Of a DNA stretch of 64,000 nucleotides, positions 1 to 64,000 are shown piece after piece. This stretch comes from Xiphydria camelus. Taxonomy: Eukaryota > Arthropoda > Insecta > Hymenoptera > Xiphydriidae. Where the stretch lies: NCBI GenBank assembly GCA_963678675.1, contig OY783200.1, positions 10,036,917-10,100,916 of the forward strand. Direction: 5' to 3'. A program made the position numbers and the translations under genes. Every line of letters starts with the position of its first letter. Position 1 is the first letter of the stretch. Under the pieces are notes generated by a model. That model saw only the letters and a program-made list of their open reading frames with translations, was not told the DNA's origin and searched no databases.

Positions 1-37
1 ACCTCCAAAATGTCATTACTTTGGGGCCATTAACTCT

Positions 38-879
38 CTAATTATACTTGGAAACTCTAATAACTATGTCCTGAAAACAGTTACTTAGCCTATTTACTAA
101 TGTCTCCTCGGGTAATTTAGGTGAAAGTAAAGGGTCTATTTTTACATTTTTGTCCACGCGTCGCCGCACTGTGCGTCGTCTTTACGGACAAACAATTGTA
201 GAGGCACCAAGCACGACATTAGTAAGCTTGTATCTTGAAAGTGATCTTGTTTACCAGCTTGTTTGTACGGTCGTTGGTTACTGCTTCCATCGCAGCCCCA
301 CTTTAAAATGAGGACCAATCTGGTGCGATCATATTCAGATAATGCCCCTAAAACATCTTTGTTAACTTGCAAAATCCTTTGAGCAGTGTGGTCTAAGAGA
401 GATTGTAGCTTTATTTTACAGAAACTTTCCGTAATTTCGATATCTTTTTCCGGAGGGTAACAAGCTTCTTTTGAACTAGTAATTTTCTTGTACGGTGGAT
501 ATATATAACAGCATTCCTCTCTGTAGCTCCCAGTCTGAGATTCTGATAAGCTGCTTTGGAAAGATTTGAATCTAAGAGTAATGCCAACGCTTGTTCTGGG
601 GTGTACGGTATAACAGGTGGTTAACCTTGAAGCTTTCCAAGCAATACTTATCTTTTTAGCTCTTTGGGGAGAGGTGTTAACTGCTTCGCTTATAAGTTTA
701 GCTTCGTCTATTTTGCCAGTTGATCTAAGTTTCATTTCTGCAGCAAACGTAAGCTCTTCCGCTGAAAATATTTGACGCAACTCTTCTGTTTTTCGCCGTT
801 TGCTGCGCTCGCTGCTTTCATCAAATTTGGCACTTGGTCGCCCAGCAGAAGATGTGGATGGTTCTGAAAGTACGAACAA
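38..879 (-). pseudogene. broken gene of unknown function (N-terminal basic region plus conserved WGCDGSS motif)
   Basis: I do not recognise this gene with certainty. A 245-codon open frame (142-879) has no ATG at its start and probably continues upstream in the same frame. It opens with a Ser/Thr-rich stretch, then a basic segment (SKRRKTEELRQ) that could be a nuclear localisation signal, a helical middle, and a C-terminal motif RLVLILKWGCDGSS followed by SCLVPLQL. The frame stops at 142-144. A one-base shift near 150 opens a protein-like continuation that stops at 38-40, so the gene looks frameshifted. The Asp in the WGCDGSS motif could be a catalytic residue of a DDE-type transposase; that is only a guess. 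No terminal repeats are visible because the window starts here. Confidence 0.4.
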
Positions 880-1011
880 TGTACCGAGTTCAGTTTGAGG
901 TTTTGTGGTCGTAAGAGAAAGTGTGAAAAATTAGTCGTAATATTATACAGTATATATCATTTGAGTAGGTAATAGAAAATATTTTTCAGTTTACCTGTTT
1001 TGTTTTACTAT

Positions 1012-1269
1012 TGTTAAAGTTATACGTGGCGTATTTTTCCTTATGGTCGATCTCTTCTATCACAAACGAAAAAGACGGCCAGGTTGTCGGAGGAGAAACA
1101 AAGGAGTTTACCTTTATTGAAACACGACTACACTCTATCACGTATCAGACTCAACTGACCCACGCCGGGCACGCAGGCCGGCGCGTCGTACGCACTTGGG
1201 TGGCGCATCGAGCGCACTCGTGCGGCGCGCATGCGCACTGCGGAGAAATGTTTGGGGCTTACTTCAACA
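1012..1269 (-). repeat. 3' LTR of the copia element
   Basis: 258-bp direct repeat, 3' LTR in element orientation, with TG...CA ends. The first ~175 bp (plus-strand order) match the other LTR with one substitution. The last ~85 bp carry about ten substitutions and a short indel. The polyprotein stop codon (1259-1261) lies inside this LTR. Confidence 0.95.
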
Positions 1270-4200
1270 CTTCCGCCGCCTCAATATTCTTCGCATCCTC
1301 GCATTCATGCATACCAATACTCTCGGAAAGTGCCACGAACCGATTTCGCGGCAACGCTTTCGTTAGCATATCTGCTAGCTGTGTCTCTGATGGTGTGTAA
1401 ACTACTCGCAGATATTTCGCTTCTACTATCTCACGCAGTTGATGGTATCGAACATCAATGTGTTTAGTCCTCTTGTGGAACTCTCGATTTTTCGCCAAAC
1501 GGATGGTGCTCTGATTGTCCACGAACAAATCCGTTGCCCGTTCACATGGACGTCCGATGCCAGCTAGCAATCTCCTAAGCCACATGGCTTCCTTCGCGGC
1601 AGCTGAAGCGGCAACATACTCCGCTTCCGTAGTGCTCAAGACTACTAACTTCTGCCTTTGAGATGCCCACGTTACTGGACCGTTAGCTAAACTAAATACA
1701 TATCCCGTAGTCGAGCGTCTCGTCTCCAGATCACCCGCATAATCCGCGTCGGAGTATCCTGCTAATTGAGATCCGCTTCCGCCGCTTTTATACACTATCC
1801 CGACATTCCGGGTCCCAACTAGGAACGCAAGAATCCGTTTCACTGCTCTCCAGTGATTTTCGCTTGGTTTGTTTAGAAACCTACTCGCCCGATTCACGGC
1901 GAACGCTATATCCGGCCTTGATACGATCGCGAGAAACATAAGGGACCCGATCGCTTCGCGATACGGCGCGTTACACGTATTTTCCTCGTTCGGTTCGATC
2001 GGGTGCAGCGTTGCACTCGGATCCGCAGGAACCGATACCGCTTTGGCGTCGCTCATTCGGAAACGCTCCAAGATTTTTCGCGTGTACGCCTTTTGATGTA
2101 GGAATATCTCTTTCTCGCTTCGATCGCGAACTATCTGTAAACCGGCAAACATACTGCAGTCGCCGATTGTGATCTCGAACTCGCATTTCAGTTTCTCGAT
2201 CACGCTCTGCAACACGATTCGCGACTTACAAGCTAACAGTCCATCGTCTACATATAGCGCAAGATAAATCGCACAGTCCTTATTCGCGTCGCTATAGAAA
2301 ATACATTCATCTGCGTCGGTCTGCACGAACTTAAACCGCTTTAGGAAATCGCAGAACTTTCGGTTCCAGCACCTTGGTGACTGCTTTAGACCGTACAGCG
2401 ATTTACTCAACCGACACACGACTTCACTCACTCCTCGTTCAACTTTTAAGCCCACCGGGACTTCCATATGAATTTCCTCTTGTAAGTCTCCGTAGAGGAA
2501 CGCGGTGCGGACGTCGAATTGTGCCATCTCCAGGTCCTCTTGGGCTACTGTTGCCAACAGTACTCTCAGGGAATCGTAACGAACTACGGGTGAGAACGTT
2601 TCTTCAAAGTCCACTCCCTTCTCCTGAAGGAAACCCCTAGCACAGAGCCTCGCTTTGTAGCGGCACACGCGACCTTCTGAGTCCTGGATGGCTTTGAACA
2701 CCCACTTTGAGCTGATGGCCTTCTTTGATCGGTCTCTCGGTATGATTTCCCATGTGCCGTTCTTCTCGTGTGCCCTTAACTCTTCCTCGATGGCTTTCTC
2801 CCAGTGGGCAGCGTCGGGTCCACCTATTGCCTCGCTGAAACTTCCCGGGGTGCTGTACTCAGCGAAATCAGCGCTGTCATAATCGGTTAACCATCCCGGT
2901 TTACGGATTTGAGCTCGATCTCTGAGTGCTCGACCCTGGTCCGCGTGAGTCATCTCGTTCCGTTGGATGTTATCAGCAGCCTCGACATCAGGTATCGCCT
3001 CTGCATTCTCGACTCGTTGTTCTCCGACTCTTGGCTCGACTGGTTGCTCGTTCTCCGTCTCCTCTATACAGTCCTCCTCGTCGCTTGTTTCTCTTGAACA
3101 TGCCTGTTCGTCGACGCTGTTCCGAAAGATGACATTTCTCGACACTGCTACCTTCTTCGTATCTGGGTTATAGACTCGATAATTCGTCGATTCACGGTCG
3201 TAACCTACGAGAATTACTTTCTCCGCTCTTGGCTCGAATTTTGTCGAAAACTGTTTAGGCACGTGCTTGTAGCACTTCTCACCGAAAGCTCGCACGTGTC
3301 CCAAGTCTGGCTTCTTCCCGGTCCAGGTCTCGTATGGCGTTGTGATGCTGCCTTCTTCAGTCCACGATACTCGATTTAGCAAATACACTGCGGTGTTTAC
3401 TGCTTCCGCCCAGAATGGAACTTCCATTTGTTTCGCGTTCATCATTGTACGCGCACACTCCACTATCGTGCGGTTATCCCGCTCGGCTTTCCCATTTTGT
3501 TCGGGAGTGTACGGCGCTGTTGTCTCGTGTCTGATCCCTCTTGACTGCATGTACTGTCTCATTGGCTCGTTGCAATATTCGCGACCGTTGTCCGTTCTGA
3601 GAGTCCTCATAGCGCGCCCGAATTTGTTTGCCACCTCTCGCTCGACGACCTTGAAGCTTTCGAACACATCGGACTTGTATTTTAAAAAGAACACTTGTCT
3701 GTATCCGGAAGCGTCGTCCTTGAACGTGACAAAGTATCTCGCCCCACCGATTGACTCCTGTGACATCGGTCCACACACGTCACTATGAAAGAATTCTCCC
3801 GGTTCGCGACTCACGCGCTCAGCACCCTTCTGGAACGCCAGCCTATGAGTTTTCCCCATTGCACACGCGTCACAGAAAAAGTCACATTTGTCTTTCACTT
3901 TCACTCCGTTTATCGCGCCGCTCGACACTAACACAGACAACGCTCGTTTATTCAAGTGTCCGAGCCTTTCATGCCAACATTTCAAGCTCGTTGTTGACAA
4001 GTTTGCCTCATTTGCGCACTGTGGAACGCTTGAACGGAATAATAATCTACAGATTCCGTTCGACTGCTTCACTCCAGTCGCGAGAATCTCGTTGCCTCGA
4101 TTTATTACTACGCCGTCCTCTTTGAACGCGACCGAATATCCGCGCTCTGTGCACACTCCCACTGAGAACAAATTTTTCCTCACGCTCGGGACATACAGCA

Positions 4201-5296
4201 CGTTTTCAATTCGGGCTTCGCTCCACACGTTGTCGATTAGTCGATCCACGATTACGGTTCCTTCGCCGGTCACCTCACACTCTCCGTTATCGCCGAGCAG
4301 TATTTTTTCACCATCCCTTCTCGGATTAAACTCGGCGAACCACTCTCTCTTGAACGTGATGTGTCTGGAACACCCGCTGTCGATATACCAGACCTCGCTC
4401 TGATCGACCTCGAGTATCGCTCGTTGCTGCGCACTGTCTGCTCTGCCGTACCGACCGTGTTCCCGTTGACCTTTGAACTCGCACGCCTCCCAACTCGTTG
4501 CTACAAAGGCTACCTGTTGTGACCCGCTTCCGTCCCGGTCACTTTTCCTTTGTTTCCGCTCAGGGCACTCGCGCGCGAAATGTCCTTTCTTCTGACAGAC
4601 GAAGCATTCGATATCCATTTTGTCTCTCTTCTTTCCTTTGGGTTTTCCTTTCGATGTTGAACTTCCCGTGGGCTTCGAGATGCTCATTGCCGCAAAAGCC
4701 GTTACCTCTCCTTCGTCGGCTTTCAATCGGCTTTCCTCTCTAATTAGACGTTCTTGTAGATGGTCGAGTGTTTGTCTGTCAGGCTCGACGCTTTCCCACG
4801 CAGTTTGAAAAGTCGAGAACTTCGTCGTTAAGCTTGCCAGCACCTTCGCCATTACCGTGACGTCCGACATTTTCTCTCCTAGATCGGAGAGTTGCGACGC
4901 CATGTTTTGCACTTTGGCCATGTGCTGTACCACGGTGTCTGTTGGGCCCATGCGATACTCGTGAAACTTTTGAGTCAGCATTAGTCTGTTTGACGCCGAC
5001 TTTTGCGCGAAAATTCTCCCCAGTCTGTCCCACATCTCCTTCGCAGTAGTGCAGACCAACAAAGGTTCGAGTTGAGCGTATTCCATGGACGATGAGATAA
5101 AGAACATGGCCTTCGCGTTGTCCTTGATCCACGTTTTTCCTCGTGCTGACTGTACATCTTCCGGCTTCGCTCGATCGCCGTTGACCACGTCTAACACCTC
5201 GTTCGCCACAAATATTTGCGTCAACTGGAATTTCCAGCCGAGAAAGTTCTTTCCGTCGAACTTTTGTACCGACTTGGCTGACAGAGTACCCGACAT
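1259..5296 (-). CDS. copia Gag-Pol polyprotein
   Basis: Single open frame encoding capsid, protease, integrase, reverse transcriptase and RNase H, which copy the element RNA and insert the cDNA. The frame is open from 5587, but that upstream part crosses the LTR and primer site. The likely start is the ATG at 5294-5296 (MSGTLSAKSVQKF), giving about 1345 residues, normal for copia. Domains in order: a UBN2/DUF4219-type Gag; a CCHC zinc knuckle (CFVCQKKGHFAREC, near 4577-4615); an aspartic protease (WYIDSGCSRHIT); a GAG-pre-integrase HERLGHLN motif; an rve integrase core (HSDVCGPM, later TDNGREY); a reverse transcriptase with YVDDG near 2241-2254; and RNase H (YSDADYAGD, later VDNQST and DMLTKAL). 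No frameshift or internal stop is visible. Gag and Pol are in one frame, as in many copia elements. Confidence 0.96.
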   Translation of the reverse strand: MSGTLSAKSVQKFDGKNFLGWKFQLTQIFVANEVLDVVNGDRAKPEDVQSARGKTWIKDNAKAMFFISSSMEYAQLEPLLVCTTAKEMWDRLGRIFAQKSASNRLMLTQKFHEYRMGPTDTVVQHMAKVQNMASQLSDLGEKMSDVTVMAKVLASLTTKFSTFQTAWESVEPDRQTLDHLQERLIREESRLKADEGEVTAFAAMSISKPTGSSTSKGKPKGKKRDKMDIECFVCQKKGHFARECPERKQRKSDRDGSGSQQVAFVATSWEACEFKGQREHGRYGRADSAQQRAILEVDQSEVWYIDSGCSRHITFKREWFAEFNPRRDGEKILLGDNGECEVTGEGTVIVDRLIDNVWSEARIENVLYVPSVRKNLFSVGVCTERGYSVAFKEDGVVINRGNEILATGVKQSNGICRLLFRSSVPQCANEANLSTTSLKCWHERLGHLNKRALSVLVSSGAINGVKVKDKCDFFCDACAMGKTHRLAFQKGAERVSREPGEFFHSDVCGPMSQESIGGARYFVTFKDDASGYRQVFFLKYKSDVFESFKVVEREVANKFGRAMRTLRTDNGREYCNEPMRQYMQSRGIRHETTAPYTPEQNGKAERDNRTIVECARTMMNAKQMEVPFWAEAVNTAVYLLNRVSWTEEGSITTPYETWTGKKPDLGHVRAFGEKCYKHVPKQFSTKFEPRAEKVILVGYDRESTNYRVYNPDTKKVAVSRNVIFRNSVDEQACSRETSDEEDCIEETENEQPVEPRVGEQRVENAEAIPDVEAADNIQRNEMTHADQGRALRDRAQIRKPGWLTDYDSADFAEYSTPGSFSEAIGGPDAAHWEKAIEEELRAHEKNGTWEIIPRDRSKKAISSKWVFKAIQDSEGRVCRYKARLCARGFLQEKGVDFEETFSPVVRYDSLRVLLATVAQEDLEMAQFDVRTAFLYGDLQEEIHMEVPVGLKVERGVSEVVCRLSKSLYGLKQSPRCWNRKFCDFLKRFKFVQTDADECIFYSDANKDCAIYLALYVDDGLLACKSRIVLQSVIEKLKCEFEITIGDCSMFAGLQIVRDRSEKEIFLHQKAYTRKILERFRMSDAKAVSVPADPSATLHPIEPNEENTCNAPYREAIGSLMFLAIVSRPDIAFAVNRASRFLNKPSENHWRAVKRILAFLVGTRNVGIVYKSGGSGSQLAGYSDADYAGDLETRRSTTGYVFSLANGPVTWASQRQKLVVLSTTEAEYVAASAAAKEAMWLRRLLAGIGRPCERATDLFVDNQSTIRLAKNREFHKRTKHIDVRYHQLREIVEAKYLRVVYTPSETQLADMLTKALPRNRFVALSESIGMHECEDAKNIEAAEVLK

Positions 5297-5443
5297 TTTT
5301 CCGTCGTTCGCGTCCCTTGACTCGTTCGCGAAGCTCGACAGGAAGAAACCGTTACGCGCACAAGATGGCTGCCTCCACGCGGCCACGCGACGCGTTCTTT
5401 GATTCTTGCCTCCGCTCAACCTTCCTCGAAAAATACTACGCAC

Positions 5444-5457
5444 CTGGGCCCATAACC
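5444..5457 (-). promoter_or_regulatory. primer binding site for an initiator tRNA-Met half molecule
   Basis: The plus-strand sequence ctgggcccataacc directly abuts the 5' LTR and equals the anticodon arm of eukaryotic initiator tRNA-Met (anticodon CAT). Drosophila copia is known to prime from a cleaved 5' half of this tRNA; the same mechanism is inferred here. It is a primer site, not a tRNA gene. Confidence 0.85.
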
Positions 5458-5720
5458 TGTTAAAGTTATACGTGGCGTATTTTTCCTTATGGTCGATCTC
5501 TTCTATCACAAACGAAAAAGACGGCCAGGTTGTCGGAGGAGAAACAAAGGAGTTTACCTTTATTGAAACACGACTACACTCTATCACGTATCAGACTCAA
5601 CTAACCCACGCCGGGCACGCAGGCCGGCGCGTTGTAAGCACTCGTGTGGCGCGTCGAGCGCACTTGTGCGGCGCGCATGCGCACCGCGGAGCAATATGTG
5701 AGGCTGTGCTTACTTCAACA
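5458..5720 (-). repeat. 5' LTR of the copia element
   Basis: 263-bp direct repeat, 5' LTR in element orientation, with TGTT/AACA ends. On the reverse strand it should carry promoter and RNA start; I see no classical TATA box. Confidence 0.95.
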
Positions 5721-5937
5721 AAAGATCATGCTTGTTTTATATATTTTCATACATTTTCTTACTATTTCTGTTTTATTTGCTCCTTTTTTTTGCAAATAAT
5801 AAAAATTTTAAAAAAAGTTAAAAAATATTTTTAAAAGTGTTTATTATTTATTCTTAGTCGCTACTATGAATTACAGAGCGGGTTTCTTCTTCTTCGCCTT
5901 CAGCAGCCTCCGCTTCTATTTCACTCTCCTCGTCTTA

Positions 5938-6506
5938 GTCCGTCAGATAGTGACAGATTCTGGTGCCCCATTTTCACATACAAGCCTCGAAGAGGGTTGA
6001 AAAGTACTTCGATTTTGAGTAGAATGAAGGGAAATTTACGAATGGTCCCTGGGGATAACATATGCAAAATTAAATTTTTCTTAACAAAAAAATAAAAGGT
6101 GTCTCTTGCCCATTTTTTCACGCACGCGTTGTTCACTAAATGATTAATTAATAAAACCTGGCTTCGGGAAACCAAAGGCTTGAGTGTTGCAGGTGGCTAA
6201 AGGATTGAAATAAGGGCGTAATCTTGTAAGGAAAAATCGAGATTCTGACCGATTTTCCCACACAAGCCTTTGATTTCCGAAGCCAGGTTTTATTAATTAA
6301 TCATTTAGTGAACAAGGCTTGCGTGAAAAAATGGGCAAGAGGTACCTTTTATTTTTTTATTAAGAAAAATCGAATTTTCCATATGTTATCCCCAGGGACC
6401 ATTCGTAAATTTCCCTTCATTCTACTCAAAATCGAAGTACTTTTCAACCCTCTTCGCGGCTTGTATGCGAAAATGGGGTACCAGAATCTGTCATTATCTC
6501 ACGGTC
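5938..6506. mobile_element. foldback (hairpin) element
   Basis: Two inverted arms of about 245 bp (5938-6182 and 6263-6506) surround an ~80-bp loop. They match with scattered differences, for example attaattaataaaacctgg in the left arm against its complement in the right. No transposase frame is present. It is probably a non-autonomous foldback or MITE copy. I could not define a clear target duplication. Confidence 0.85.
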
Positions 6507-7182
6507 TATCTGTATCATATGCGTCAGCATCACGTCTGAAAGTCCAGCATAGATCGGCGATCATAGAATTTAATTTCTTTCCTTGATAACGTGCTAAAAA
6601 ATGTATGAAATATAAAAAAAAAGACAAAATTTATTACATTAATGTTATAAACCGTAAAAGCATTCTTTACCTTCAAAAGGCATGCACACTTGGTGAAATC
6701 TCTCACCCTGTTCATCACTTTCTGGTTTCGATATTCAAAATTTTATACTTTAAAAATGAGTAAATGAAACAAATAATGAGGAAATGTATGAAAATATATA
6801 AAACAAACATGATCTTTCATAGAAAATACGTAAAGTTTATAGGAAATTTATCTGTAGCACCCTCTGGTGGATGTTTTTAGCAAATATAAATATCAGAAAT
6901 GAATTCCTCGTACCTAAAAACCCCCACCACAACTATTTTGTGAAAAAAAAAACATTTTTTTTAAATTTAACAATGACCGTTTTCCCTTCATATTCCCTAA
7001 AAACTACAAAATTGAAAAAAATGCTTAATTGAGCAGCAACAACCAAACCAAAATCAGTTTTGTTAATGGTAAACCAGCCCGGAACATAAACTGAAGTCAA
7101 ATTTTAATACCCTCTTCATGACCCCCAAAATGACTTACAGTGTAATATACTATATTATAATAATATACTAATTCTATTTTGT
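6507..7182. other. AT-rich intergenic stretch, nothing recognised
   Basis: AT-rich, homopolymer-rich sequence without a supported gene, RNA or element boundary. Confidence 0.6.
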
Positions 7183-7712
7183 TTGAATAAAATCTTTGTT
7201 GCAAAACAGTCACTGCCTGTTTCGAGGGACGATGTGTCCACGTTTGCTGCTCGCTTAGGACTGCCCTTTGTAACGGAGGAGGCAGAGTTCGTAAAGATCG
7301 AACTGGCAGCGGTCGGCCGGAAGCTGAGGCAAAGCGGGGGTATCGATTCGCCGAAACGTTGGTGCGCGTAACCGCTGGATCGCGCTAGTCTCAACAACCC
7401 GTGTTGACCGTCGCTGCGTATCGAAATTGCAGCGCGCCGATAAGGAGCGAAGCCGCGGACGCGAGGCCGGAAACGAGCTCGGTTCTCGGAGTCCGAGCTC
7501 GATCTCGGTTATCGGAACCCGTGGTCTCGCAATCGGACGACGGTTGGACGGTTGGACTATAGGCGCTAGCCTAAACACTTAATACGTCGAACGCAAGAGT
7601 TGGTCTGGTCGTAACACTGCCAATCGCTATAAAAGCCAGCTAGTCCAGTTGCGCAATGAACTCGCAGTAAAGAGATCAGAATAGGCGGATCGATACAATA
7701 AAGTGATACTGC
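7183..7712 (+). repeat. CpG-rich, LTR-like promoter fragment
   Basis: A GC- and CpG-rich block stands out from AT-rich flanks. Near its end it has a TATA box (ctataaaag, 7627-7635), an initiator-like ccagtt about 25-30 bases downstream, and an AATAAA signal near 7697. That order fits the U3-R-U5 of an LTR. It stops where mariner coding sequence begins at 7714, so it may be a truncated solo LTR. I found no second copy in the window. Confidence 0.35.
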
Positions 7713-7713
7713 T

Positions 7714-8007
7714 CATGACAACGCAAGAGCTCACGTCGCAAAATCGATTAAGGACACCATGAAAGACTTCAATTGGGAAGTCTTACCCCACCCGCCTTAT
7801 TCTCCAGATATCGCTCCGTCGGATTATCATATTTTCCGGTCAATGGCCCATGGTCTTTAAGAGCAGTGCTTTCAAGATCGTCAAGATGTCGAAATTTGGT
7901 TGGATAATTGGATCACCTCAAAGCCGGCAAATTTCTTTTATGATGGAATCCATAAGTTACCTAATCTATGGGAAAATGTTGTTATTAATGATGGAAATTA
8001 TTTCTAA
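7714..8007 (+). pseudogene. C-terminal remnant of a mariner (DD34D) transposase
   Basis: The translation starts at HDNARAHVA, which holds the second catalytic Asp, and runs through YSPDIAPSDYH, which holds the third, to a normal mariner C-terminus ending DGNYF and a stop at 8005-8007. There is an internal TAA after FRSMAHGL. The N-terminal two thirds, including the helix-turn-helix and first Asp, are absent. It is a dead 5'-truncated copy abutting an LTR-like fragment. Confidence 0.9.
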
Positions 8008-8104
8008 TAAACGTTATTTATAAATTTATCCAGTTTCAAGCAGTTCTAAGAGCGTAAAAAACGCGGATTCATAGGTATAGACCTAATAATAAATGTCACT
8101 CACT

Positions 8105-9114
8105 TCACACACAGCGGTAAAATCGGTAGTAACACAATGAGTCGTACTCTTGTAAATTTGATCTTGCAAGTGAAATTTGGTATTTCATTAATTCGATCCC
8201 CAGCTCTTCTTTTTCCCTCTGAAGGGCCAGGACTTTTATCTTTTCGACATGCTCATTCTTTATTTGATTTAATTTTTCCTGCGCAATCTGTTTCTCCAAT
8301 GCGATCAACTCCACTTTTTTGCTCTGCTAAAGTTTCAAAATTAGCTCCAGCCGACGACACTGTTTTTCTTTTCGGAATGATGGGTCTTCTACGACTATGC
8401 CATTTTTTCTTCACAACGTTTTCGATCTCACTGGTTTCTGCTTCAATAATATTATGGTCGTCTGCAGGCATATCATTTGTAGCCAAAACTTGTATATTAT
8501 GTGATGTAGATGGACGTAATATGCCGTGCACACTTGTCTGCAACATCACCCGTATTTGGTGGAGTCCAGTCGTTTTCTATCTCCATGGTAGATAGATTCT
8601 CTTCGATTTCTACATTTTCTTCATTTGTACAGTTTTCAGTTATTTCATTGTAAAATTCCGGCTCCCGTTCATTGTCACTAATGTCATGTCTAACAGAAAT
8701 TCCGGTTTCACCACCGGCTACACCATCAGAATCAAATTGATTTTGTAATCCTTTCACTGATAGCGCAATAGTTTCAGCCAAAATCTTCTCTTCCTCCGTT
8801 TTTGGAGTTGGAGGTGCAACATAACCTCCACCCCCAGTACCCCTAACATATCTCATGCGTTGACTATAATCTTTTCTCATCGTTTTTTTCACCGCTTCAT
8901 ACTTATTCTTTAATTGCTTCGCAGTCCTTGCAGGTCCACTTGACATAGAATTGAACTTTATTTCCACTTTTTTCCAGGCCTCTTCTTTATCTTTCTACGT
9001 AACAGCATCTGTCTTCTTACATTCTATTACACTTCGATATAGATTGGTAATTTTTATTAAATTACACCGTTCTGATTCCGTGAAATTGGGTCTTCTCTTC
9101 AGATTGCAGCTCAT
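8105..9114 (-). pseudogene. decayed Myb/SANT-like DNA-binding protein gene (MSANTD3-like)
   Basis: Intronless reverse-strand coding remnant. It begins at an ATG (9112-9114, MSCNLKRRPNFTESERC), followed by the helices of a Myb/SANT-like domain of the insect multi-copy type (KNKYEAVKKTMRKDY). It continues through an acidic linker to a C-terminal coiled coil rich in Glu, Lys and Gln (near 8105-8314). A TAG at 8995-8997 breaks the Myb domain in frame, probably from Trp. Two frame changes follow, near 8500-8550 and 8255-8315. Such proteins bind DNA and are often associated with transposons. No neighbouring transposase belongs to it. Confidence 0.75.
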
Positions 9115-9467
9115 ACTGTATTCAAATGTAATTATTAAACACAAACACGAGAAATAATCATCAACAACAACTTCGACAAACACTAAACGCGGTTGGAACT
9201 AGGTTAGAAATTCAACTAATAAGCAAGCTCATTTGACCTATCAGAATGGCTGAATCTATTAATCAGGATTGCCAACTTTCCTTAACTGACAGCTGTGCGA
9301 CTAGAGGTTTATAATTTCCTTGATAAACGCAACAGCACTTCACCATCACTTTAGCTTTCAGTTAACTTTAGCAAGCAGCTAGATAACAGGAGCATTTAAC
9401 TGGCGATTGATAAACCGGCCCTGAAGGAGGTCTGGTCTAGGCGTCTCCCTCGACGCCGACTGCCGCT

Positions 9468-10907
9468 TAGGCGCAACTCACACAGAACTGGCGCGTGGTG
9501 GTGGCGTGGAACGGGCATTTGCCACCTCCATGTTAGCCTATGAGGCAATACAGACAAAAGTGGCGTGGCACTGGCGTGGTCCTTCGTAGGCTTAAGGCCC
9601 CTCTTCACGCTGGCCAATGCACATTGGCCAGCGTGTAGAGGGGGCTATTGGTGATATTGGCGGCATGGCACCAGCGTTGGCGGAGCTGGGCCAAGCGTTG
9701 GCGACCGATCCGTCGTGGTGTCGGTTTTTGAAGACACATCAAAGGCGTTGGCCTTGGAGCTGGCGGACGTTAGTGTCGCGTCCACACGTTGGCTGCATTG
9801 GCCTAGTATGTAAATAGCTGTCGCACCCGAGGCGAAATTTGTATATTCATTTTGACATTGAAGACACTACTAATTTTCATTGCACTAGCAGTATGTTCGA
9901 TTTAAAAGAAGTGTTCATGTCCATATTAAAATGGCACTGATTTTAACACTTCTGAGAGACTACTGTTCCGTCTCACGACGACTGACGAAGGTTGCATAGC
10001 GTCGACCTACGCTATCCCCTCAATAGGTTATTCACGTAGCGTTTTCTAATTACAAAGAGAAAATAAACGAGAGACGTTGCTCTCGGTTCCGCAAGACATT
10101 TTGTTTTTGTTTACTACTTCGGAGTTCAAAAAAAGGCATTGATCTCGCGATGTCATTATTCAATGTATAAAACACAGAGTTCAAGACCACACGGTTCATA
10201 CCAAGTTAATCGATTTGTAAACAGTGTATCTCCGTATTATCAATACATCGTATTATTTGAATGAGTGCGGTGTCAATTAATTAGCCAATAGATTGAAATA
10301 TATCTAAAGGTAGTTCGGGCAAGCCGCGTCGCGTACAATAGCGTTCTCGGGCCTTACAACCCCGAGTAGATTAAATCAAAGAAATCGCGCGGCGACCGAA
10401 CATCTACATAATTTTATTTTCAGTAGTAGCAGGATCAAGTCAGTGTTTTAGAACGCAAAATTTCTATATTCAATTTAACACTAATGTGTTAAAGATGTAC
10501 GCGATCTATGTAAAAGAATTTAGTAATAAAATTATTTATATTTGCACGATAAGGATTAAGGGTTTGTCAACAATTAAAGTAATAAATATATTATTTATTT
10601 GTCAATTTTGCGACTTCAAATTGTTGCAGTGCAGTTATTCATATTGGCCTGCGTCGAAACAAACTGAATTCCATGTCCTTGCCAGTGCGTTAGCCAGCGC
10701 ACTGGCCAGCTCATTGGCGAACGCATTGGCGAACGCATTGGCCAGCGTGTAGAGGAGTTTCCAATGTCCTTACCAGTGCGTTGGCAAGCACTCTGGCCAA
10801 CGCATTGGCGAACACATTAGCCAACGTGTAGAGGAGCCATTAAATGCAAGCGGCAAATGCCCGTTCCACACCATCTCCACGCACCAGTTCTATGTGAATT
10901 GCGCCTA
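9468..10907. mobile_element. non-autonomous DNA element with 56-bp inverted ends
   Basis: The ends 9468-9523 and 10852-10907 are inverted copies with about eight mismatches in 56 bp, starting taggcgcaa. The interior has no transposase frame. Near both ends it holds repeated CATTGGC/GCCAATG-type units (9610-9800 and 10670-10835), including a palindrome around ccaatgcacattgg. Related end fragments containing attcacacagaac occur near 57855, 57940 and 58960, so this is a repeat family. Flanks suggest a TA duplication, but this is not certain. Confidence 0.75.
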
Positions 10908-11707
10908 ACACTTCTCGCATGCTCTTATATACGTACATAGCGCAAAGAACCCATCTGCCGGCGCAGCGCAGACAGTATACTCCCATCTCGTCTCTCAGTC
11001 ATGGCTCGGGATTACTTTTTGTAGTTGCTTTTAGCCAGTCTCGTCTCTCAGTCATGGCTCGGGATTACTTTTTGTAGTTGCTTTTAGCCTAGTACACGTG
11101 TTGAAAGGAGGACCTGTCTGCCGGGCGCGATATCTGCGGCACGTTGCTTTGAAGAGTTCCTCTGCCGGCGCAGCGTAGGCGGTACGCGAGTTGGAAGGGG
11201 ACCCGTCTACCGGCGCAGTGCAGACAGTTCGCGTTAGGAAAACAACTACGTATCTAACGCTAAAAGAACTTAGAGCTAATATTACTATTGTATTATGAAG
11301 ACGAACGCACGTCAATCTGTGTATTCTACATCAGATTGTAGTCTTTTGCCGTACGAGTTATTAAAAAATGATGCAATTTTAAAATAAACTCCAACTTGAG
11401 GTATCAGTTTGTTGTCGATTTTGTGAGCATGTAAAAAAGCATACAAAAAAGTCTCTTTGGCCCTATTTCTTAATTTAATATAATTTTTATAAAATGAAGA
11501 AGTGAGAGGCCAGAACACTTACAGAAATGAAGCACCCCGTACAGTGAGACGCGAGGTCGTTCATAGTAAAGGAAGCATTGAAATAAATAATAAATAAATA
11601 AATAATTAATTGAAAGACTGTTCAAAAAAAATAACAATTATCATATGCCGAATTACCATAAAAGTGGAACAATTTCTTTGTAGTGAATGTACAGTGTACA
11701 TCATATA
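10908..11707. repeat. degenerate GC-rich repeats and a 53-bp tandem duplication, no gene
   Basis: A 53-bp unit beginning tctcgtctctcagtcatgg is present twice in tandem (10986-11038 and 11039-11091). A looser unit, ctgccggcgcagcgcagac, recurs near 10951, 11115, 11158 and 11205. The rest is AT-rich with no supported coding region. Confidence 0.7.
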
Positions 11708-12212
11708 TACAGGGCTTTAGAAAAGTCTGGAAACGGTCGATTATTCGGTAAAATATACGAGGTATCAAAAAAGTTAAATACAAAAGTTTTAGGGTTTTTA
11801 AGCGTCTACTAGACAGTTAAAGTTTTAATTATACAGGGTTGGTCATAAAGTCGTGACACACAAAAGTTGCATTTTTTCTAATGGAAACCCCTGTATATTA
11901 TTGGATATATCAAATCGTCCTTCAATTTTGAGCAATAATTGTAATTGACATAATGCACTTAAATTCAACCGTTTCCGAGTTATCCAGTTTTGAAAATTTT
12001 AAATATGTTATAAAAAGTAAAAAACTGAAAAAGACCTTTGAATAAACCCCACTAAATAATTCAAATTTAAACATTTATTTGAAAGAGGAACAATTATTTT
12101 CTATAGTCAATACCTAATTTGTAACAATATTTAAAGTAAATTGAAAATAGAAGTTTGAAAATGGCACCTAAAAACCGAACAAATATTATGTTGAATAAAA
12201 AACGCATTTTTT

Positions 12213-12723
12213 TTATTTGATAAGGTGTTCAAATTGTGCACCATTCACTGCTTGATAATGTGCCAATCTTGTATAAAAACCGTCTATCACGTTGTTCAAT
12301 TGATTTTCATTCACAAGCTGAATTTCGTCGATTATCCGCTGCCTGAGCTCATTAATATCCCGTGGTTTAGTTTTGTAAACCCTAGTTTTCAGGTGACCCC
12401 AGAGGAAGTAGTCAAGAGGCGTTAAATCAGGTGACCTGGCCGGCCACTCAATTGCGCCTCGCCTTCCGATCCATCTTAGAGGAAAAACTTCATCCAAATA
12501 TGCCCTGACTTCGCGGCCGAAATGGGGAGGCGCCCCATCTTGTTGAAACCATGTCGATGCATAACCTTCACCGACGGCTCCATGAATGCCAGGCACAATC
12601 AAATTTTGTAACAATTCCAAATATTTTCTGGCATCTAGATTACCATCTATGAAATATGGACCTATCACTTGTCTACCAATTATTCCGCACCAGACGTTAG
12701 TCTTTTCTGGTGTTTGGGTGTGA
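12213..12723 (-). pseudogene. C-terminal half of DD41D mariner transposase
   Basis: The frame gives NHTQTPEKTNVWCG, the second catalytic Asp in WFQQDGAPPHF, and the third in SPDLTPLDYFLWG. I count 41 residues between these two Asp, which defines the DD41D (rosa/Visitor) group of Tc1/mariner. This half has no internal stop. It was separated from its N-terminal half by the polymerase element inserted at the TTA at 12724-12726. The half cannot act alone. Confidence 0.9.
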
Positions 12724-13324
12724 TTACACAGGCACACAAAACAAAAGGCCTTGTTCCCGGAACCAGACCAGTATATCTTTATGTTTTTGGAGTCGCTGAA
12801 TCCGAATCCGGTGTCTGTTTGTCTCCATCACGTCACATTTTTTTTTAATCTCAAAAAACCATCAATAGTTCATGATTTTCAAAAAGTTAATAGACTTAAG
12901 CCAAATTCGCTATAGGGGTTTTTTTGGGTCGCTGATCACGAATCTGAAATAGGATTTCAAAAATGCAAAATGGCGGATCCAATATGGCGGACGAGATTTT
13001 CGAAAATCGACGGATTCATGCCAAATTTCGTATAGGGTTTTTTTTTCGATCGCTAATGACGAATATGAAGTTATATTTACAAAAATTCAAAATTTTCGAA
13101 AATCTTATCCTCCATATTGGATCCGCCATCTTGAATTTTTTAAATCTGACTTCAGATTCATGATCAGCGACCCAAAAAACCTCCTTATACCAAATTCGGC
13201 ATGAATCCGTCGATTTTCAAAAATATCGACCGCCATATTGGATCCGCCATCTTGAATTTTTGAAATCCGATTTCAGATTCGTGATCAACGACCCAAAAAA
13301 CCCCTTATAGCGAATTTGGTTTAA

Positions 13325-16115
13325 GGGGTAAGGCCACCATGTGCGTCAAGAAAGAAGGACGATTTTGTGCATTTTTTTTTAGGAGTAGTGTAAAAGCTAT
13401 AGAATTTTCTTATAAAGTACTTTATCAAGTATCTTCAAAGCTACTAAAAAATATTTTGTTTTTAATTTTTGGTTAAGAAATGGCCGTTCCAGGGTCCGGT
13501 TTCTACGATGAATTTTTTGTGGAGGTCCAAAACGGGCGAACCGGCTGTACCCACAAGCGTGAACCTAGAACAAAAATCCAAAGATTTTTCTTTAATATAT
13601 ATCATAAACTAATAGACCACGTAGGGGATTTTGAAAATATTGATTTTTCGAGAAATGGTGAGTATATAAAAGAAAAGTTCACGTTTTCGCATAAGAATTT
13701 CATACATAATCGTTTATAAAACAAAAAGTTTACAACTTATCGAAAAACCCCTACGTGGTCTATTAGATTATATAGGTATAAAGATACCCTCAAAATTGCA
13801 AGGCAATCGATAAAGATTTGTAGCCGCTATCGGTTCGCCCGATTTGAAATTTCGTGTTCTGAGAAAAACGCGTTTAAAGTTTTAAGTAACATTTTACGGT
13901 CGAAAATTATAGTATACCTTTAATCCGCGATGCCTGCACCGTATAGTTGGCCTTCTATGTTAATGTTGAGTTCTTCTTCTTCTTTTCTGGCTGATTTTGC
14001 GGCAATTCGAGCTGTTTTTGCAGCCTCAGTCAGCGATCGGTTCGAAAAATCGACGCGGAGTTCGTCCGCCTCAACGCAGAAATTGTAGCAATTCCTTCCA
14101 ACTGTCATGTCCAACTGTCGTATAACTTGCATTATACTACAAATTCCATCGTTGAAAGTGCACACGGCAAGATTCCCAGCAATATCCAGTACGGTTTTTC
14201 CGCTTGACGTAGATTTTGGGGACATTGACCACACCGTTGCGTTGAAACTTTCATTGCTATTTTGCGTAAAACCACCTAAGCATCGATTTAGAAGGTCGTC
14301 GCTGCTCAACTCTTCGTAGATTGGTTTAATTGCGTCGAAAACTGTTTTCGATGGAGCCGGCTTGTGTAAAAAAGTACTAATTGATGTATTGGTGGCTTTT
14401 GCCTTTTGCCACGAACACCATGAATTTTCACCAGCTGGACACTTGCTGTGTTGAGGATTTTCATTCGTTGACAGCTTGTGATATAACGTCGCCCAAATTT
14501 CATTTCTCATTTTTTCCACAGAGTCGTGATTTCTGCGAATAGCCAAACCATAATAAATTGAGAGCTCGTCGACAAGTTTATTTGTTAATTTTCCTTTTCC
14601 GCCGAGACCGCGTACGTTCTTTTTTAAATTTCTTAGTCTAGTGCCCATTCTTTTCTGCACGTGATCGATGCATTCTTTTTTATGTATAACAAAGCTTTCA
14701 TATGGTTCAGACTTCAAAAGACCTGTAAAGGTTTTACTATCGCCATCTCCAATGTAACTGCCGTATTTTACTTGATATAAAGTTTCAGAGCGCTGAAACA
14801 TTTCGATAACTGCATCTACCTCCATTTTACCAGCCGACCCGGTGTGATTTATTTGACAATCATTTTGATGTATTTCAAGCCACTCATCATACTCTGCAGT
14901 ATCACTTATTTTTCTCCAATATTCGCAGGCCTTGCAGTAACTGGATTTTATAATTATATCGATTACTTTCCCAGTATTCCATCCGATCAAAGACACCAAA
15001 CCGAACAATGATGAAAATCCCCGCTTTCTCCACGAACCGTCTCCTGATACTATCAATTCATTTGGTAAACCTTTTCTTGCATTTTCTTCTTTTTCTATTT
15101 TTACTGCATTTTCCATGCTAGCCTTGGAAACGCGTTCAGTAGCATCACAAATAATGTTGACTACTTTATCATAAAATGAGTGAAATATTGGCCGAGGAAG
15201 TTCCATAAAAGCACAGAACTTCTTCATTCCGTGTAAACCTACTCCAAGCAGTCGCATGGCTATAATAATTCTTCTATTGATGTCATATGCTTTGTTATTG
15301 ATGAGTGGACAATTTGGAATTTCAGTTTTCGCACACTTTTCACAAGATAGAACTATTTTAAAACCAAGTCCGCGTATACTACTTTCAGTAAATGTGACGC
15401 CTGAGTCGCATATTTTACACTTCACTACTGACGAAATTGTTGAAAAAACAGCCACAAAATTGATGAAACGATAACCGAACGATGCATCAACTTCGATATT
15501 ACGAGCATCGCCACTTAGCTTCAATTTCCTAGCGGACGTGCCGACGCTTTCGGAGGAATCGAGTGCCTCCGCTTCATAACGGTTTGCAGGTCGCTTTCGT
15601 GACATAGACGGCTTTTTAAACAAACTTCTTCCACCTCGTTTAGCTTTATAGCCACCATATTTCGATTTATCACACATTTTATTCACTAATTTCAGTAACT
15701 CGTAGTAAAAAGATAAACTGATGAAACACGAAGCAAAATCACGCACGCGGCGTCCGTCTGACAGCTAGAATGACTTTACATAAAATAAATGGCCGAATAG
15801 TACTGCTAATGACACGAGCCTCAACTCCGATAATACGTCTCAACATGCATTTAATTAACAGTTAGCCCACTAATCGGGGAGATCTCCCTATTCAATGTAG
15901 TTTGGCTCGCCCGAGCGCGGTGGAAACCGTATAGTTGGTTATGGCGCTAAGTGTTAATGCGCCGCGCGGCGTCTCTGTAAATTGACGTAAACGACCGATT
16001 CGAAATTTTTTTTGACTACGAAACCTTTTTTTTTCTTATTCTTGAGGGTTTAAGGAAGGTTTTAAGCTAATAAAAAAAAATCGATTTTTGAAAAGTTCCA
16101 TGGTGGCCTTACCCC
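13325..16115 (-). mobile_element. Kolobok-type DNA transposon, apparently complete
   Basis: Terminal inverted repeats ggggtaaggccaccatg (13325) and its complement (ends 16115) are directly flanked by TTAA on both sides (13321-13324 and 16116-16119). The empty site inferred from the foldback arms contains a single TTAA. TTAA duplication is known for Kolobok and piggyBac; the transposase here is not piggyBac-like. One intact transposase frame fills the element. Confidence 0.82.
13920..15677 (-). CDS. Kolobok / Mutator-like-domain transposase
   Basis: 585-residue frame if started at the ATG 15675-15677 (MCDKSKYGGYK); an upstream in-frame ATG at 15746 is possible. The N-terminus is basic and should be nuclear. 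A zinc site of CxxC type lies near residues 87-115 (CKIC, CEKC). The predicted catalytic acids sit in SGDGSWRKRG (Asp about 213) and IGDGDSKTF (Asp about 311), followed by KKECIDHVQKRMG. This is the arthropod family that domain databases call Mutator-like transposase domain. It cuts and pastes the 2.8 kb element around it. No internal stop is visible. A paralogous protein with an added nuclease domain lies at 31227-34714. Confidence 0.88.
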   Translation of the reverse strand: MCDKSKYGGYKAKRGGRSLFKKPSMSRKRPANRYEAEALDSSESVGTSARKLKLSGDARNIEVDASFGYRFINFVAVFSTISSVVKCKICDSGVTFTESSIRGLGFKIVLSCEKCAKTEIPNCPLINNKAYDINRRIIIAMRLLGVGLHGMKKFCAFMELPRPIFHSFYDKVVNIICDATERVSKASMENAVKIEKEENARKGLPNELIVSGDGSWRKRGFSSLFGLVSLIGWNTGKVIDIIIKSSYCKACEYWRKISDTAEYDEWLEIHQNDCQINHTGSAGKMEVDAVIEMFQRSETLYQVKYGSYIGDGDSKTFTGLLKSEPYESFVIHKKECIDHVQKRMGTRLRNLKKNVRGLGGKGKLTNKLVDELSIYYGLAIRRNHDSVEKMRNEIWATLYHKLSTNENPQHSKCPAGENSWCSWQKAKATNTSISTFLHKPAPSKTVFDAIKPIYEELSSDDLLNRCLGGFTQNSNESFNATVWSMSPKSTSSGKTVLDIAGNLAVCTFNDGICSIMQVIRQLDMTVGRNCYNFCVEADELRVDFSNRSLTEAAKTARIAAKSARKEEEELNINIEGQLYGAGIAD

Positions 16116-16776
16116 TTAAGTCCATTAACTTTTTGAAAATCATGATCTATTGAAGTAGTTAAGCTAGGAGAGTTCTGGGCCACCCTGGGGACCCTAGACT
16201 TATCCCCGCCCACTCCTAGGGACCCTAGCCTAACCCCGCCCCCGGAGTGCCGCCATTGGTAGCCTAACCCCGCCCCCGGAGTGCCGCCATTGGTAGCCTA
16301 ACCTTACCCCCCCCCACTCGGTTACCCCCACGCCCACCTGGGGACCCTAGCCTTACCCCCACTCCTAGAGCGCCGCCATTGGTAGCCTAACCCCGCCCCC
16401 GGAGTGCCGCCATTGGTAGCCTAACCTTACCCCCGCACTCGGTTACCCCCACGCCCACCTGGGGACCCTAGCCTTACCCCCACTCCTAGAGCGCCGCCAT
16501 TGCTAGTCTAACCTTACCCCCACCCCCGATTACCCCCACGCCCACCTGGGGACCCTAGCCTTACCCCCACTCCTAGAGCGCCGCCATTGCTAGTCTAACC
16601 TTACCCCCACTCCTAGAGCGCCGCCATTGCTAGTCTAACCTTACCCCCACCCCCGATTACCCCCACGCCCACCTGGGGACCCTAGCCTTACCCCCACTCC
16701 CGGAGCGCCGCCGTTGCTAGCCTAAACTTACCCCCACTCCGCCCAACCGATCCACGCGAGCGATGACGTAACAAGG

Positions 16777-16812
16777 CGCGCGCGCGCACGCGCACGCGCA
16801 CACGCGCATGCG
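16777..16812. other. alternating CG/CA run in the left inverted repeat
   Basis: An uninterrupted alternating purine-pyrimidine stretch, the kind that can adopt Z-DNA. It follows TGACGTAA (16764-16771). A mirror copy is in the right repeat near 26335-26371. Confidence 0.6.
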
Positions 16813-17145
16813 AGCCTCACCGGTCCTCCGACCGCGAATCTCGCGGATCCCCTAGCCTTACCACCAATCCCGAGGCTCCGCCATTGCTTGTCTAACCTTA
16901 ACCCCACCCCCGAGGCGCCGCCATTGCTAACCTAGCCTTACGCCACACTCGAGGCGCAGCCATTGCTACCCTAACCTTACCCCTACTCCCGGAGCAGAGC
17001 CGTTGCCCCCAACCCATCCCACCCCCACCCCGGCCCGTGCGAGCGATGACGTCATAGCCCGCGCACGCGCTCATGCAAGCCTCACCGGTCCTCCGACCGC
17101 GAATCTCGCGGATCCCCTAGCCTTACCACCAATCCCGACAATACG

Positions 17146-17205
17146 GTCACGCCACCAGTCACACCGCGATCGCGAAACGACAACATGTCTTCGGAACAGT
17201 GCAAG
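17146..17205 (+). promoter_or_regulatory. 5' module of the polymerase gene, shared with the reverse-strand gene at 21678
   Basis: The segment containing caccagtcacaccgc, cgaaacgacaac and the start ATGTCTTC matches, with few changes, the region immediately upstream of and across the start of the 93-codon reverse-strand gene (complement of about 21667-21715). The two genes therefore seem to share promoter, leader and the first residues (MSS-E/D-Q). Confidence 0.7.
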
Positions 17206-20200
17206 GATATCGTGAACGCCCATCGACGGGCGTTCGAGCTCATCGCTCGCAAAAGAGTAGATCACAACGAGATCACGCAGTGGATCCAACGTGGGACTGT
17301 GAGTTTGCGGGTACTCGGACGATTGATGCGCCGAGAGGGAGCATCGGTGTCCGCCAAACAGCGGTACCTGGCTGCAATTCGACAAGTGAAGTGTTACAGT
17401 CAAAAACTCAAAAGCCTGCTCGTGAGAGGCGGACGTCTGGGTCAACGCGGGCAGAGACGCGGCGATCGTGTCTCGTGGGAGGATCTCCAGTCGGCGTTCG
17501 ACGGACGCATCCGTACCGGGGTAATCGTAAATCTACAAAACTTGGATCCCACAGCCTTCCTACAGGACGCGCTGGCCCTCTTCGCACCGCGCATCAAGAA
17601 CACGCTCATGAGGGAGAATGCGCTGAAGGTGAATGCTGTGTTGGAGGGTGAATACAGCATCGTCAAGAATGACGAGACGATCGTTGAGCTCAAGACCTTC
17701 GCCACGAGAAACGTCCCGATCCTGCAGACGACCGATTTGACGCAGTGGTTCGTCGAGAATGTGCGAGATCCCATTCTCCGGCAAATGGAGGAATTCCAGG
17801 AGCGGGACTCGGGTTGGACGCTCCGAGTCGTCATCAGCTTGACCATCTGTGTGAATCGGTACAACCCGATGCGAGGCAGTTCCTACCTGGAACTTCCACA
17901 GCTTATCAGGAAAAAGAAAGCATGCGTCAACGTGCAGAACACCGACGACCATTGTTTCAAGTGGGCGCTCCTTTCTGCATTGCATCCTGTTGATTGGGGC
18001 AGGCACCCCAGCCGTGTGTCAGTGTACAAACCGTACGAAAACGAACTGAACTTTGTGGGCATAGACTTCCCGGTGATGCCGAGAGAGGTTCCAAAGTTTG
18101 AGAAGCAGAATGAGCTCTCGGTCAACGTCTACATTCTGCTGAAGCGGAAAGAAAAATTTGAGGTCGCTCCCACCCACGTTACTTCGCACAAGAAGGACAA
18201 GCATGTGAATCTCCTCATGCTTCAAGATCGCTACGTCGATGAGGGAGATGAGGAGGGGGAAGAGAACGAGGGTGACGAAACTCCCATCGTCTGCCACTAC
18301 GTGTGGATAAAGGACCTTTCTCGGTTGGTCAGCGCACAACTTTCAAGAAGGGCTGGAAAGAAGTATATCTGCGATCGCTGTCTGCACTACTTTCGGAGTA
18401 CTGAAAAGCTGGCAGCCCACGAAGTCGACTGTGGACTGATGAACCGGTGCAAGGTCAAGATGCCCGCACCGATGTACAGCACTTTGACGTTTAAGAACTT
18501 CAACTTCAAGGAGAAGGTGCCGTTTATCGTCTACGCAGACTTCGAGTGCCTCCTGAAGAATGTCGACCTGCGGCAGACGAGCAAGACGAGGGTATGCCAA
18601 GTGCACGAACCGTTCAGCGTGGGATACTACGTGCGGTGCAGCTACGACTCCACGTTGTCCCGCTACAACAGCTTTCGGGGTCCGAAACCCGCCGAATGGT
18701 TCGCGCGCGAACTCTCTGAGCTGGCTGAGCAAGTCGAAGGAATCCTCCAGCACACTGTACCCATGCACCCGCTCACGGTGGGGCAGGAGGAGGCTTTTCG
18801 CGCTGCCGACACCTGCCACGTTTGCGAGAAGCCGCTGCTGGATGTGAAGAGAGTTCGGGACCACTGCCATCTCACCGGCAGATACAGGGGTGCAGCGCAC
18901 GAGGGCTGTAACCTGAATTATCAGGATTCGCGCACCATTCCCGTAGTCTTCCACAACCTCAGCGGATACGACAGCCACCTCATCATCAAGGAAATTTCCA
19001 CCTGCATCGACGGTCGGATCAACCTCTTGCCTCTGAACATGGAGCGATACGTCTCGTTCACCAAACATCTCAAGGATAGCGATATAGCCCTTCGATTCAT
19101 CGACTCCTTCCGCTTCATGGCATCATCGCTGGAGAAGTTGGCGTCTTACCTCACGGAGGCGCCGATAACCAAGAGTCAGTTCTCGCAGATCCGAGCCGAA
19201 CAGTTTCAACTGCTGAGGCGGAAAGGGGTCTTCCCCTACGAGTTTATAGACGCGTGGGACAAGCTGGACGCGACGGAGTTGCCGACCAAGCAACAGTTTC
19301 ACAGCCGTCTCAACGGCTGCGGTATCTCCGACGAGGACTACGAGCACGCCCAGAGGGTCTGGAGGGAATTCAACATCGCAACTCTGGGCGCGTATGCGGA
19401 CCTCTACCTAAGACCGACGTCATGCTGCTGGCCGACGTTTTCGAGAACTTTCGCGACAACTGCATCGAAGCGTACGGTTTGGATCCAGCCCATTACTACA
19501 CCACCCCCGGCCTCACGTGGGACGCAATGCTAAAGTACACCGGCATAGAGCTGCAACTCCTCACCGACATCGACATGCTCTTGTTCGTCGAGCGAGGTAT
19601 TCGAGGCGGTGTCAGCCAGTGCAGCAACCGTTACGCCAGAGCCAACAACGTGTACATGAGGGACTACAACCCCGAGGAGGAGACAAAGTACCTCATGTAC
19701 TACGACGTTAACAATCTGTACGGCTGGGCGATGACGCAACACCTCCCGTACGGAGGCTTCGAGTGGGTTGAGAACCTCGACAAAGACGACTTCCAGTGGA
19801 ATGTGCCCGACGACTCGCCCATCGGATACATACTCGAGGTGGACTTGGACTATCCGGAAGCCATCCACGACGCCCACCGAGACCTGCCGCTGTGTCCCGA
19901 GCAGATGAAACCGCCGGGCTCGAAGGAGTCCAAGCTTCTGACGACGTTGTACCCGAAATCGCGCTACGTCATCCACTACCGCAACCTCAGGCAAGCTCTC
20001 GAGCACGGTCTACGGATCGCCAACATCCGCAGAGCCCTGAAATTCGACCAGTCACCGTGGCTCAAGACCTACATCGACCTCAACAGCGACATGCGGAAAC
20101 GAGCCCGAAACGAGTTTGAGAAGAACTTGTTCAAACTCATGAACAATGCGGTGTTCGGCAAGACCATGGAGAACGTGCGAAAACGCGTTGACGTCAAACT

Positions 20201-20897
20201 CGTAACCAAGTGGAATGGCAGATACGGGGTCGAAGCACTCATCGCTAAACCCAACTTCCACAACCGAGCCGTTTTTGCGGAAAACCTCATAGCCGTGCAA
20301 CTCAACAAGATCGAGGTTCTGATGAACAAGCCTATCTACGTGGGGTTCTGCGTGCTCGACTTGTCCAAGATCTGCGTTTACGAATTTCACTACGACTTTA
20401 TGATTCCAACCCTCGAGAGCAATTGCAAGCTGCTCTATACTGACACCGACAGCCTCATCTACGAAGTGCGGGCTGTCAACATCTACGACGTGATGAAGCG
20501 TCACATTGGGCGTTTCGACACGTCCGACTACCCCGCCGAGAACGCCTTCGAGATGCCGCTGGCGAACAAGAAGGTGGTCGGTCTCATGAAGGATGAGTGC
20601 AGCGGCCAGATAATGACGGAATTCGTCGGACTGCGCAGCAAAATGTACAGCGTGCGGGTCAACGGCGAGGACCGCATAAAGAAGGCCAAGGGCGTAAAGA
20701 CTGCGGTGCTGAAGAGGACCATCGATTTCGACGACTACGTCACCTGCTTGCGCCAAAACACGACCCAACACCGATCGCAGTACCTCTTTCGGTCGAGATT
20801 GCACGAAGTGCAGACTATCGAGCAGACCAAACTCGCGCTCAGTCCGCACGACGATAAGAGGTGCCTGCTTCCCGACACCACGGACACTCTGCCCTGA
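17185..20897 (+). pseudogene. protein-primed family B DNA polymerase with endonuclease VII-like insert, one frameshift
   Basis: Polymerase expected to replicate a linear DNA with inverted ends from a protein primer. The ATG at 17185 (MSSEQCKDIV) has a good context. The N-terminal ~430 residues have no domain I recognise; a CxxC...H zinc-finger-like segment lies near 18368-18430. Then come exonuclease motif I YADFECLL (18532-18555), an endonuclease VII-like block (CHVCEKPL, then RDHCHLTGRYRG, 18813-18920), exonuclease II HNLSGYDSHL, exonuclease III (TDVMLLADVF), motif A DVNNLYGWAM (19704), motif B (MNNAVFGKTMENV, 20139) and motif C YTDTDSL (20436). All catalytic residues are present. A one-base deletion at about 19408-19412 shifts the frame between exonuclease III and the preceding residues, so the gene is broken or the base is an assembly error. 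Total length is about 1,237 residues. Confidence 0.9.
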
Positions 20898-21077
20898 GGA
20901 CACTGTAGAATTACTAGTGTAAATATGGATGTGGATGAGTAATAGGGTTACGATTGTAAATATAGGTAGGATTGCAAATGTAAATATAGGTGTGCGTGCG
21001 TGTGTGAATCGTCGATAATTCGACACAGTGGAATACCAATCAGTTAGCGACGTGGTAGATGGGTTGTGCCGAGAGGT

Positions 21078-21229
21078 GGAGACGCCCCGCGCTCCATGAT
21101 CAAGGCTCGCGTTTATTGTCAAAATGGATAATTTCTTTTGCACAAATAAAGGCGGAGACGCCCCGCGCTCCATGATCAAGGATTACGTTTATTGTCAAGA
21201 TGAATAATTTTTAGAACAAATAAAAGGTT
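21078..21229. repeat. 76-bp tandem duplication after the polymerase gene
   Basis: Two units starting ggagacgccccgcgctccat (21078 and 21154). Each ends with an AATAAA signal (near 21144 and 21216), so both could serve as polyadenylation sites for the polymerase transcript. Confidence 0.75.
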
Positions 21230-21396
21230 GAGGAATCAAATGTTGTAGGTGTTATTATTTAGAGGAGGTATTAGAGGATTTTTTGGAGTTGCAGGAGGAG
21301 CAGAATCAACGCACATGCATTTTTGAATTCGCTTTTATTTCAGAAACTGCTTACACGCTCGTAATGATAAATGCGATGCTGCGAGGGCCCCACAGT

Positions 21397-21678
21397 TTAC
21401 ATCTGTTGAGCTCTTACGGATGCATGTGGAGTGTGTATGACACACCCGTCGATTATTTTATAAAATTTATCTTCAATGGAAAATATCGCACCTGAAGACT
21501 GCCGTCGTGCCTCGGATAGGACAAAGCCTGCGCTCATAACGCGATCGAACGTCCAATTATCCCATTCCGCGGGAACTCGTAGAAAGCAGACGGTTAATTC
21601 CGTTGAGAAAACTTGGTCGTTGCGGACTTTCGAATGTGAACCCGTCTCGAAGCGATTTCGATGCTGATCGGAAGACAT
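21397..21678 (-). CDS. small conserved-looking protein of the polymerase element, unknown function
   Basis: 93-codon reverse-strand frame starting at the ATG 21676-21678 (MSSDQHRNRF). I prefer this start because the upstream sequence and first codons match the polymerase gene's promoter and start. A reverse-strand AATAAA lies near 21333, about 60 bases past the stop, convergent with the polymerase gene. No known domain is visible. Its core (VPAEWDNW, then FYKIIDG) loosely resembles the PxIWR ... IDG ... Y pattern of the two spliced genes at 23780 and 24931, so it might be a distant relative; this is weak. Whether it could be a terminal protein or a regulator cannot be told. Confidence 0.55.
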   Translation of the reverse strand: MSSDQHRNRFETGSHSKVRNDQVFSTELTVCFLRVPAEWDNWTFDRVMSAGFVLSEARRQSSGAIFSIEDKFYKIIDGCVIHTPHASVRAQQM

Positions 21679-21903
21679 GTTGGCGTTTCGAGGTTGCGTT
21701 GTGACTGGTGACGCTAGCGCGATGCTTGAACAAAGACGGCGTTGGTGAGGCAAACGCGTTCGTGCCTGTTGAGAAGCTGTGCAGCCGCCGCCGCGATTCC
21801 AGGAACAGCACCGCGGTAAACAGTTCTTGGAAAAAGGTCTATCATGCTTATAATGCGCAGCAAAACAAGTCGGGACCTGCACGAGCTGGATCCAGGGTCA
21901 CGA

Positions 21904-21950
21904 TGACGTCATCAGCTCGGTTAAAAGCAGCGGTGCGGCCGATGACGTCA
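21904..21950. promoter_or_regulatory. two TGACGTCA palindromes in the divergent intergenic region
   Basis: Perfect TGACGTCA at 21904-21911 and 21943-21950, each next to a copy of caagtc(g/a)g(g/a)acctgcacg. They lie between the reverse-strand gene (start 21678) and the forward gene (start 22161). The same octamer is in both long inverted ends. It equals the CREB/ATF-type site of animals. Confidence 0.6.
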
Positions 21951-22099
21951 TCATCCCCAGCAAGACAAGTCAGAACCTGCACGTATACCTATACTGCAAT
22001 CACTCGGGTTTGACGCGTAGGGCTTATGACATCTGATTGGTTGTTGGTTATTGCTAAGCAACCGAACGCTTTCCCCCACTAATGAACTACGATTGCCCA

Positions 22100-22105
22100 T
22101 ATAAA
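22100..22105 (+). promoter_or_regulatory. TATA box of the 106-codon gene
   Basis: TATAAA in catataaacc, about 55-60 bases before the ATG at 22161, leaving room for a short leader. Confidence 0.6.
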
Positions 22106-22160
22106 CCCCGTATCTTTGGTGTGGTGACATCAGGCGCAGCTAGAGAAACAGCTGAGAAAA

Positions 22161-22481
22161 ATGGACCTCTCAAAACTGAACGAGCTCGGCAGATCGGCTG
22201 GATATCTGGAGACGAAAAAGTTGGCTGAGCTGGAAATCGAGCAGGAGTTCCTGATTACTGGTATGAAGAAAGTAACCACAAAATATGGCCTCAAGATCGT
22301 GGCGGAGCTGCAGAAGAGCTTCACAGTCTTCCTACCATCACGAATCAACAAACTCTTCAAGGACAGCGATGATGATGATGACGAGGAGTTCAACAAGCTG
22401 GTGAAGGCCTGTGGTGAAAACAAACTCTATCTGAAGTGTCTCGGTGGAAAGTACAATTTGTTCGAGTTTATCATGAAATAA
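22161..22481 (+). CDS. small protein, possible OB-fold single-strand DNA-binding protein
   Basis: 106 residues, beginning MDLSKLNELGRSAG. The middle alternates hydrophobic strands (EFLITGMKKVTTKYGLKIVAEL, split by a KYG turn), then FTVFLPSRINKLF, an acidic loop of Asp/Glu, and a final strand pair with a GKYN turn. This strand pattern resembles OB-fold proteins that bind single-stranded DNA, which would suit protein-primed strand displacement replication; it is an inference from pattern only. A TATA box precedes it, and AATAAA overlaps or directly follows the stop (22477-22490). The frame is intact with a clean start. Confidence 0.65.
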   Translation: MDLSKLNELGRSAGYLETKKLAELEIEQEFLITGMKKVTTKYGLKIVAELQKSFTVFLPSRINKLFKDSDDDDDEEFNKLVKACGENKLYLKCLGGKYNLFEFIMK

Positions 22482-22929
22482 AATATTCATAATGACTGAA
22501 TGAATTTGTGTCTTTAATAACCCCGTCGAAAGAAATAATTTCTCTCTCTCTCAACGATTTTTCATCGATGTACTTTAAAAGTTAAATTGCAACTCGTCAC
22601 TCGAGGCTGTGTTTGCTGAGGTGGATATAACCTTAACTCTAGTTTCTCACAACTCATGATCTTTAGCGTGCGTATCTACCTCCTCCCTCTTACAACCAAA
22701 GAAATAATTTCTCTCCCTCAACGATTGATCATTGCTGAACTTCAAAAGATAAATTGCAACTCATAGTGGATAAGGTTCATCGTGACAGAAGCATTCTGAT
22801 ATTTCATTATTCTGGACCAGCTCTAATTTCTCTCAACAACTGTTCATCTTCCACCGCAGCCCTCTAAAAATTGCTGCATTTAGTTCATTTATGCCTTTAT
22901 CCCTTTCGTTAAGGCTAACAACTATAGTC

Positions 22930-23220
22930 GGTATTCATGGGACAACCTGTTTGTGTGTGGGTTTCAACAGTATCCGAGTATCAGCAAGACAGCATATGTG
23001 TGTGTGCGCCTTCTGCAGCCGACGTCCGCAAGACGGCCTGTGTACGGGTGGTGACTCTAGTTGGCATCCGCGCGATATCTGTGTGGGTGCCTCCTGCAGC
23101 CGGCGTCAGCAAGACGGTCTGTGCGTGCGTGCGGGACCCGCGAGCCGGTCTGTGTACGGGTGGTGACTATAGTTGGCGTCCGCGCGATATCTTCATATAT
23201 CGAGCGCAGACTATAATCGA
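22930..23220. repeat. imperfect tandem repeats, no gene
   Basis: Units containing gtgtacgggtggtgactcta and ccgcgcgatatct occur twice (near 23040-23082 and 23151-23192). Shorter ctgcagccg(a/g)cgtc...caagacgg copies also recur. Open frames here are repeat by-products. Confidence 0.6.
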
Positions 23221-23779
23221 TGTGTATCCGACCACCTGTGTAGGCTCTCGCCGGTAGAATCGAAGAGCCTCTCTTGGCTCTATCGAACTATATTGAATTA
23301 AATCCTGCTAGAAATATATTCTACGCACAAATCAAGCTTCAATTTGTTATGTTGTTCTAGTTGCATCGAAAGACTGCCGATATGTAAAGTGTACACTTCA
23401 CGTCGCGATGATCCGCGGGTGGCGGTACTATAGCGGAGCGGGCTGCCGTAAGGAAAGGGTTAACATCTCCGTCGAAATACGTAATTTCTTTTCCCCTCTC
23501 AACGATTACTAATCGTTGTACATCGGAAACGTAGCTCGAGTTTTATATTCTGATTTCAAAGTTATAGCCCCGATATGTCAAATACGTCGATCTGCCCCTC
23601 GGAAGTGTATATTTACGAATCGCCACGCGAGACTGTTTAGTTCTACCAAGTCGATAAGGATCGATGCAACTTGATACTCAATTATTGTTACAACAAATTT
23701 TGGTTAGGTCCAGCTCAGACTCTCGAGACGCAATTCGTTAGTCTGCTTAATACGATCGCAACGAGAACATTGAGTTACA

Positions 23780-24217
23780 ATGCCGAATGCGCCAAGTTCC
23801 GACTCTGATTCGAGCGTGAAAGAGTACAATCCAACCCGTTATCTGGGTTTTCGATTTCGCGGACGTATAATAATTTGCCCAAAAATCTGGAGAGTGTTTA
23901 GTGTTGACAAGCGTTGTCAATTGAGGAGAGCTGTAGAGGAATCCTTTGAAGTAAATGGTATCGACGGTGTTCATTGCATAGACGGATGCCTATACGTAAT
24001 GCTGGGAAGCTTCTTAACACCGGTAAGAAATCAATAAAATCTTCTTCCTCTTATTATTTTTCTTCAACTTCTTCTTTTAACCTCGGCTTGATAATTTGCA
24101 TCTTTACAGAAACTGCGCGGTCTGGCTGCGAGATGTGCCGCTGCGCGGGAAGCAGCTCGCGCCACTGAGGAGGCTATTGACAACAACGATACAGAAGACG
24201 AAGAAGAAGACGAATAA
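23780..24217 (+). CDS. small spliced gene, paralogue A (unknown function)
   Basis: Two exons: 23780-24022 and 24110-24217, with a GT-AG intron of 87 bp (ccg/gtaag ... tttacag/aaa). The product is 116 residues. It starts MPNAPSSDSDSS, has a core EYNP ... PKIWRVFSVDKR ... IDGCLYV, and exon 2 encodes KLRGLAAR, an Ala-rich helix and an acidic tail of Glu/Asp. It is a clear paralogue of the gene at 24931, with the intron at the same place and phase. No known domain is recognised. The upstream ~300 bp are also duplicated ahead of the other copy. A GT microsatellite follows the stop. Confidence 0.72.
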
Positions 24218-24930
24218 GAAGAAAATGTGTGTGTGTGTGTGTGTGTGTGTATGTATGCATAGGTTTTTTGAATTAAAGTGTGTACGTATGAGTTTTTGTA
24301 ATAAAGTAATGATGCGCATGTGTATGTGTATGTGTGTGTGTGTGTGAGCATGATTTTTCTAATAAAAGTGTGTGCATATGTGTGCACATGATTTACAATC
24401 AATTTGTTTATATTTTCTCAACCCTCTTCGAACACCGTTGGAGCTGCGTACCAGCGTTGGGATAAACTGCGCGATTTTAATGAAATTGCACCGAGTTACG
24501 GGTAATATGAATGAAAAAATCACGAGCAAAGGACTGTATTTGAAGTGTCAAACGTATACCCAAGCACACAAACATATCCCTATCGCTCCTGCTAAAACCG
24601 CCCTCCAAGCGCTGTGACGGTGTTTGTAAGCAGCTTCAGCGTTGAAACCCGACCCCATCAAAACTCCACCAAGACTCCGCGCGCCGAGGCTCTGGCGCGA
24701 GTATTTAACACCCCCGTTGAAAGATATAATTTTTCTCTCTCAACGCCTGCTCGCTGAGGGTCCTTGGAAACGTATATTTACGAATCGTCGCGCGGACCTG
24801 TTTAGCCTAGCCAAGTCGATATGGACTGATACGATTTACTGCAATGGACACAACCCCGAGAGGAGAAATTTCGTCTAGGTTCAATCGCATCTCTCGAGAC
24901 GCAGTTCGTTACTCGCAGTCAAGACGTGAA

Positions 24931-25359
24931 ATGCCGATTCCATCTAATACGCGTGTGTATCCGCTTCCCCCGGATAATGTGTGGGAATATAACCCTCACG
25001 GTATTGATATAACTTGGTTTGAGGAGGCAGCAATAGTATTGCCAAATATTTGGCGTATACATACGTTGGAAAAGCGTGGGCTTTTGAGAGAAGCTCTGCA
25101 ACAATCTTTACAAGTGTACGGTCGCGACGGCGATCACGTGATAGACGGATCCATATATGTTATAAACGGATTTAATCACCTTGTGCTGGTAAGAATATCT
25201 TTTTTTCTTTTTTCTTTAATAAATTTGGTATACATTATTTATTTAATTTTTTTTCAATTCTGCTTACAGAAACTACGGGGTCTAGCAGCGCGGCGAACTG
25301 CCATCGCACAGCAGCTCGCAGAGGCTTTGGACGAGGAGGATAGGAACGGCGTGCCTTAG
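24931..25359 (+). CDS. small spliced gene, paralogue B (unknown function)
   Basis: Two exons: 24931-25188 and 25270-25359, intron of 81 bp (gctg/gtaag ... cttacag/aaa). The product is 115 residues. I chose the ATG at 24931 (MPIPSNTRVY) because it aligns with the start of paralogue A; an in-frame ATG at 24844 would add 29 residues. The core is EYNPHG ... LPNIWRIHTLEKRGLLREA ... IDGSIYVING. Exon 2 starts KLRGLAARR and is helical, ending EDRNGVP. Splicing at an identical phase-0 position in both copies supports real protein-coding genes. The function is unknown. Confidence 0.74.
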   Translation: MPIPSNTRVYPLPPDNVWEYNPHGIDITWFEEAAIVLPNIWRIHTLEKRGLLREALQQSLQVYGRDGDHVIDGSIYVINGFNHLVLVRISFFLFSLINLVYIIYLIFFQFCLQKLRGLAARRTAIAQQLAEALDEEDRNGVP

Positions 25360-25885
25360 TGCTATGTGTCTGTGCGTGTGTGTGTGTGCGTGTGTGCGTG
25401 TGTACGCGATTTTTTATTTAACCCTCCCGCGATCTCGAAAGGGTTAGTTCATTGGCGTGATCGTCGCGCGAAATCCCGAGGGTGTGAGCAGACAAGAGCA
25501 CCCATATACCGCGCTCACTCGCACGCGCGGGGTTTTGCACGACAGTCGCGGAAATGAAATAATCCTTTCGCTGCCGCAGAAAGGTTAAATTGTGTGCGAA
25601 TGTGTGCAAGGACGAAGAGGATGGGAACGGTGTGCCTTAGTGCTATGTGTATGTGCGTGTGTGCGTGTGTACGCGATTTTTTATTTAACCCTCCCGCGAT
25701 CTCGAAAGGACTAGTTCATTGACGTGATCGTCGCGCGAAATCCCGGGGGTGTGAGCGGACAAGGTCACCCATATGCCGCGCTCACTCGCACGCGCGGGGT
25801 TTTGCACGACAGTCGCGGAAATGAAATAGCCCTTTCGCTGCCGCTGAGAGGTTAAAGTGTGTGCGAATGTGTGCAAGGATGAAAT
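25336..25885. repeat. tandem duplication of the 3' end of paralogue B
   Basis: A ~280-bp unit beginning at the last codons of paralogue B (agga(t/c)(g/a)ggaacgg(c/t)gtgccttag) is repeated from about 25616. Each unit contains gattttttatttaaccctcc and gcgcggggttttgcacgaca. The second copy carries only the gene's tail. Confidence 0.75.
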
Positions 25886-26084
25886 AGAATAGTGATGTGA
25901 GTATGTGTGTGTTCGCCGGTGTGTGAGCAATTATTTTTAATAATGTGTGTTCGCCGGCGTGTGAACGATTATTTTTAATAATGTGTGTGTGTGTGTGTTT
26001 ATTTCTAAATGCTTTTTATATTAAACAAATTTTTTCATTAATTTTGTTACCTGCTTCCTAACCCTATTTCAAATTTTCTCCAAC

Positions 26085-27162
26085 CTGCATGAGGGGGTGG
26101 GGGGTCTGTAAGGCGTGCGCGCCTGTCGATAAGCTGTGACGTCATCGCTCGCGTCGATCGGTTGGGTGGGGTGGGGGTAAGGTTAGGCTAGCAATGGCGG
26201 CCCTTCGAGAGTGGCGGTAAGGCTAGGGTCCCCAGGAGGGTGTGGGGGTAATCGGGGGTGGGGGTAAGGTTAGACTAGCAATGGCGGCGCTCTAGGAGTG
26301 GGGGTAAGGCTAGGGTCCCCCCATGACCGAGGTTCGCATGCGCATGCGCGTGTGCGCGTGCGCGCGCGCGCCTTGTTACGTCATCGCTCGCGTGGATCGG
26401 TTGGGCGGAGTGGGGGTAAGTTTAGGCTAGCAATGGCGGCGCTCCGGGAGTGGGGGTAAGGCTAGGGTCCCCAGGTGGGCGTGGGGGTAATCGGGGGTGG
26501 GGGTAAGGTTAGACTAGCAATGGCGGCGCTCTAGGAGTGGGGGTAAGGTTAGACTAGCAATGGCGGCGCTCCAGGAGTGGGGGTAAGGCTAGGGTCCCCA
26601 GGTGGGCGTGGGGGTAATCGGGGGTGGGGGTAAGGTTAGACTAGCAATGGCGGCGCTCTAGGAGTGGGGGTAAGGCTAGGGTCCCCAGGTGGGCGTGGGG
26701 GTAACCGAGTGGGGGGTAAGGTTAGGCTACCAATGGCGGCACTCCGGGGGCGGGGTTAGGCTACCAATGGCGGCACTCCGGGGGCGGGGTTAGGCTACCA
26801 ATGGCGGCGCTCTAGGAGTGGGGGTAAGGCTAGGGTCCCCAGGTGGGCGTGGGGGTAACCGAGTGGGGGGGGTAAGGTTAGGCTACCAATGGCGGCACTC
26901 CGGGGGCGGGGTTAGGCTACCAATGGCGGCACTCCGGGGGCGGGGTTAGGCTAGGGTCCCTAGGAGTGGGCGGGGATAAGTCTAGGGTCCCCAGGGTGGC
27001 CCAGAACTCTCCTAGCTTAACTACTTATTGATGGTTTTTGAGATTAAAAAAAAATGTGACGTGATGGAGACAAACGGACACCGGATTCGGATTCAGCGAC
27101 CCCAAAAACATAAAGATATGCTGGTTCTGGGAACAAGACCTTTTTTTTTTTGTGTGCCTGTG
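26085..27162. repeat. right long inverted repeat of the polymerase element
   Basis: Uninterrupted inverted copy of the left end, with the same GC-rich units in reverse complement (ggcggcgctctaggagtg, ggtaaggctagggtcccc). It has a TGACGTCA at 26137-26144, TTACGTCA at 26376-26383 and an alternating gcgcgcgc run near 26335-26371. Copy number of the internal units differs between the two ends. Confidence 0.87.
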
Positions 27163-27165
27163 TTA

Positions 27166-27727
27166 TCAATCATCCAGCGTGGATTAGAATCACTCCAATA
27201 ACGACAATTATGACGGTTTAAGGTACCATTTAAATTAAATGTCGCTTCATCGCTGAAAACAATTTTTCTCGAAAAATGCACATTTTAATCACATCTTTGC
27301 ATCAACAATTCGCAAAGTTCCAATCGCCTGTCGTAGTCATCACCACTCAATTCTTGAACTAAAGTAACTTTATATGGGTGGAATTTGCATCCTTTAAGAA
27401 TACGATGCACTGAAAACGTGGAGATTTCGTGTTCTTGGGCAGCTTTTGGAATTGAAACATGCCTATCCTCAATGAAAGATTGCATTACTTCTAAGCTTTT
27501 TTCTTCATTCGTCGCGCTTTTTGGGCGCCCTGTTCACGGACGGTCTTTTACCGAACCAAACTGTTCAAAACGATGGACAGTTTTTTGAACAGTAGACGTA
27601 GCTATCGGCGGTCGATCTACAAACGTGTCATTAAACAAATTCGCCACTTGCTCATAGCTACGAACCCTGTCACCATATCCTCTCATCATAAGAGGATAGA
27701 AATTCGCTCTTCTTCGGTTAATTGCAT
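27166..27727 (-). pseudogene. N-terminal half of DD41D mariner transposase
   Basis: The reading starts at the ATG 27725-27727 (MQLTEEERISILLMMRG). It encodes the helix-turn-helix region (STVQKTVHRFEQFGS, GRPKSATNEE), a second HTH, and the first catalytic Asp (FSDEATF), ending RWMID at the insertion point. Two in-frame stops are present: after KDRP, and after LLMQRCD at 27282-27284. The gene was therefore dead independently of the insertion, or died afterwards. Confidence 0.88.
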
Positions 27728-28154
27728 TGCACTGAGGAATTATTAAAGCAAAAAACCACGAAACTTTTAGGAAAATGACAATAGGTCGTCAACAAGACGT
27801 CGTCAAAACTAGGTACGACAGATGATCTCCATGGAAACTGACTCACTTTTTATAACATATTTTAAATTTTCAAAACTCGATAAATCGGAAACGGTTGAAT
27901 TTAAGTGCATTATGTCAATTACAATTATTGCTCAAAATTGAAGGACGAATTGATATATCCAATAATATACAGGGATTTCCATTAGAAAAAATGCAACTTT
28001 TGTGTGTCACGACTTTATGACCAACCCTGTATAATTAAAACTTGAACTGTCTAGTAGACGCTTAAAAACCCTAAAACTTTTGTATTTAACTTTTTTTGAT
28101 ACCTTGTATATTTTACCGAATAATCGACCGTTTCCAGACTTTTCTAAAGCCCTG

Positions 28155-28551
28155 TATATATATGAAGAGTGGAAGTTAAAACCGGCTGTGCCAATTTTTC
28201 ATATTTCGACTTTTTTGCATGAATATAGTCTATGTTCAATTGCCAATGTCCCCTAAAAATGGCGACGTGCCGGACACATAGGATATGCTTTTAATTTGAA
28301 GCGGAAAATAATGGGATGTATAAGTCCATTGCATATTTACTTAAAAGTAGGGTAAGTGCCAATACCATAAAATCTTGTTTCATCATTTAGCGATCAGTGT
28401 TCCGTCACATGATAGACGGAATTCTGCAAATCAGTTCTTACCGCTCAGCATCATTGCGATCTAAATAAAATATTGTTTCGACTATCATTGAAAGAAAGAA
28501 AATGGGGGCGGTGTCCTATTCAGAAACCCGAGGAAAGTTTGAGAAGCGTAA
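28155..28551. other. AT-rich stretch, nothing recognised
   Basis: No supported gene or element boundary between the outer MITE and the next MITE. Confidence 0.5.
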
Positions 28552-28724
28552 AGCCCGGGGCAGACTAGCGCGACGCGCGACGAAAAATATTGAATCCATG
28601 GATGCAAGTGGACTGGCGCACACTTGAGCGCGGAGCAGAGCAGCGGCCGTCGGCCAATTCTCCATGGGGAATCCTGGTCGTTGCGCGTCGCTTCGCCGCA
28701 CGTCGCGCTAGTCTGTCTCGGGCT
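28552..28724. mobile_element. Harbinger-type MITE
   Basis: 173 bp with inverted ends agcccggggcagactagcgc and its complement, flanked by TAA on both sides (28549-28551 and 28725-28727). A 3-bp TWA duplication is the mark of PIF/Harbinger elements. It is GC-rich with no coding capacity. Confidence 0.75.
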
Positions 28725-28799
28725 TAAGGGTAAATGTCCCCGACAAATAGTATGAAATTTTTTCAATAGATGGCTGCACTGTTAGGGCAAAATTTACTT

Positions 28800-30030
28800 G
28801 GTAATTTATTCGGAAACGGCTGCACATATGTTGATTCTGAAAACGGATTTATTAATTGTTCATGTATCGAATTTAATGAAATTGGTTTATAAAAAATTAC
28901 AGTTTATTATAAACATACTTCTAAAAAAAAAATTGAAAAATTCACTTTTCCAAAAAAAGCTACTTATAGAGACATATACCCGTTCAAAGTGAAATCAAAA
29001 CCGTGTCGGGAATTCTGCAGCAAGCAGTATCTTCATCGTAATTAGTAATTTTTAACAGAGTAGGAGGCTCCGCCCTCTGCTCGCTAGGCTCGCCAACTTC
29101 CCCATGCCGCTTCGTGACGCTCCACCCCGTGGATCCTCGGGAGCGAGGCGGGAGTATACTAATACGAAGGCGTAGAAGAGACATTGATTATTTATTAACT
29201 TTTTATTTTCTAATACCGTGCACATTTAATTTCGCGTTAGCTAACATGGAATTAATCCATTGTTTCTTAATAAGAGGGGATTATTTCCATGTTAGCTAAC
29301 GTGGCACGGTGCTTGCAAATGAAAAATTAATTACACGTTCCTTCGTACACTTATGTACCTTTTACTTATACATATTTGTTCACTCAAAGTACTGTTCAAT
29401 GAAATTGAATCAATTTTGTTGATCAACCAAAAGTAGAACTGTTTACCGAGGAGGCGCTGGAAAGAAGCTAATGGAAATAAGATAATGCATACTGCCTGGG
29501 CTCGTAGGTTGGCGAGGTATTCATGGTCGCATTACTACGAAACCCTTGCAACGGAACAGTTACTTCGAAACGTCGACAGCAACCCTCTGTCTCACTGACA
29601 CTCGCAGACAACTGCAGCAGCACGCACACACAAACGTCAGGGCGACGAGAGTGAGACCTGTGCGACAATTTATGAAGGGTACAGGGGTAAAAGAGGGAAG
29701 CCGTTGCTACGTGCTCTTCATCCGTACACCGTATTCTTCTATCTTCAATTGGTTTATAAGAAATTACATTTATTATAAACATTCTTCTAAAAGAAAAAAA
29801 CTGAAAAGGTCACTTTTTCAAAAATAGTCACTTATACAGACATATACCCGTTCAATGTGAAATCAAAACCGTGTCGGAAATTCTGCAACAATCAATATCT
29901 CTATCCTAATCAGTAATTTTCGCTACGCTACGCTCGCCGACCCCCCCCCCCCCCCCGTGCCGCTTCACGGCGCTCCCCCCCCGTAGATCCTCGGGAGCGA
30001 GGCGGGAGTATACACTAATATAAGGGACAT
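28800..30030. repeat. two copies of a dispersed repeat plus a hairpin
   Basis: About 28870-29175 and 29755-30030 are related: both contain gaaatcaaaaccgtgtcgg and gatcctcgggagcgaggcgg. The second has a long poly-C run (29941-29957). Between them, 29216-29302 forms a hairpin around gttagctaacatgga. Block 29545-29700 (ctcactgacactcgcagaca, then gtacaggggtaaaa) recurs at 36590-36705. Small open frames here are not supported as genes. Confidence 0.65.
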
Positions 30031-30580
30031 CAGACTGCGTATTACGTGGACCCCAATAGTTTCTTCGACGCATAAACAAACACCGCCGCACAGTGTTCAA
30101 TATCGCCCAAAACATGATCGAAACTGAAAAAAAAAGTTTTCCTACAAATTACGAAATTTTTATACCTGTTTGTACACATCGTAATGCAACTTTTCACCAA
30201 AAATTTGCTTTGTTATCTTCGTCCAAACCGGAGAAAATAATTATCAAAGATCGTTAAATTACTCATATTTTCATACGGCAACTTTCACTTCTAAAATCTT
30301 GACATCTTCATTACTTTTTCCTGATTCAAATAGTAAACCTGAAATAAAAAGAATTATATCGTGTAAAAGTGCATACTGTAGAGATTCAAATGATATATTT
30401 ATCAATAATTAAAAGTGATTATACCTTTAGGTATAATACGCCTTTTATAATCCTATACAATGTTCACATTAATGTGTCTTTAAATGCGGTTTGCTAATAT
30501 TTGCTACACCATAAACTTTACGGCAAGTCAATATTTACAATGTAAGTAATTGAGATATATATGGCTTTACCTGCGCAAAG

Positions 30581-31068
30581 GTGCGCAACAAGGGGTTTTC
30601 GGAGTCACTCATTACGATGCTGATGTCAAAATCGGTCTATTCTCAAATCCAAGATGGCGAATGCAATGTGGCGGATGATGATTTCCAGAAATTTTTAATT
30701 CATGGAGCCGTGATTATAACAGAAGCCCTATTGCCCATCGGTGAATTATCAGAGGAGATACAGGAGTCGAAAAATAAGGATACATAGAAATATCGAGACA
30801 GCCATACAAAAAAATAAACCCTACTAAAATGAATGAGGATTTATTTCATAGACTTTTACTGAGTTTCGATCCCCTTCTTAGTTCATTTCAGTCACCAAAG
30901 GTATGTTGTTAAAAAATGCTTCCTTTGCTTGATCTGACAAATGAAGAGAAACAAGAGCTTGAGGAAGACCATGACGAGGACTCGGATGAAGAGTATGACA
31001 ACGATGAAAATAAAGACAACGAATATATAATGAATCAGATTAGCCATAGCCATTTCACTTTTATATAA
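30581..31068 (+). pseudogene. fragmentary coding-like remnant, unidentified
   Basis: A 68-codon frame without ATG (RNKGFSESLITMLMSKSV...) is followed by short pieces in other frames, including MNEDLFHRLLLSFD and an acidic tail (EEDHDEDSDEEYDND). It looks like decayed exons of one protein with an acidic C-terminus, but I cannot name it. Confidence 0.25.
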
Positions 31069-31226
31069 TAAAATAATAAAGCATTAATACATTACATAAG
31101 TACATTTTTTCTTCTTTATTTTCGTATTTCTAGTTTTCAGCTGTATAAATAAATATAGATTATCATTTTTATTGTTATTATTATTAATAATACGTTGACA
31201 ATGAAAGAAACATATAATACATAAAC

Positions 31227-34200
31227 TTATATAGTACCGACTTCAGGTTCTCTCACCTGCATTGACCTTGTCATTCTAGGATCAATCATTTCAGGTAATA
31301 GAACTTCATTGTAACAAAATGTAAGTTTCGGCAACATTTTTCGTTCCCAAAACTCGTCATCTCTTTCAATTACTTCATAGTGAATGTCCCTCGGCGTCTA
31401 AACGACAAAAAAACATTTCTTTCGCTCAGTGATTTGCAATTGCCCCTGGACCTGATAGTAATAATCACTAGACCTCTTCAATTTCATCGTTTTTTTGTCA
31501 ATACAAAAGTTCTTCAGCTTATAACAAGCTTCAGGGATGGTCATGTTTCGAGCAGATTCTGGACACTTTACTTCCACTATACTATCTTCGCCGATAACGG
31601 AATCAGGAGATGCTCCAAGGAAACCATACGTCTTGTGAACAAATAGTCCGCATGGTTTAATTTCATGGCCAGTATGCTCCTTAAAGCACTGCAGAGCTAT
31701 TCCCTCATTAGCAGAGCCATATTGCATAGCTTTGCATCGAAAATCGTCATAGAGAAGTTTTTTTGCCACTGGTGCCCACTTTGAAGTAGGTCTCCTCTTG
31801 CAGACATACCCGAAATGAGAAGCAGTTAGCCTTTCTTTTCTGGCAATGTACCATTTTTCATTTTCTGCCTGACCTATTATTTCGATCTCTAAACTTTTTA
31901 TTTCGGCTGCACTTAGCGACAGTTTTCTGAGTTTTTCCTGTTTCAAAATATCCAGTTCCATTTTGTCCATGTCCAATTGCAGCGCTTGCTCGCCGTAATC
32001 TTGAAGACCCTTATTTTGTCTTTTTCGGTCATCAGATCCGTAGTGTCGCTGCCCAGATTGTTGTGTTCGAAAAAGGGCTTTTCGGCATGCCAATCTTCTC
32101 TTCTCTCGTCTCTGGCACGTCTTCTTGACGATTCCGGCAGGACTCTTCTTCATGACTGACTTCATTGTCTCGTAATGCCATAAGGGCCCAATTTGGTAAT
32201 CAAGTCCAGCTGCTTTCGTTCGGTGGGTAAAAGATCCTCTCTTCCCCCTGTTCACTTGCTTGCCACCTGTAAATTTCGCGACAAGTGACATGTAATTCTC
32301 AGCTGCGTTACTCGTACTATTTGTTATCAGCTGTGAACTTTTGGCGATTAGAGGCTGTAGGCAAAATCGAACTTTTTCGTACGCGTAAGATTTCTCTTTA
32401 CTGAGATCACATGTTTCCCCAAGTTTGGAACAAAAATATGGTTTACAGTTCATGTGAATACCAAACACGTGTAAAGGGCCATTCTTCAAATCGTCTTTTA
32501 ACGCAGTCACATCCCCTTCATCCGAATAATGAATTATAGCCCCTCGTGCTGCAGTCTTCAGCCGTTTAATTATGCCAACAGTGAAAATATTTTTAAACAT
32601 CGAGGACTCCTTTTGCAAGGCATAAAGCTTCTTAGTATAATTCTTTACAGCATGGTTCGCGCATTCCACCTTTTCAATGGACCGACCATATGAAACGGAA
32701 GTTTTTAATTTAAAAAAAACACTGGAATCTCCATCGCCTACTACTGTATGGTATTCTATGCCATGAAGCAGTTTACTTCTTTGAAACGCTTCCACCAGCA
32801 TATCACTTTCCATAGATGCTGAAGGGCCGTCCCAGTTTTTAAAACAATTGTCATGGGCAGCGTCTAATTCATTTTTACTGCGGTATTCGCACATACTGCA
32901 GTACTTCGATCGTACACCAACGTCCAGCAGTTTCTTCGTCTTCATTCCAATGACGCATGCAACTCCGCAATTGGCACTGTAACGATGGCCGTGACTCCGT
33001 TGGGACCATCCTCCATCCACTACTACAGTAATGAATGGTGCACCATTCTCCGAAACGTCTCCTGCCTCAATTGCTAACTTTTTTTCCTGCTTACCAGCTT
33101 CTATCATACTTTCGTACAATACATCGCGCCATACCTGCAATGACATTAGAAAAGCATACCTAATGCAACTCATAATCAAGTAAATGCAGTGGCATTTAAT
33201 AAAAGATTTACTACAATACTGATTGTTACGATGGGAAACGAATCAAAATAATTTCACAGTTTCTCTTGCCTAATATAAAATAGGTAATGTTATGTGATAG
33301 CAATAAATGCACCTACCTTTCCAAGTTTGGATTCCGTTTGTCTAAAGGTTTTTGGGCATATTGATTTTATCTCCATGGCTGACAGGACCTCTTCCATATT
33401 CTCATGCCCAGAACCGATTGCGGCAAATCCCCAAACTGTTTTCTCCGTAAGTGTCAATGAATCGCGTTCGTTTTGTACTTTCGCAGAAGATTTCTTATAT
33501 GGGTGGCTGTAGATGGTAACTGCTTCCATACAGTATGGACATTGAAGATGTAGCTGCCACATCATATTCGACACGCTGGATGAGGTAAATTCCATGTAGC
33601 CATTGTTACTCTTACTACATGAAAGCCGATGAAGTTCTAGCTTTCTAATTGACGTTACAAAATGTTGTCCATCGACTATGTAATTTCCTCTTTCAATTTT
33701 ACTGACGTTCTTCACAACTGCAGGCGCTTGTTCAATCAGGAAAGGTAATGTTGCTCTGTAAACGTTACAATAATTATTATTATTTGTCTTCTTTCATCTG
33801 CAAAAATGTGTAAGTGAAATATGAGAATTAACAGGAATGGAGTAATATTTTAACAAGGACGGTATGTACTTTTTCAGTGATGCCAACTTACATTGTAGGC
33901 TCTATGCTCAATTCAGATTGGGATGTAGATGAACTTTTCGCATCATGGTGAAACAGTTCAACTTCGATAGGAAATAGTGATTCAACCTTTGCTACTTCAG
34001 GACCTGGTTGTTTTCCCATACATGAATTGCTAAAACGAAAAGAAAATTTAATACAAAAATCTGCCTTCTACGAAATTATCATACTAGTTCTAGGTTGTAT
34101 TTATTTTATTGCTTGTGTTACCTTTCCGAACATGCTTTCAGCTTATTTTCGGATGAAGTTACATCCATTTGCTGCGGTGTTTCTGATGAATTCAATTTCC

Positions 34201-34714
34201 TGAAATATATAAAGCAACACATGAAACTTAAGTAAGCAAGTAAATAGGTAATTAGTAAATTCAAGAAAGTTTTCCAAAAAAGAAATCGAAAGAGGAGGAA
34301 TACATGGTATATCTACCTGTTTTTGATAAGTCTCCAGTTCACTAATCCACTTGGTATTGTTCTACATTTTCTCTTTGCACTGAGGGGTAAACGTTTTTTT
34401 TTCACACACTCAATATCTCCTGGATGGTCACTAGTGATATTTTGAATTTCCGCATATTGTTGATGATCATCTTGATTACTTCCTTGAGACTGTGTAGCAT
34501 AGCTACGTGGAGCTTCAACTTCGTCACTGGGATATCCAAATGTCCGGTACATTATAACCATACGCAACAAATAATAACAGTAATAAAACAGTGACAGTAC
34601 TTACGTTTCATTACTTGTCTTCTTTTTCGGGCCTGGCTTTTTTCTGTTTGTCGAGGGTCTCAACACCGTTTTTGATTTAGTAGAATATTTCCACTGCTTC
34701 ACTGATTTAGCCAT
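31227..34714 (-). CDS. spliced Mutator/Kolobok-like transposase fused to a YqaJ-type nuclease
   Basis: Six exons with consensus sites and agreeing phases: 34714-34607, 34526-34317, 34199-34122, 34029-33892, 33755-33317 and 33134-31227. The start is MAKSVKQWKYS. Exon 5 has a CPYC zinc-type site. Exon 6 opens with the transposase core: VVVDGGWSQR and VVGDGDSSVF carry the likely catalytic Asp, with CSMCEYR between them. It then has a YqaJ/lambda-exonuclease-like domain (LTASHFG, SPDSVIGEDSIVEVKCPES, QVQGQLQ). A TAG at 31398-31400 interrupts the last exon just after the nuclease motifs. The same frame continues with TPRDIHYEVIERDDEFW to a natural stop at 31227-31229, so the TAG probably replaced a Trp. 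The protein is related to the Kolobok-type transposase at 13920. I found no convincing terminal repeats around it. Confidence 0.8.
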
Positions 34715-35330
34715 CACTTCGTTACCGAAAGTCTCGAGGAGCAGTTCGTCTTTACGCGGAGAATGGTAAACACTAACTAATTTGAAAAGCGGCTAGCGGG
34801 GGTATGTTTAGCCAAAATAAGGTCTGCTTTTTTTCTATGTACGGTGGGGGAAATTCTTCGAAACCACCGAGCTGGAGCATGAGGCGCCGGGAGAGTACAC
34901 AGATTCGGCGCCGTCCGATTGGTGCCATCCACAGACAAGTGCATGTGCACCGCAATAGTTGAATTTATTGCAGGTCTGCACTTTGTCCGAGGAGAGCGAA
35001 AGGCAGAGGGTTTCCGTGCCCTCCTGCGAGGCTCCTGAAATTTGAGCACGCGGTCGAGGGGCTCTTCGCTTGCGACTCGAGGAATCCGGCGCCTGTCGCT
35101 CTCGCTAAACTAGGTTGCCCTATTGAATCGGTCAAATAGACTAAAACCTCTCTGGCAGCAAGTTCTTCCCGTGTATCCACTGCAATCTAGCTAGATTTCT
35201 TTTTCTCTAGCCAGATACTAGACTAACTCTCGCTAGGCTGTTCTCAACGCTGTGTCCACTTGGGAGATAAGTGTCGGACAACTCTAGCGAGAGTAAATCT
35301 AGCGAAAAAGTCTACAGTGTATACACACCA
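34715..35330. other. CpG-rich region upstream of the transposase-nuclease gene
   Basis: GC- and CpG-rich relative to its surroundings; it could hold the promoter of the reverse-strand gene starting at 34714. A hairpin with stem actctcgctag/ctagcgagagt spans about 35226-35296. Reverse-strand frames of 60-90 codons here show no recognisable protein features. Confidence 0.4.
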
Positions 35331-35334
35331 TAGT

Positions 35335-35470
35335 GGTAAAGCGAGACTACACCGTTTCATTTCTCCTGAACCTGCCTCACTCTATAGCTACGCTCTGTCT
35401 CATGCTTCGCGGTCTTTCCAATGCCGGCACGAGACACGTCGAGGCAGGCCGACCGCGAGAGTGTGAAATA
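35335..35470. repeat. dispersed repeat, copy 1
   Basis: Contains ttctcctgaacctgcc and gctctgtctcatgcttcgcg. A second direct copy is at about 37524-37690, which also carries gagacacgtc and ggccgaccgcgag. Confidence 0.7.
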
Positions 35471-35866
35471 GCCCAAGAGCCCGCGATGGCCAGACCTTCG
35501 TTATTTTATAAAGGCTGTTAGTTTCTCTGTGTATGTCCCAATAGAGCTAAGAAAGATCCCCGACATAAGTATATGCAAGCGGGTGCAAGTGAATAATGAG
35601 CGAAAGCTCATGGATGAGCGATTCGGTCTATTGCGATCTTTTGCTGCGCATCTTTCATTTACTCAGTTATGATATATTGAAAGCGTTTTTTGGATTTATC
35701 GGAAAAGTTCATTATATACAATTAAATATGACTAAGAAATAAATTTTCAACAAATTATTCAGTACAATTTTCATATCAAGAAATCAATGAAACAAAAATT
35801 GAATAACATAATCAATATTGTTTTGATATGATTTCAAATATGTATTACTGCATTCAAAGAAATATG

Positions 35867-36103
35867 TCGATACCTGAAAGCAACAGTGAGATAAAACCGA
35901 TTTCGAGCTATGTCAAACGAAAGCTAAAACCGGCCTTTACACAATGCAAAACTGAGATATTTCGGCAAAAATATTTGAATTAAATATTTATTTCAATATT
36001 TTTGCCGGGACATCTCAGTATTGCATTGTATAAAGGCCGATTTTATCTTACATTGGACATAGCTCGAAATCGGTTTTATCTCACTGTTGCTTTCAGGTAT
36101 CGA
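35867..36103. mobile_element. foldback MITE
   Basis: A 237-bp near-perfect hairpin. Arms start tcgatacctgaaagcaacag and end with its complement, with almost no loop (centre near 35985, in aatatttttgcc). The ORF across it is a by-product. Confidence 0.8.
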
Positions 36104-36105
36104 GA

Positions 36106-36400
36106 TGTAATGATTTTCTTCATTATCTTCGTCACTGGTACTCCACTCCGTGGCTTGATCGTTGTCAATATGGCCAATACCATTTTAAATGGTTTGAAGG
36201 GGATCAGCTACTAAATTATGTCAGTGATTGTCTACAAACTCTATCACCTATGTAATTATTATGTCAAATTATTATACTTACATAAATTTGTGACTATTCA
36301 TAATCATATTACATTAACACAGAAATTGGCGGAGAAGGCGATATTGACAACGATCAAGCCACGGACTGGAGTAGCAGTGACGAAGATAATGAAAATATCG
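36106..36400. repeat. inverted pair of a coding-like segment
   Basis: About 36106-36176 and 36337-36400 are inverted copies. Read on the plus strand, the right copy gives an acidic peptide (DWSSSDEDNENIDD). They may be arms of an older foldback that captured a piece of coding sequence. Confidence 0.5.
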
Positions 36401-36440
36401 ACGACAACGATGGGAATTATGAAAATCATATTTCTTTGAA

Positions 36441-37520
36441 TCCAGTAATACATATTTGAAATCATATTAATATATTAAATTGTTGTTCTGATTTATTGAC
36501 ATGAAAATTTTACTGAATAATTTTTTGACAATTACAACCGTTTTCCTAGGATGCGCTGGAAAGAAGCTAATGCGAGTGACTCGAGAAAGGCCCCCCTGTC
36601 TCACTGACACTCGCAGACAACTGCAGCAGCGCGCGCACACAAACGTCAGAGCGACGAGAGTGAAAACGGTGCGACACTATAGGAAGGGTACAGGGGTAAA
36701 AGGGGGAATGTCACAATTTAGTCAATTCGTCATTTCTACACCATCTAGTTGAAAATTTCGCATTCTTTCAGTTGGCAAAGGATTACAGGCAATAAAAGTA
36801 CAGTCAAGAGATACAGACATTTAAAATTTTGGCATAAATTGCAAATAGAGGGAATGTCCGCGCGCAAATTTGCTGTCCTGTAAATTTGTTTTTTTTTTGA
36901 CATTCCCTCTTTTACCCCTGTACCCGTCATATTCAATTTAGCATTTCTTGCAAACCAAGCAAGATACATTGAATTGCTATCTATCTTCTTCTTTCAGAAA
37001 AAATCCAAAATAAATGATGGTATAATTAAAAAAATTTTTCATTGCAAATTTCTATGTAAATTCCAGCATTGAAAACTTTTAAAATCAATCATGTGTAAAC
37101 AACAATGACAAACAAAATTTGGTTTCGCTACGAAAAATGATGAGATCTTTCTAAACGGGTTACAAAAAAAATGTAAAAATCTTCATTTTTGGATTTGTTG
37201 TGAATATTTGAACATTCAAACTCATTTGGAGGTCCTAGCTTCTTAGGGGTTGAAGATAGGCTAAAAAGTGTATAACCTTTTTTGTAGATAATTTTATTAT
37301 ATACAACTTTTGTCGTAACTGTTTTTCAATGAGTCACGTATTTTTCAAAATATTAGCGAACAACCGATTTTTCAACAATAAATACATTTTGTACACCCTT
37401 CGCCGGGGGGTGATACTTCTTTTAATATGTTCCCTCTATTAATAACATCAAAACATAACTTTTGCCAAGTTTTCACCATTATGTCTCAATTTTCGATTTG
37501 AACGGAAAGTTGACTGGACT
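36441..37520. repeat. dispersed repeats, no gene
   Basis: 36549-36710 matches 29450-29700. About 37200-37510 (ggtcctagcttcttaggggt, acacccttcgccgggg, gtttgaacggaaagttgact region) matches an inverted copy at about 55905-56230. Nothing coding is supported. Confidence 0.6.
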
Positions 37521-37523
37521 AGT

Positions 37524-37690
37524 ACAGCGAGACCACCGTTTTATTTCTCCTGAACCTGCCCCACTCTATAGCCTCGCTCTGTCTCATGCTTCGCGCTCTT
37601 TCTCAAGCCGGCACCTACTACATACACTCTTGCCGAGACACGTCCAGGGAGGCCGACCGCGAGGGCGTGGAAAGCAAGCTCGCCCCGCCC
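37524..37690. repeat. dispersed repeat, copy 2
   Basis: Direct copy of 35335-35470, slightly longer in the middle. Confidence 0.7.
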
Positions 37691-38116
37691 CGCCTCGCTA
37701 TCTTCGCTCGCCACGCCAGCGCTCGGTTGAATACAGAAATTACTGATTACGATCACGTTTTTGGGTAGAATCAAAATTCGAATCCACAGCAATTATCAGT
37801 TAGACTTCTTGTTTGTCTCTATAACCCTATTTTTTAGAAAAGTACAGTTTTGGCGCTTTTTAAGCATTTTTTTTTTAATTTTTCAACTTAAAATTTTAAT
37901 AACCAATTTCATTAAATTCTACATTGAAAACAGTCAAGAATCCGTTTACAGATTAAAAAATGAACCGTTCGTTTGGGAGAAAATTGTCAAGTAAAATTCG
38001 CTCATTTTGGTGCTGCCACGTGGTGGCAAAATTTTGAACCAAACACGGTACATTTAGCCTTAAGAAGTTTTCTGATGAGGTTAGGAAGCAAATTATTCAT
38101 CATGTTAACAGTATTC

Positions 38117-38700
38117 CGAGGTGTGAAAGCCACTATTAACGTTCAAACCAAAAAAGAATATCTAAGCCCCGACCTGAATATAAATCGATTATACCATGCT
38201 TTCAAAGCTGCCAATCCTGATTTATTGGTTTCATACAAGCTTTATTCAGGACATTTCACAAGAACTTTCTAAAAGCCCGTTCTGATACTTGTCGCACTTG
38301 TGATGAGCTGCATTNNNNNNNNNNNNNNNNNNNNNNNNNNNNNNNNNNNNNNNNNNNNNNNNNNNNNNNNNNNNNNNNNNNNNNNNNNNNNNNNNNNNNN
38401 NNNNNNNNNNNNNNNNNNNNNNNNNNNNNNNNNNNNNNNNNNNNNNNNNNNNNNNNNNNNNNNNNNNNNNNNNNNNNNNNNNNNNNNNNNNNNNNNNNNN
38501 NNNNNNNNNNNNNNGTTATGCTATAATTTCTGTATTCACGTATGTGATTCAAGCAAAGCGATGATGTGTAGGTATGTGGCACGAAGGTCTAACGCAAAGA
38601 GGTAGCAACGAAATAGTTTCGTGTCTTCTATACGTATTGAATAACCACAACTTTAATGAAAACCTCATCATTTGGAGTGTTCTGGACAGAATACCTCAAC
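38117..38700 (+). pseudogene. decayed transposon-type gene broken by the assembly gap
   Basis: Before the gap, the plus strand gives KKEYLSPDLNINRLYHAF and, after a one-base shift, KARSDTCRTCDELH. After the gap it gives YNFCIHVCDSSKAMM and, after another shift, MWHEGLTQRGSNEIVSCLL. These segments, in this order, resemble a multi-copy arthropod protein family with a CxxC site; I cannot name it more exactly. It merges into an AT-rich repeat near 38700, so its 3' end is lost. Confidence 0.5.
38315..38514. other. assembly gap (200 N)
   Basis: Exactly 200 N; frames crossing it are artefacts. Confidence 0.99.
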
Positions 38701-38714
38701 CTCAACTCCCAATA

Positions 38715-39676
38715 AACACGGTTACGTATAATAAACGTATAAAAATGGTTGAAACGTGTGGTTTAAAAAACGTTTATAACTGGTATATCATTGACGTATA
38801 TTCTTTGGGCAAATGTCCGCCCCATAAATTAATTTTTAAACGTTTAAATTATTCCATTTAAAAAACGTATACAGAAAACGGATAAAATACGTTACGTAAA
38901 ACAAGTACATGTCATACCAATTTTAAACCGTTTTATATACATATTATGTAGACGTTAATAAATTAGTTTACGGGGCGGACATTTGCCTATAGAATATACG
39001 TTAATCCTATACCGCTTATTGACGTATTTCATACCAGCCGATTAAACTGTACGTCTATTATACATATTTATATACGTTTATAAAACGATTTAGAAACGTA
39101 TAAAATACGTATAATAAACGTATAGTTTAATGTGTATAAAACGGTTTAAAATTGGTATGACATGTACCTGTTTTACGTAACGTATTTTATCCGTTTTCTG
39201 TATACGTTTTTTAAATGGAATAATTTAAACGTTTAAAAATTAGTTTATGGGGCGGACATTTGCCCAAAGAATATACCTCAATGCTATACCAGTTATAAAC
39301 GTTTTTTAAACCACTCGTTTCAACCATTTTTATACGTTCATTATACGTTAATCCTATACCGATTATTTACGTATTTTATACCAGTCGATTGAACTGTACG
39401 TCCATTATACATATTTCTAAACGTTTATGAAACGCTTTAGAAATGTATAAAAATACATATAATAGGCGTATGGTTTACATTAGTTACATTAAACTATACT
39501 TTTATTATACGTATTTTATACGTTTCTAAATCGTTTTAGAAATGTATAAAAATATGTTTAATAGATGTACAGTTAAATCGACTGGTACAAAATACGTCAA
39601 TAAGCGGTATAGGATTAACGTATATTCTATAGGCAAATGTCCATCCCAAACAACTAATTCATTAACGTTTAAATTA
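38715..39676. repeat. AT-rich hairpin region rich in acgtata/tatacgt
   Basis: Two inverted arms of about 220 bp (38715-38936 and 39136-39355) share gcaaatgtccgcccc. Further related copies fill 38937-39135 and 39356-39676, and another at 41092-41280. The Tigger element 39679-41089 inserted into this repeat, splitting it. Confidence 0.75.
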
Positions 39677-39678
39677 TA

Positions 39679-41089
39679 GAGTAAAGTCGGTATATATGGA
39701 ATAGTAATCACTTGTAGAGGACGTCTAGGTTCCGGGTGTGAGTATGATGGCCATCTAACACCAGCAATACTGGATTTGTTGCTGAAGGTTTGGTCTTTTC
39801 TAAGAAGTGATCAAACCATTGTGTAAATAAATCTGTTTGAATCCACCCGGATGGATGGAAAGCAAACAAAGATCCTGGAGGTGCTCCCTTTTTTAGCTGA
39901 TTACTTGACTTTTTGCGTGGAAAGATGATCATGGGCGGTACAAAATCACCTGCAGCATTTATGCACATAACGATTGTTATCAAAGAGCCTCTTTCTGCCG
40001 ACGTAATAGCCCCTACTTGTCTTTTGCCTCTTAACGATACCACTTCTGGACATCTTGATTGCACAATAGACAATCCAGATTCATCTACGTTATATATTTG
40101 ATGAGGGCCATAATTTTGCTTCGTCATAACCACCTCTAACAAGTTGAAAAACTCAGCGACATTCTCACGATTAAAACCAATGGCTCTTGCTAGGGAAGTT
40201 CCAGTGGGCTTTCTCAAACTTAATGTAGCCTTATGCCTTTTCATAAAGGAAGAGAACCAATCTTTTCCTGCAGTTTCGCGCAAAAGGGAGAATGGATGTG
40301 GTATGTTGTTGCGCTTAGCAAGTTGAAATGCCATAGATCGGACATCCCTTCTCGTCAGACCAAAAAACTTCTTATCCATGAGAAGTAAATACCGAACTAG
40401 TTCCTCTTCTAACTCGGGTGATAAAACTGGTTTTTTACCCAATTTCTTTTTACTAACAGTTGCTGGAGGCCCTTCAGTGTTACAAAGGCGAAAAAGTGTT
40501 GTACGTGGAACTTTAAATGCTTTTGCTGCGGCCAAATATCCCATACTTCTGTTCCTTACTGATTCAATAGCATTTGTCATATCAGTCGCACTCCATTGTT
40601 TTCGTTTCTTCGACAAAGAAGTATCCATTATTTCTGTAAAGGAAAAAATAACCTTACTTTATATTCAGTGGGTAATATGGAATAGCAATAATGCGGTAAA
40701 TATGGAATATTCCATATTACCCGCATTCCGAAATGACAACAAAAATAATGCTCTATTTGTTATTATGAAAAATACCGATTCAAATCGTCAAGATTTCTAC
40801 TACCTTATGCCTAAACAAACTTACCGTGCTTTCAAACAAATTTTTTTCCCCAAAGGGTAGTCACAAAACAATATTAATTGACACCGTGCACAAAATGTGA
40901 ATACATCGAAATCATAACCTCACATTTTCCAGCGTTGGTAGCGTTTGGCGCCAATTTTATTTTGCAGCAGGACTACACAGTTATAACGAGTTTTCTAATA
41001 TGGCCGTTACTTAAGAGATGGAGCTACCTGATTAAAAGTTATGGGAAGTTCCATATTACCCGACTATTCCATATATACCGATTTTACTC
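39679..41089 (-). mobile_element. Tigger/pogo-type transposon, internally deleted
   Basis: Inverted ends gagtaaagtcggtatatatg (39679) and complement (ends 41089), flanked by TA at 39677-39678 and 41090-41091. The motif tatggaata(g/t) recurs inside the right end (about 40674-40720 and 41048-41075). The transposase gene lacks its 3' part. Confidence 0.85.
39708..40628 (-). pseudogene. truncated Tigger/pogo transposase (CENP-B HTH, DDE)
   Basis: 306 residues from the ATG at 40626-40628 (MDTSLSKKRKQWSATDM). An N-terminal psq/CENP-B-type helix-turn-helix (AAAKAFKVPRTTLFRL) is followed by a second HTH (GKDWFSSFMKRH) and the DDE core with the first Asp in YNVDESGL and the second in LVLDGHHTHT. The frame ends just past the second Asp and runs into the terminal repeat, so the third catalytic Asp and C-terminus are missing. 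The protein cannot be a working transposase. Confidence 0.85.
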
Positions 41090-41280
41090 TACCTATATAA
41101 AACGGTTTAAAATTGGTATGACATACATTTGTTTTAATTAACGTATTTTATTCGCATTCTGTATACGTTTTTAAATGGTATAATTTAAATGTTGAAAAAT
41201 TAGTTGATGGGACAGACTTTTACCCAAAGAATATGTGTTAATCCTATACTAGTTATCAACGTTTTTTAAACTAGAAAATT

Positions 41281-41638
41281 AGAAAGTCTTTAAAATATGT
41301 TAAGAATATATTGTTTATTTGATATTCGCATTACAAAAGACTGTTAGTAGACGGGGGCAGAAGCCCGCACCTAAGGAATAAATGTCAGAATGTTTGCCAT
41401 TTTTTAGAACTTAAATAATGTTTTTGTGTATGTGTGTAGTTAATGTATATTATTACTTTATTCTATAGGTCATAATGAACAAAAAACTATATATAAATTT
41501 ATTATATCTTAAGTTTCATAATACTTTTTTTACAACACTTTACAATACTGTAGACAATGTTTTTTGGTAACTAGATATACCCCTACATTTTCTATACACT
41601 AAAATAAGAAACTACTTGTCAGCAGAACGAAAGCTTAA
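41281..41638. other. AT-rich stretch with a possible outer terminal repeat
   Basis: gtagacgggggcagaagccc at about 41347 resembles the complement of 45615-45632 (gtagatgcgggcaaaagtcc). This may be the remains of an element enclosing the TTAA element at 41639-45506. No gene is seen. Confidence 0.35.
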
Positions 41639-41929
41639 GGCGGTCGAGTCAGTTGAAATTTGGAAAAAAATCAATTTTTGGTTTTTTGCGTTTTCTGACT
41701 CATATATATATAATCTACATGAAAAAAAATCGATATACTCGAATTCATAAAAATTGAGATGTTATGGCCATTAGAGCAGAAATGATCGATTACTGAATAT
41801 AACATATCTTTCCTACATACGTGATATTACTTTTATAGAACATCAGAATGCAAATAAGATGCACTGTGATGGGAAATATACTTATAACATTGTGTATAAT
41901 ATTCATATTTTTCATCTCTTTCAATAATA

Positions 41930-44844
41930 AGGTGAAGTGGGGTAAATGTGATATAGTTTTTGAATAGTTCACGAACAAAGGAATAATACTTACACTTTTA
42001 ATGGAATAAAAAATAAATAAAAAATACTCAATGCTTTGATTACAGTTCTTAATCGATTCTAGGGCTGAAATCTTTTCAGCTCCTTTTTGAAAAATGTCAG
42101 GTAATTTTTTTTAAAACGATGTCAATATATCACATTTACCCCGAAGTTTGGGGCAAATGTGGCAATGCTACCTACCTACCTATAAATAAGTTACTTGAAA
42201 TAGAATAGGGCTAATGTATAACGATTGTAGTTTGCTCATTATTTTGCTTTTTACAAAATTAAATTACAACAATCGAGTACAAAGTTATAAACTTTATTCA
42301 AAAACTAAAAAAATAATTTTATTTGTAGTCAAAACAAATGTTATATGGAATGTAAGTACAAACATAAAAAGAAATATTAGATTATATATTCAAAAGAAAA
42401 ATACGTCTTTCCTACATTAACAGGCTAAATTATAGCCTTCAAATGACACTGAAAATATAAAAGAACCACGTCTATTGATAATGGGCTCTGGCAGAACCAT
42501 AACAATGTCAGTTTGCTCTACAGTGTCCATATCCTCCACGTTTGGCCATGAAAATATATTTTTTGAAAATTTTGCGAACTTAACTATCCAACCATCATCA
42601 AATGATTCAGTCACCATTCCAACAAAATGCTTTCTTACTTTCTTTGTGCAGTATTTAACTAGCACCCAAGAATTAGGGGTTACAGTTTGATCAACATCTT
42701 CATTTTTATCCACGTTAGCATCTTTCAGCTCTTGCCAAAACTCTTCAGGGTTATCGGAATCCATATAAGGCGGAGACTCAGGTTCGATATCTTCACTACT
42801 TGAGGAAACTGATTGTTTTTTAGCATTTCTCTTAGTTGGTTTTGATTGCCCTGTTTTTTTTTATTGTTGTGGTTTCTCGTGTGGTTTTTTAAGTTTTTCT
42901 TTAAGTCGATCCAATGCCTCTTCTGAAGTTAATAATTCCGATCCAGGACATACCCTTGATTTTTTTTGTTGCTCTAGTTTAGGTGCTTGGCGAACTGCGG
43001 ACAGTAACAAGTTCTCGAATGATGTACTAGCACTGGGTTCTTCTTCCGGCATTTCTTTCGAAGTAGTAGCCACTGCAGCGTCATCTGCTATCGAATTTCC
43101 GTCAATAGCTACAGCATTTGTCGCCACCATGGTTTCTTCGATGTGCTGATTAGTCTTAAAATCATTCCACCTTTTCAGAGTTTCTGGTGCGAAAACTTGC
43201 TCTGGTATAACATTTTTATTAAGTGGCGAAATTCCGCCTTTTCGGAAGCCACTCTTTATAACCTCAGTTGAAATACCTTTCCAGGTTTGACAGAGAAACT
43301 GTGAAAATATTCTCTTTGGCAGTTTCTGGCCCACATGCTGTCGTTGCCAAGATATCAACTTTTCATCCCATTTTAATTTGAAGGGTCGAAAGACAGAAAG
43401 GTCTAAAGGTTGTAGTAGATGGCTACTGTGCGGGGGCAGTTTTAATATTGTTATATCGTTCTGAATTGCTGCTTCAAGTATTTCCAAATTTATATGAGTT
43501 GAATGACCATCATAAATTATCAAAACAGGACGTTCTGGACCAAGTACTGGAATCAAAGTCTTCAGGAAGTAATTTGTAAAAATGTCACACTCCATCCAGC
43601 CTTTTCTGCTTGCAGCATAAACGGTGCCAGGAAAGTCTTGTTTGGGAGGAGGAAGCCACTGATCCCACAAGTGTTTGCCTTTATATATTATTAACGGTGG
43701 AGCTTTACCGCCAGCTGCATTGCACATCAAGAGAAAAGTTGTGTTTTCTTTACCCGGGGAACTTATTGTCCTCGAAGATGGATTGTTAACTGCTCCGACC
43801 ACTTTGGATTTTCTCGGGTCTATGCTTAAGCTGCTTTCGTCTAGGTTCCATATCCTGTGAGGCTTGTCAAAAATCTGAAGATCTATCATAGTATTTTCCA
43901 ACAAGTCAAAATAGGCATAAATTATGAATGGATCTAACGCTTTCTTCCTAGCATATTCCACATTTTGTGGGATCTTGAGGCTCATATTATGCCGTCGCTT
44001 GAAGTTAAGAAACCAGTCCTCACCAGGGACTCCATCTTTAAAATTCGTCTTGATTTCATTTTCCCTTACAAACTTCCCAACCATTTCAAATACTTCTTTC
44101 CTTGACAAACCGAACCCCCACTTTTCTAGTGTCTTCAAGCCATTGGCTAACTTCAGTTCTTCTGCGATTGGAATACTTGTTGGACGTCCTTTATTTTCTT
44201 GTTTCTTTCCCCGGATACCTTTAATACGACTGTAGAGGGTAACATAAGGTATTTTAAATTGTTTACAAGCCCCATATATCGTTATTCCTCCTGCATTCAC
44301 TTCGTTTATTGCCAAAGTTAAATCTTCCTTCGTATATTTTATATCAGTTGTATTTCTTTTTTTGATATAAGTTCGCACCATGATGTATCTAGAACAACGG
44401 GGTAAATGTATTACATATCTCACAATTGCCCCATATTCATGTTTCACATTTGCCCCTAAAATCATTTTTCATGGGGCAAATGTGATATAATAAAAAAAAT
44501 ACATAATCGTGATGGTTTAGTCATAATGATTGGTACACGCGATAATATACAACTATAAAGAATAAGTTTCAAAATACTAAACCAGACTTACCTCGGAAAC
44601 TATAAATTTCACATAAGAATTCCTAAATACGTGTCAACTTGAATATCAGGTTATGTTATGACGGATCGTTGAATCGCTAGCTGCAGCTACTCTGAGTAAA
44701 ATTTGAGTTCACTCTAATATTGCGCTTATCCCTATACAAGCTTAAAGAGTTATAAGGTAGATGGCAACACTAGTAATACATTTGCATCAAATTTATGAAC
44801 CATTATCACATTTGCCCCATTATCACATTTACCCCACTTCACCT
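41930..44844 (-). mobile_element. Tigger-type transposon, nearly intact
   Basis: Inverted ends aggtgaagtggggtaaatgt (41930) and complement (ends 44844), flanked by TA (41928-41929 and 44845-44846). The subterminal regions hold repeated ggggcaaatgtga or ggggtaaatgtga motifs in both orientations (41938, 42127-42160, 44399-44490, 44803-44838), probable transposase binding sites. One transposase gene with a single premature stop fills the centre. Confidence 0.9.
42417..44381 (-). CDS. Tigger transposase with C-terminal extension, one in-frame stop
   Basis: The start is the ATG at 44379-44381 (MVRTYIKKRNTTD); the frame is open somewhat upstream. It has a psq-type HTH (YGACKQFKIPYVTLYSR), a CENP-B-type HTH (GEDWFLNFKRRHN), and a DDE core with Asp in WNLDESSL, YDGHSTH and QPLDLSVF. 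I count 35 residues between the last two. A TAA at 42861-42863 ends the main frame after 506 codons. The same frame continues to 42417 with a Ser/Glu linker and a compact domain (SWVLVKYCTKK, HFVGMVTESFDDGWIVKF, VMVLPEP), common at the C-terminus of insect Tigger-like proteins. The stop is therefore probably a nonsense mutation, though a two-gene reading is possible. Confidence 0.85.
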
Positions 44845-45014
44845 TATATTTTTTTATCTGAAAATTTTTTTTATTGTAAAAGTTGGAAAAATTATATTAT
44901 TTGACCTTAGAAACTAAAAGAGAAATGTAGGGAAAGTGAATAGCAAAGATTTCAATTAAAAGTAGTAAATTCATAAGACAAACTTTAACGCTCATTTCCC
45001 AACACTTACACTTT

Positions 45015-45330
45015 GCTTTACTTCTCGTAGGATTCAGATTGAACCGAGGCACCGATTTGGATGGGCTACATCTTATTCTCTTCATAAGAAGATGCTTTCT
45101 CGTTCGAGTGTAGGAATTTATGATAGAATATAATTTGTGGTAGTGGTACTCGTTTCCATATCGATTTTTTGATAAATAAAATTTTCACGAATAAATATAG
45201 TGATATCTTCGTTTGTGGAGTTACAAATTGAAATCCCTACACTCGAACGAGAAAGAATCTTCTTACGAAGAGAAAAAGTTGTAGCCCATCCAAGTCGGTG
45301 CTTCGGTTCACTCTGAATCTTACGAGACGT
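45015..45330. repeat. foldback within the TTAA element
   Basis: Arms of about 100 bp (45020-45120 and 45230-45327) are inverted; both include the segment cgttcgagtgtagg or its complement. The loop is about 110 bp. Confidence 0.75.
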
Positions 45331-45711
45331 ACAAAAATTAAAATAGCTTATATTGACAATTGGAGCCATCGGTAGCCTTATTCTTAGTGGTAATTTTTTA
45401 AGTATTTTGGGGGAGTAGTATATAGTATTTTTTATAAAAATGTACATAATTTATTTCCTAATAAAATCTTAATATGAAATTTTTTTTTCAGGCTGACTCG
45501 ACCCCCTTAACTAGATGATAGCTATACATATTAATACCGACAACTGCTACATGAAACGTCGGTTACTTTCTTCTAACCTGCGCAGTACAAAAACAGACTT
45601 TTACTCCGCAGAGGACTTTTGCCCGCATCTACGCTATCCATCTAGAAACTATCAAATCGTATTAGTTTCATAAAATTTAATAATTTCAAATATGTATTTT
45701 ATACCTTAAAC

Positions 45712-48700
45712 TCACTTTTCATTGATTCCTTGTGTAGTGGATTTTAATCTATTTTTGGCGAGTTTCAGCCAGTCTTGAACAGCATTTTTTATAGCTTTCT
45801 CGGATGAATGTTTCCCCTTATAGTGAACTTTGGCAGCATCTGTTGAATTAGAATAATGTAAACTAAGTATTTAAATAATTCAATATTTACATTAATGACA
45901 TATCGTTTTCTTTCCAAGTTATTAAATAATTGTTCAAGCACTGGTTTAGGGGGCCTTTCAAGTATTACGTCAACAAAATCCGGAAAAGACGCCGCATTCG
46001 AGTTGGCCACCGGCTGCTATCCACGCCGGTAACCAAGGAAAACTAAAGTATGGTATCTCTCCCGGAATTTGCTGACATAATACTTGAATGGCCCCTATAC
46101 ATAATTGAAATGATTTTACGGTCATCGGTGCTAACTTCAGGAAAGTATTGTATAATAACTTTATTAGCCAACGATAAAAAGAACTTTTACGTATTGCGAA
46201 TTTTCAACAAATAAGCTTGTGGTTCCTTTCAAGTATAATCTATACTTGTTCAGTAATATTAGTTACATATACGGAGACAGTATGAGAATGGATTGCATAC
46301 AGGATGGATCACTTGATTCTGCGACATCGGAGACGTGTGAGTGTGAATGAGAATGCCGATTAGCCCGAGCGCTCACATAAGACCCTTTTTGTCGCACCTC
46401 GAACTAGATAAGTTCAAGAAGGACAGAGAATATGTTCGACAGAGAATCTTATGTGAGCACCCCGGCGATCTCACTCGCACTCATACGTCTCCTAACTCGG
46501 TGAATCGATCTTGAACTAGAAAAATAGAGAATTACGTACGACAGAGAGGCTCTTATGCGTTCACATAGTGCTCTCGCTCGTACTCACACACTTTCTGTGT
46601 AATCTATACTTATACTGTCTCCGTATATTTTTTCCGCATTATAAAAAGCGATTACATACCAAATAATACCTCTCGCAACTTTGTTTTCTTAAACGGCGTC
46701 TTATCATTGGGTCCAGCCCAATTGAATTTTTGTGCCAGCGAATTATTAAATAGTTCACGAAACATCGCATTGATGCCTTGTCGCTGATTCATTGACGGAG
46801 GTGCTCCTCCGACAGATGTAAGTTTATTCTTCTGAAATTCAGAATTAAGTAGAAATGAAAATTATAATAAATAAACATTATTTGTTATGTGCATAATAAA
46901 GACTGCCATCTTTGGAATAATTTTAAAATAGGGCTTTTATATCACTAGAGTACTACTCATACAACACAAATATTCCATACATGTTCCAAACATATCCTAT
47001 AGGTATTGAATGTGCATAGGATACTTGTAGAATATCTATGGAATATTTTGTGCTCATACAGATTATAGTTTCATTTACAATTAGACTAATGTAGAACTTT
47101 ATAGAAGCTGTACTGCGTATGCATAATTATCAGTAAAATAACGTTGTCGATAGTATTTTTTTGAGTAAAAACTGAAATCACGAGTCACTACACTGAGAAA
47201 AAAAATTCTTTGGATCAAAGACATTTTATTCGGGTTGAAAGAAATATTTCTTTGTATAGCTCCGAAACTATATTTGTTTAGTCCAAAGAAATCTTTCATC
47301 GAAAGCAAATATTTCAATGGAAGATATATTTCTTTGGTCCGACAGAAACAGTTGTACAAATGAAGGAGCATTTATTTATTTTGAATCTTTGTACTTTCGA
47401 TTCGAACTGTGATGTTATTTGGCAAAAGAAGTGCGCTTTTGAAGCAAAAAAATATGTCTTTGGCGTAACAGAATATTTCTTACTAACTGAGATATCTATA
47501 TTTGCCTCGAAAAAAGTTGTATTCAAAACAATTACTCGCGTCTTTCGCGGCAAGAAATAGGTCATCTAGTCAAAGAAATATGTCTTTGGCGTAACAGAAT
47601 ATTTCTTCCTAACTGAGATATCTATATTTGCCTCGAAAAAAGTTGTATTCAAGACAATTACTCGCGTCTTTCGTGGCAAGAAATAGGTCATCTAGTCAAA
47701 GAAATATGTCTTTGGCGTAACAGAATATTTCTTCCTAACTGAGATATCTATATTTGCCTCGAAAAAAGTTGTATTCAAGACAATTACTTGCATCTTTCGC
47801 GGCAAGAAATAGGTCATCTAGTCAAAGAAATATGTCTTTGGCGTAACAGAATATTTCTTCCTAACTGAGAAATCTATATTTGCCTCGAAAAAAGTTGTAT
47901 TCAAGACAATTACTCGCGTCTTTCGCAGCAAGAAATAGGTCATCTAGTCAAAGAAATATGTCATCGGCGTAACAGAATATTTCTTCCTAACTGAGATATT
48001 TATATTTGCCTCGAAAAAAGTTGTATTCAAGACAATTACTCGCGTCTTTCGCGGCAAGAAATGGGTCATCCAGTCAAAGAAATATGTCTTCGGCGTAACA
48101 GAATATTTCTTCCCAACTGAGATATTTATATTTGCCTCGAAAAAAGTTGTATTCCAGACAATTACCCGCGTCTTTCGCGGCAAGAAATGGGTCATCCAGT
48201 CAAAGAAATATGTCTTCGGCGTAACAGAATATTTCTTCCCAACTGAGATATTTATATTTGCCTCGAAAAAAGTTGTATTCCAGACAATTACTCGCGTCTT
48301 TCGCGGCAAGAAATAGGTCATCTAGTCAAAGAAATATGTCTTCGGCGTAACAGAATATTTCTTCCCAACTGAGAAATCTATATTTGCCTCGAAAAAAGTT
48401 ATATTCAAGACAATTACTCGCGTCTTTCGCGGCAAGAAATAGGTCATCTAGTCAATGACACGATAATTTAAAGTGGAGAACTAGTTCTTCTAGTTGAAGA
48501 TAAAATCAAATAAAATTGTCATTGATCAGATGAACGCTTTATATTGAAGAAAGAGCTAGATATTTGAATGGAAGTAAAACGCAATTTACTGTATGAAATA
48601 TTTCTTTCTGATGAAGAAGTAATTCATTGCCACAATTAATGTTCTAGTACATTACAAGAAACATTTCTTTCAACCGACAGAGTTGTTATTTTCTTCGAAT

Positions 48701-51700
48701 ACTCGCGTTGTTTCATCAACAAATAGAATTGTAAGGACAATGAAGTAAGTCTTTTATGCCATGGAAATATTTATTGCCTCAAAAGAATAGGTTATGGAGT
48801 TCATGATCACTTTCTTGAAACAAATTGCTCAATTCATCGAATGTATACTTACCTTCTTTTGGTCGAAACTTTCCGTATTCTCATTTAAAGAACTCTTTTA
48901 TTCAATGTAAATACTGTTTATATTTCAAAAAATTACACATTTCTTTCAATGAAAACATTTCTTTTTGCTGCATCCGGGTGAAAAAATTGTATAAAATCGT
49001 CTGTATACAAAATTGGACGCATAAAATGAGTTTATAATTTAATTTGTTTTCATAACATTTTCAACAATTTCAATAAAAAACAAATGAATTTATATGATCA
49101 TTTTACATATCCCAATTTGTTTACAGAAGATTTTATGCAATTTTTTAACCTGAAATTTCAAAGAGTCCATTCAACTTTTATATTCAAATCATGCATCATT
49201 GCAGAAATTCTGTATATATATATCGTATTGCAAATAAGTAATGTTATACCTTTCGATGCAACAATAATTTAGCTTATATATCCTTAGAAACACGGTGCAA
49301 TTACAATAACAAATCTCAAATCTTTGCGCTTAAATATATATACTTAGACTCTCAGCAATTTTCGCAATATATGGTTTGTCGTTAAATACATATATACATA
49401 TTATGGTTTAAAACAAACATGAAACTTATAAACATGAATTATTTATATTTTTTCACAAAATTGTACACACTAATAATACGGTTTTCCTAAATGTAATAAG
49501 GAACATATTTCTTATTCTGTTGCCCGACTACTATACTATGGGTTCGAAAATTTTCTACATTCTTATATGAAATACATCCCCATACTTTACTTTCTTCGAT
49601 TTCATATGCTTGAAAATGTTGAGAGAAAGTATTTGTTTGCATTTTCGAATAAAGAAAGAAAACTTCATTCTTTTTATTGCTAATCACATATTGAATTTTA
49701 CCGAACGAAACAAGTACGTAATTTGTATCAATGGAGATAATTGCATTCTTCTTGTACAAAGTACCGTTAATTTTTACCCACGAAGCACAAAAATATTCAT
49801 CTTCACTGTAGTCGGTAGGAAGAACAGTTTTAAAATTATTATAATCGTGTAACTGACTTAATTTTACTTCAGTTACCTTTCCAAAACCCACTCGATTAGG
49901 AAATCCCTCGTTACGTACAAATTTGAAGCATAACTGTAACTGATGCTTTAAAGCTATGGTAAAAGTTGGGTTTACTCGAGAAGTCGTTGCTTGAGCACAG
50001 TCTTTCAATGGCTTATGCTTAGCCTCGAATCGCATACATGACACGGCATGTAAAGGATCTGCTATGCGCATTAACCTTCCATAATGCGTCACATAGTGGT
50101 GCTTAGGTACTAAATGAGTTTTAAATACTTTCATATATAATTCGTGATGTGTGGAGACAAGATCTTCAAAATACCCAATAATATCGTTGGTGAATGCTGG
50201 AGACATCGCAATGCAAACTATTTCTCTTAACATTTGGTACAGATTCCATGCATCATCATTGGAAGGTATTAAATCTCCGATAAGAACACCAAGATGTTCC
50301 ATTAAATGAGACATTTCCGATGCTGAAATTTTTAAATGTTGAGATTTTATACTTCTTTCAGTCAATTGAAGTAAATTCTTACAGCCGTCGGAACCGTTGT
50401 TAAAGTGACGCATTCTGTAATTGAGAATGTCCAGGGAAAAATATTTTTTTTTGTAAATAAAATCGTTTAATATTTTTCCAGTTTCGTATCTGCATATACC
50501 TTCATAAAGATCATGCATGGGATCTAAAGCGATATTCTCTGTTACGTGAAAGTTGGGGATGGTGTTAAATATGCACTCTTCAATTACTCCGTTAGTGCTA
50601 TTTTCTACGTCTTTGTCGTAACCACTTTTCGTTCGTATAAGGCTACTTTTTTCCTTAGTCAGTACTTTGCACTCTTCTGTGCTGGCTGTGCAAACTCGGC
50701 ATACGTAATAATTATTTTTATACCCCAAAAGAGTGTGCATCCCTAAGTTATCTCCTACAACGAACGCTAATGCGAAATAAACTTGTTCGTTTTGTCCGTT
50801 GACATTGACAACGATACCGCATTTCTCAAGGTCTGAAATCTGATCGATCACATGACTAAACATAATTCGATTGCACAAACGTTGATGATCTTTGGCTAAG
50901 TGAAGTTGCAGTAAAAATATATTTTCGAGCATGCTCGAGTACTCATCAGGTATACATGCAATATTGCAATAAACTGCCCCGAGTTTATGTACTCCTCGAT
51001 GAGATCCTAACGGATTATTTATTTCCAAATCATCGTAAAATACTATGAGTGGAAAAACTGTCTTTCCTTGCAGTCTCTGCTCAGTTTTTTTCCATATTTC
51101 ACTTTGAACAATCGAAACGATGGCTTTACTTTTTTTGCAATCTTCAATGTGAGATTTTATGCAGTTGAATACGTTTGGCATTTCCAGGAATGTGGTCAGG
51201 ACAGTGTTAATAGGAATAACTTGTAACTCTGTATTCTTGACAACCAATTTCGTGCTCTCCTTAGTATAGCGAGTTTTTAAAAAACTTTCAATGACTATAT
51301 CTGGCAATGGTGTAATGAGACAATTCTTTTGTTGAAAATGTTTAAAAGCCATATGCTCGCTTTGAAACGGTTTAAATGCTTCTTTTATAATTTCAATTCT
51401 AGCACGTAAATTATACAAGCTATCGTTAGCAGAATTCTGGTAGAGCTGCTGCAAAGGTTCAATGAAAGTAGAGTTGTAAAATTCGGACGTAAACGACAAA
51501 ATTTCATGCACTATATTTCTGGGCAAAGTATTTTTCGCGTAAAGCGCTGCTACGAATTTTTCAGCTTTCTTTCGAACCATCGTTTGAAATTGTTCGAGCC
51601 TAACGTGCATATCAGTCTTATGAATTGACGATGTCAATTCTGCTAAAACTGTACCAGTTTCTCCACTCAAGGTATTTAAAAAGAGTTCTTCATCGAGTGG

Positions 51701-54700
51701 CGTAAGTGCAACCGCTTCACAATTGACAGTTTTCTCAGTGCAATGGGTAGACATCATATGCTTCTTATAAGAATAAACGTTACTAAATTTACGATTACAA
51801 TTTTTGTTCGGACATTGAACTTCACTATTTAGCTCACTCTTGTGTCTTAATTTAAGGTGTGTCATAAAGTCCTTTTCATTTTGCAAGGAACGTTTGCAAA
51901 ATATGCAGGAAAACATTGTTCTTAAGTAACTCTCAGAAAATATACGGAAAAAACTTCTTAACAAAACGAACAACTTATTGTAATGCTTATTCAAAGCAAC
52001 TTTTGACTGTATGAACTAATATCAAACGAAACTATGAGTATAAAAAAAAAGTGTTGTGAGACCTCAATCGTTTGCAGGGTTTCCAGTAGATTCAAAAGCC
52101 ACGTCATTGAATGAGGAGATGATATGTTCGACATATGAAATCTTCTTATCCCACCGAGTTTCCATTTTGTACAATCCTCGTTGGATTATTGCCCACAAAT
52201 GTTCACTTTCCTTGGGGTACTCCAAATGCAGCACATGGGAAGCTTTGAAACAAATGTCCAATGCTTCCAAGGTTGACGAAACGTCGTACAAAATGTTGTC
52301 GATGCAGACGTACGATGACTCAATTGTCTTCAAAGTGGGACCCACAACGACGATGAACGGTTGAACGGTCGAAGTGTATTTCATCATCTTCTGCCTCCTG
52401 TTTTCCTGAATTTCGGCGACTTTACCTGCAAACTAAGCATTACATTATTATTTTATTAGGGCGTTCGTATGCTACTTAAACCTTTAATAAATTAGTCGTT
52501 TAAATAGAAAGATTAATATTTATTTTTAGAAAATTTAAGAATAAGGTGAAATGAACATATAACTCAAATTATATTTTACATAAGAACTTCTCTGTGGAGG
52601 AAATTTTTGTTTTTTCATAATAAAGATTCAGTACAGGTAACAAAAATTGCACTAACTTCTGCATGCTGTATTATGCTGTCTTTTGTGTCTCCTATTGATA
52701 TTTTCCATTCAGGAATCTTTTTCGATTTGGCCGCCCTTATTCTACTTTTCGATGGTATTAGATGTGGAAGCAAGTTCAGTTGTTGGGTTATGCGACTGTC
52801 TGCCATAGAAAAATATAAATCAATAAATAAATGAAAGAAAGTTGAATGCAATGTAATACACATGTTTATATTACAAAAGAACTTGAATTTATACTTTACA
52901 GTACAGAAAATATTTCAATGTTATGAGTGAAATTAGGATACAGAATTCCAAAAACGAAATTGTCTAGTTCAGATGAAAACACACGTAACATACATTTTTA
53001 AAAAGTGCAACATGTGTGCACTGCAAAGAATATATACTATTTAGCAAATTCAGTAAAGTTCGTGTTGACTTTAAACATTACAATTAATGTAGCTTAACTT
53101 TCTTTTATCCAAATAAAATGTAGTTACATCAAATTTTGTATTTCTTTTTTATGTTAGAATGAAAATGCAAAAGTACCTTCATTTAAATCATTTGTAGATA
53201 AAGTGTTGTGCAATGCCATCGCAGTATCGTCTTTTTCGTTCAAGGGACATATTTGACGAATATGTCGAAAGAAAAGTTCCCAACATTCTTTACCAATATC
53301 ATTTGCAGCAAAGTTCAGTTTAAAAAAATCTTTGCAAAGCAATTTGTACCCATGTGGGTGTTGCAATGGTCTCCAAATGTCAAAAATATGTAAATTTGCG
53401 TTTGAAGTCCGTAGAATATCTTTTCTGCGAATGTCTGTCGTGACTTCCCAATGTCTTTCAACCAATTCCCAAGGAGCTTGGTTCTTGCTTAGCCAATCGA
53501 TACTCTCGCGAATCGTTTCATCGACATCTTAAAAAAAATGAAGAAATTAGTTATGTATATTTCTGAAGTCTAGTGTATACAATTGCAAATATAATTCTCA
53601 TTTTCTCAAACCTTCCGCATTTTCGTTGGGAAGATCTATATCTTCGTCATCAATGCGTTTCAATGAAGTTTTTGCGTTGTACCACTTGTTTATAAGTTTA
53701 CCACGTGCGCGGGTGGTCTTATTACTTCTACTATCCTTTTTTTTAATTGGAGGGATGTAGTACGAAGTTGTGGTTTCGTTTGGGAAAATATCCACAATTT
53801 GTTTTACGAGTGATTCAAAATCAGCATAATCCGGCCTATACAACATTTAATATTGCTAAACGATTTAGGATGTCAATATTGTGATTCATCTTTAATTTAA
53901 ATGTAAATTCTGTAGAAGAATTTGCTTACAAAATTTGAAATACTTTTGTAGAATACATTTGTAAAAGGTTTCATAACCATAATTAGGAAATTTTTAAAAT
54001 ATTTGGACATAGAAATCGCGTGAAAAATATATTATCACTAAGGATAATAACTTTACCTTGCTCCACGATCTAAAAGATCAGAAACTATAATGTCGCATAT
54101 TAAATCTCTGGACTTTCCGACCAAATGGGGTTTTTTTTCGTACGCACATAATATGCGATTCCCTTTTGCTTTTGTTTGAAGCAATTTTAGAACAGAAGGT
54201 AGTCGTCTTTTCGTAGTGAATGTATTGACATCTCTTAAAATGTTCTCATCTCTGCTAATGATTTCAACATCGTTAACTTCTTCTTCTCTGTTATCGTTTT
54301 CTTTATCAGCATCTAAATTAGCAATCGGCTGAAATATTATGTAGATTGTTCATCGAATATTTTCATGTAAGACATATTTTTTAACGGTTTTTATCAGTTT
54401 TATTGAAATGCCTATTTGAGGAAAAAATTGTAGACCCCAATGAAGTAATTTAATCGATTCAAAATAACCATGTATAATTTAAATAACTTAATTGGTCATT
54501 ATTTAACATTTCAATGCAAGAAATGTATTGCTTTAAAGTTCATGTTTTTTTATGCAAAATAATATTATGAAATAATTTCTAAAAAATCTTTTGATTTAAA
54601 GAAAATTCGGTCGAATAAAAAATGTGATCCAAATACATTTGTTTCGTTCAATTTAATGATATTTTTACACTAGAACTACCGAATGGTCGCGCTTTATAAG

Positions 54701-57700
54701 ACGGTCGTTTTAGCGGGTGATTATCTCATTATCCGTGGATTTTTCGTCCACACTGCTGTAGAACTTTTTTGTAGACCAAAACGTAGTCTATAAAAAAGTG
54801 TTGTACCAATTTTCACAAAAAAACTCACGGGTTACGAAATAAACGAAGTTGAATGGAACTCTGAATAAGACACCAGTCAAATTGACTGCCTGCGGTACTT
54901 CTAGTGTTTATACACATTGGCAGTTTTAAACCAATGAATATATTGAAGTCTATAATTCTGTTTCATCGTTTAATTTGTAAACCTTTACCTCATTGGGTTT
55001 AAATACATTTTTCCAGTTTGAAAGGAAGATCGACCTTGGACCAACTAATGGTATTAGCTCGGCCACCATGCTTTCTGTTAAGCCAGCTACTGCCTTTTCG
55101 TCAATTTCATGTTCTATATAGTACAAATCATTCAAAATATAATCAAAATCAATTTCATTTTTGTTAATTTATCTAAGAATACTTATTGAATCGAATGCCA
55201 AAAAAAACAAACAGGTAAACACCTTATCTTGATAAAAAGTGAAGTGAAGGAAATAGTTCCATATACTTACGTTTGAAAACGTCGATGAATCTCTCTAACC
55301 CCCAACTTCGCAGCAGTTCTTCAACTTTTCCGTCTGCCATGGACAATTATGTTTATTTTTTCACTTCCCGTTTAATTTATGTTGGCTTCTCTTTGTCCGG
55401 TAGCCGCGCGGTGTATTTAGCGTGCACCTTCTCGGGGTTGTAAGGCCCGAGAATGCTATACGCGACGCGGCTGATTGCCCGAACTACCGGAAGATATACT
55501 TCAACCTATCGGCCTGTATAATTTATGAAACACTGCCTCTTCGTAATCTTAATAATGTATTTGAACTAATAAATACAATTATTAACAATTCGCGTTACTC
55601 GTGGTTAGAAATTGTTATAAAAGACGTATCGCGTTCTGGCAAGTTATAGTACTTGCCCGCTGAATATGCCACACGTATTCCGCAGTATCTTTGCTTGCTC
55701 GGACTTTGAAACACGGACACGATGCTTGAACAGTTTTTAGCAGATTGAGTTGGAAGCGGCTAATTTTCGGCTTATATTACCAGCATTGTGTCGGTGGAAG
55801 GGGAAGCGTGGCTTGACAGCATGCACCCTTACTGGTAAAAAGAGGAATGGCGGGGGAGCACGCGAAGACGCTGGGTAGGTACTTTCTAAAATCGGTGCCC
55901 ACAAGGTAGTCCAGTAAAATTTCCGTTTAAATCGAAAATTGAGACGTAATGGTGAAAACTTGCCAAAAGTTATGTTTTGTTGTTATCACTAGAGGGAACA
56001 TATTAAAAGAAGTATCCCCCCCCCCGGGGGGGAAGGGTGTACAAATTTATTTATTGTTGGAAAAATGGTTCTTCGCTAATGTTTTGAAAAATACGTGATC
56101 TATTGAAAAACAGCTAAGAACAAAGTGTAGATAATAAAATTATCTACAAAAAAGATCATGACACTTTTTACACTACCTTCAACCCCTAAGAAGCTACGAC
56201 CGCCAGATGAGTTGGAATGTTCACATATTCATAACAAATCCAAAAATTAACATTTTAACAATTTTTTGTTCGTAACCCGTTTAGGAAAATGTAGTATACA
56301 ATACAATATAGAAGTATAGTTTAGTCATTATGAATTACGTACTTCATTGAAACAAATTGTTTCTTTAAATCAACACATGAATTGTTAGAACCGAAGAACG
56401 CAGAATAATCGTTCTAATAATTTGCTTCATTCCACTTGAAGAACGCATCTTTCAAGTCAATGATTGTACTATTTACCTGGAACACTACATTTTTCACACG
56501 AAAGACGTGACTTCATTGAATATTTGTCTTTCCCCGAAAGAAATATTCTTTCAAATTAACAGACGTCTTTCCGTCAATATCATGCAGAATTTTTGCATCA
56601 TTGACATTTGTCAAATAAGGACGTAACATATCGACAATATAACCATTTGTCATGCAAATTGTAAATGGCTCGCATAAGAGCCGATGTAGATGTCCGCTTA
56701 ACGCTTAACGACAATAAGAAACTGTATGTGTGTCAAAAGAATATGCACGTCCACTCCAAATTGAATCATATATACGCAGTGACTTTACATCATTCATTAT
56801 TTATGGAATAATTCGGTACAATTTGCACTGTTTGAAACATCATTATTATATCGATTTTGTTATTTTTTAATTTAAAAATTTTGTGAAGACAGTGCATTCA
56901 CAATATATTTACGAAGTGTTTGCACGTCGTTAAGGCTCCGTGACTGCACTGAGTTTAAACACTGGGTCTTCCCGCCGTGAACCACTAACAATAAGTGTGT
57001 TCACTGTGTAGCTACGATGCTCTTAGTTTCTGTCACACGAACACACTACGGTGATACCACCCCGACTAGAAATTTTCGGCTGACTCTGCCCTGGTCCAGG
57101 TAAGGAATGCCTGACTAGCTCCTGACAAGATATGTAATGCAAATCATTACCCTGGACCCGATCAGGAATTCCTAATGAGGACCAGACGTGGTTAACCAGA
57201 TCAGGTCCAGAGTATTGATTTGATGCCGATTTAAAAATTCTAACAAAATTGGAAAAATGAAAAAGGTTGAAATGCAAACTATTCGTACAACTCTTTTTAT
57301 ATGTCATATCCTACGCAAAAGGAAAGATAATAAATAAACGGGAGAAAAATATAAGATATTTTAAAAGATTAATTAATAAGAAACAAATAATGTATTGGAA
57401 GTAACCAAATACTCGTAGAACGTTTTCCATTATAATAAACTTTTTTTTTCGATACTTATGGCAAGATTGTTTAATTACAAAATAATACACAATTTTTAAT
57501 CTTTATTTCACTCACTTCCAAATATTAAAGGAGCTCCTTCATTATTGAAAGCAACTAATTTACCGCGAAGGCTTTTTTAGTACTACACGGTTGAAATGGC
57601 AAAATTCAGTAACAATTTAGACATATTTAGTACTACGTAGAACTTACTAGGATCCACAGAACAAAGTAGGTCAAAAAAGGTTTGCAACAAGTACCACACA

Positions 57701-60700
57701 TATACCATTTTAGATTACAGAAAATCTTTGTAGACTCAAATAGGTCAAAATAGTTTTAAGAAGGATAAACTAGAATCAAATATTCGACTCGGGAAGTCTC
57801 CCTCGCCGCCGTCCATGCAATGCAAGTCGATACAAATGTAACAGTAACTGTAAGGCGAGATTCACACAGAAGTGCCGCGTGGTGTTGGCGTGGATCTGGT
57901 GTGGATCGAATGTAGCGCGCTCAATCCACCCGGACAACGGGATTCACACAGAACGGGTACGTGGTTGTGGCGTGGAGCGGAAGCGACATGCTGAATCCAG
58001 AGAGAAGGGATACCGAGGGAAAAATAACATTTTTTAGAAAGCGATAAAAGATCATTAACAAATTGGTGGTGTAAAAAAACTTTACTATGAAACAATGAAT
58101 ACAATAAGAATCGTAATTCAATATTTTCTAATTACGATAGATGATATTTTTCAAGTTACTGAAAAGGATAATGATGACGATTCTTCAGAATTAGAAGATA
58201 ATCACCAAATTTCTGATGAATTGGACTGTGAATAATGTTTAGTAAGAGATCTGTCGAAGCCTAGTATTAAAAAATAGACGATTGGCGACTACATGTATAC
58301 CTGGGGATCAGCGTGGCGGCCACTCCATGAGCCATCGCCTCGACTGTCTGGTTACCACATATTCGGAAATAACTTTCACTCGACAACCTGGTAAGACCGT
58401 TTTTTTCCTTTTTCTGTACTTTCGAGAAAGAACAATAAAGTAATAAAGTGTCCCTTCCGGACAGGCAAAAATAAAAATGCAAAGGTAGTTGAATTTTGAA
58501 CGAAAATAATTTCACCAGGAATCTCCTACAGCAATAAATGTAATAACGCAGCACGTATTTTTCCGAAAACTGAGGGATGTAAACAGCGAGTCGCTCGTAG
58601 TCGCTTTTTCTCGGCATTTTAGTAGTGTTATCTTTTTATCGTATGAGGAAGGCAATTAAGGACGGAGTCTCCGGTACGCGCGGGACTCGGGAGGGATAGC
58701 GGCGAGACAATTAGGGACCGAGTCCCCATCACATGCGGGACTCGGGAGGATAAGCCTGAAATTGCGGTTATATAAAATGGACCGAGAACATCACACATAG
58801 CAGACAGTCGCGGCTCGCGGAATTTTCCGCGCTTTGATGCAAATTGGTATGAGGTGTCAAGGCTCCAACAGACTAACGCGGAAAATTCGCAGCGGATTTG
58901 TGACGGAAAATTCGCAGTGAAATACATGGCGGAATCCGCAGTCTAAGGCGGGATTCACACAGAACTGGCGCGTGAGGGTGGGGTGGATTTGGCGTGGTTC
59001 GGGCATGTGCCATCTCCACATTAACCTATGAGGCAATTCACATAGAAGTGTCATGGCACTGGTGCACAGTGGGCCAGATTGAATTCGTAGCGCGACAAAA
59101 CTCAGAAACTCAACAAAATTATTTGGAATTTTGTGAAGTTATTACGAAAGTTGCTAAATGTATATGTGATGCGTGAGGTCCTAAATATGATAATAAATAA
59201 ATAAATGATAAAAAAGAAAAATAATAAATAATAAATAAATAAATAACTACTCTAAATATGATAATCAGATTGAAGTCGCCAAATGTGCAATACCATTTTT
59301 GTATATACTTGCAGAAAACTGTTTTCACACAAGATCTATGACATATTAAATTTGTGCCACTTATTTCTGAATCACCCTGTATATTTTAGTTACCGACATA
59401 CAGATGACACCAGTACTTTTTCAGAAATGCTGCTATTCCACATTAGGCTGCTAATCCACATATGGCGACTTTACTCTAAAACTCAAGAGTGAAAAATACA
59501 ATTAACACTAGAACTACCGAATGGCGCGGTTTATAAAACGGTCGCTTTGGCGGGTGATTATCTAGTTATACATGGATTTTTCGTCCACACTGCTATAGAA
59601 CTTTTTTATAGACTGAAATGTGCTCTACAAAAAATTATTGTACCAATTTTGACAAAAACCTCACGGATTACGAAATAATCGAGGTTGAATGAAACTCTGA
59701 ATAAAATACCAGTCAAATTGACTGCCTGCCGTAGTTCTAGTGTTAAAAATAAATGTTCTCCCTACTTGTCCCTATTTCGAAGTGAATTTTCTTTAAGGCT
59801 ACTCTATAAGATTATTGAAAAACTGCAAACAAAAGTGTGCAAACGTGTGCAATTTTTTGTAACCCAATGTAAATATGAAATTTGAAAACAATAGAATTTC
59901 TTTAACTATATATAATCAGAAAAAAGTAAGAAACATAACTTTAACAAAAATATCCGTTCTAAAAAAATTTAAAAAATTGGAGAATTTTTTAAAATTATTT
60001 TATTACTTAGAGCTGTTCTACATTAGCCTGTGTGCGAAATTTCATGGAAATCGATCAAGTAGTTTAGAAGTTATGATGAGAAAACCATTTTTTTTTCGAA
60101 ATTTTGACACCCTGTATCTTTGTTAGGAAACATTTTTGAAAAAAATTTTCTTATGAGTATACTTTTTTTTGTTGTTCTATCATATCAAAAAAAATTTTCT
60201 TATGAAAGTCTACTTTTTGTTGTTCTATCATATATAAAAAAAAATGACGTTTAACCTGGTCCACCCTGTATATAGGAATTCCTATTGTGATGACGTTATG
60301 TACTGACTATTTCTGTGTATGGTAATTATGGAATTTTTCCTGAAATTTATTCTTCGAAATTTGAGTTTTGTCGCGCTACGAATTCAATCTGGCCCACTGT
60401 GTGGCGTGGTGATTCCCGCCACCGCTACGTCACTCAAGAGGCCTACACGAGTGGCACATGCCATACGAGTCTTGTGTTCCGTCGCACGTTAGACAGAATT
60501 CGGAAGATCGATTCATACCTCATACCTATTTGTATCAAAGCGCGAAAAATTCCGCGAGCCGCGACTATCTTCTGTCACCGAGTACGGAATAATACGCGAG
60601 CCGCGACTGTCTGCTATGTGTGATGTTCTCGGTCCGTTTTATATAACCGCAATTTCTCAGGCTTTTCCTCCCGAGTCCTGCATGTGATGGGGACTTGGTC

Positions 60701-63700
60701 CCTAATTGTCTTGCCGCTACCCCTCCCGAGTCCCGCGCGTACCGGGGACTCGGTCCTTAATTGCCTTCCTCTTACGATAAAAAGAGAACACTACTAAAAT
60801 GCCGAGAAAAAGCGACTACGAGCGACTCGCTGTTTACATCCCTCAGTTTTCGGAAAAATACGTGCTGCGTTATTACATTTATTGCTGTAGGAGATTCCTG
60901 GTGAAATTATTTTCGTTCAAAATTCAACTACCTTTGCATTTTTATTTTTGCCTGTCCGGAAGGGACACTTTATTACTTTATTGTTCTTTCTCGAAAGTAC
61001 AGAAAAAGGAAAAAAACGGTCTTACCAGGTTGTCGAGTGAAAGTTATTTCCGAACATGTGGTAACCAGACAGTCGAGGCGATGGCTCATGGAGTGGCCGC
61101 CACGCTGATCCCCAGGTATACATGTAGTTGCCAATCGTCTATTTTTTAATACTAGGCTTCGACAGATCTCTTACTAAATATTATTCACAGTCCAATTCAT
61201 CAGAAGTTTGGTGATTACCCTCTAATTCTGAAGAATCGTCATCATTATCCTTTTCAGTAATTTGAAAAACATCGTCTATCGTAATTAGAAAATATTGAAT
61301 TACGATTCTTATTGTATTCATTGTTTTATAATAAAGTTTTTTACACCACCAATTTGTTAATGACTTTTTATCGCTTTTTAAAAAATGTAATTTTTCCCTC
61401 GGTATCCCTTCTCTCTGGATATCAGTGGTTCTCCGGACGTACCAATGTTATCAAAGCAATTTTCCAAACGGAGATATTTCAAAAATTACGACAATTACAG
61501 AAAAATGACCCGAGTGTAATGTGTAGGGAAATGAACTAACAAAATTATGGAACACGAAGAAGAAAAAATCATTCAATATATTGAGACGTCGGAATTATTG
61601 ACGGAAAGACGTTCTCTGTTGATTTGAAAGAATATTTCTTTCGGGGAAAGGCAAATATTCGATGAAGTCATTTCTGTCATGTGAGAAATGTAGTGTTCCA
61701 GATAAGTAGTAAAATCATTGACTTGAAAGGTGCGTTCTTCGAGTGGAATGAAGCAAATTATTAGAACGATTATTCTGCGTTCTTCGGTTCTAACAATTCA
61801 TAGGTTGATTTAAAGAAACAATTTGTTTCAAAGAAATACGTAATTCATAATGACCATACTATACTTCTTTCAGTTAAAGAAAAAGTACGTTACCATTAAA
61901 GACGTCAGAATTATTAACGGAAAGACGTTCTCTGTTGATTTGAAAGAATATTTCTTTGGGGGAAAGACAAATATTCGATGAAGTCGTTTCTTTCACGTGA
62001 AAAATGTAGTGTTCCAGACAAATAGTAAAATCATTGACTTGAAAGGTGCGTTCTTCGAGTGGAATGAAGCAAATTATTAGAACGATTATTCTGCGTTCTT
62101 TGGTTCTAACAAATCATAGGTTGATTTAAAGAAACAATTTGTTTCAAAGAAATACGTAATTCATAATGACCATACTATACTTCTTTCAGTTAAAGAAAAA
62201 CTACGTTACCATTAAAGGCGTCAGAATTATTAACGGAAAGACGTTCTCTGTTGATTTGAAAGAATATTTCTTTGGGGGAAAGACAAATATTCGATGAAGT
62301 CGTTTCTTTCACGTGAAAAATGTAGTGTTCCAGACAAATAGTAAAATCATTGACTTGAAAGGTGCGTTCTTCGAGTGGAATGAAGCAAATTATTAGAACG
62401 ATTATTCTGCGTTCTTTGGTTCTAACAATTCATAGGTTGATTTAAAGAAACAATTTGTTTCAAAGAAATACGTAATTCATAATGACCATACTATACTTCT
62501 TTCAGTTAAAGAAAAACTACGTTACCATTAAAGGCGTCAGAATTATTAACGGAAAGACGTTCTCTGTTGATTTGAAAGAATATTTCTTTGGGGGAAAGAC
62601 AAATATTCGATGAAGTCGTTTCTTTCACGTGAAAAATGTAGTGTTCCAGACAAATAGTAAAATCATTGACTTAAAGGTGCGTTCTTCGAGTGGAATGAAG
62701 CAAATTATTAGAACGATTATTCTGCGTTCTTTGGTTCTAACAATTCATAGGTTGATTTAAAGAAACAATTTGTTTCAAAGAAATACGTAATTCATAATGA
62801 CCATACTATACTTCTTTCAGTTAAAGAAAAACTACGTTACCATTAAAGGCGTCAGAATTATTAACGGAAAGACGTTCTCTGTTGATTTGAAAGAATATTT
62901 CTTTGGGGGAAAGACAAATATTCGATGAAGTCGTTTCTTTCACGTGAAAAATGTAGTGTTCCAGATAAATAGTGAAATCATTGACTTGAAAGGTGCGTTC
63001 TTCGAGTGGAATGAAGCAAATTATTAGAACGATTATTCTGCGTTCTTTGGTTCTAACAATTCATGTGTTCATTTAAAGAAACAATTTGTTTCAAAGAAAT
63101 ACGTAATTCACAATGACTATACTATACTTCTTTCAGTTAAAGAAAAACTGCGTTACCATTAAAGACGTCGGAGTTATTGACGGAAAGACGTTTCTTGTTG
63201 ATTTGAAAGAATATTTCTTTGGGGGAAAGACAAATATTCGATGAAATCATTTCTTTCAAGTGAAAAATGCAGTCTTTTCAGATAAATACTAATATCACTG
63301 ACTTAAAGACGCGTTCTTTAAGTGGAAGAATTGAAAACCAAAGAATTCGATTTCTTTGATGCAAAGAATTTTTTTTCTCTGTGTATGCACTCTCAATCTA
63401 CAGTAATTCAAATTTACTTGTACTAGATATAAAAATCTGTTTTTTTTTCCCAGATTACATGTATACCGAATATGCACATTATTATAAGCATTGTAAAATT
63501 TATACTGAAAAGTTAACTCAAAAGATTATTTATGAGAAACTAGAACTTACCACATATAGAGCACACTCATTGTTATCCCGCAACATATCATCGAAAACGA
63601 TAAAATCTTCCATCGTCGTTAAAGGTAAGTTTGGCATATTATCAGACTTTAATGTTTCCAAATCAGAGCTGACTCGTAAAGTATTTAATATTTCGGACAA

Positions 63701-64000
63701 GAGTACGCGGCTTTGTTGTTGACCTTCCAAAATTCGCTCAAAGTACTGTAAAGCTTTTTCTTGAAATGTAGCGGTAGGTACAGCTACAGATTCTCTGGGT
63801 CTTTTAGAAGATGAAGTGCCAGCGTATGACTGCTTTATATTCGATGATGGCGTTGATACCAGTGATGCCCCACAATCAAGGAGGTTACGCTCTTTTCGTA
63901 CAAGAGTCTGACTGTCCAAAGTATCGCTTGAATCTGAAAAGGTAGTGGGAAGTGCGGTTACAGATCCTTTGGGTCTTTTGATTATTTGTGAACAGGAAGG
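45712..64000 (-). CDS. DUF4806 protein gene, 5' end beyond the window
   Basis: Three exons read on the reverse strand: 64000-63551 (open at the edge), 46831-46660 and 45839-45712, ending with a stop at 45712-45714. Splice sites are consensus (atgtg/gtaagt; tttcag/aagaat; ttatttg/gtatgt; caacag/atgctg) and the phases agree. The first exon ends with LPLTTMEDFIVFDDMLRDNN, the second has INAMFRELFNNSLAQKFNW, and the last has AIKNAVQDWLKLAKNR. This order matches the DUF4806 domain, an insect-expanded domain of unknown role. A short motif recurs in the first exon (SSKRPRESVAVPT and IKRPKGSVTALPT). The first intron is 16.7 kb and contains a whole CACTA element. The protein may itself belong to a transposon-derived family. 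Confidence 0.72.
46270..46625. mobile_element. TA-flanked MITE in the DUF4806 intron
   Basis: Inverted ends tacggagacagtat (46270) and its complement (ends 46625) with TA on both sides. The interior has degenerate repeats of tctta(t)gtgagc(a/g)c and gacagaga. No coding frame. Confidence 0.75.
47443..48450. repeat. left subterminal array, eight 126-bp units
   Basis: Units begin gtcaaagaaatatgtctt at 47569, 47695, 47821, 47947, 48073, 48199 and 48325, preceded by one partial unit from about 47443. Differences between units are few. Because 126 is a multiple of 3, long open frames arise on both strands; I do not regard them as genes. Confidence 0.93.
48451..49486. other. AT-rich CACTA interior downstream of the transposase, no gene
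   Basis: Scattered degenerate ttctttcaa(c/t)-type motifs to about 48970, then AT-rich sequence up to the transposase stop codon. Confidence 0.5.
49487..51916 (-). CDS. CACTA-type transposase with N-terminal C2H2 zinc fingers
   Basis: An 809-residue frame from the ATG at 51914-51916 (MFSCIFCKRSLQNEK); 26 more in-frame codons upstream are less likely. Two C2H2 fingers come first (CIFCKRS...HLKLRH and CPNKNCNRKF...HMMSTH). The catalytic core has VFYDDLEINNPLG (near 51030), VVGDNLGMH (near 50750) and ALDPMHDLYEG (near 50515), then HHYVTHYGRL and MRFEAKHK, typical of animal CMC/EnSpm tnp2-like transposases. It should bind and cut the element ends. The frame is intact with no stop. It is followed upstream by the SAM-domain gene in the same orientation. 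Confidence 0.88.
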   Translation of the reverse strand: MFSCIFCKRSLQNEKDFMTHLKLRHKSELNSEVQCPNKNCNRKFSNVYSYKKHMMSTHCTEKTVNCEAVALTPLDEELFLNTLSGETGTVLAELTSSIHKTDMHVRLEQFQTMVRKKAEKFVAALYAKNTLPRNIVHEILSFTSEFYNSTFIEPLQQLYQNSANDSLYNLRARIEIIKEAFKPFQSEHMAFKHFQQKNCLITPLPDIVIESFLKTRYTKESTKLVVKNTELQVIPINTVLTTFLEMPNVFNCIKSHIEDCKKSKAIVSIVQSEIWKKTEQRLQGKTVFPLIVFYDDLEINNPLGSHRGVHKLGAVYCNIACIPDEYSSMLENIFLLQLHLAKDHQRLCNRIMFSHVIDQISDLEKCGIVVNVNGQNEQVYFALAFVVGDNLGMHTLLGYKNNYYVCRVCTASTEECKVLTKEKSSLIRTKSGYDKDVENSTNGVIEECIFNTIPNFHVTENIALDPMHDLYEGICRYETGKILNDFIYKKKYFSLDILNYRMRHFNNGSDGCKNLLQLTERSIKSQHLKISASEMSHLMEHLGVLIGDLIPSNDDAWNLYQMLREIVCIAMSPAFTNDIIGYFEDLVSTHHELYMKVFKTHLVPKHHYVTHYGRLMRIADPLHAVSCMRFEAKHKPLKDCAQATTSRVNPTFTIALKHQLQLCFKFVRNEGFPNRVGFGKVTEVKLSQLHDYNNFKTVLPTDYSEDEYFCASWVKINGTLYKKNAIISIDTNYVLVSFGKIQYVISNKKNEVFFLYSKMQTNTFSQHFQAYEIEESKVWGCISYKNVENFRTHSIVVGQQNKKYVPYYI
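52064..55340 (-). CDS. SAM-domain partner protein of the CACTA element, seven exons
   Basis: Exons, read on the reverse strand: 55340-55271, 55113-54989, 54328-54057, 53835-53612, 53527-53177, 52799-52635 and 52425-52064. Every intron has GT-AG ends and the phases agree, giving 457 residues. The start is MADGKVEELLRSWGLERF. Residues 1 to about 62 form a SAM domain (WGLERFIDVF, LTESMVAELIPLVGPRS), a protein-protein interaction module. The middle is charged, with a basic linker (KKKDSRSNKTTRARGK). The C-terminal part (PFIVVVGPTLK, ALDICFKASHVL) matches a family found across arthropods and fish in company with such transposases, so I read it as a second transposition protein. An intron holds a small TTTA-flanked MITE. 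Confidence 0.8.
54668..54906. mobile_element. piggyBac-type MITE, copy 1 (TTTA flanks)
   Basis: 239 bp with ends cactagaactaccg and cggtacttctagtg. Flanked by TTTA at 54664-54667 and 54907-54910. It lies in an intron of the SAM-domain gene. Confidence 0.8.
55341..56283. repeat. promoter side of the SAM gene, then dispersed repeats
   Basis: About 55430-55500 (ctcggggttgtaaggcccga ... gcccgaactacc) is an inverted copy of 10310-10375. About 55905-56230 is an inverted copy of 37200-37510 and contains a poly-C/poly-G run near 56018. No gene is supported. Confidence 0.6.
56284..56610. repeat. inverted single unit of the right CACTA array
   Basis: Reverse complement of the 316-bp unit found at 61585-63330 (shares cgttctaataatttgcttca and tctttccgtcaata). 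Confidence 0.8.
56611..57994. other. AT-rich sequence with repeat fragments, no gene
   Basis: 57050-57220 holds an imperfect inverted motif around ctggtccagg/cctggaccc, possibly a MITE. About 57855-57985 contains two fragments of the attcacacagaac repeat family. Otherwise nothing is recognised. Confidence 0.45.
58267..58617 (-). CDS. 116-codon ORF in the left arm, unknown function
   Basis: Starts MPRKSDYERLAVYIPQFSEK. No known domain; the middle is aromatic and Cys-containing (YYIYCC, FYFCLSG), and the end is VEAMAHGVAATLIPRYTC. A TATA box (ttatataa, near 58768-58776 on the reverse strand) lies about 150 bases upstream. The right arm carries the same ORF with two substitutions, both changing residues. 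It may be the first exon of a longer protein or a chance frame preserved by recent duplication. Confidence 0.4.
   Translation of the reverse strand: MPRKSDYERLAVYIPQFSEKYVLRYYIYCCRRFLVKLFSFKIQLPLHFYFCLSGRDTLLLYCSFSKVQKKEKNGLTRLSSESYFRICGNQTVEAMAHGVAATLIPRYTCSRQSSIF
58955..59064. repeat. fragment of the attcacacagaac repeat family
   Basis: Matches the terminal part of the element at 9468-10907 (cacacagaactggcgcgtg) and its internal caattcacatagaagtg. It was interrupted at 59064 by the hAT-like element. Confidence 0.65.
59067..60399. mobile_element. non-autonomous hAT-like element
   Basis: Inverted ends cagtgggccagattgaattc (59067) and its complement (ends 60399), perfect over at least 30 bp. 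The CAGTG start fits hAT, but I could not find a clear 8-bp duplication (ctggtgca left, tgtggcgt right). The interior is AT-rich, without a transposase, and holds a piggyBac-type MITE. Confidence 0.7.
59506..59742. mobile_element. piggyBac-type MITE, copy 2 (TTAA flanks)
   Basis: 237 bp with ends cactagaactaccg and cgtagttctagtg. Flanked by TTAA at 59502-59505 and 59743-59746. Same family as 54668-54906. Confidence 0.87.
60799..61149 (+). CDS. 116-codon ORF in the right arm, unknown function
   Basis: Inverted duplicate of the ORF at 58267-58617, starting MPRKSDYERLAVY. It differs at two residues (FRTCG for FRICG, CSCQSS for CSRQSS). A TATA box (ttatataa, near 60640) precedes it. The two copies point away from each other. 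Confidence 0.4.
   Translation: MPRKSDYERLAVYIPQFSEKYVLRYYIYCCRRFLVKLFSFKIQLPLHFYFCLSGRDTLLLYCSFSKVQKKEKNGLTRLSSESYFRTCGNQTVEAMAHGVAATLIPRYTCSCQSSIF
61585..63330. repeat. right subterminal array, six 316-bp units
   Basis: Units start (g/a)gacgtc or ggcgtc at 61585, 61901, 62217, 62533, 62848 and 63164. Each contains gaaagaatatttctttg(g/c)gg and gttctaacaattcat. The inner four are almost identical; the outermost copies differ more. No coding capacity. Confidence 0.93.

Follow-up and report, generated by a model that had tools for sequence, protein, structure and literature searches.

Polintons, or Mavericks, stand where transposons and DNA viruses meet, and their ends begin with AG. Two reports describe them as single elements of 15 to 20 kb or, typically, 15 to 25 kb (PMC4028283, PMC6431247), and the survey by Krupovic et al. 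2014 includes nine from which capsid, protease, and ATPase are jointly missing (PMC4028283). All adintoviruses encode an integrase according to one account of that group, which also gives the adintovirus integrase a chromodomain-like end (PMC11071296). Drosophila Vesanto virus and the bidnaviruses are described with a segmented genome, similar terminal repeats, and an adintovirus-type PolB (PMC8363768, PMC11071296).

In the window (the whole 64,000-nucleotide stretch of Xiphydria camelus DNA that we analyzed), positions 16154-27025 are probably the polymerase-bearing portion of a Polinton/adintovirus-like system, the genome of which is spread over elements that integrated separately and share their inverted repeats. 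The locus holds three nested insertions, with the polymerase element inside a ~3.56-kb PF20700 transposon that itself lies inside a mariner gene:

12213..12726, minus strand: transposase fragment (C-terminal side), presumably mariner, host of the nested insertions; its flanks, joined with one TTA, read through the junction
12724..12726 and 27163-27165: left and right copies of the outer PF20700 transposon's TTA target duplication, from flank joining
12727..16153: left, main part of the outer PF20700 transposon, continuing at 27032-27162
13920..15746, minus strand: the outer transposon's Mutator-like transposase (Pfam PF20700, 1.7e-72)
16148..16153: left copy of the TATTGA 6-bp target duplication, from comparison of copies
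16154..27025: Polinton-type polymerase element of 10,872 bp, at whose limits the closest copies cease to match
16154..16989, plus strand: left inverted repeat, GC-rich minisatellite, from repeat alignment
17185..19533, plus strand: PolB, first open frame, N-terminal region with zinc-finger-like and exonuclease motifs and an endonuclease-VII-like insert; homology stops near 19410
19254..20897, plus strand: PolB, second open frame, palm with DxNNLYG and DTDS motifs (PF03175, 2.9e-19); homology starts near 19410
21397..21678, minus strand: gene C (93 aa), which runs divergently from the 106-aa gene and is present in other copies
22161..22481, plus strand: 106-aa gene, from genome search
23780..24217, plus strand: gene A, putative exons 23780-24022 and 24110-24217
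24844..25359, plus strand: gene B, paralogue of A, putative exons 24844-25188 and 25270-25359
26168..27025, minus strand: right inverted repeat, from repeat alignment
27026..27031: right copy of the TATTGA 6-bp target duplication, from comparison of copies
27032..27162: distal part of the outer transposon's right inverted repeat, which is restored by removing the polymerase element

The ends of the polymerase element, AGTAGTTAAGC...GCTTAACTACT, begin with AG as Polinton ends do, and AGTAGTTAAGCTAGGA ends are the end type of its system. Long inverted repeats and a 6-bp duplication are further likenesses to Polintons. The sequence-only reading was right that the repeats are long and GC-rich and put them at ~1.1 kb; they measure ~0.85 kb, with 96.4% identity over 815 aligned positions. 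In six of the eight halves of the four closest other copies, the match to the window stops at 16145-16154 or 27025-27027; in the remaining two (L011 and L013), the listed matches end earlier, yet the end motif is present. Nine polymerase-type copies, the window's included, had both ends located. Their 6-bp duplication was perfect in six and matched at 5/6 positions in one, and two (C31 and C14:14.59) had no matching duplication. From end slices of four additional copies, we recovered the right end in two of four and the left end in none of four; pairing of ends placed one of the missed left ends just beyond its slice.

The family B polymerase that had been read from the sequence is indeed present. 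Its PolB, split over two frames in the window and carried in a single open frame in copy L011, is homologous to adintovirus PolB, is 52% identical to that of a Megastigmus wasp adintovirus over first-frame residues 230-760, and appears from its sequence to be of the protein-primed kind, as in Polintons. A scan of viral_contigs with an alignment returned one contig (L001), which carries rve and A32 matches and served as a control; the same scan with the palm piece returned none, and the PolB profile found no PDB match at 0.01. The palm-piece tree comprised 5 own copies, 85 homologues, and L001. Estimates of dN/dS show purifying selection on the PolB palm piece (0.10-0.30 between subfamilies), on gene C (0.17-0.20 versus the C28:7.227 copy), and on the 106-aa gene (0.07-0.18 versus more distant copies; 142 genome matches, fragments counted). 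A stop or a disrupted frame occurs in several of the polymerase copies.

Two points read for the small genes hold: gene C and the 106-aa gene form a divergent pair, and A and B are paralogues with a putative intron at the same position (Smith-Waterman score 132, versus 46 for the best of 1,000 shuffles). Gene C was rejected as a third paralogue, since 227/1,000 and 404/1,000 shuffles reached its score, which is not significant. An OB fold, suggested for the 106-aa protein, gained no support: no Pfam family scored above cutoff, a single-sequence model reached a pLDDT of 37, and the best PDB profile match (E 0.63) was a non-OB protein. For A/B the model pLDDT was 41 and the best PDB match had E 0.81. 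Protein searches requiring shared 5-residue words gave none among 8 candidates for the 106-aa protein (E 0.01) and none among 7 candidates for A/B (E 1).

Like the sequence-only reading, we found no integrase, capsid, ATPase, or protease inside the window's polymerase element, and its close copies likewise keep a polymerase without integrase or capsid. In this it is unlike Polintons; some other polymerase copies hold fragments, and no more, of capsid or ATPase. The rve domain was absent from the larger frames scanned with Pfam, and the partner integrase described below had no match at E 1e-3 in the window or in L010-L033, some copies being covered only in part. The joint lack of capsid, protease, and ATPase recalls the capsid-less Polintons of PMC4028283. 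Here, however, the loss extends to the integrase, and separate elements with the same ends carry the genes that are absent.

Four such partner elements, with near-identical ends, were read. They carry integrase, ATPase, and capsid genes (rve, 2.7e-12; Pox_A32, 5.5e-7; double-jelly-roll, 6e-121), as Polintons do, and all four are flanked by a perfect 6-bp duplication. The first 300 nucleotides at either end are identical to the window's left end at 244-296 of 300 positions, and L042 aligns over 906 nucleotides at 99% identity. The integrase has a chromodomain-like end similar to that of adintoviruses (Chromo match 0.0034, below its cutoff); a protease-like protein was spotted by eye and had no Pfam match. 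PolB had no match in any of the four. Unlike in adintoviruses, the PolB-bearing element is without integrase or hexon; the copies read have these two genes on other elements.

Polymerase and integrase were not found together in any single element read, a further difference from Polintons. Among 16 exactly paired ends no more than 25 kb apart, inspected by eye, eight pairs contain a match to the 106-aa gene, seven an integrase match, one neither, and none both; the integrase matches come from the 125 of 963 first-look candidates that were scored, so absence of integrase is not strict. The paired ends span only 6.1-12.4 kb, unlike Polintons, with none at 13 kb or more. No full-length 106-aa copy at ≥86% (0/18) had an integrase within 12 kb among the 50 integrase matches given, and of the 18 integrases with the highest scores (≥94%), 1 had a 106-aa gene within that distance. 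The AGTAGATAAGC type has three paired-end candidates of greater length: C6:17067787-17090163 (22.4 kb), C1:17889364-17903068 (13.7 kb), and C6:26717749-26731243 (13.5 kb), the first two with integrase matches inside.

Under the divided arrangement, the polymerase part (PolB, gene C, the 106-aa gene, A, and B) would use protein priming at the common ends to replicate both itself and its partners. The partners (integrase with chromodomain-like end, A32-type packaging ATPase, protease-like protein, and double-jelly-roll capsid) would supply the integrase in trans; it would recognize the same ends and make the 6-bp duplication on both kinds of element. They may also supply the capsid for packaging. 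The division may persist as a working state and be more than a set of deletion products. At slightly under an even chance, we entertain a bipartite Polinton/adintovirus with a polymerase part and an integrase/virion part as separate linear elements with common ends; one PolB would replicate both, one integrase would insert them in trans, and they may be packaged separately, having been kept as a working pair while several subfamilies diverged within a single insect lineage. If true, it would show how complementing deletions in a host genome can give rise to a multipartite DNA virus, and would offer a test case for integration in trans, with one integrase acting on two kinds of element whose ends are nearly identical.

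A distinctly less likely account holds that both kinds of element are independent, nonautonomous deletion products of an ordinary unsplit Polinton or adintovirus that was lost, missed, or is an exogenous virus supplying everything in trans. DNA transposons commonly give rise to nonautonomous derivatives, and elements of both kinds retain gene remnants, which show origin by deletion. Polymerase copies L019, L033, and L025 have ATPase pieces, L020, L023, L026, and L033 have a 262-aa gene that L019 keeps in pieces, and L033 also has a capsid fragment of 29 aa; L042/L044 have remnants of the 262-aa gene and of integrase. In older subfamilies the 106-aa gene lies near an integrase in 13 of 88 copies scripted and in at least 9 of the others, so there it is no marker of the polymerase element. 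Against this account stand the 16 exactly paired ends, none of which holds both marker genes or spans 13 kb or more, the presence of both parts in several 97-100% identical copies, and selection on PolB between subfamilies.

An integrated segment of a multisegment, bidnavirus-like single-stranded DNA virus with an adintovirus-type PolB is very improbable. Bidnaviruses use this type of PolB, and many Vesanto virus segments bear similar terminal repeats, which the authors of the Vesanto virus work view cautiously (PMC11071296, PMC8363768). Among the frames scanned, which came from part of the elements, none had a Pfam match to an NS1-type helicase or parvovirus-type capsid. The partners here, however, encode an rve integrase, an A32 ATPase, and a capsid of the double-jelly-roll kind, whereas Vesanto virus and the bidnaviruses are small, with different capsid and helicase genes. 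The 6-bp duplications also argue against this account; these viruses are not known to integrate with them.

The sequence-only reading proposed a class of its own, a polymerase transposon or linear replicon without integrase, with CACAGGCACAC ends and a 3-bp duplication. This is almost certainly wrong, because the outer repeat and TTA duplication, though they do exist, belong to the PF20700 transposon, while the closest copies of the polymerase element end at 16154/27025. Independent copies show 6-bp duplications, and a Polinton-type integrase and capsid lie in elements that share the polymerase element's ends; both are findings that the sequence-only reading had named as refuting it. The borders at 12727 and 27162 and the CACAGGCACAC ends are likewise the outer transposon's. 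Ten other copies supplied 20 fetched loci, and none of the 20 contains the outer 143 bp of that transposon's repeat. The interruption between TTA copies was correctly read; the mariner label, given in that reading and in ours, had no match in a family scan. A CACTA-like mobilizer sought near 49-52 kb of the window gave none. The reverse order of nesting, with the PF20700 transposon inside the polymerase element's repeat, was dropped once the match limits of the closest copies had been mapped. The polymerase element sits in the right inverted repeat of the outer transposon, and excising 16154-27025 with one TATTGA in silico makes that 174-bp repeat whole again, with identity at 160 of 167 aligned positions.

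The interruption of the mariner transposase gene consists of two stacked insertions. The mariner reading frame was continuous once the flanks were joined with a single TTA, and an open frame inside the interruption (13920-15746) encodes a Mutator-like transposase (Pfam PF20700, 1.7e-72). This PF20700 transposon, about 3.56 kb long, accounts for the CACAGGCACAC repeat and for the TTA duplication, and it carries the polymerase element (16154-27025) within its right inverted repeat. Deleting 16154-27025 together with one TATTGA restored the 174-bp inverted repeat of the outer transposon, with 160 of 167 aligned positions identical (one right-flank base was left out of the alignment and is visible as a 1-nt gap). 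The sequence-only reading had described a mariner gene split by TTA, CACAGGCACAC ends and an internal polymerase; all these features exist, but they do not mark the borders of a single element. On both sides of ten fetched copies of the polymerase element (20 loci), the outer 143 bp had no match at E 1e-3. Similarity to the window stopped at 16145-16154 or 27025-27027 in 6 of the 8 halves of the four closest copies; in copies L011 and L013 the end motif is present although the matches listed break off before it. Another PF20700 transposase (L029:6336-8222), in the stretch holding the polymerase copy at C28:9.5 Mb (contig:Mb in the window's genome), did not match the window transposon's CACAGGCACAC repeat. 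Elsewhere in the window, a single open frame (31398-33179) combines a PF20700 Mutator-like transposase domain (9.7e-65) with a YqaJ nuclease domain (6.9e-18).

The polymerase element begins with AGTAGTTAAGC and ends with GCTTAACTACT, and in the window TATTGA lies on either flank. Both ends were located in nine copies, and six of these carried a perfect 6-bp duplication (window, C14:13.09, C24:8.10, C10:24.05, C14:15.44 and C17:13.2); C29:18.4 matched at 5 of 6 positions, and C14:14.59 (3/6) and C31 (1/6) had no matching duplication. Both ends were not located for C17:11.5 and C28:9.5, among the ten fetched copies. The 3-bp duplication earlier ascribed to the polymerase element belongs to the PF20700 transposon. 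A 6-bp duplication is described as typical of rve integrases from Polinton-like elements (PMC12220804), a feature that these share with the polymerase element. The C31 copy (L018/L019) lies on a small, unplaced contig of 15,890 bp, with unrelated flanks at its two ends, and carries the final 72 residues of the partner ATPase (97%); it is perhaps a recombinant of polymerase and partner parts.

The reported lack of integrase, capsid and ATPase held up within the polymerase element. When integrase, ATPase and capsid candidates of L001, a relative taken from IMG/VR, were searched by tblastn, no match within the element was better than E 1 (one match at 0.006 falls elsewhere, near base 500). The partner-element proteins had no match in it at E 1e-3. 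Pfam scanning is able to detect rve and A32 domains, since L001 gave both. Thirty larger open frames chosen from the other copies either matched LINE, Tc5-type, DDE_4, PF20700 or host-gene-like sequences or had no match.

These functions were found in separate elements with near-identical ends. The end motif AGTAGTTAAGCTAGGA, allowing at most one mismatch, occurred 60 + 60 times in the genome versus 3 + 2 for a reversed control. Pairing 49 exact ends by eye (+ then - within 25 kb) yielded 16 pairs spanning 6.1-12.4 kb, of which 8 held a 106-aa match, 7 an integrase match, 1 neither and 0 both; since 125 of 963 first-look candidates were scored in the integrase search, a poor integrase could be missed. 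The pair with neither spans 6.5 kb (C10:28622750-28629232). Four integrase-type pairs (L042-L045) had no PolB match:

Gene content of four partner elements
L045, 9,261 bp: integrase, acidic protein, ATPase (residues 1-251 of 313), protease-like protein, 244-aa protein, double-jelly-roll capsid, 262-aa protein
L043, 8,927 bp: gene set of L045 minus the ATPase
L042, 6,349 bp: integrase, acidic protein, ATPase
L044, 6,464 bp: integrase, acidic protein, ATPase

Pfam matches were to rve (2.7e-12), Pox_A32 (5.5e-7) and DJR-like (6e-121) families, with a Chromo match (0.0034) below its cut-off. The 244-aa protein had no Pfam family match, and the protein that we take to be protease-like was so labeled by eye, without a family match. 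The L044 integrase contains one stop, and the acidic protein of L043 a very long Glu repeat expansion (L043:3100-4400). All four partners are flanked by perfect 6-bp duplications (TGACTA, TACGCC, AACCTT and CACCAT). At both of their ends, 244-296 of the outermost 300 nt were identical to the left end of the window element, and L042 aligned with the window over 906 nt at 99%. Near-identical ends thus enclose an integrase, with a capsid in L043 and L045, beside 6-bp duplications, which tells strongly against the separate class that the sequence-only reading had suggested.

Integrases of the rve type act at linear DNA ends and duplicate their target, and protein-primed polymerases initiate at linear DNA ends. 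Because the ends are near-identical, a single integrase and a single polymerase could serve both kinds of element, which would complement one another as the segments of a divided genome do. Searches of an open-access library listed no divided Polinton; many subscription papers lie outside it, hence this is no proof of novelty. Segmented bidnaviruses are covered in a paper on animal virus gene transfer (PMC11071296), and capsid-less Polintons have been reported (PMC4028283).

Of the full-length 106-aa copies, the 18 with at least 86% all lacked an integrase within 12 kb (50 integrase matches compared). Among the 18 integrases with the best scores (at least 94%), one had a 106-aa gene within that distance. 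The proximity script took in 88 of 142 106-aa matches and 50 of 126 integrase matches. An integrase lay near 13 of the 88 106-aa copies, in older subfamilies, and at least nine further pairs were seen by eye among the matches left out of the script (for example, C17:7.70, C1:22.80, C1:24.05, C6:24.58, C14:21.55, C24:13.01, C17:14.04, C17:19.01 and C17:19.04 Mb). In older lineages the 106-aa gene is thus part of integrase elements as well. Of these loci, C14:14.0 (L030/L031) contains 106-aa, A, 262-aa, capsid, 244-aa and protease pieces; no PolB match turned up across the 16.7 kb read, and part of an integrase follows just outside. Another, C28:7.22 (L032/L033), contains PolB, A and C, with the 106-aa and 262-aa genes each present twice. 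Polymerase copies retain remnants of partner genes, and L042/L044 retain remnants of the 262-aa gene and of an integrase, which points to derivation of both kinds by deletion from a common ancestor. The two 106-aa genes of L032/L033 are convergent and about 2.5 kb apart, an orientation and spacing also seen at C29:16.39 Mb (16394034 and 16396511).

Pairwise dN/dS shows that PolB, gene C and the 106-aa gene have been maintained in function although the element lacks an integrase. For the PolB palm piece, values between subfamilies were 0.10-0.14 for window-type copies versus C29:18.4 and C28:7.227 and 0.24-0.30 versus C17:11.5; the N-terminal piece gave 0.19-0.27 versus C17:11.5 and C28:7.227. 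The 106-aa gene gave 0.07-0.18 versus diverged copies (some pairs with saturated synonymous sites; undefined versus C28:7.227); comparing the window with its nearest copies gave 0.26-0.43, and the near pair C14:14.0/C28:7.225 gave 0.59. Gene C gave 0.17-0.20 versus C28:7.227 and 0.22-0.86 among near copies; gene A was not estimable in most pairs. The window PolB is spread over two frames, its homologs switching frame near 19410; that of L011 is a single open frame of 1297 codons, and several other copies have a stop or broken frame. In the window's own genome (357 Mb, 38 contigs), the 106-aa protein had 142 matches, fragments counted, the majority stop-free. The four closest copies all have genes C, 106-aa, A and B; A and B were mostly not found in the more diverged of the ten fetched. 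A and B are clear paralogs; gene C was rejected as a third, the paralogy test being negative.

Homologs of PolB include insect proteins and the PolB of a Megastigmus wasp adintovirus (52% across the part searched). The protein search scored 7976 candidates, of which 3457 passed E 0.001; among the 120 of these that were listed, the top match was 61% (Venturia canescens), and many of the closest came from wasps, which makes a hymenopteran host likely. In a palm-piece tree of 91 sequences (5 own copies, 85 homologs and L001), the own copies grouped in a single clade, which P0002 and P0005, two proteins of source 'lgn', joined with support 0.97. Another homolog, P0080, carries the label of a weevil's Rickettsia endosymbiont; our guess is that the sequence probably comes from host or virus-like DNA within that assembly. 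The CRE-like motif TGACGTCA occurs five times within 12727-27162 (17047, 20189, 21904, 21943 and 26137) and is absent from the rest of the window; one site lies at the inner edge of each inverted repeat, two in the promoter shared by gene C and the 106-aa gene and one in PolB, an arrangement that may reflect common control of the element's promoters.
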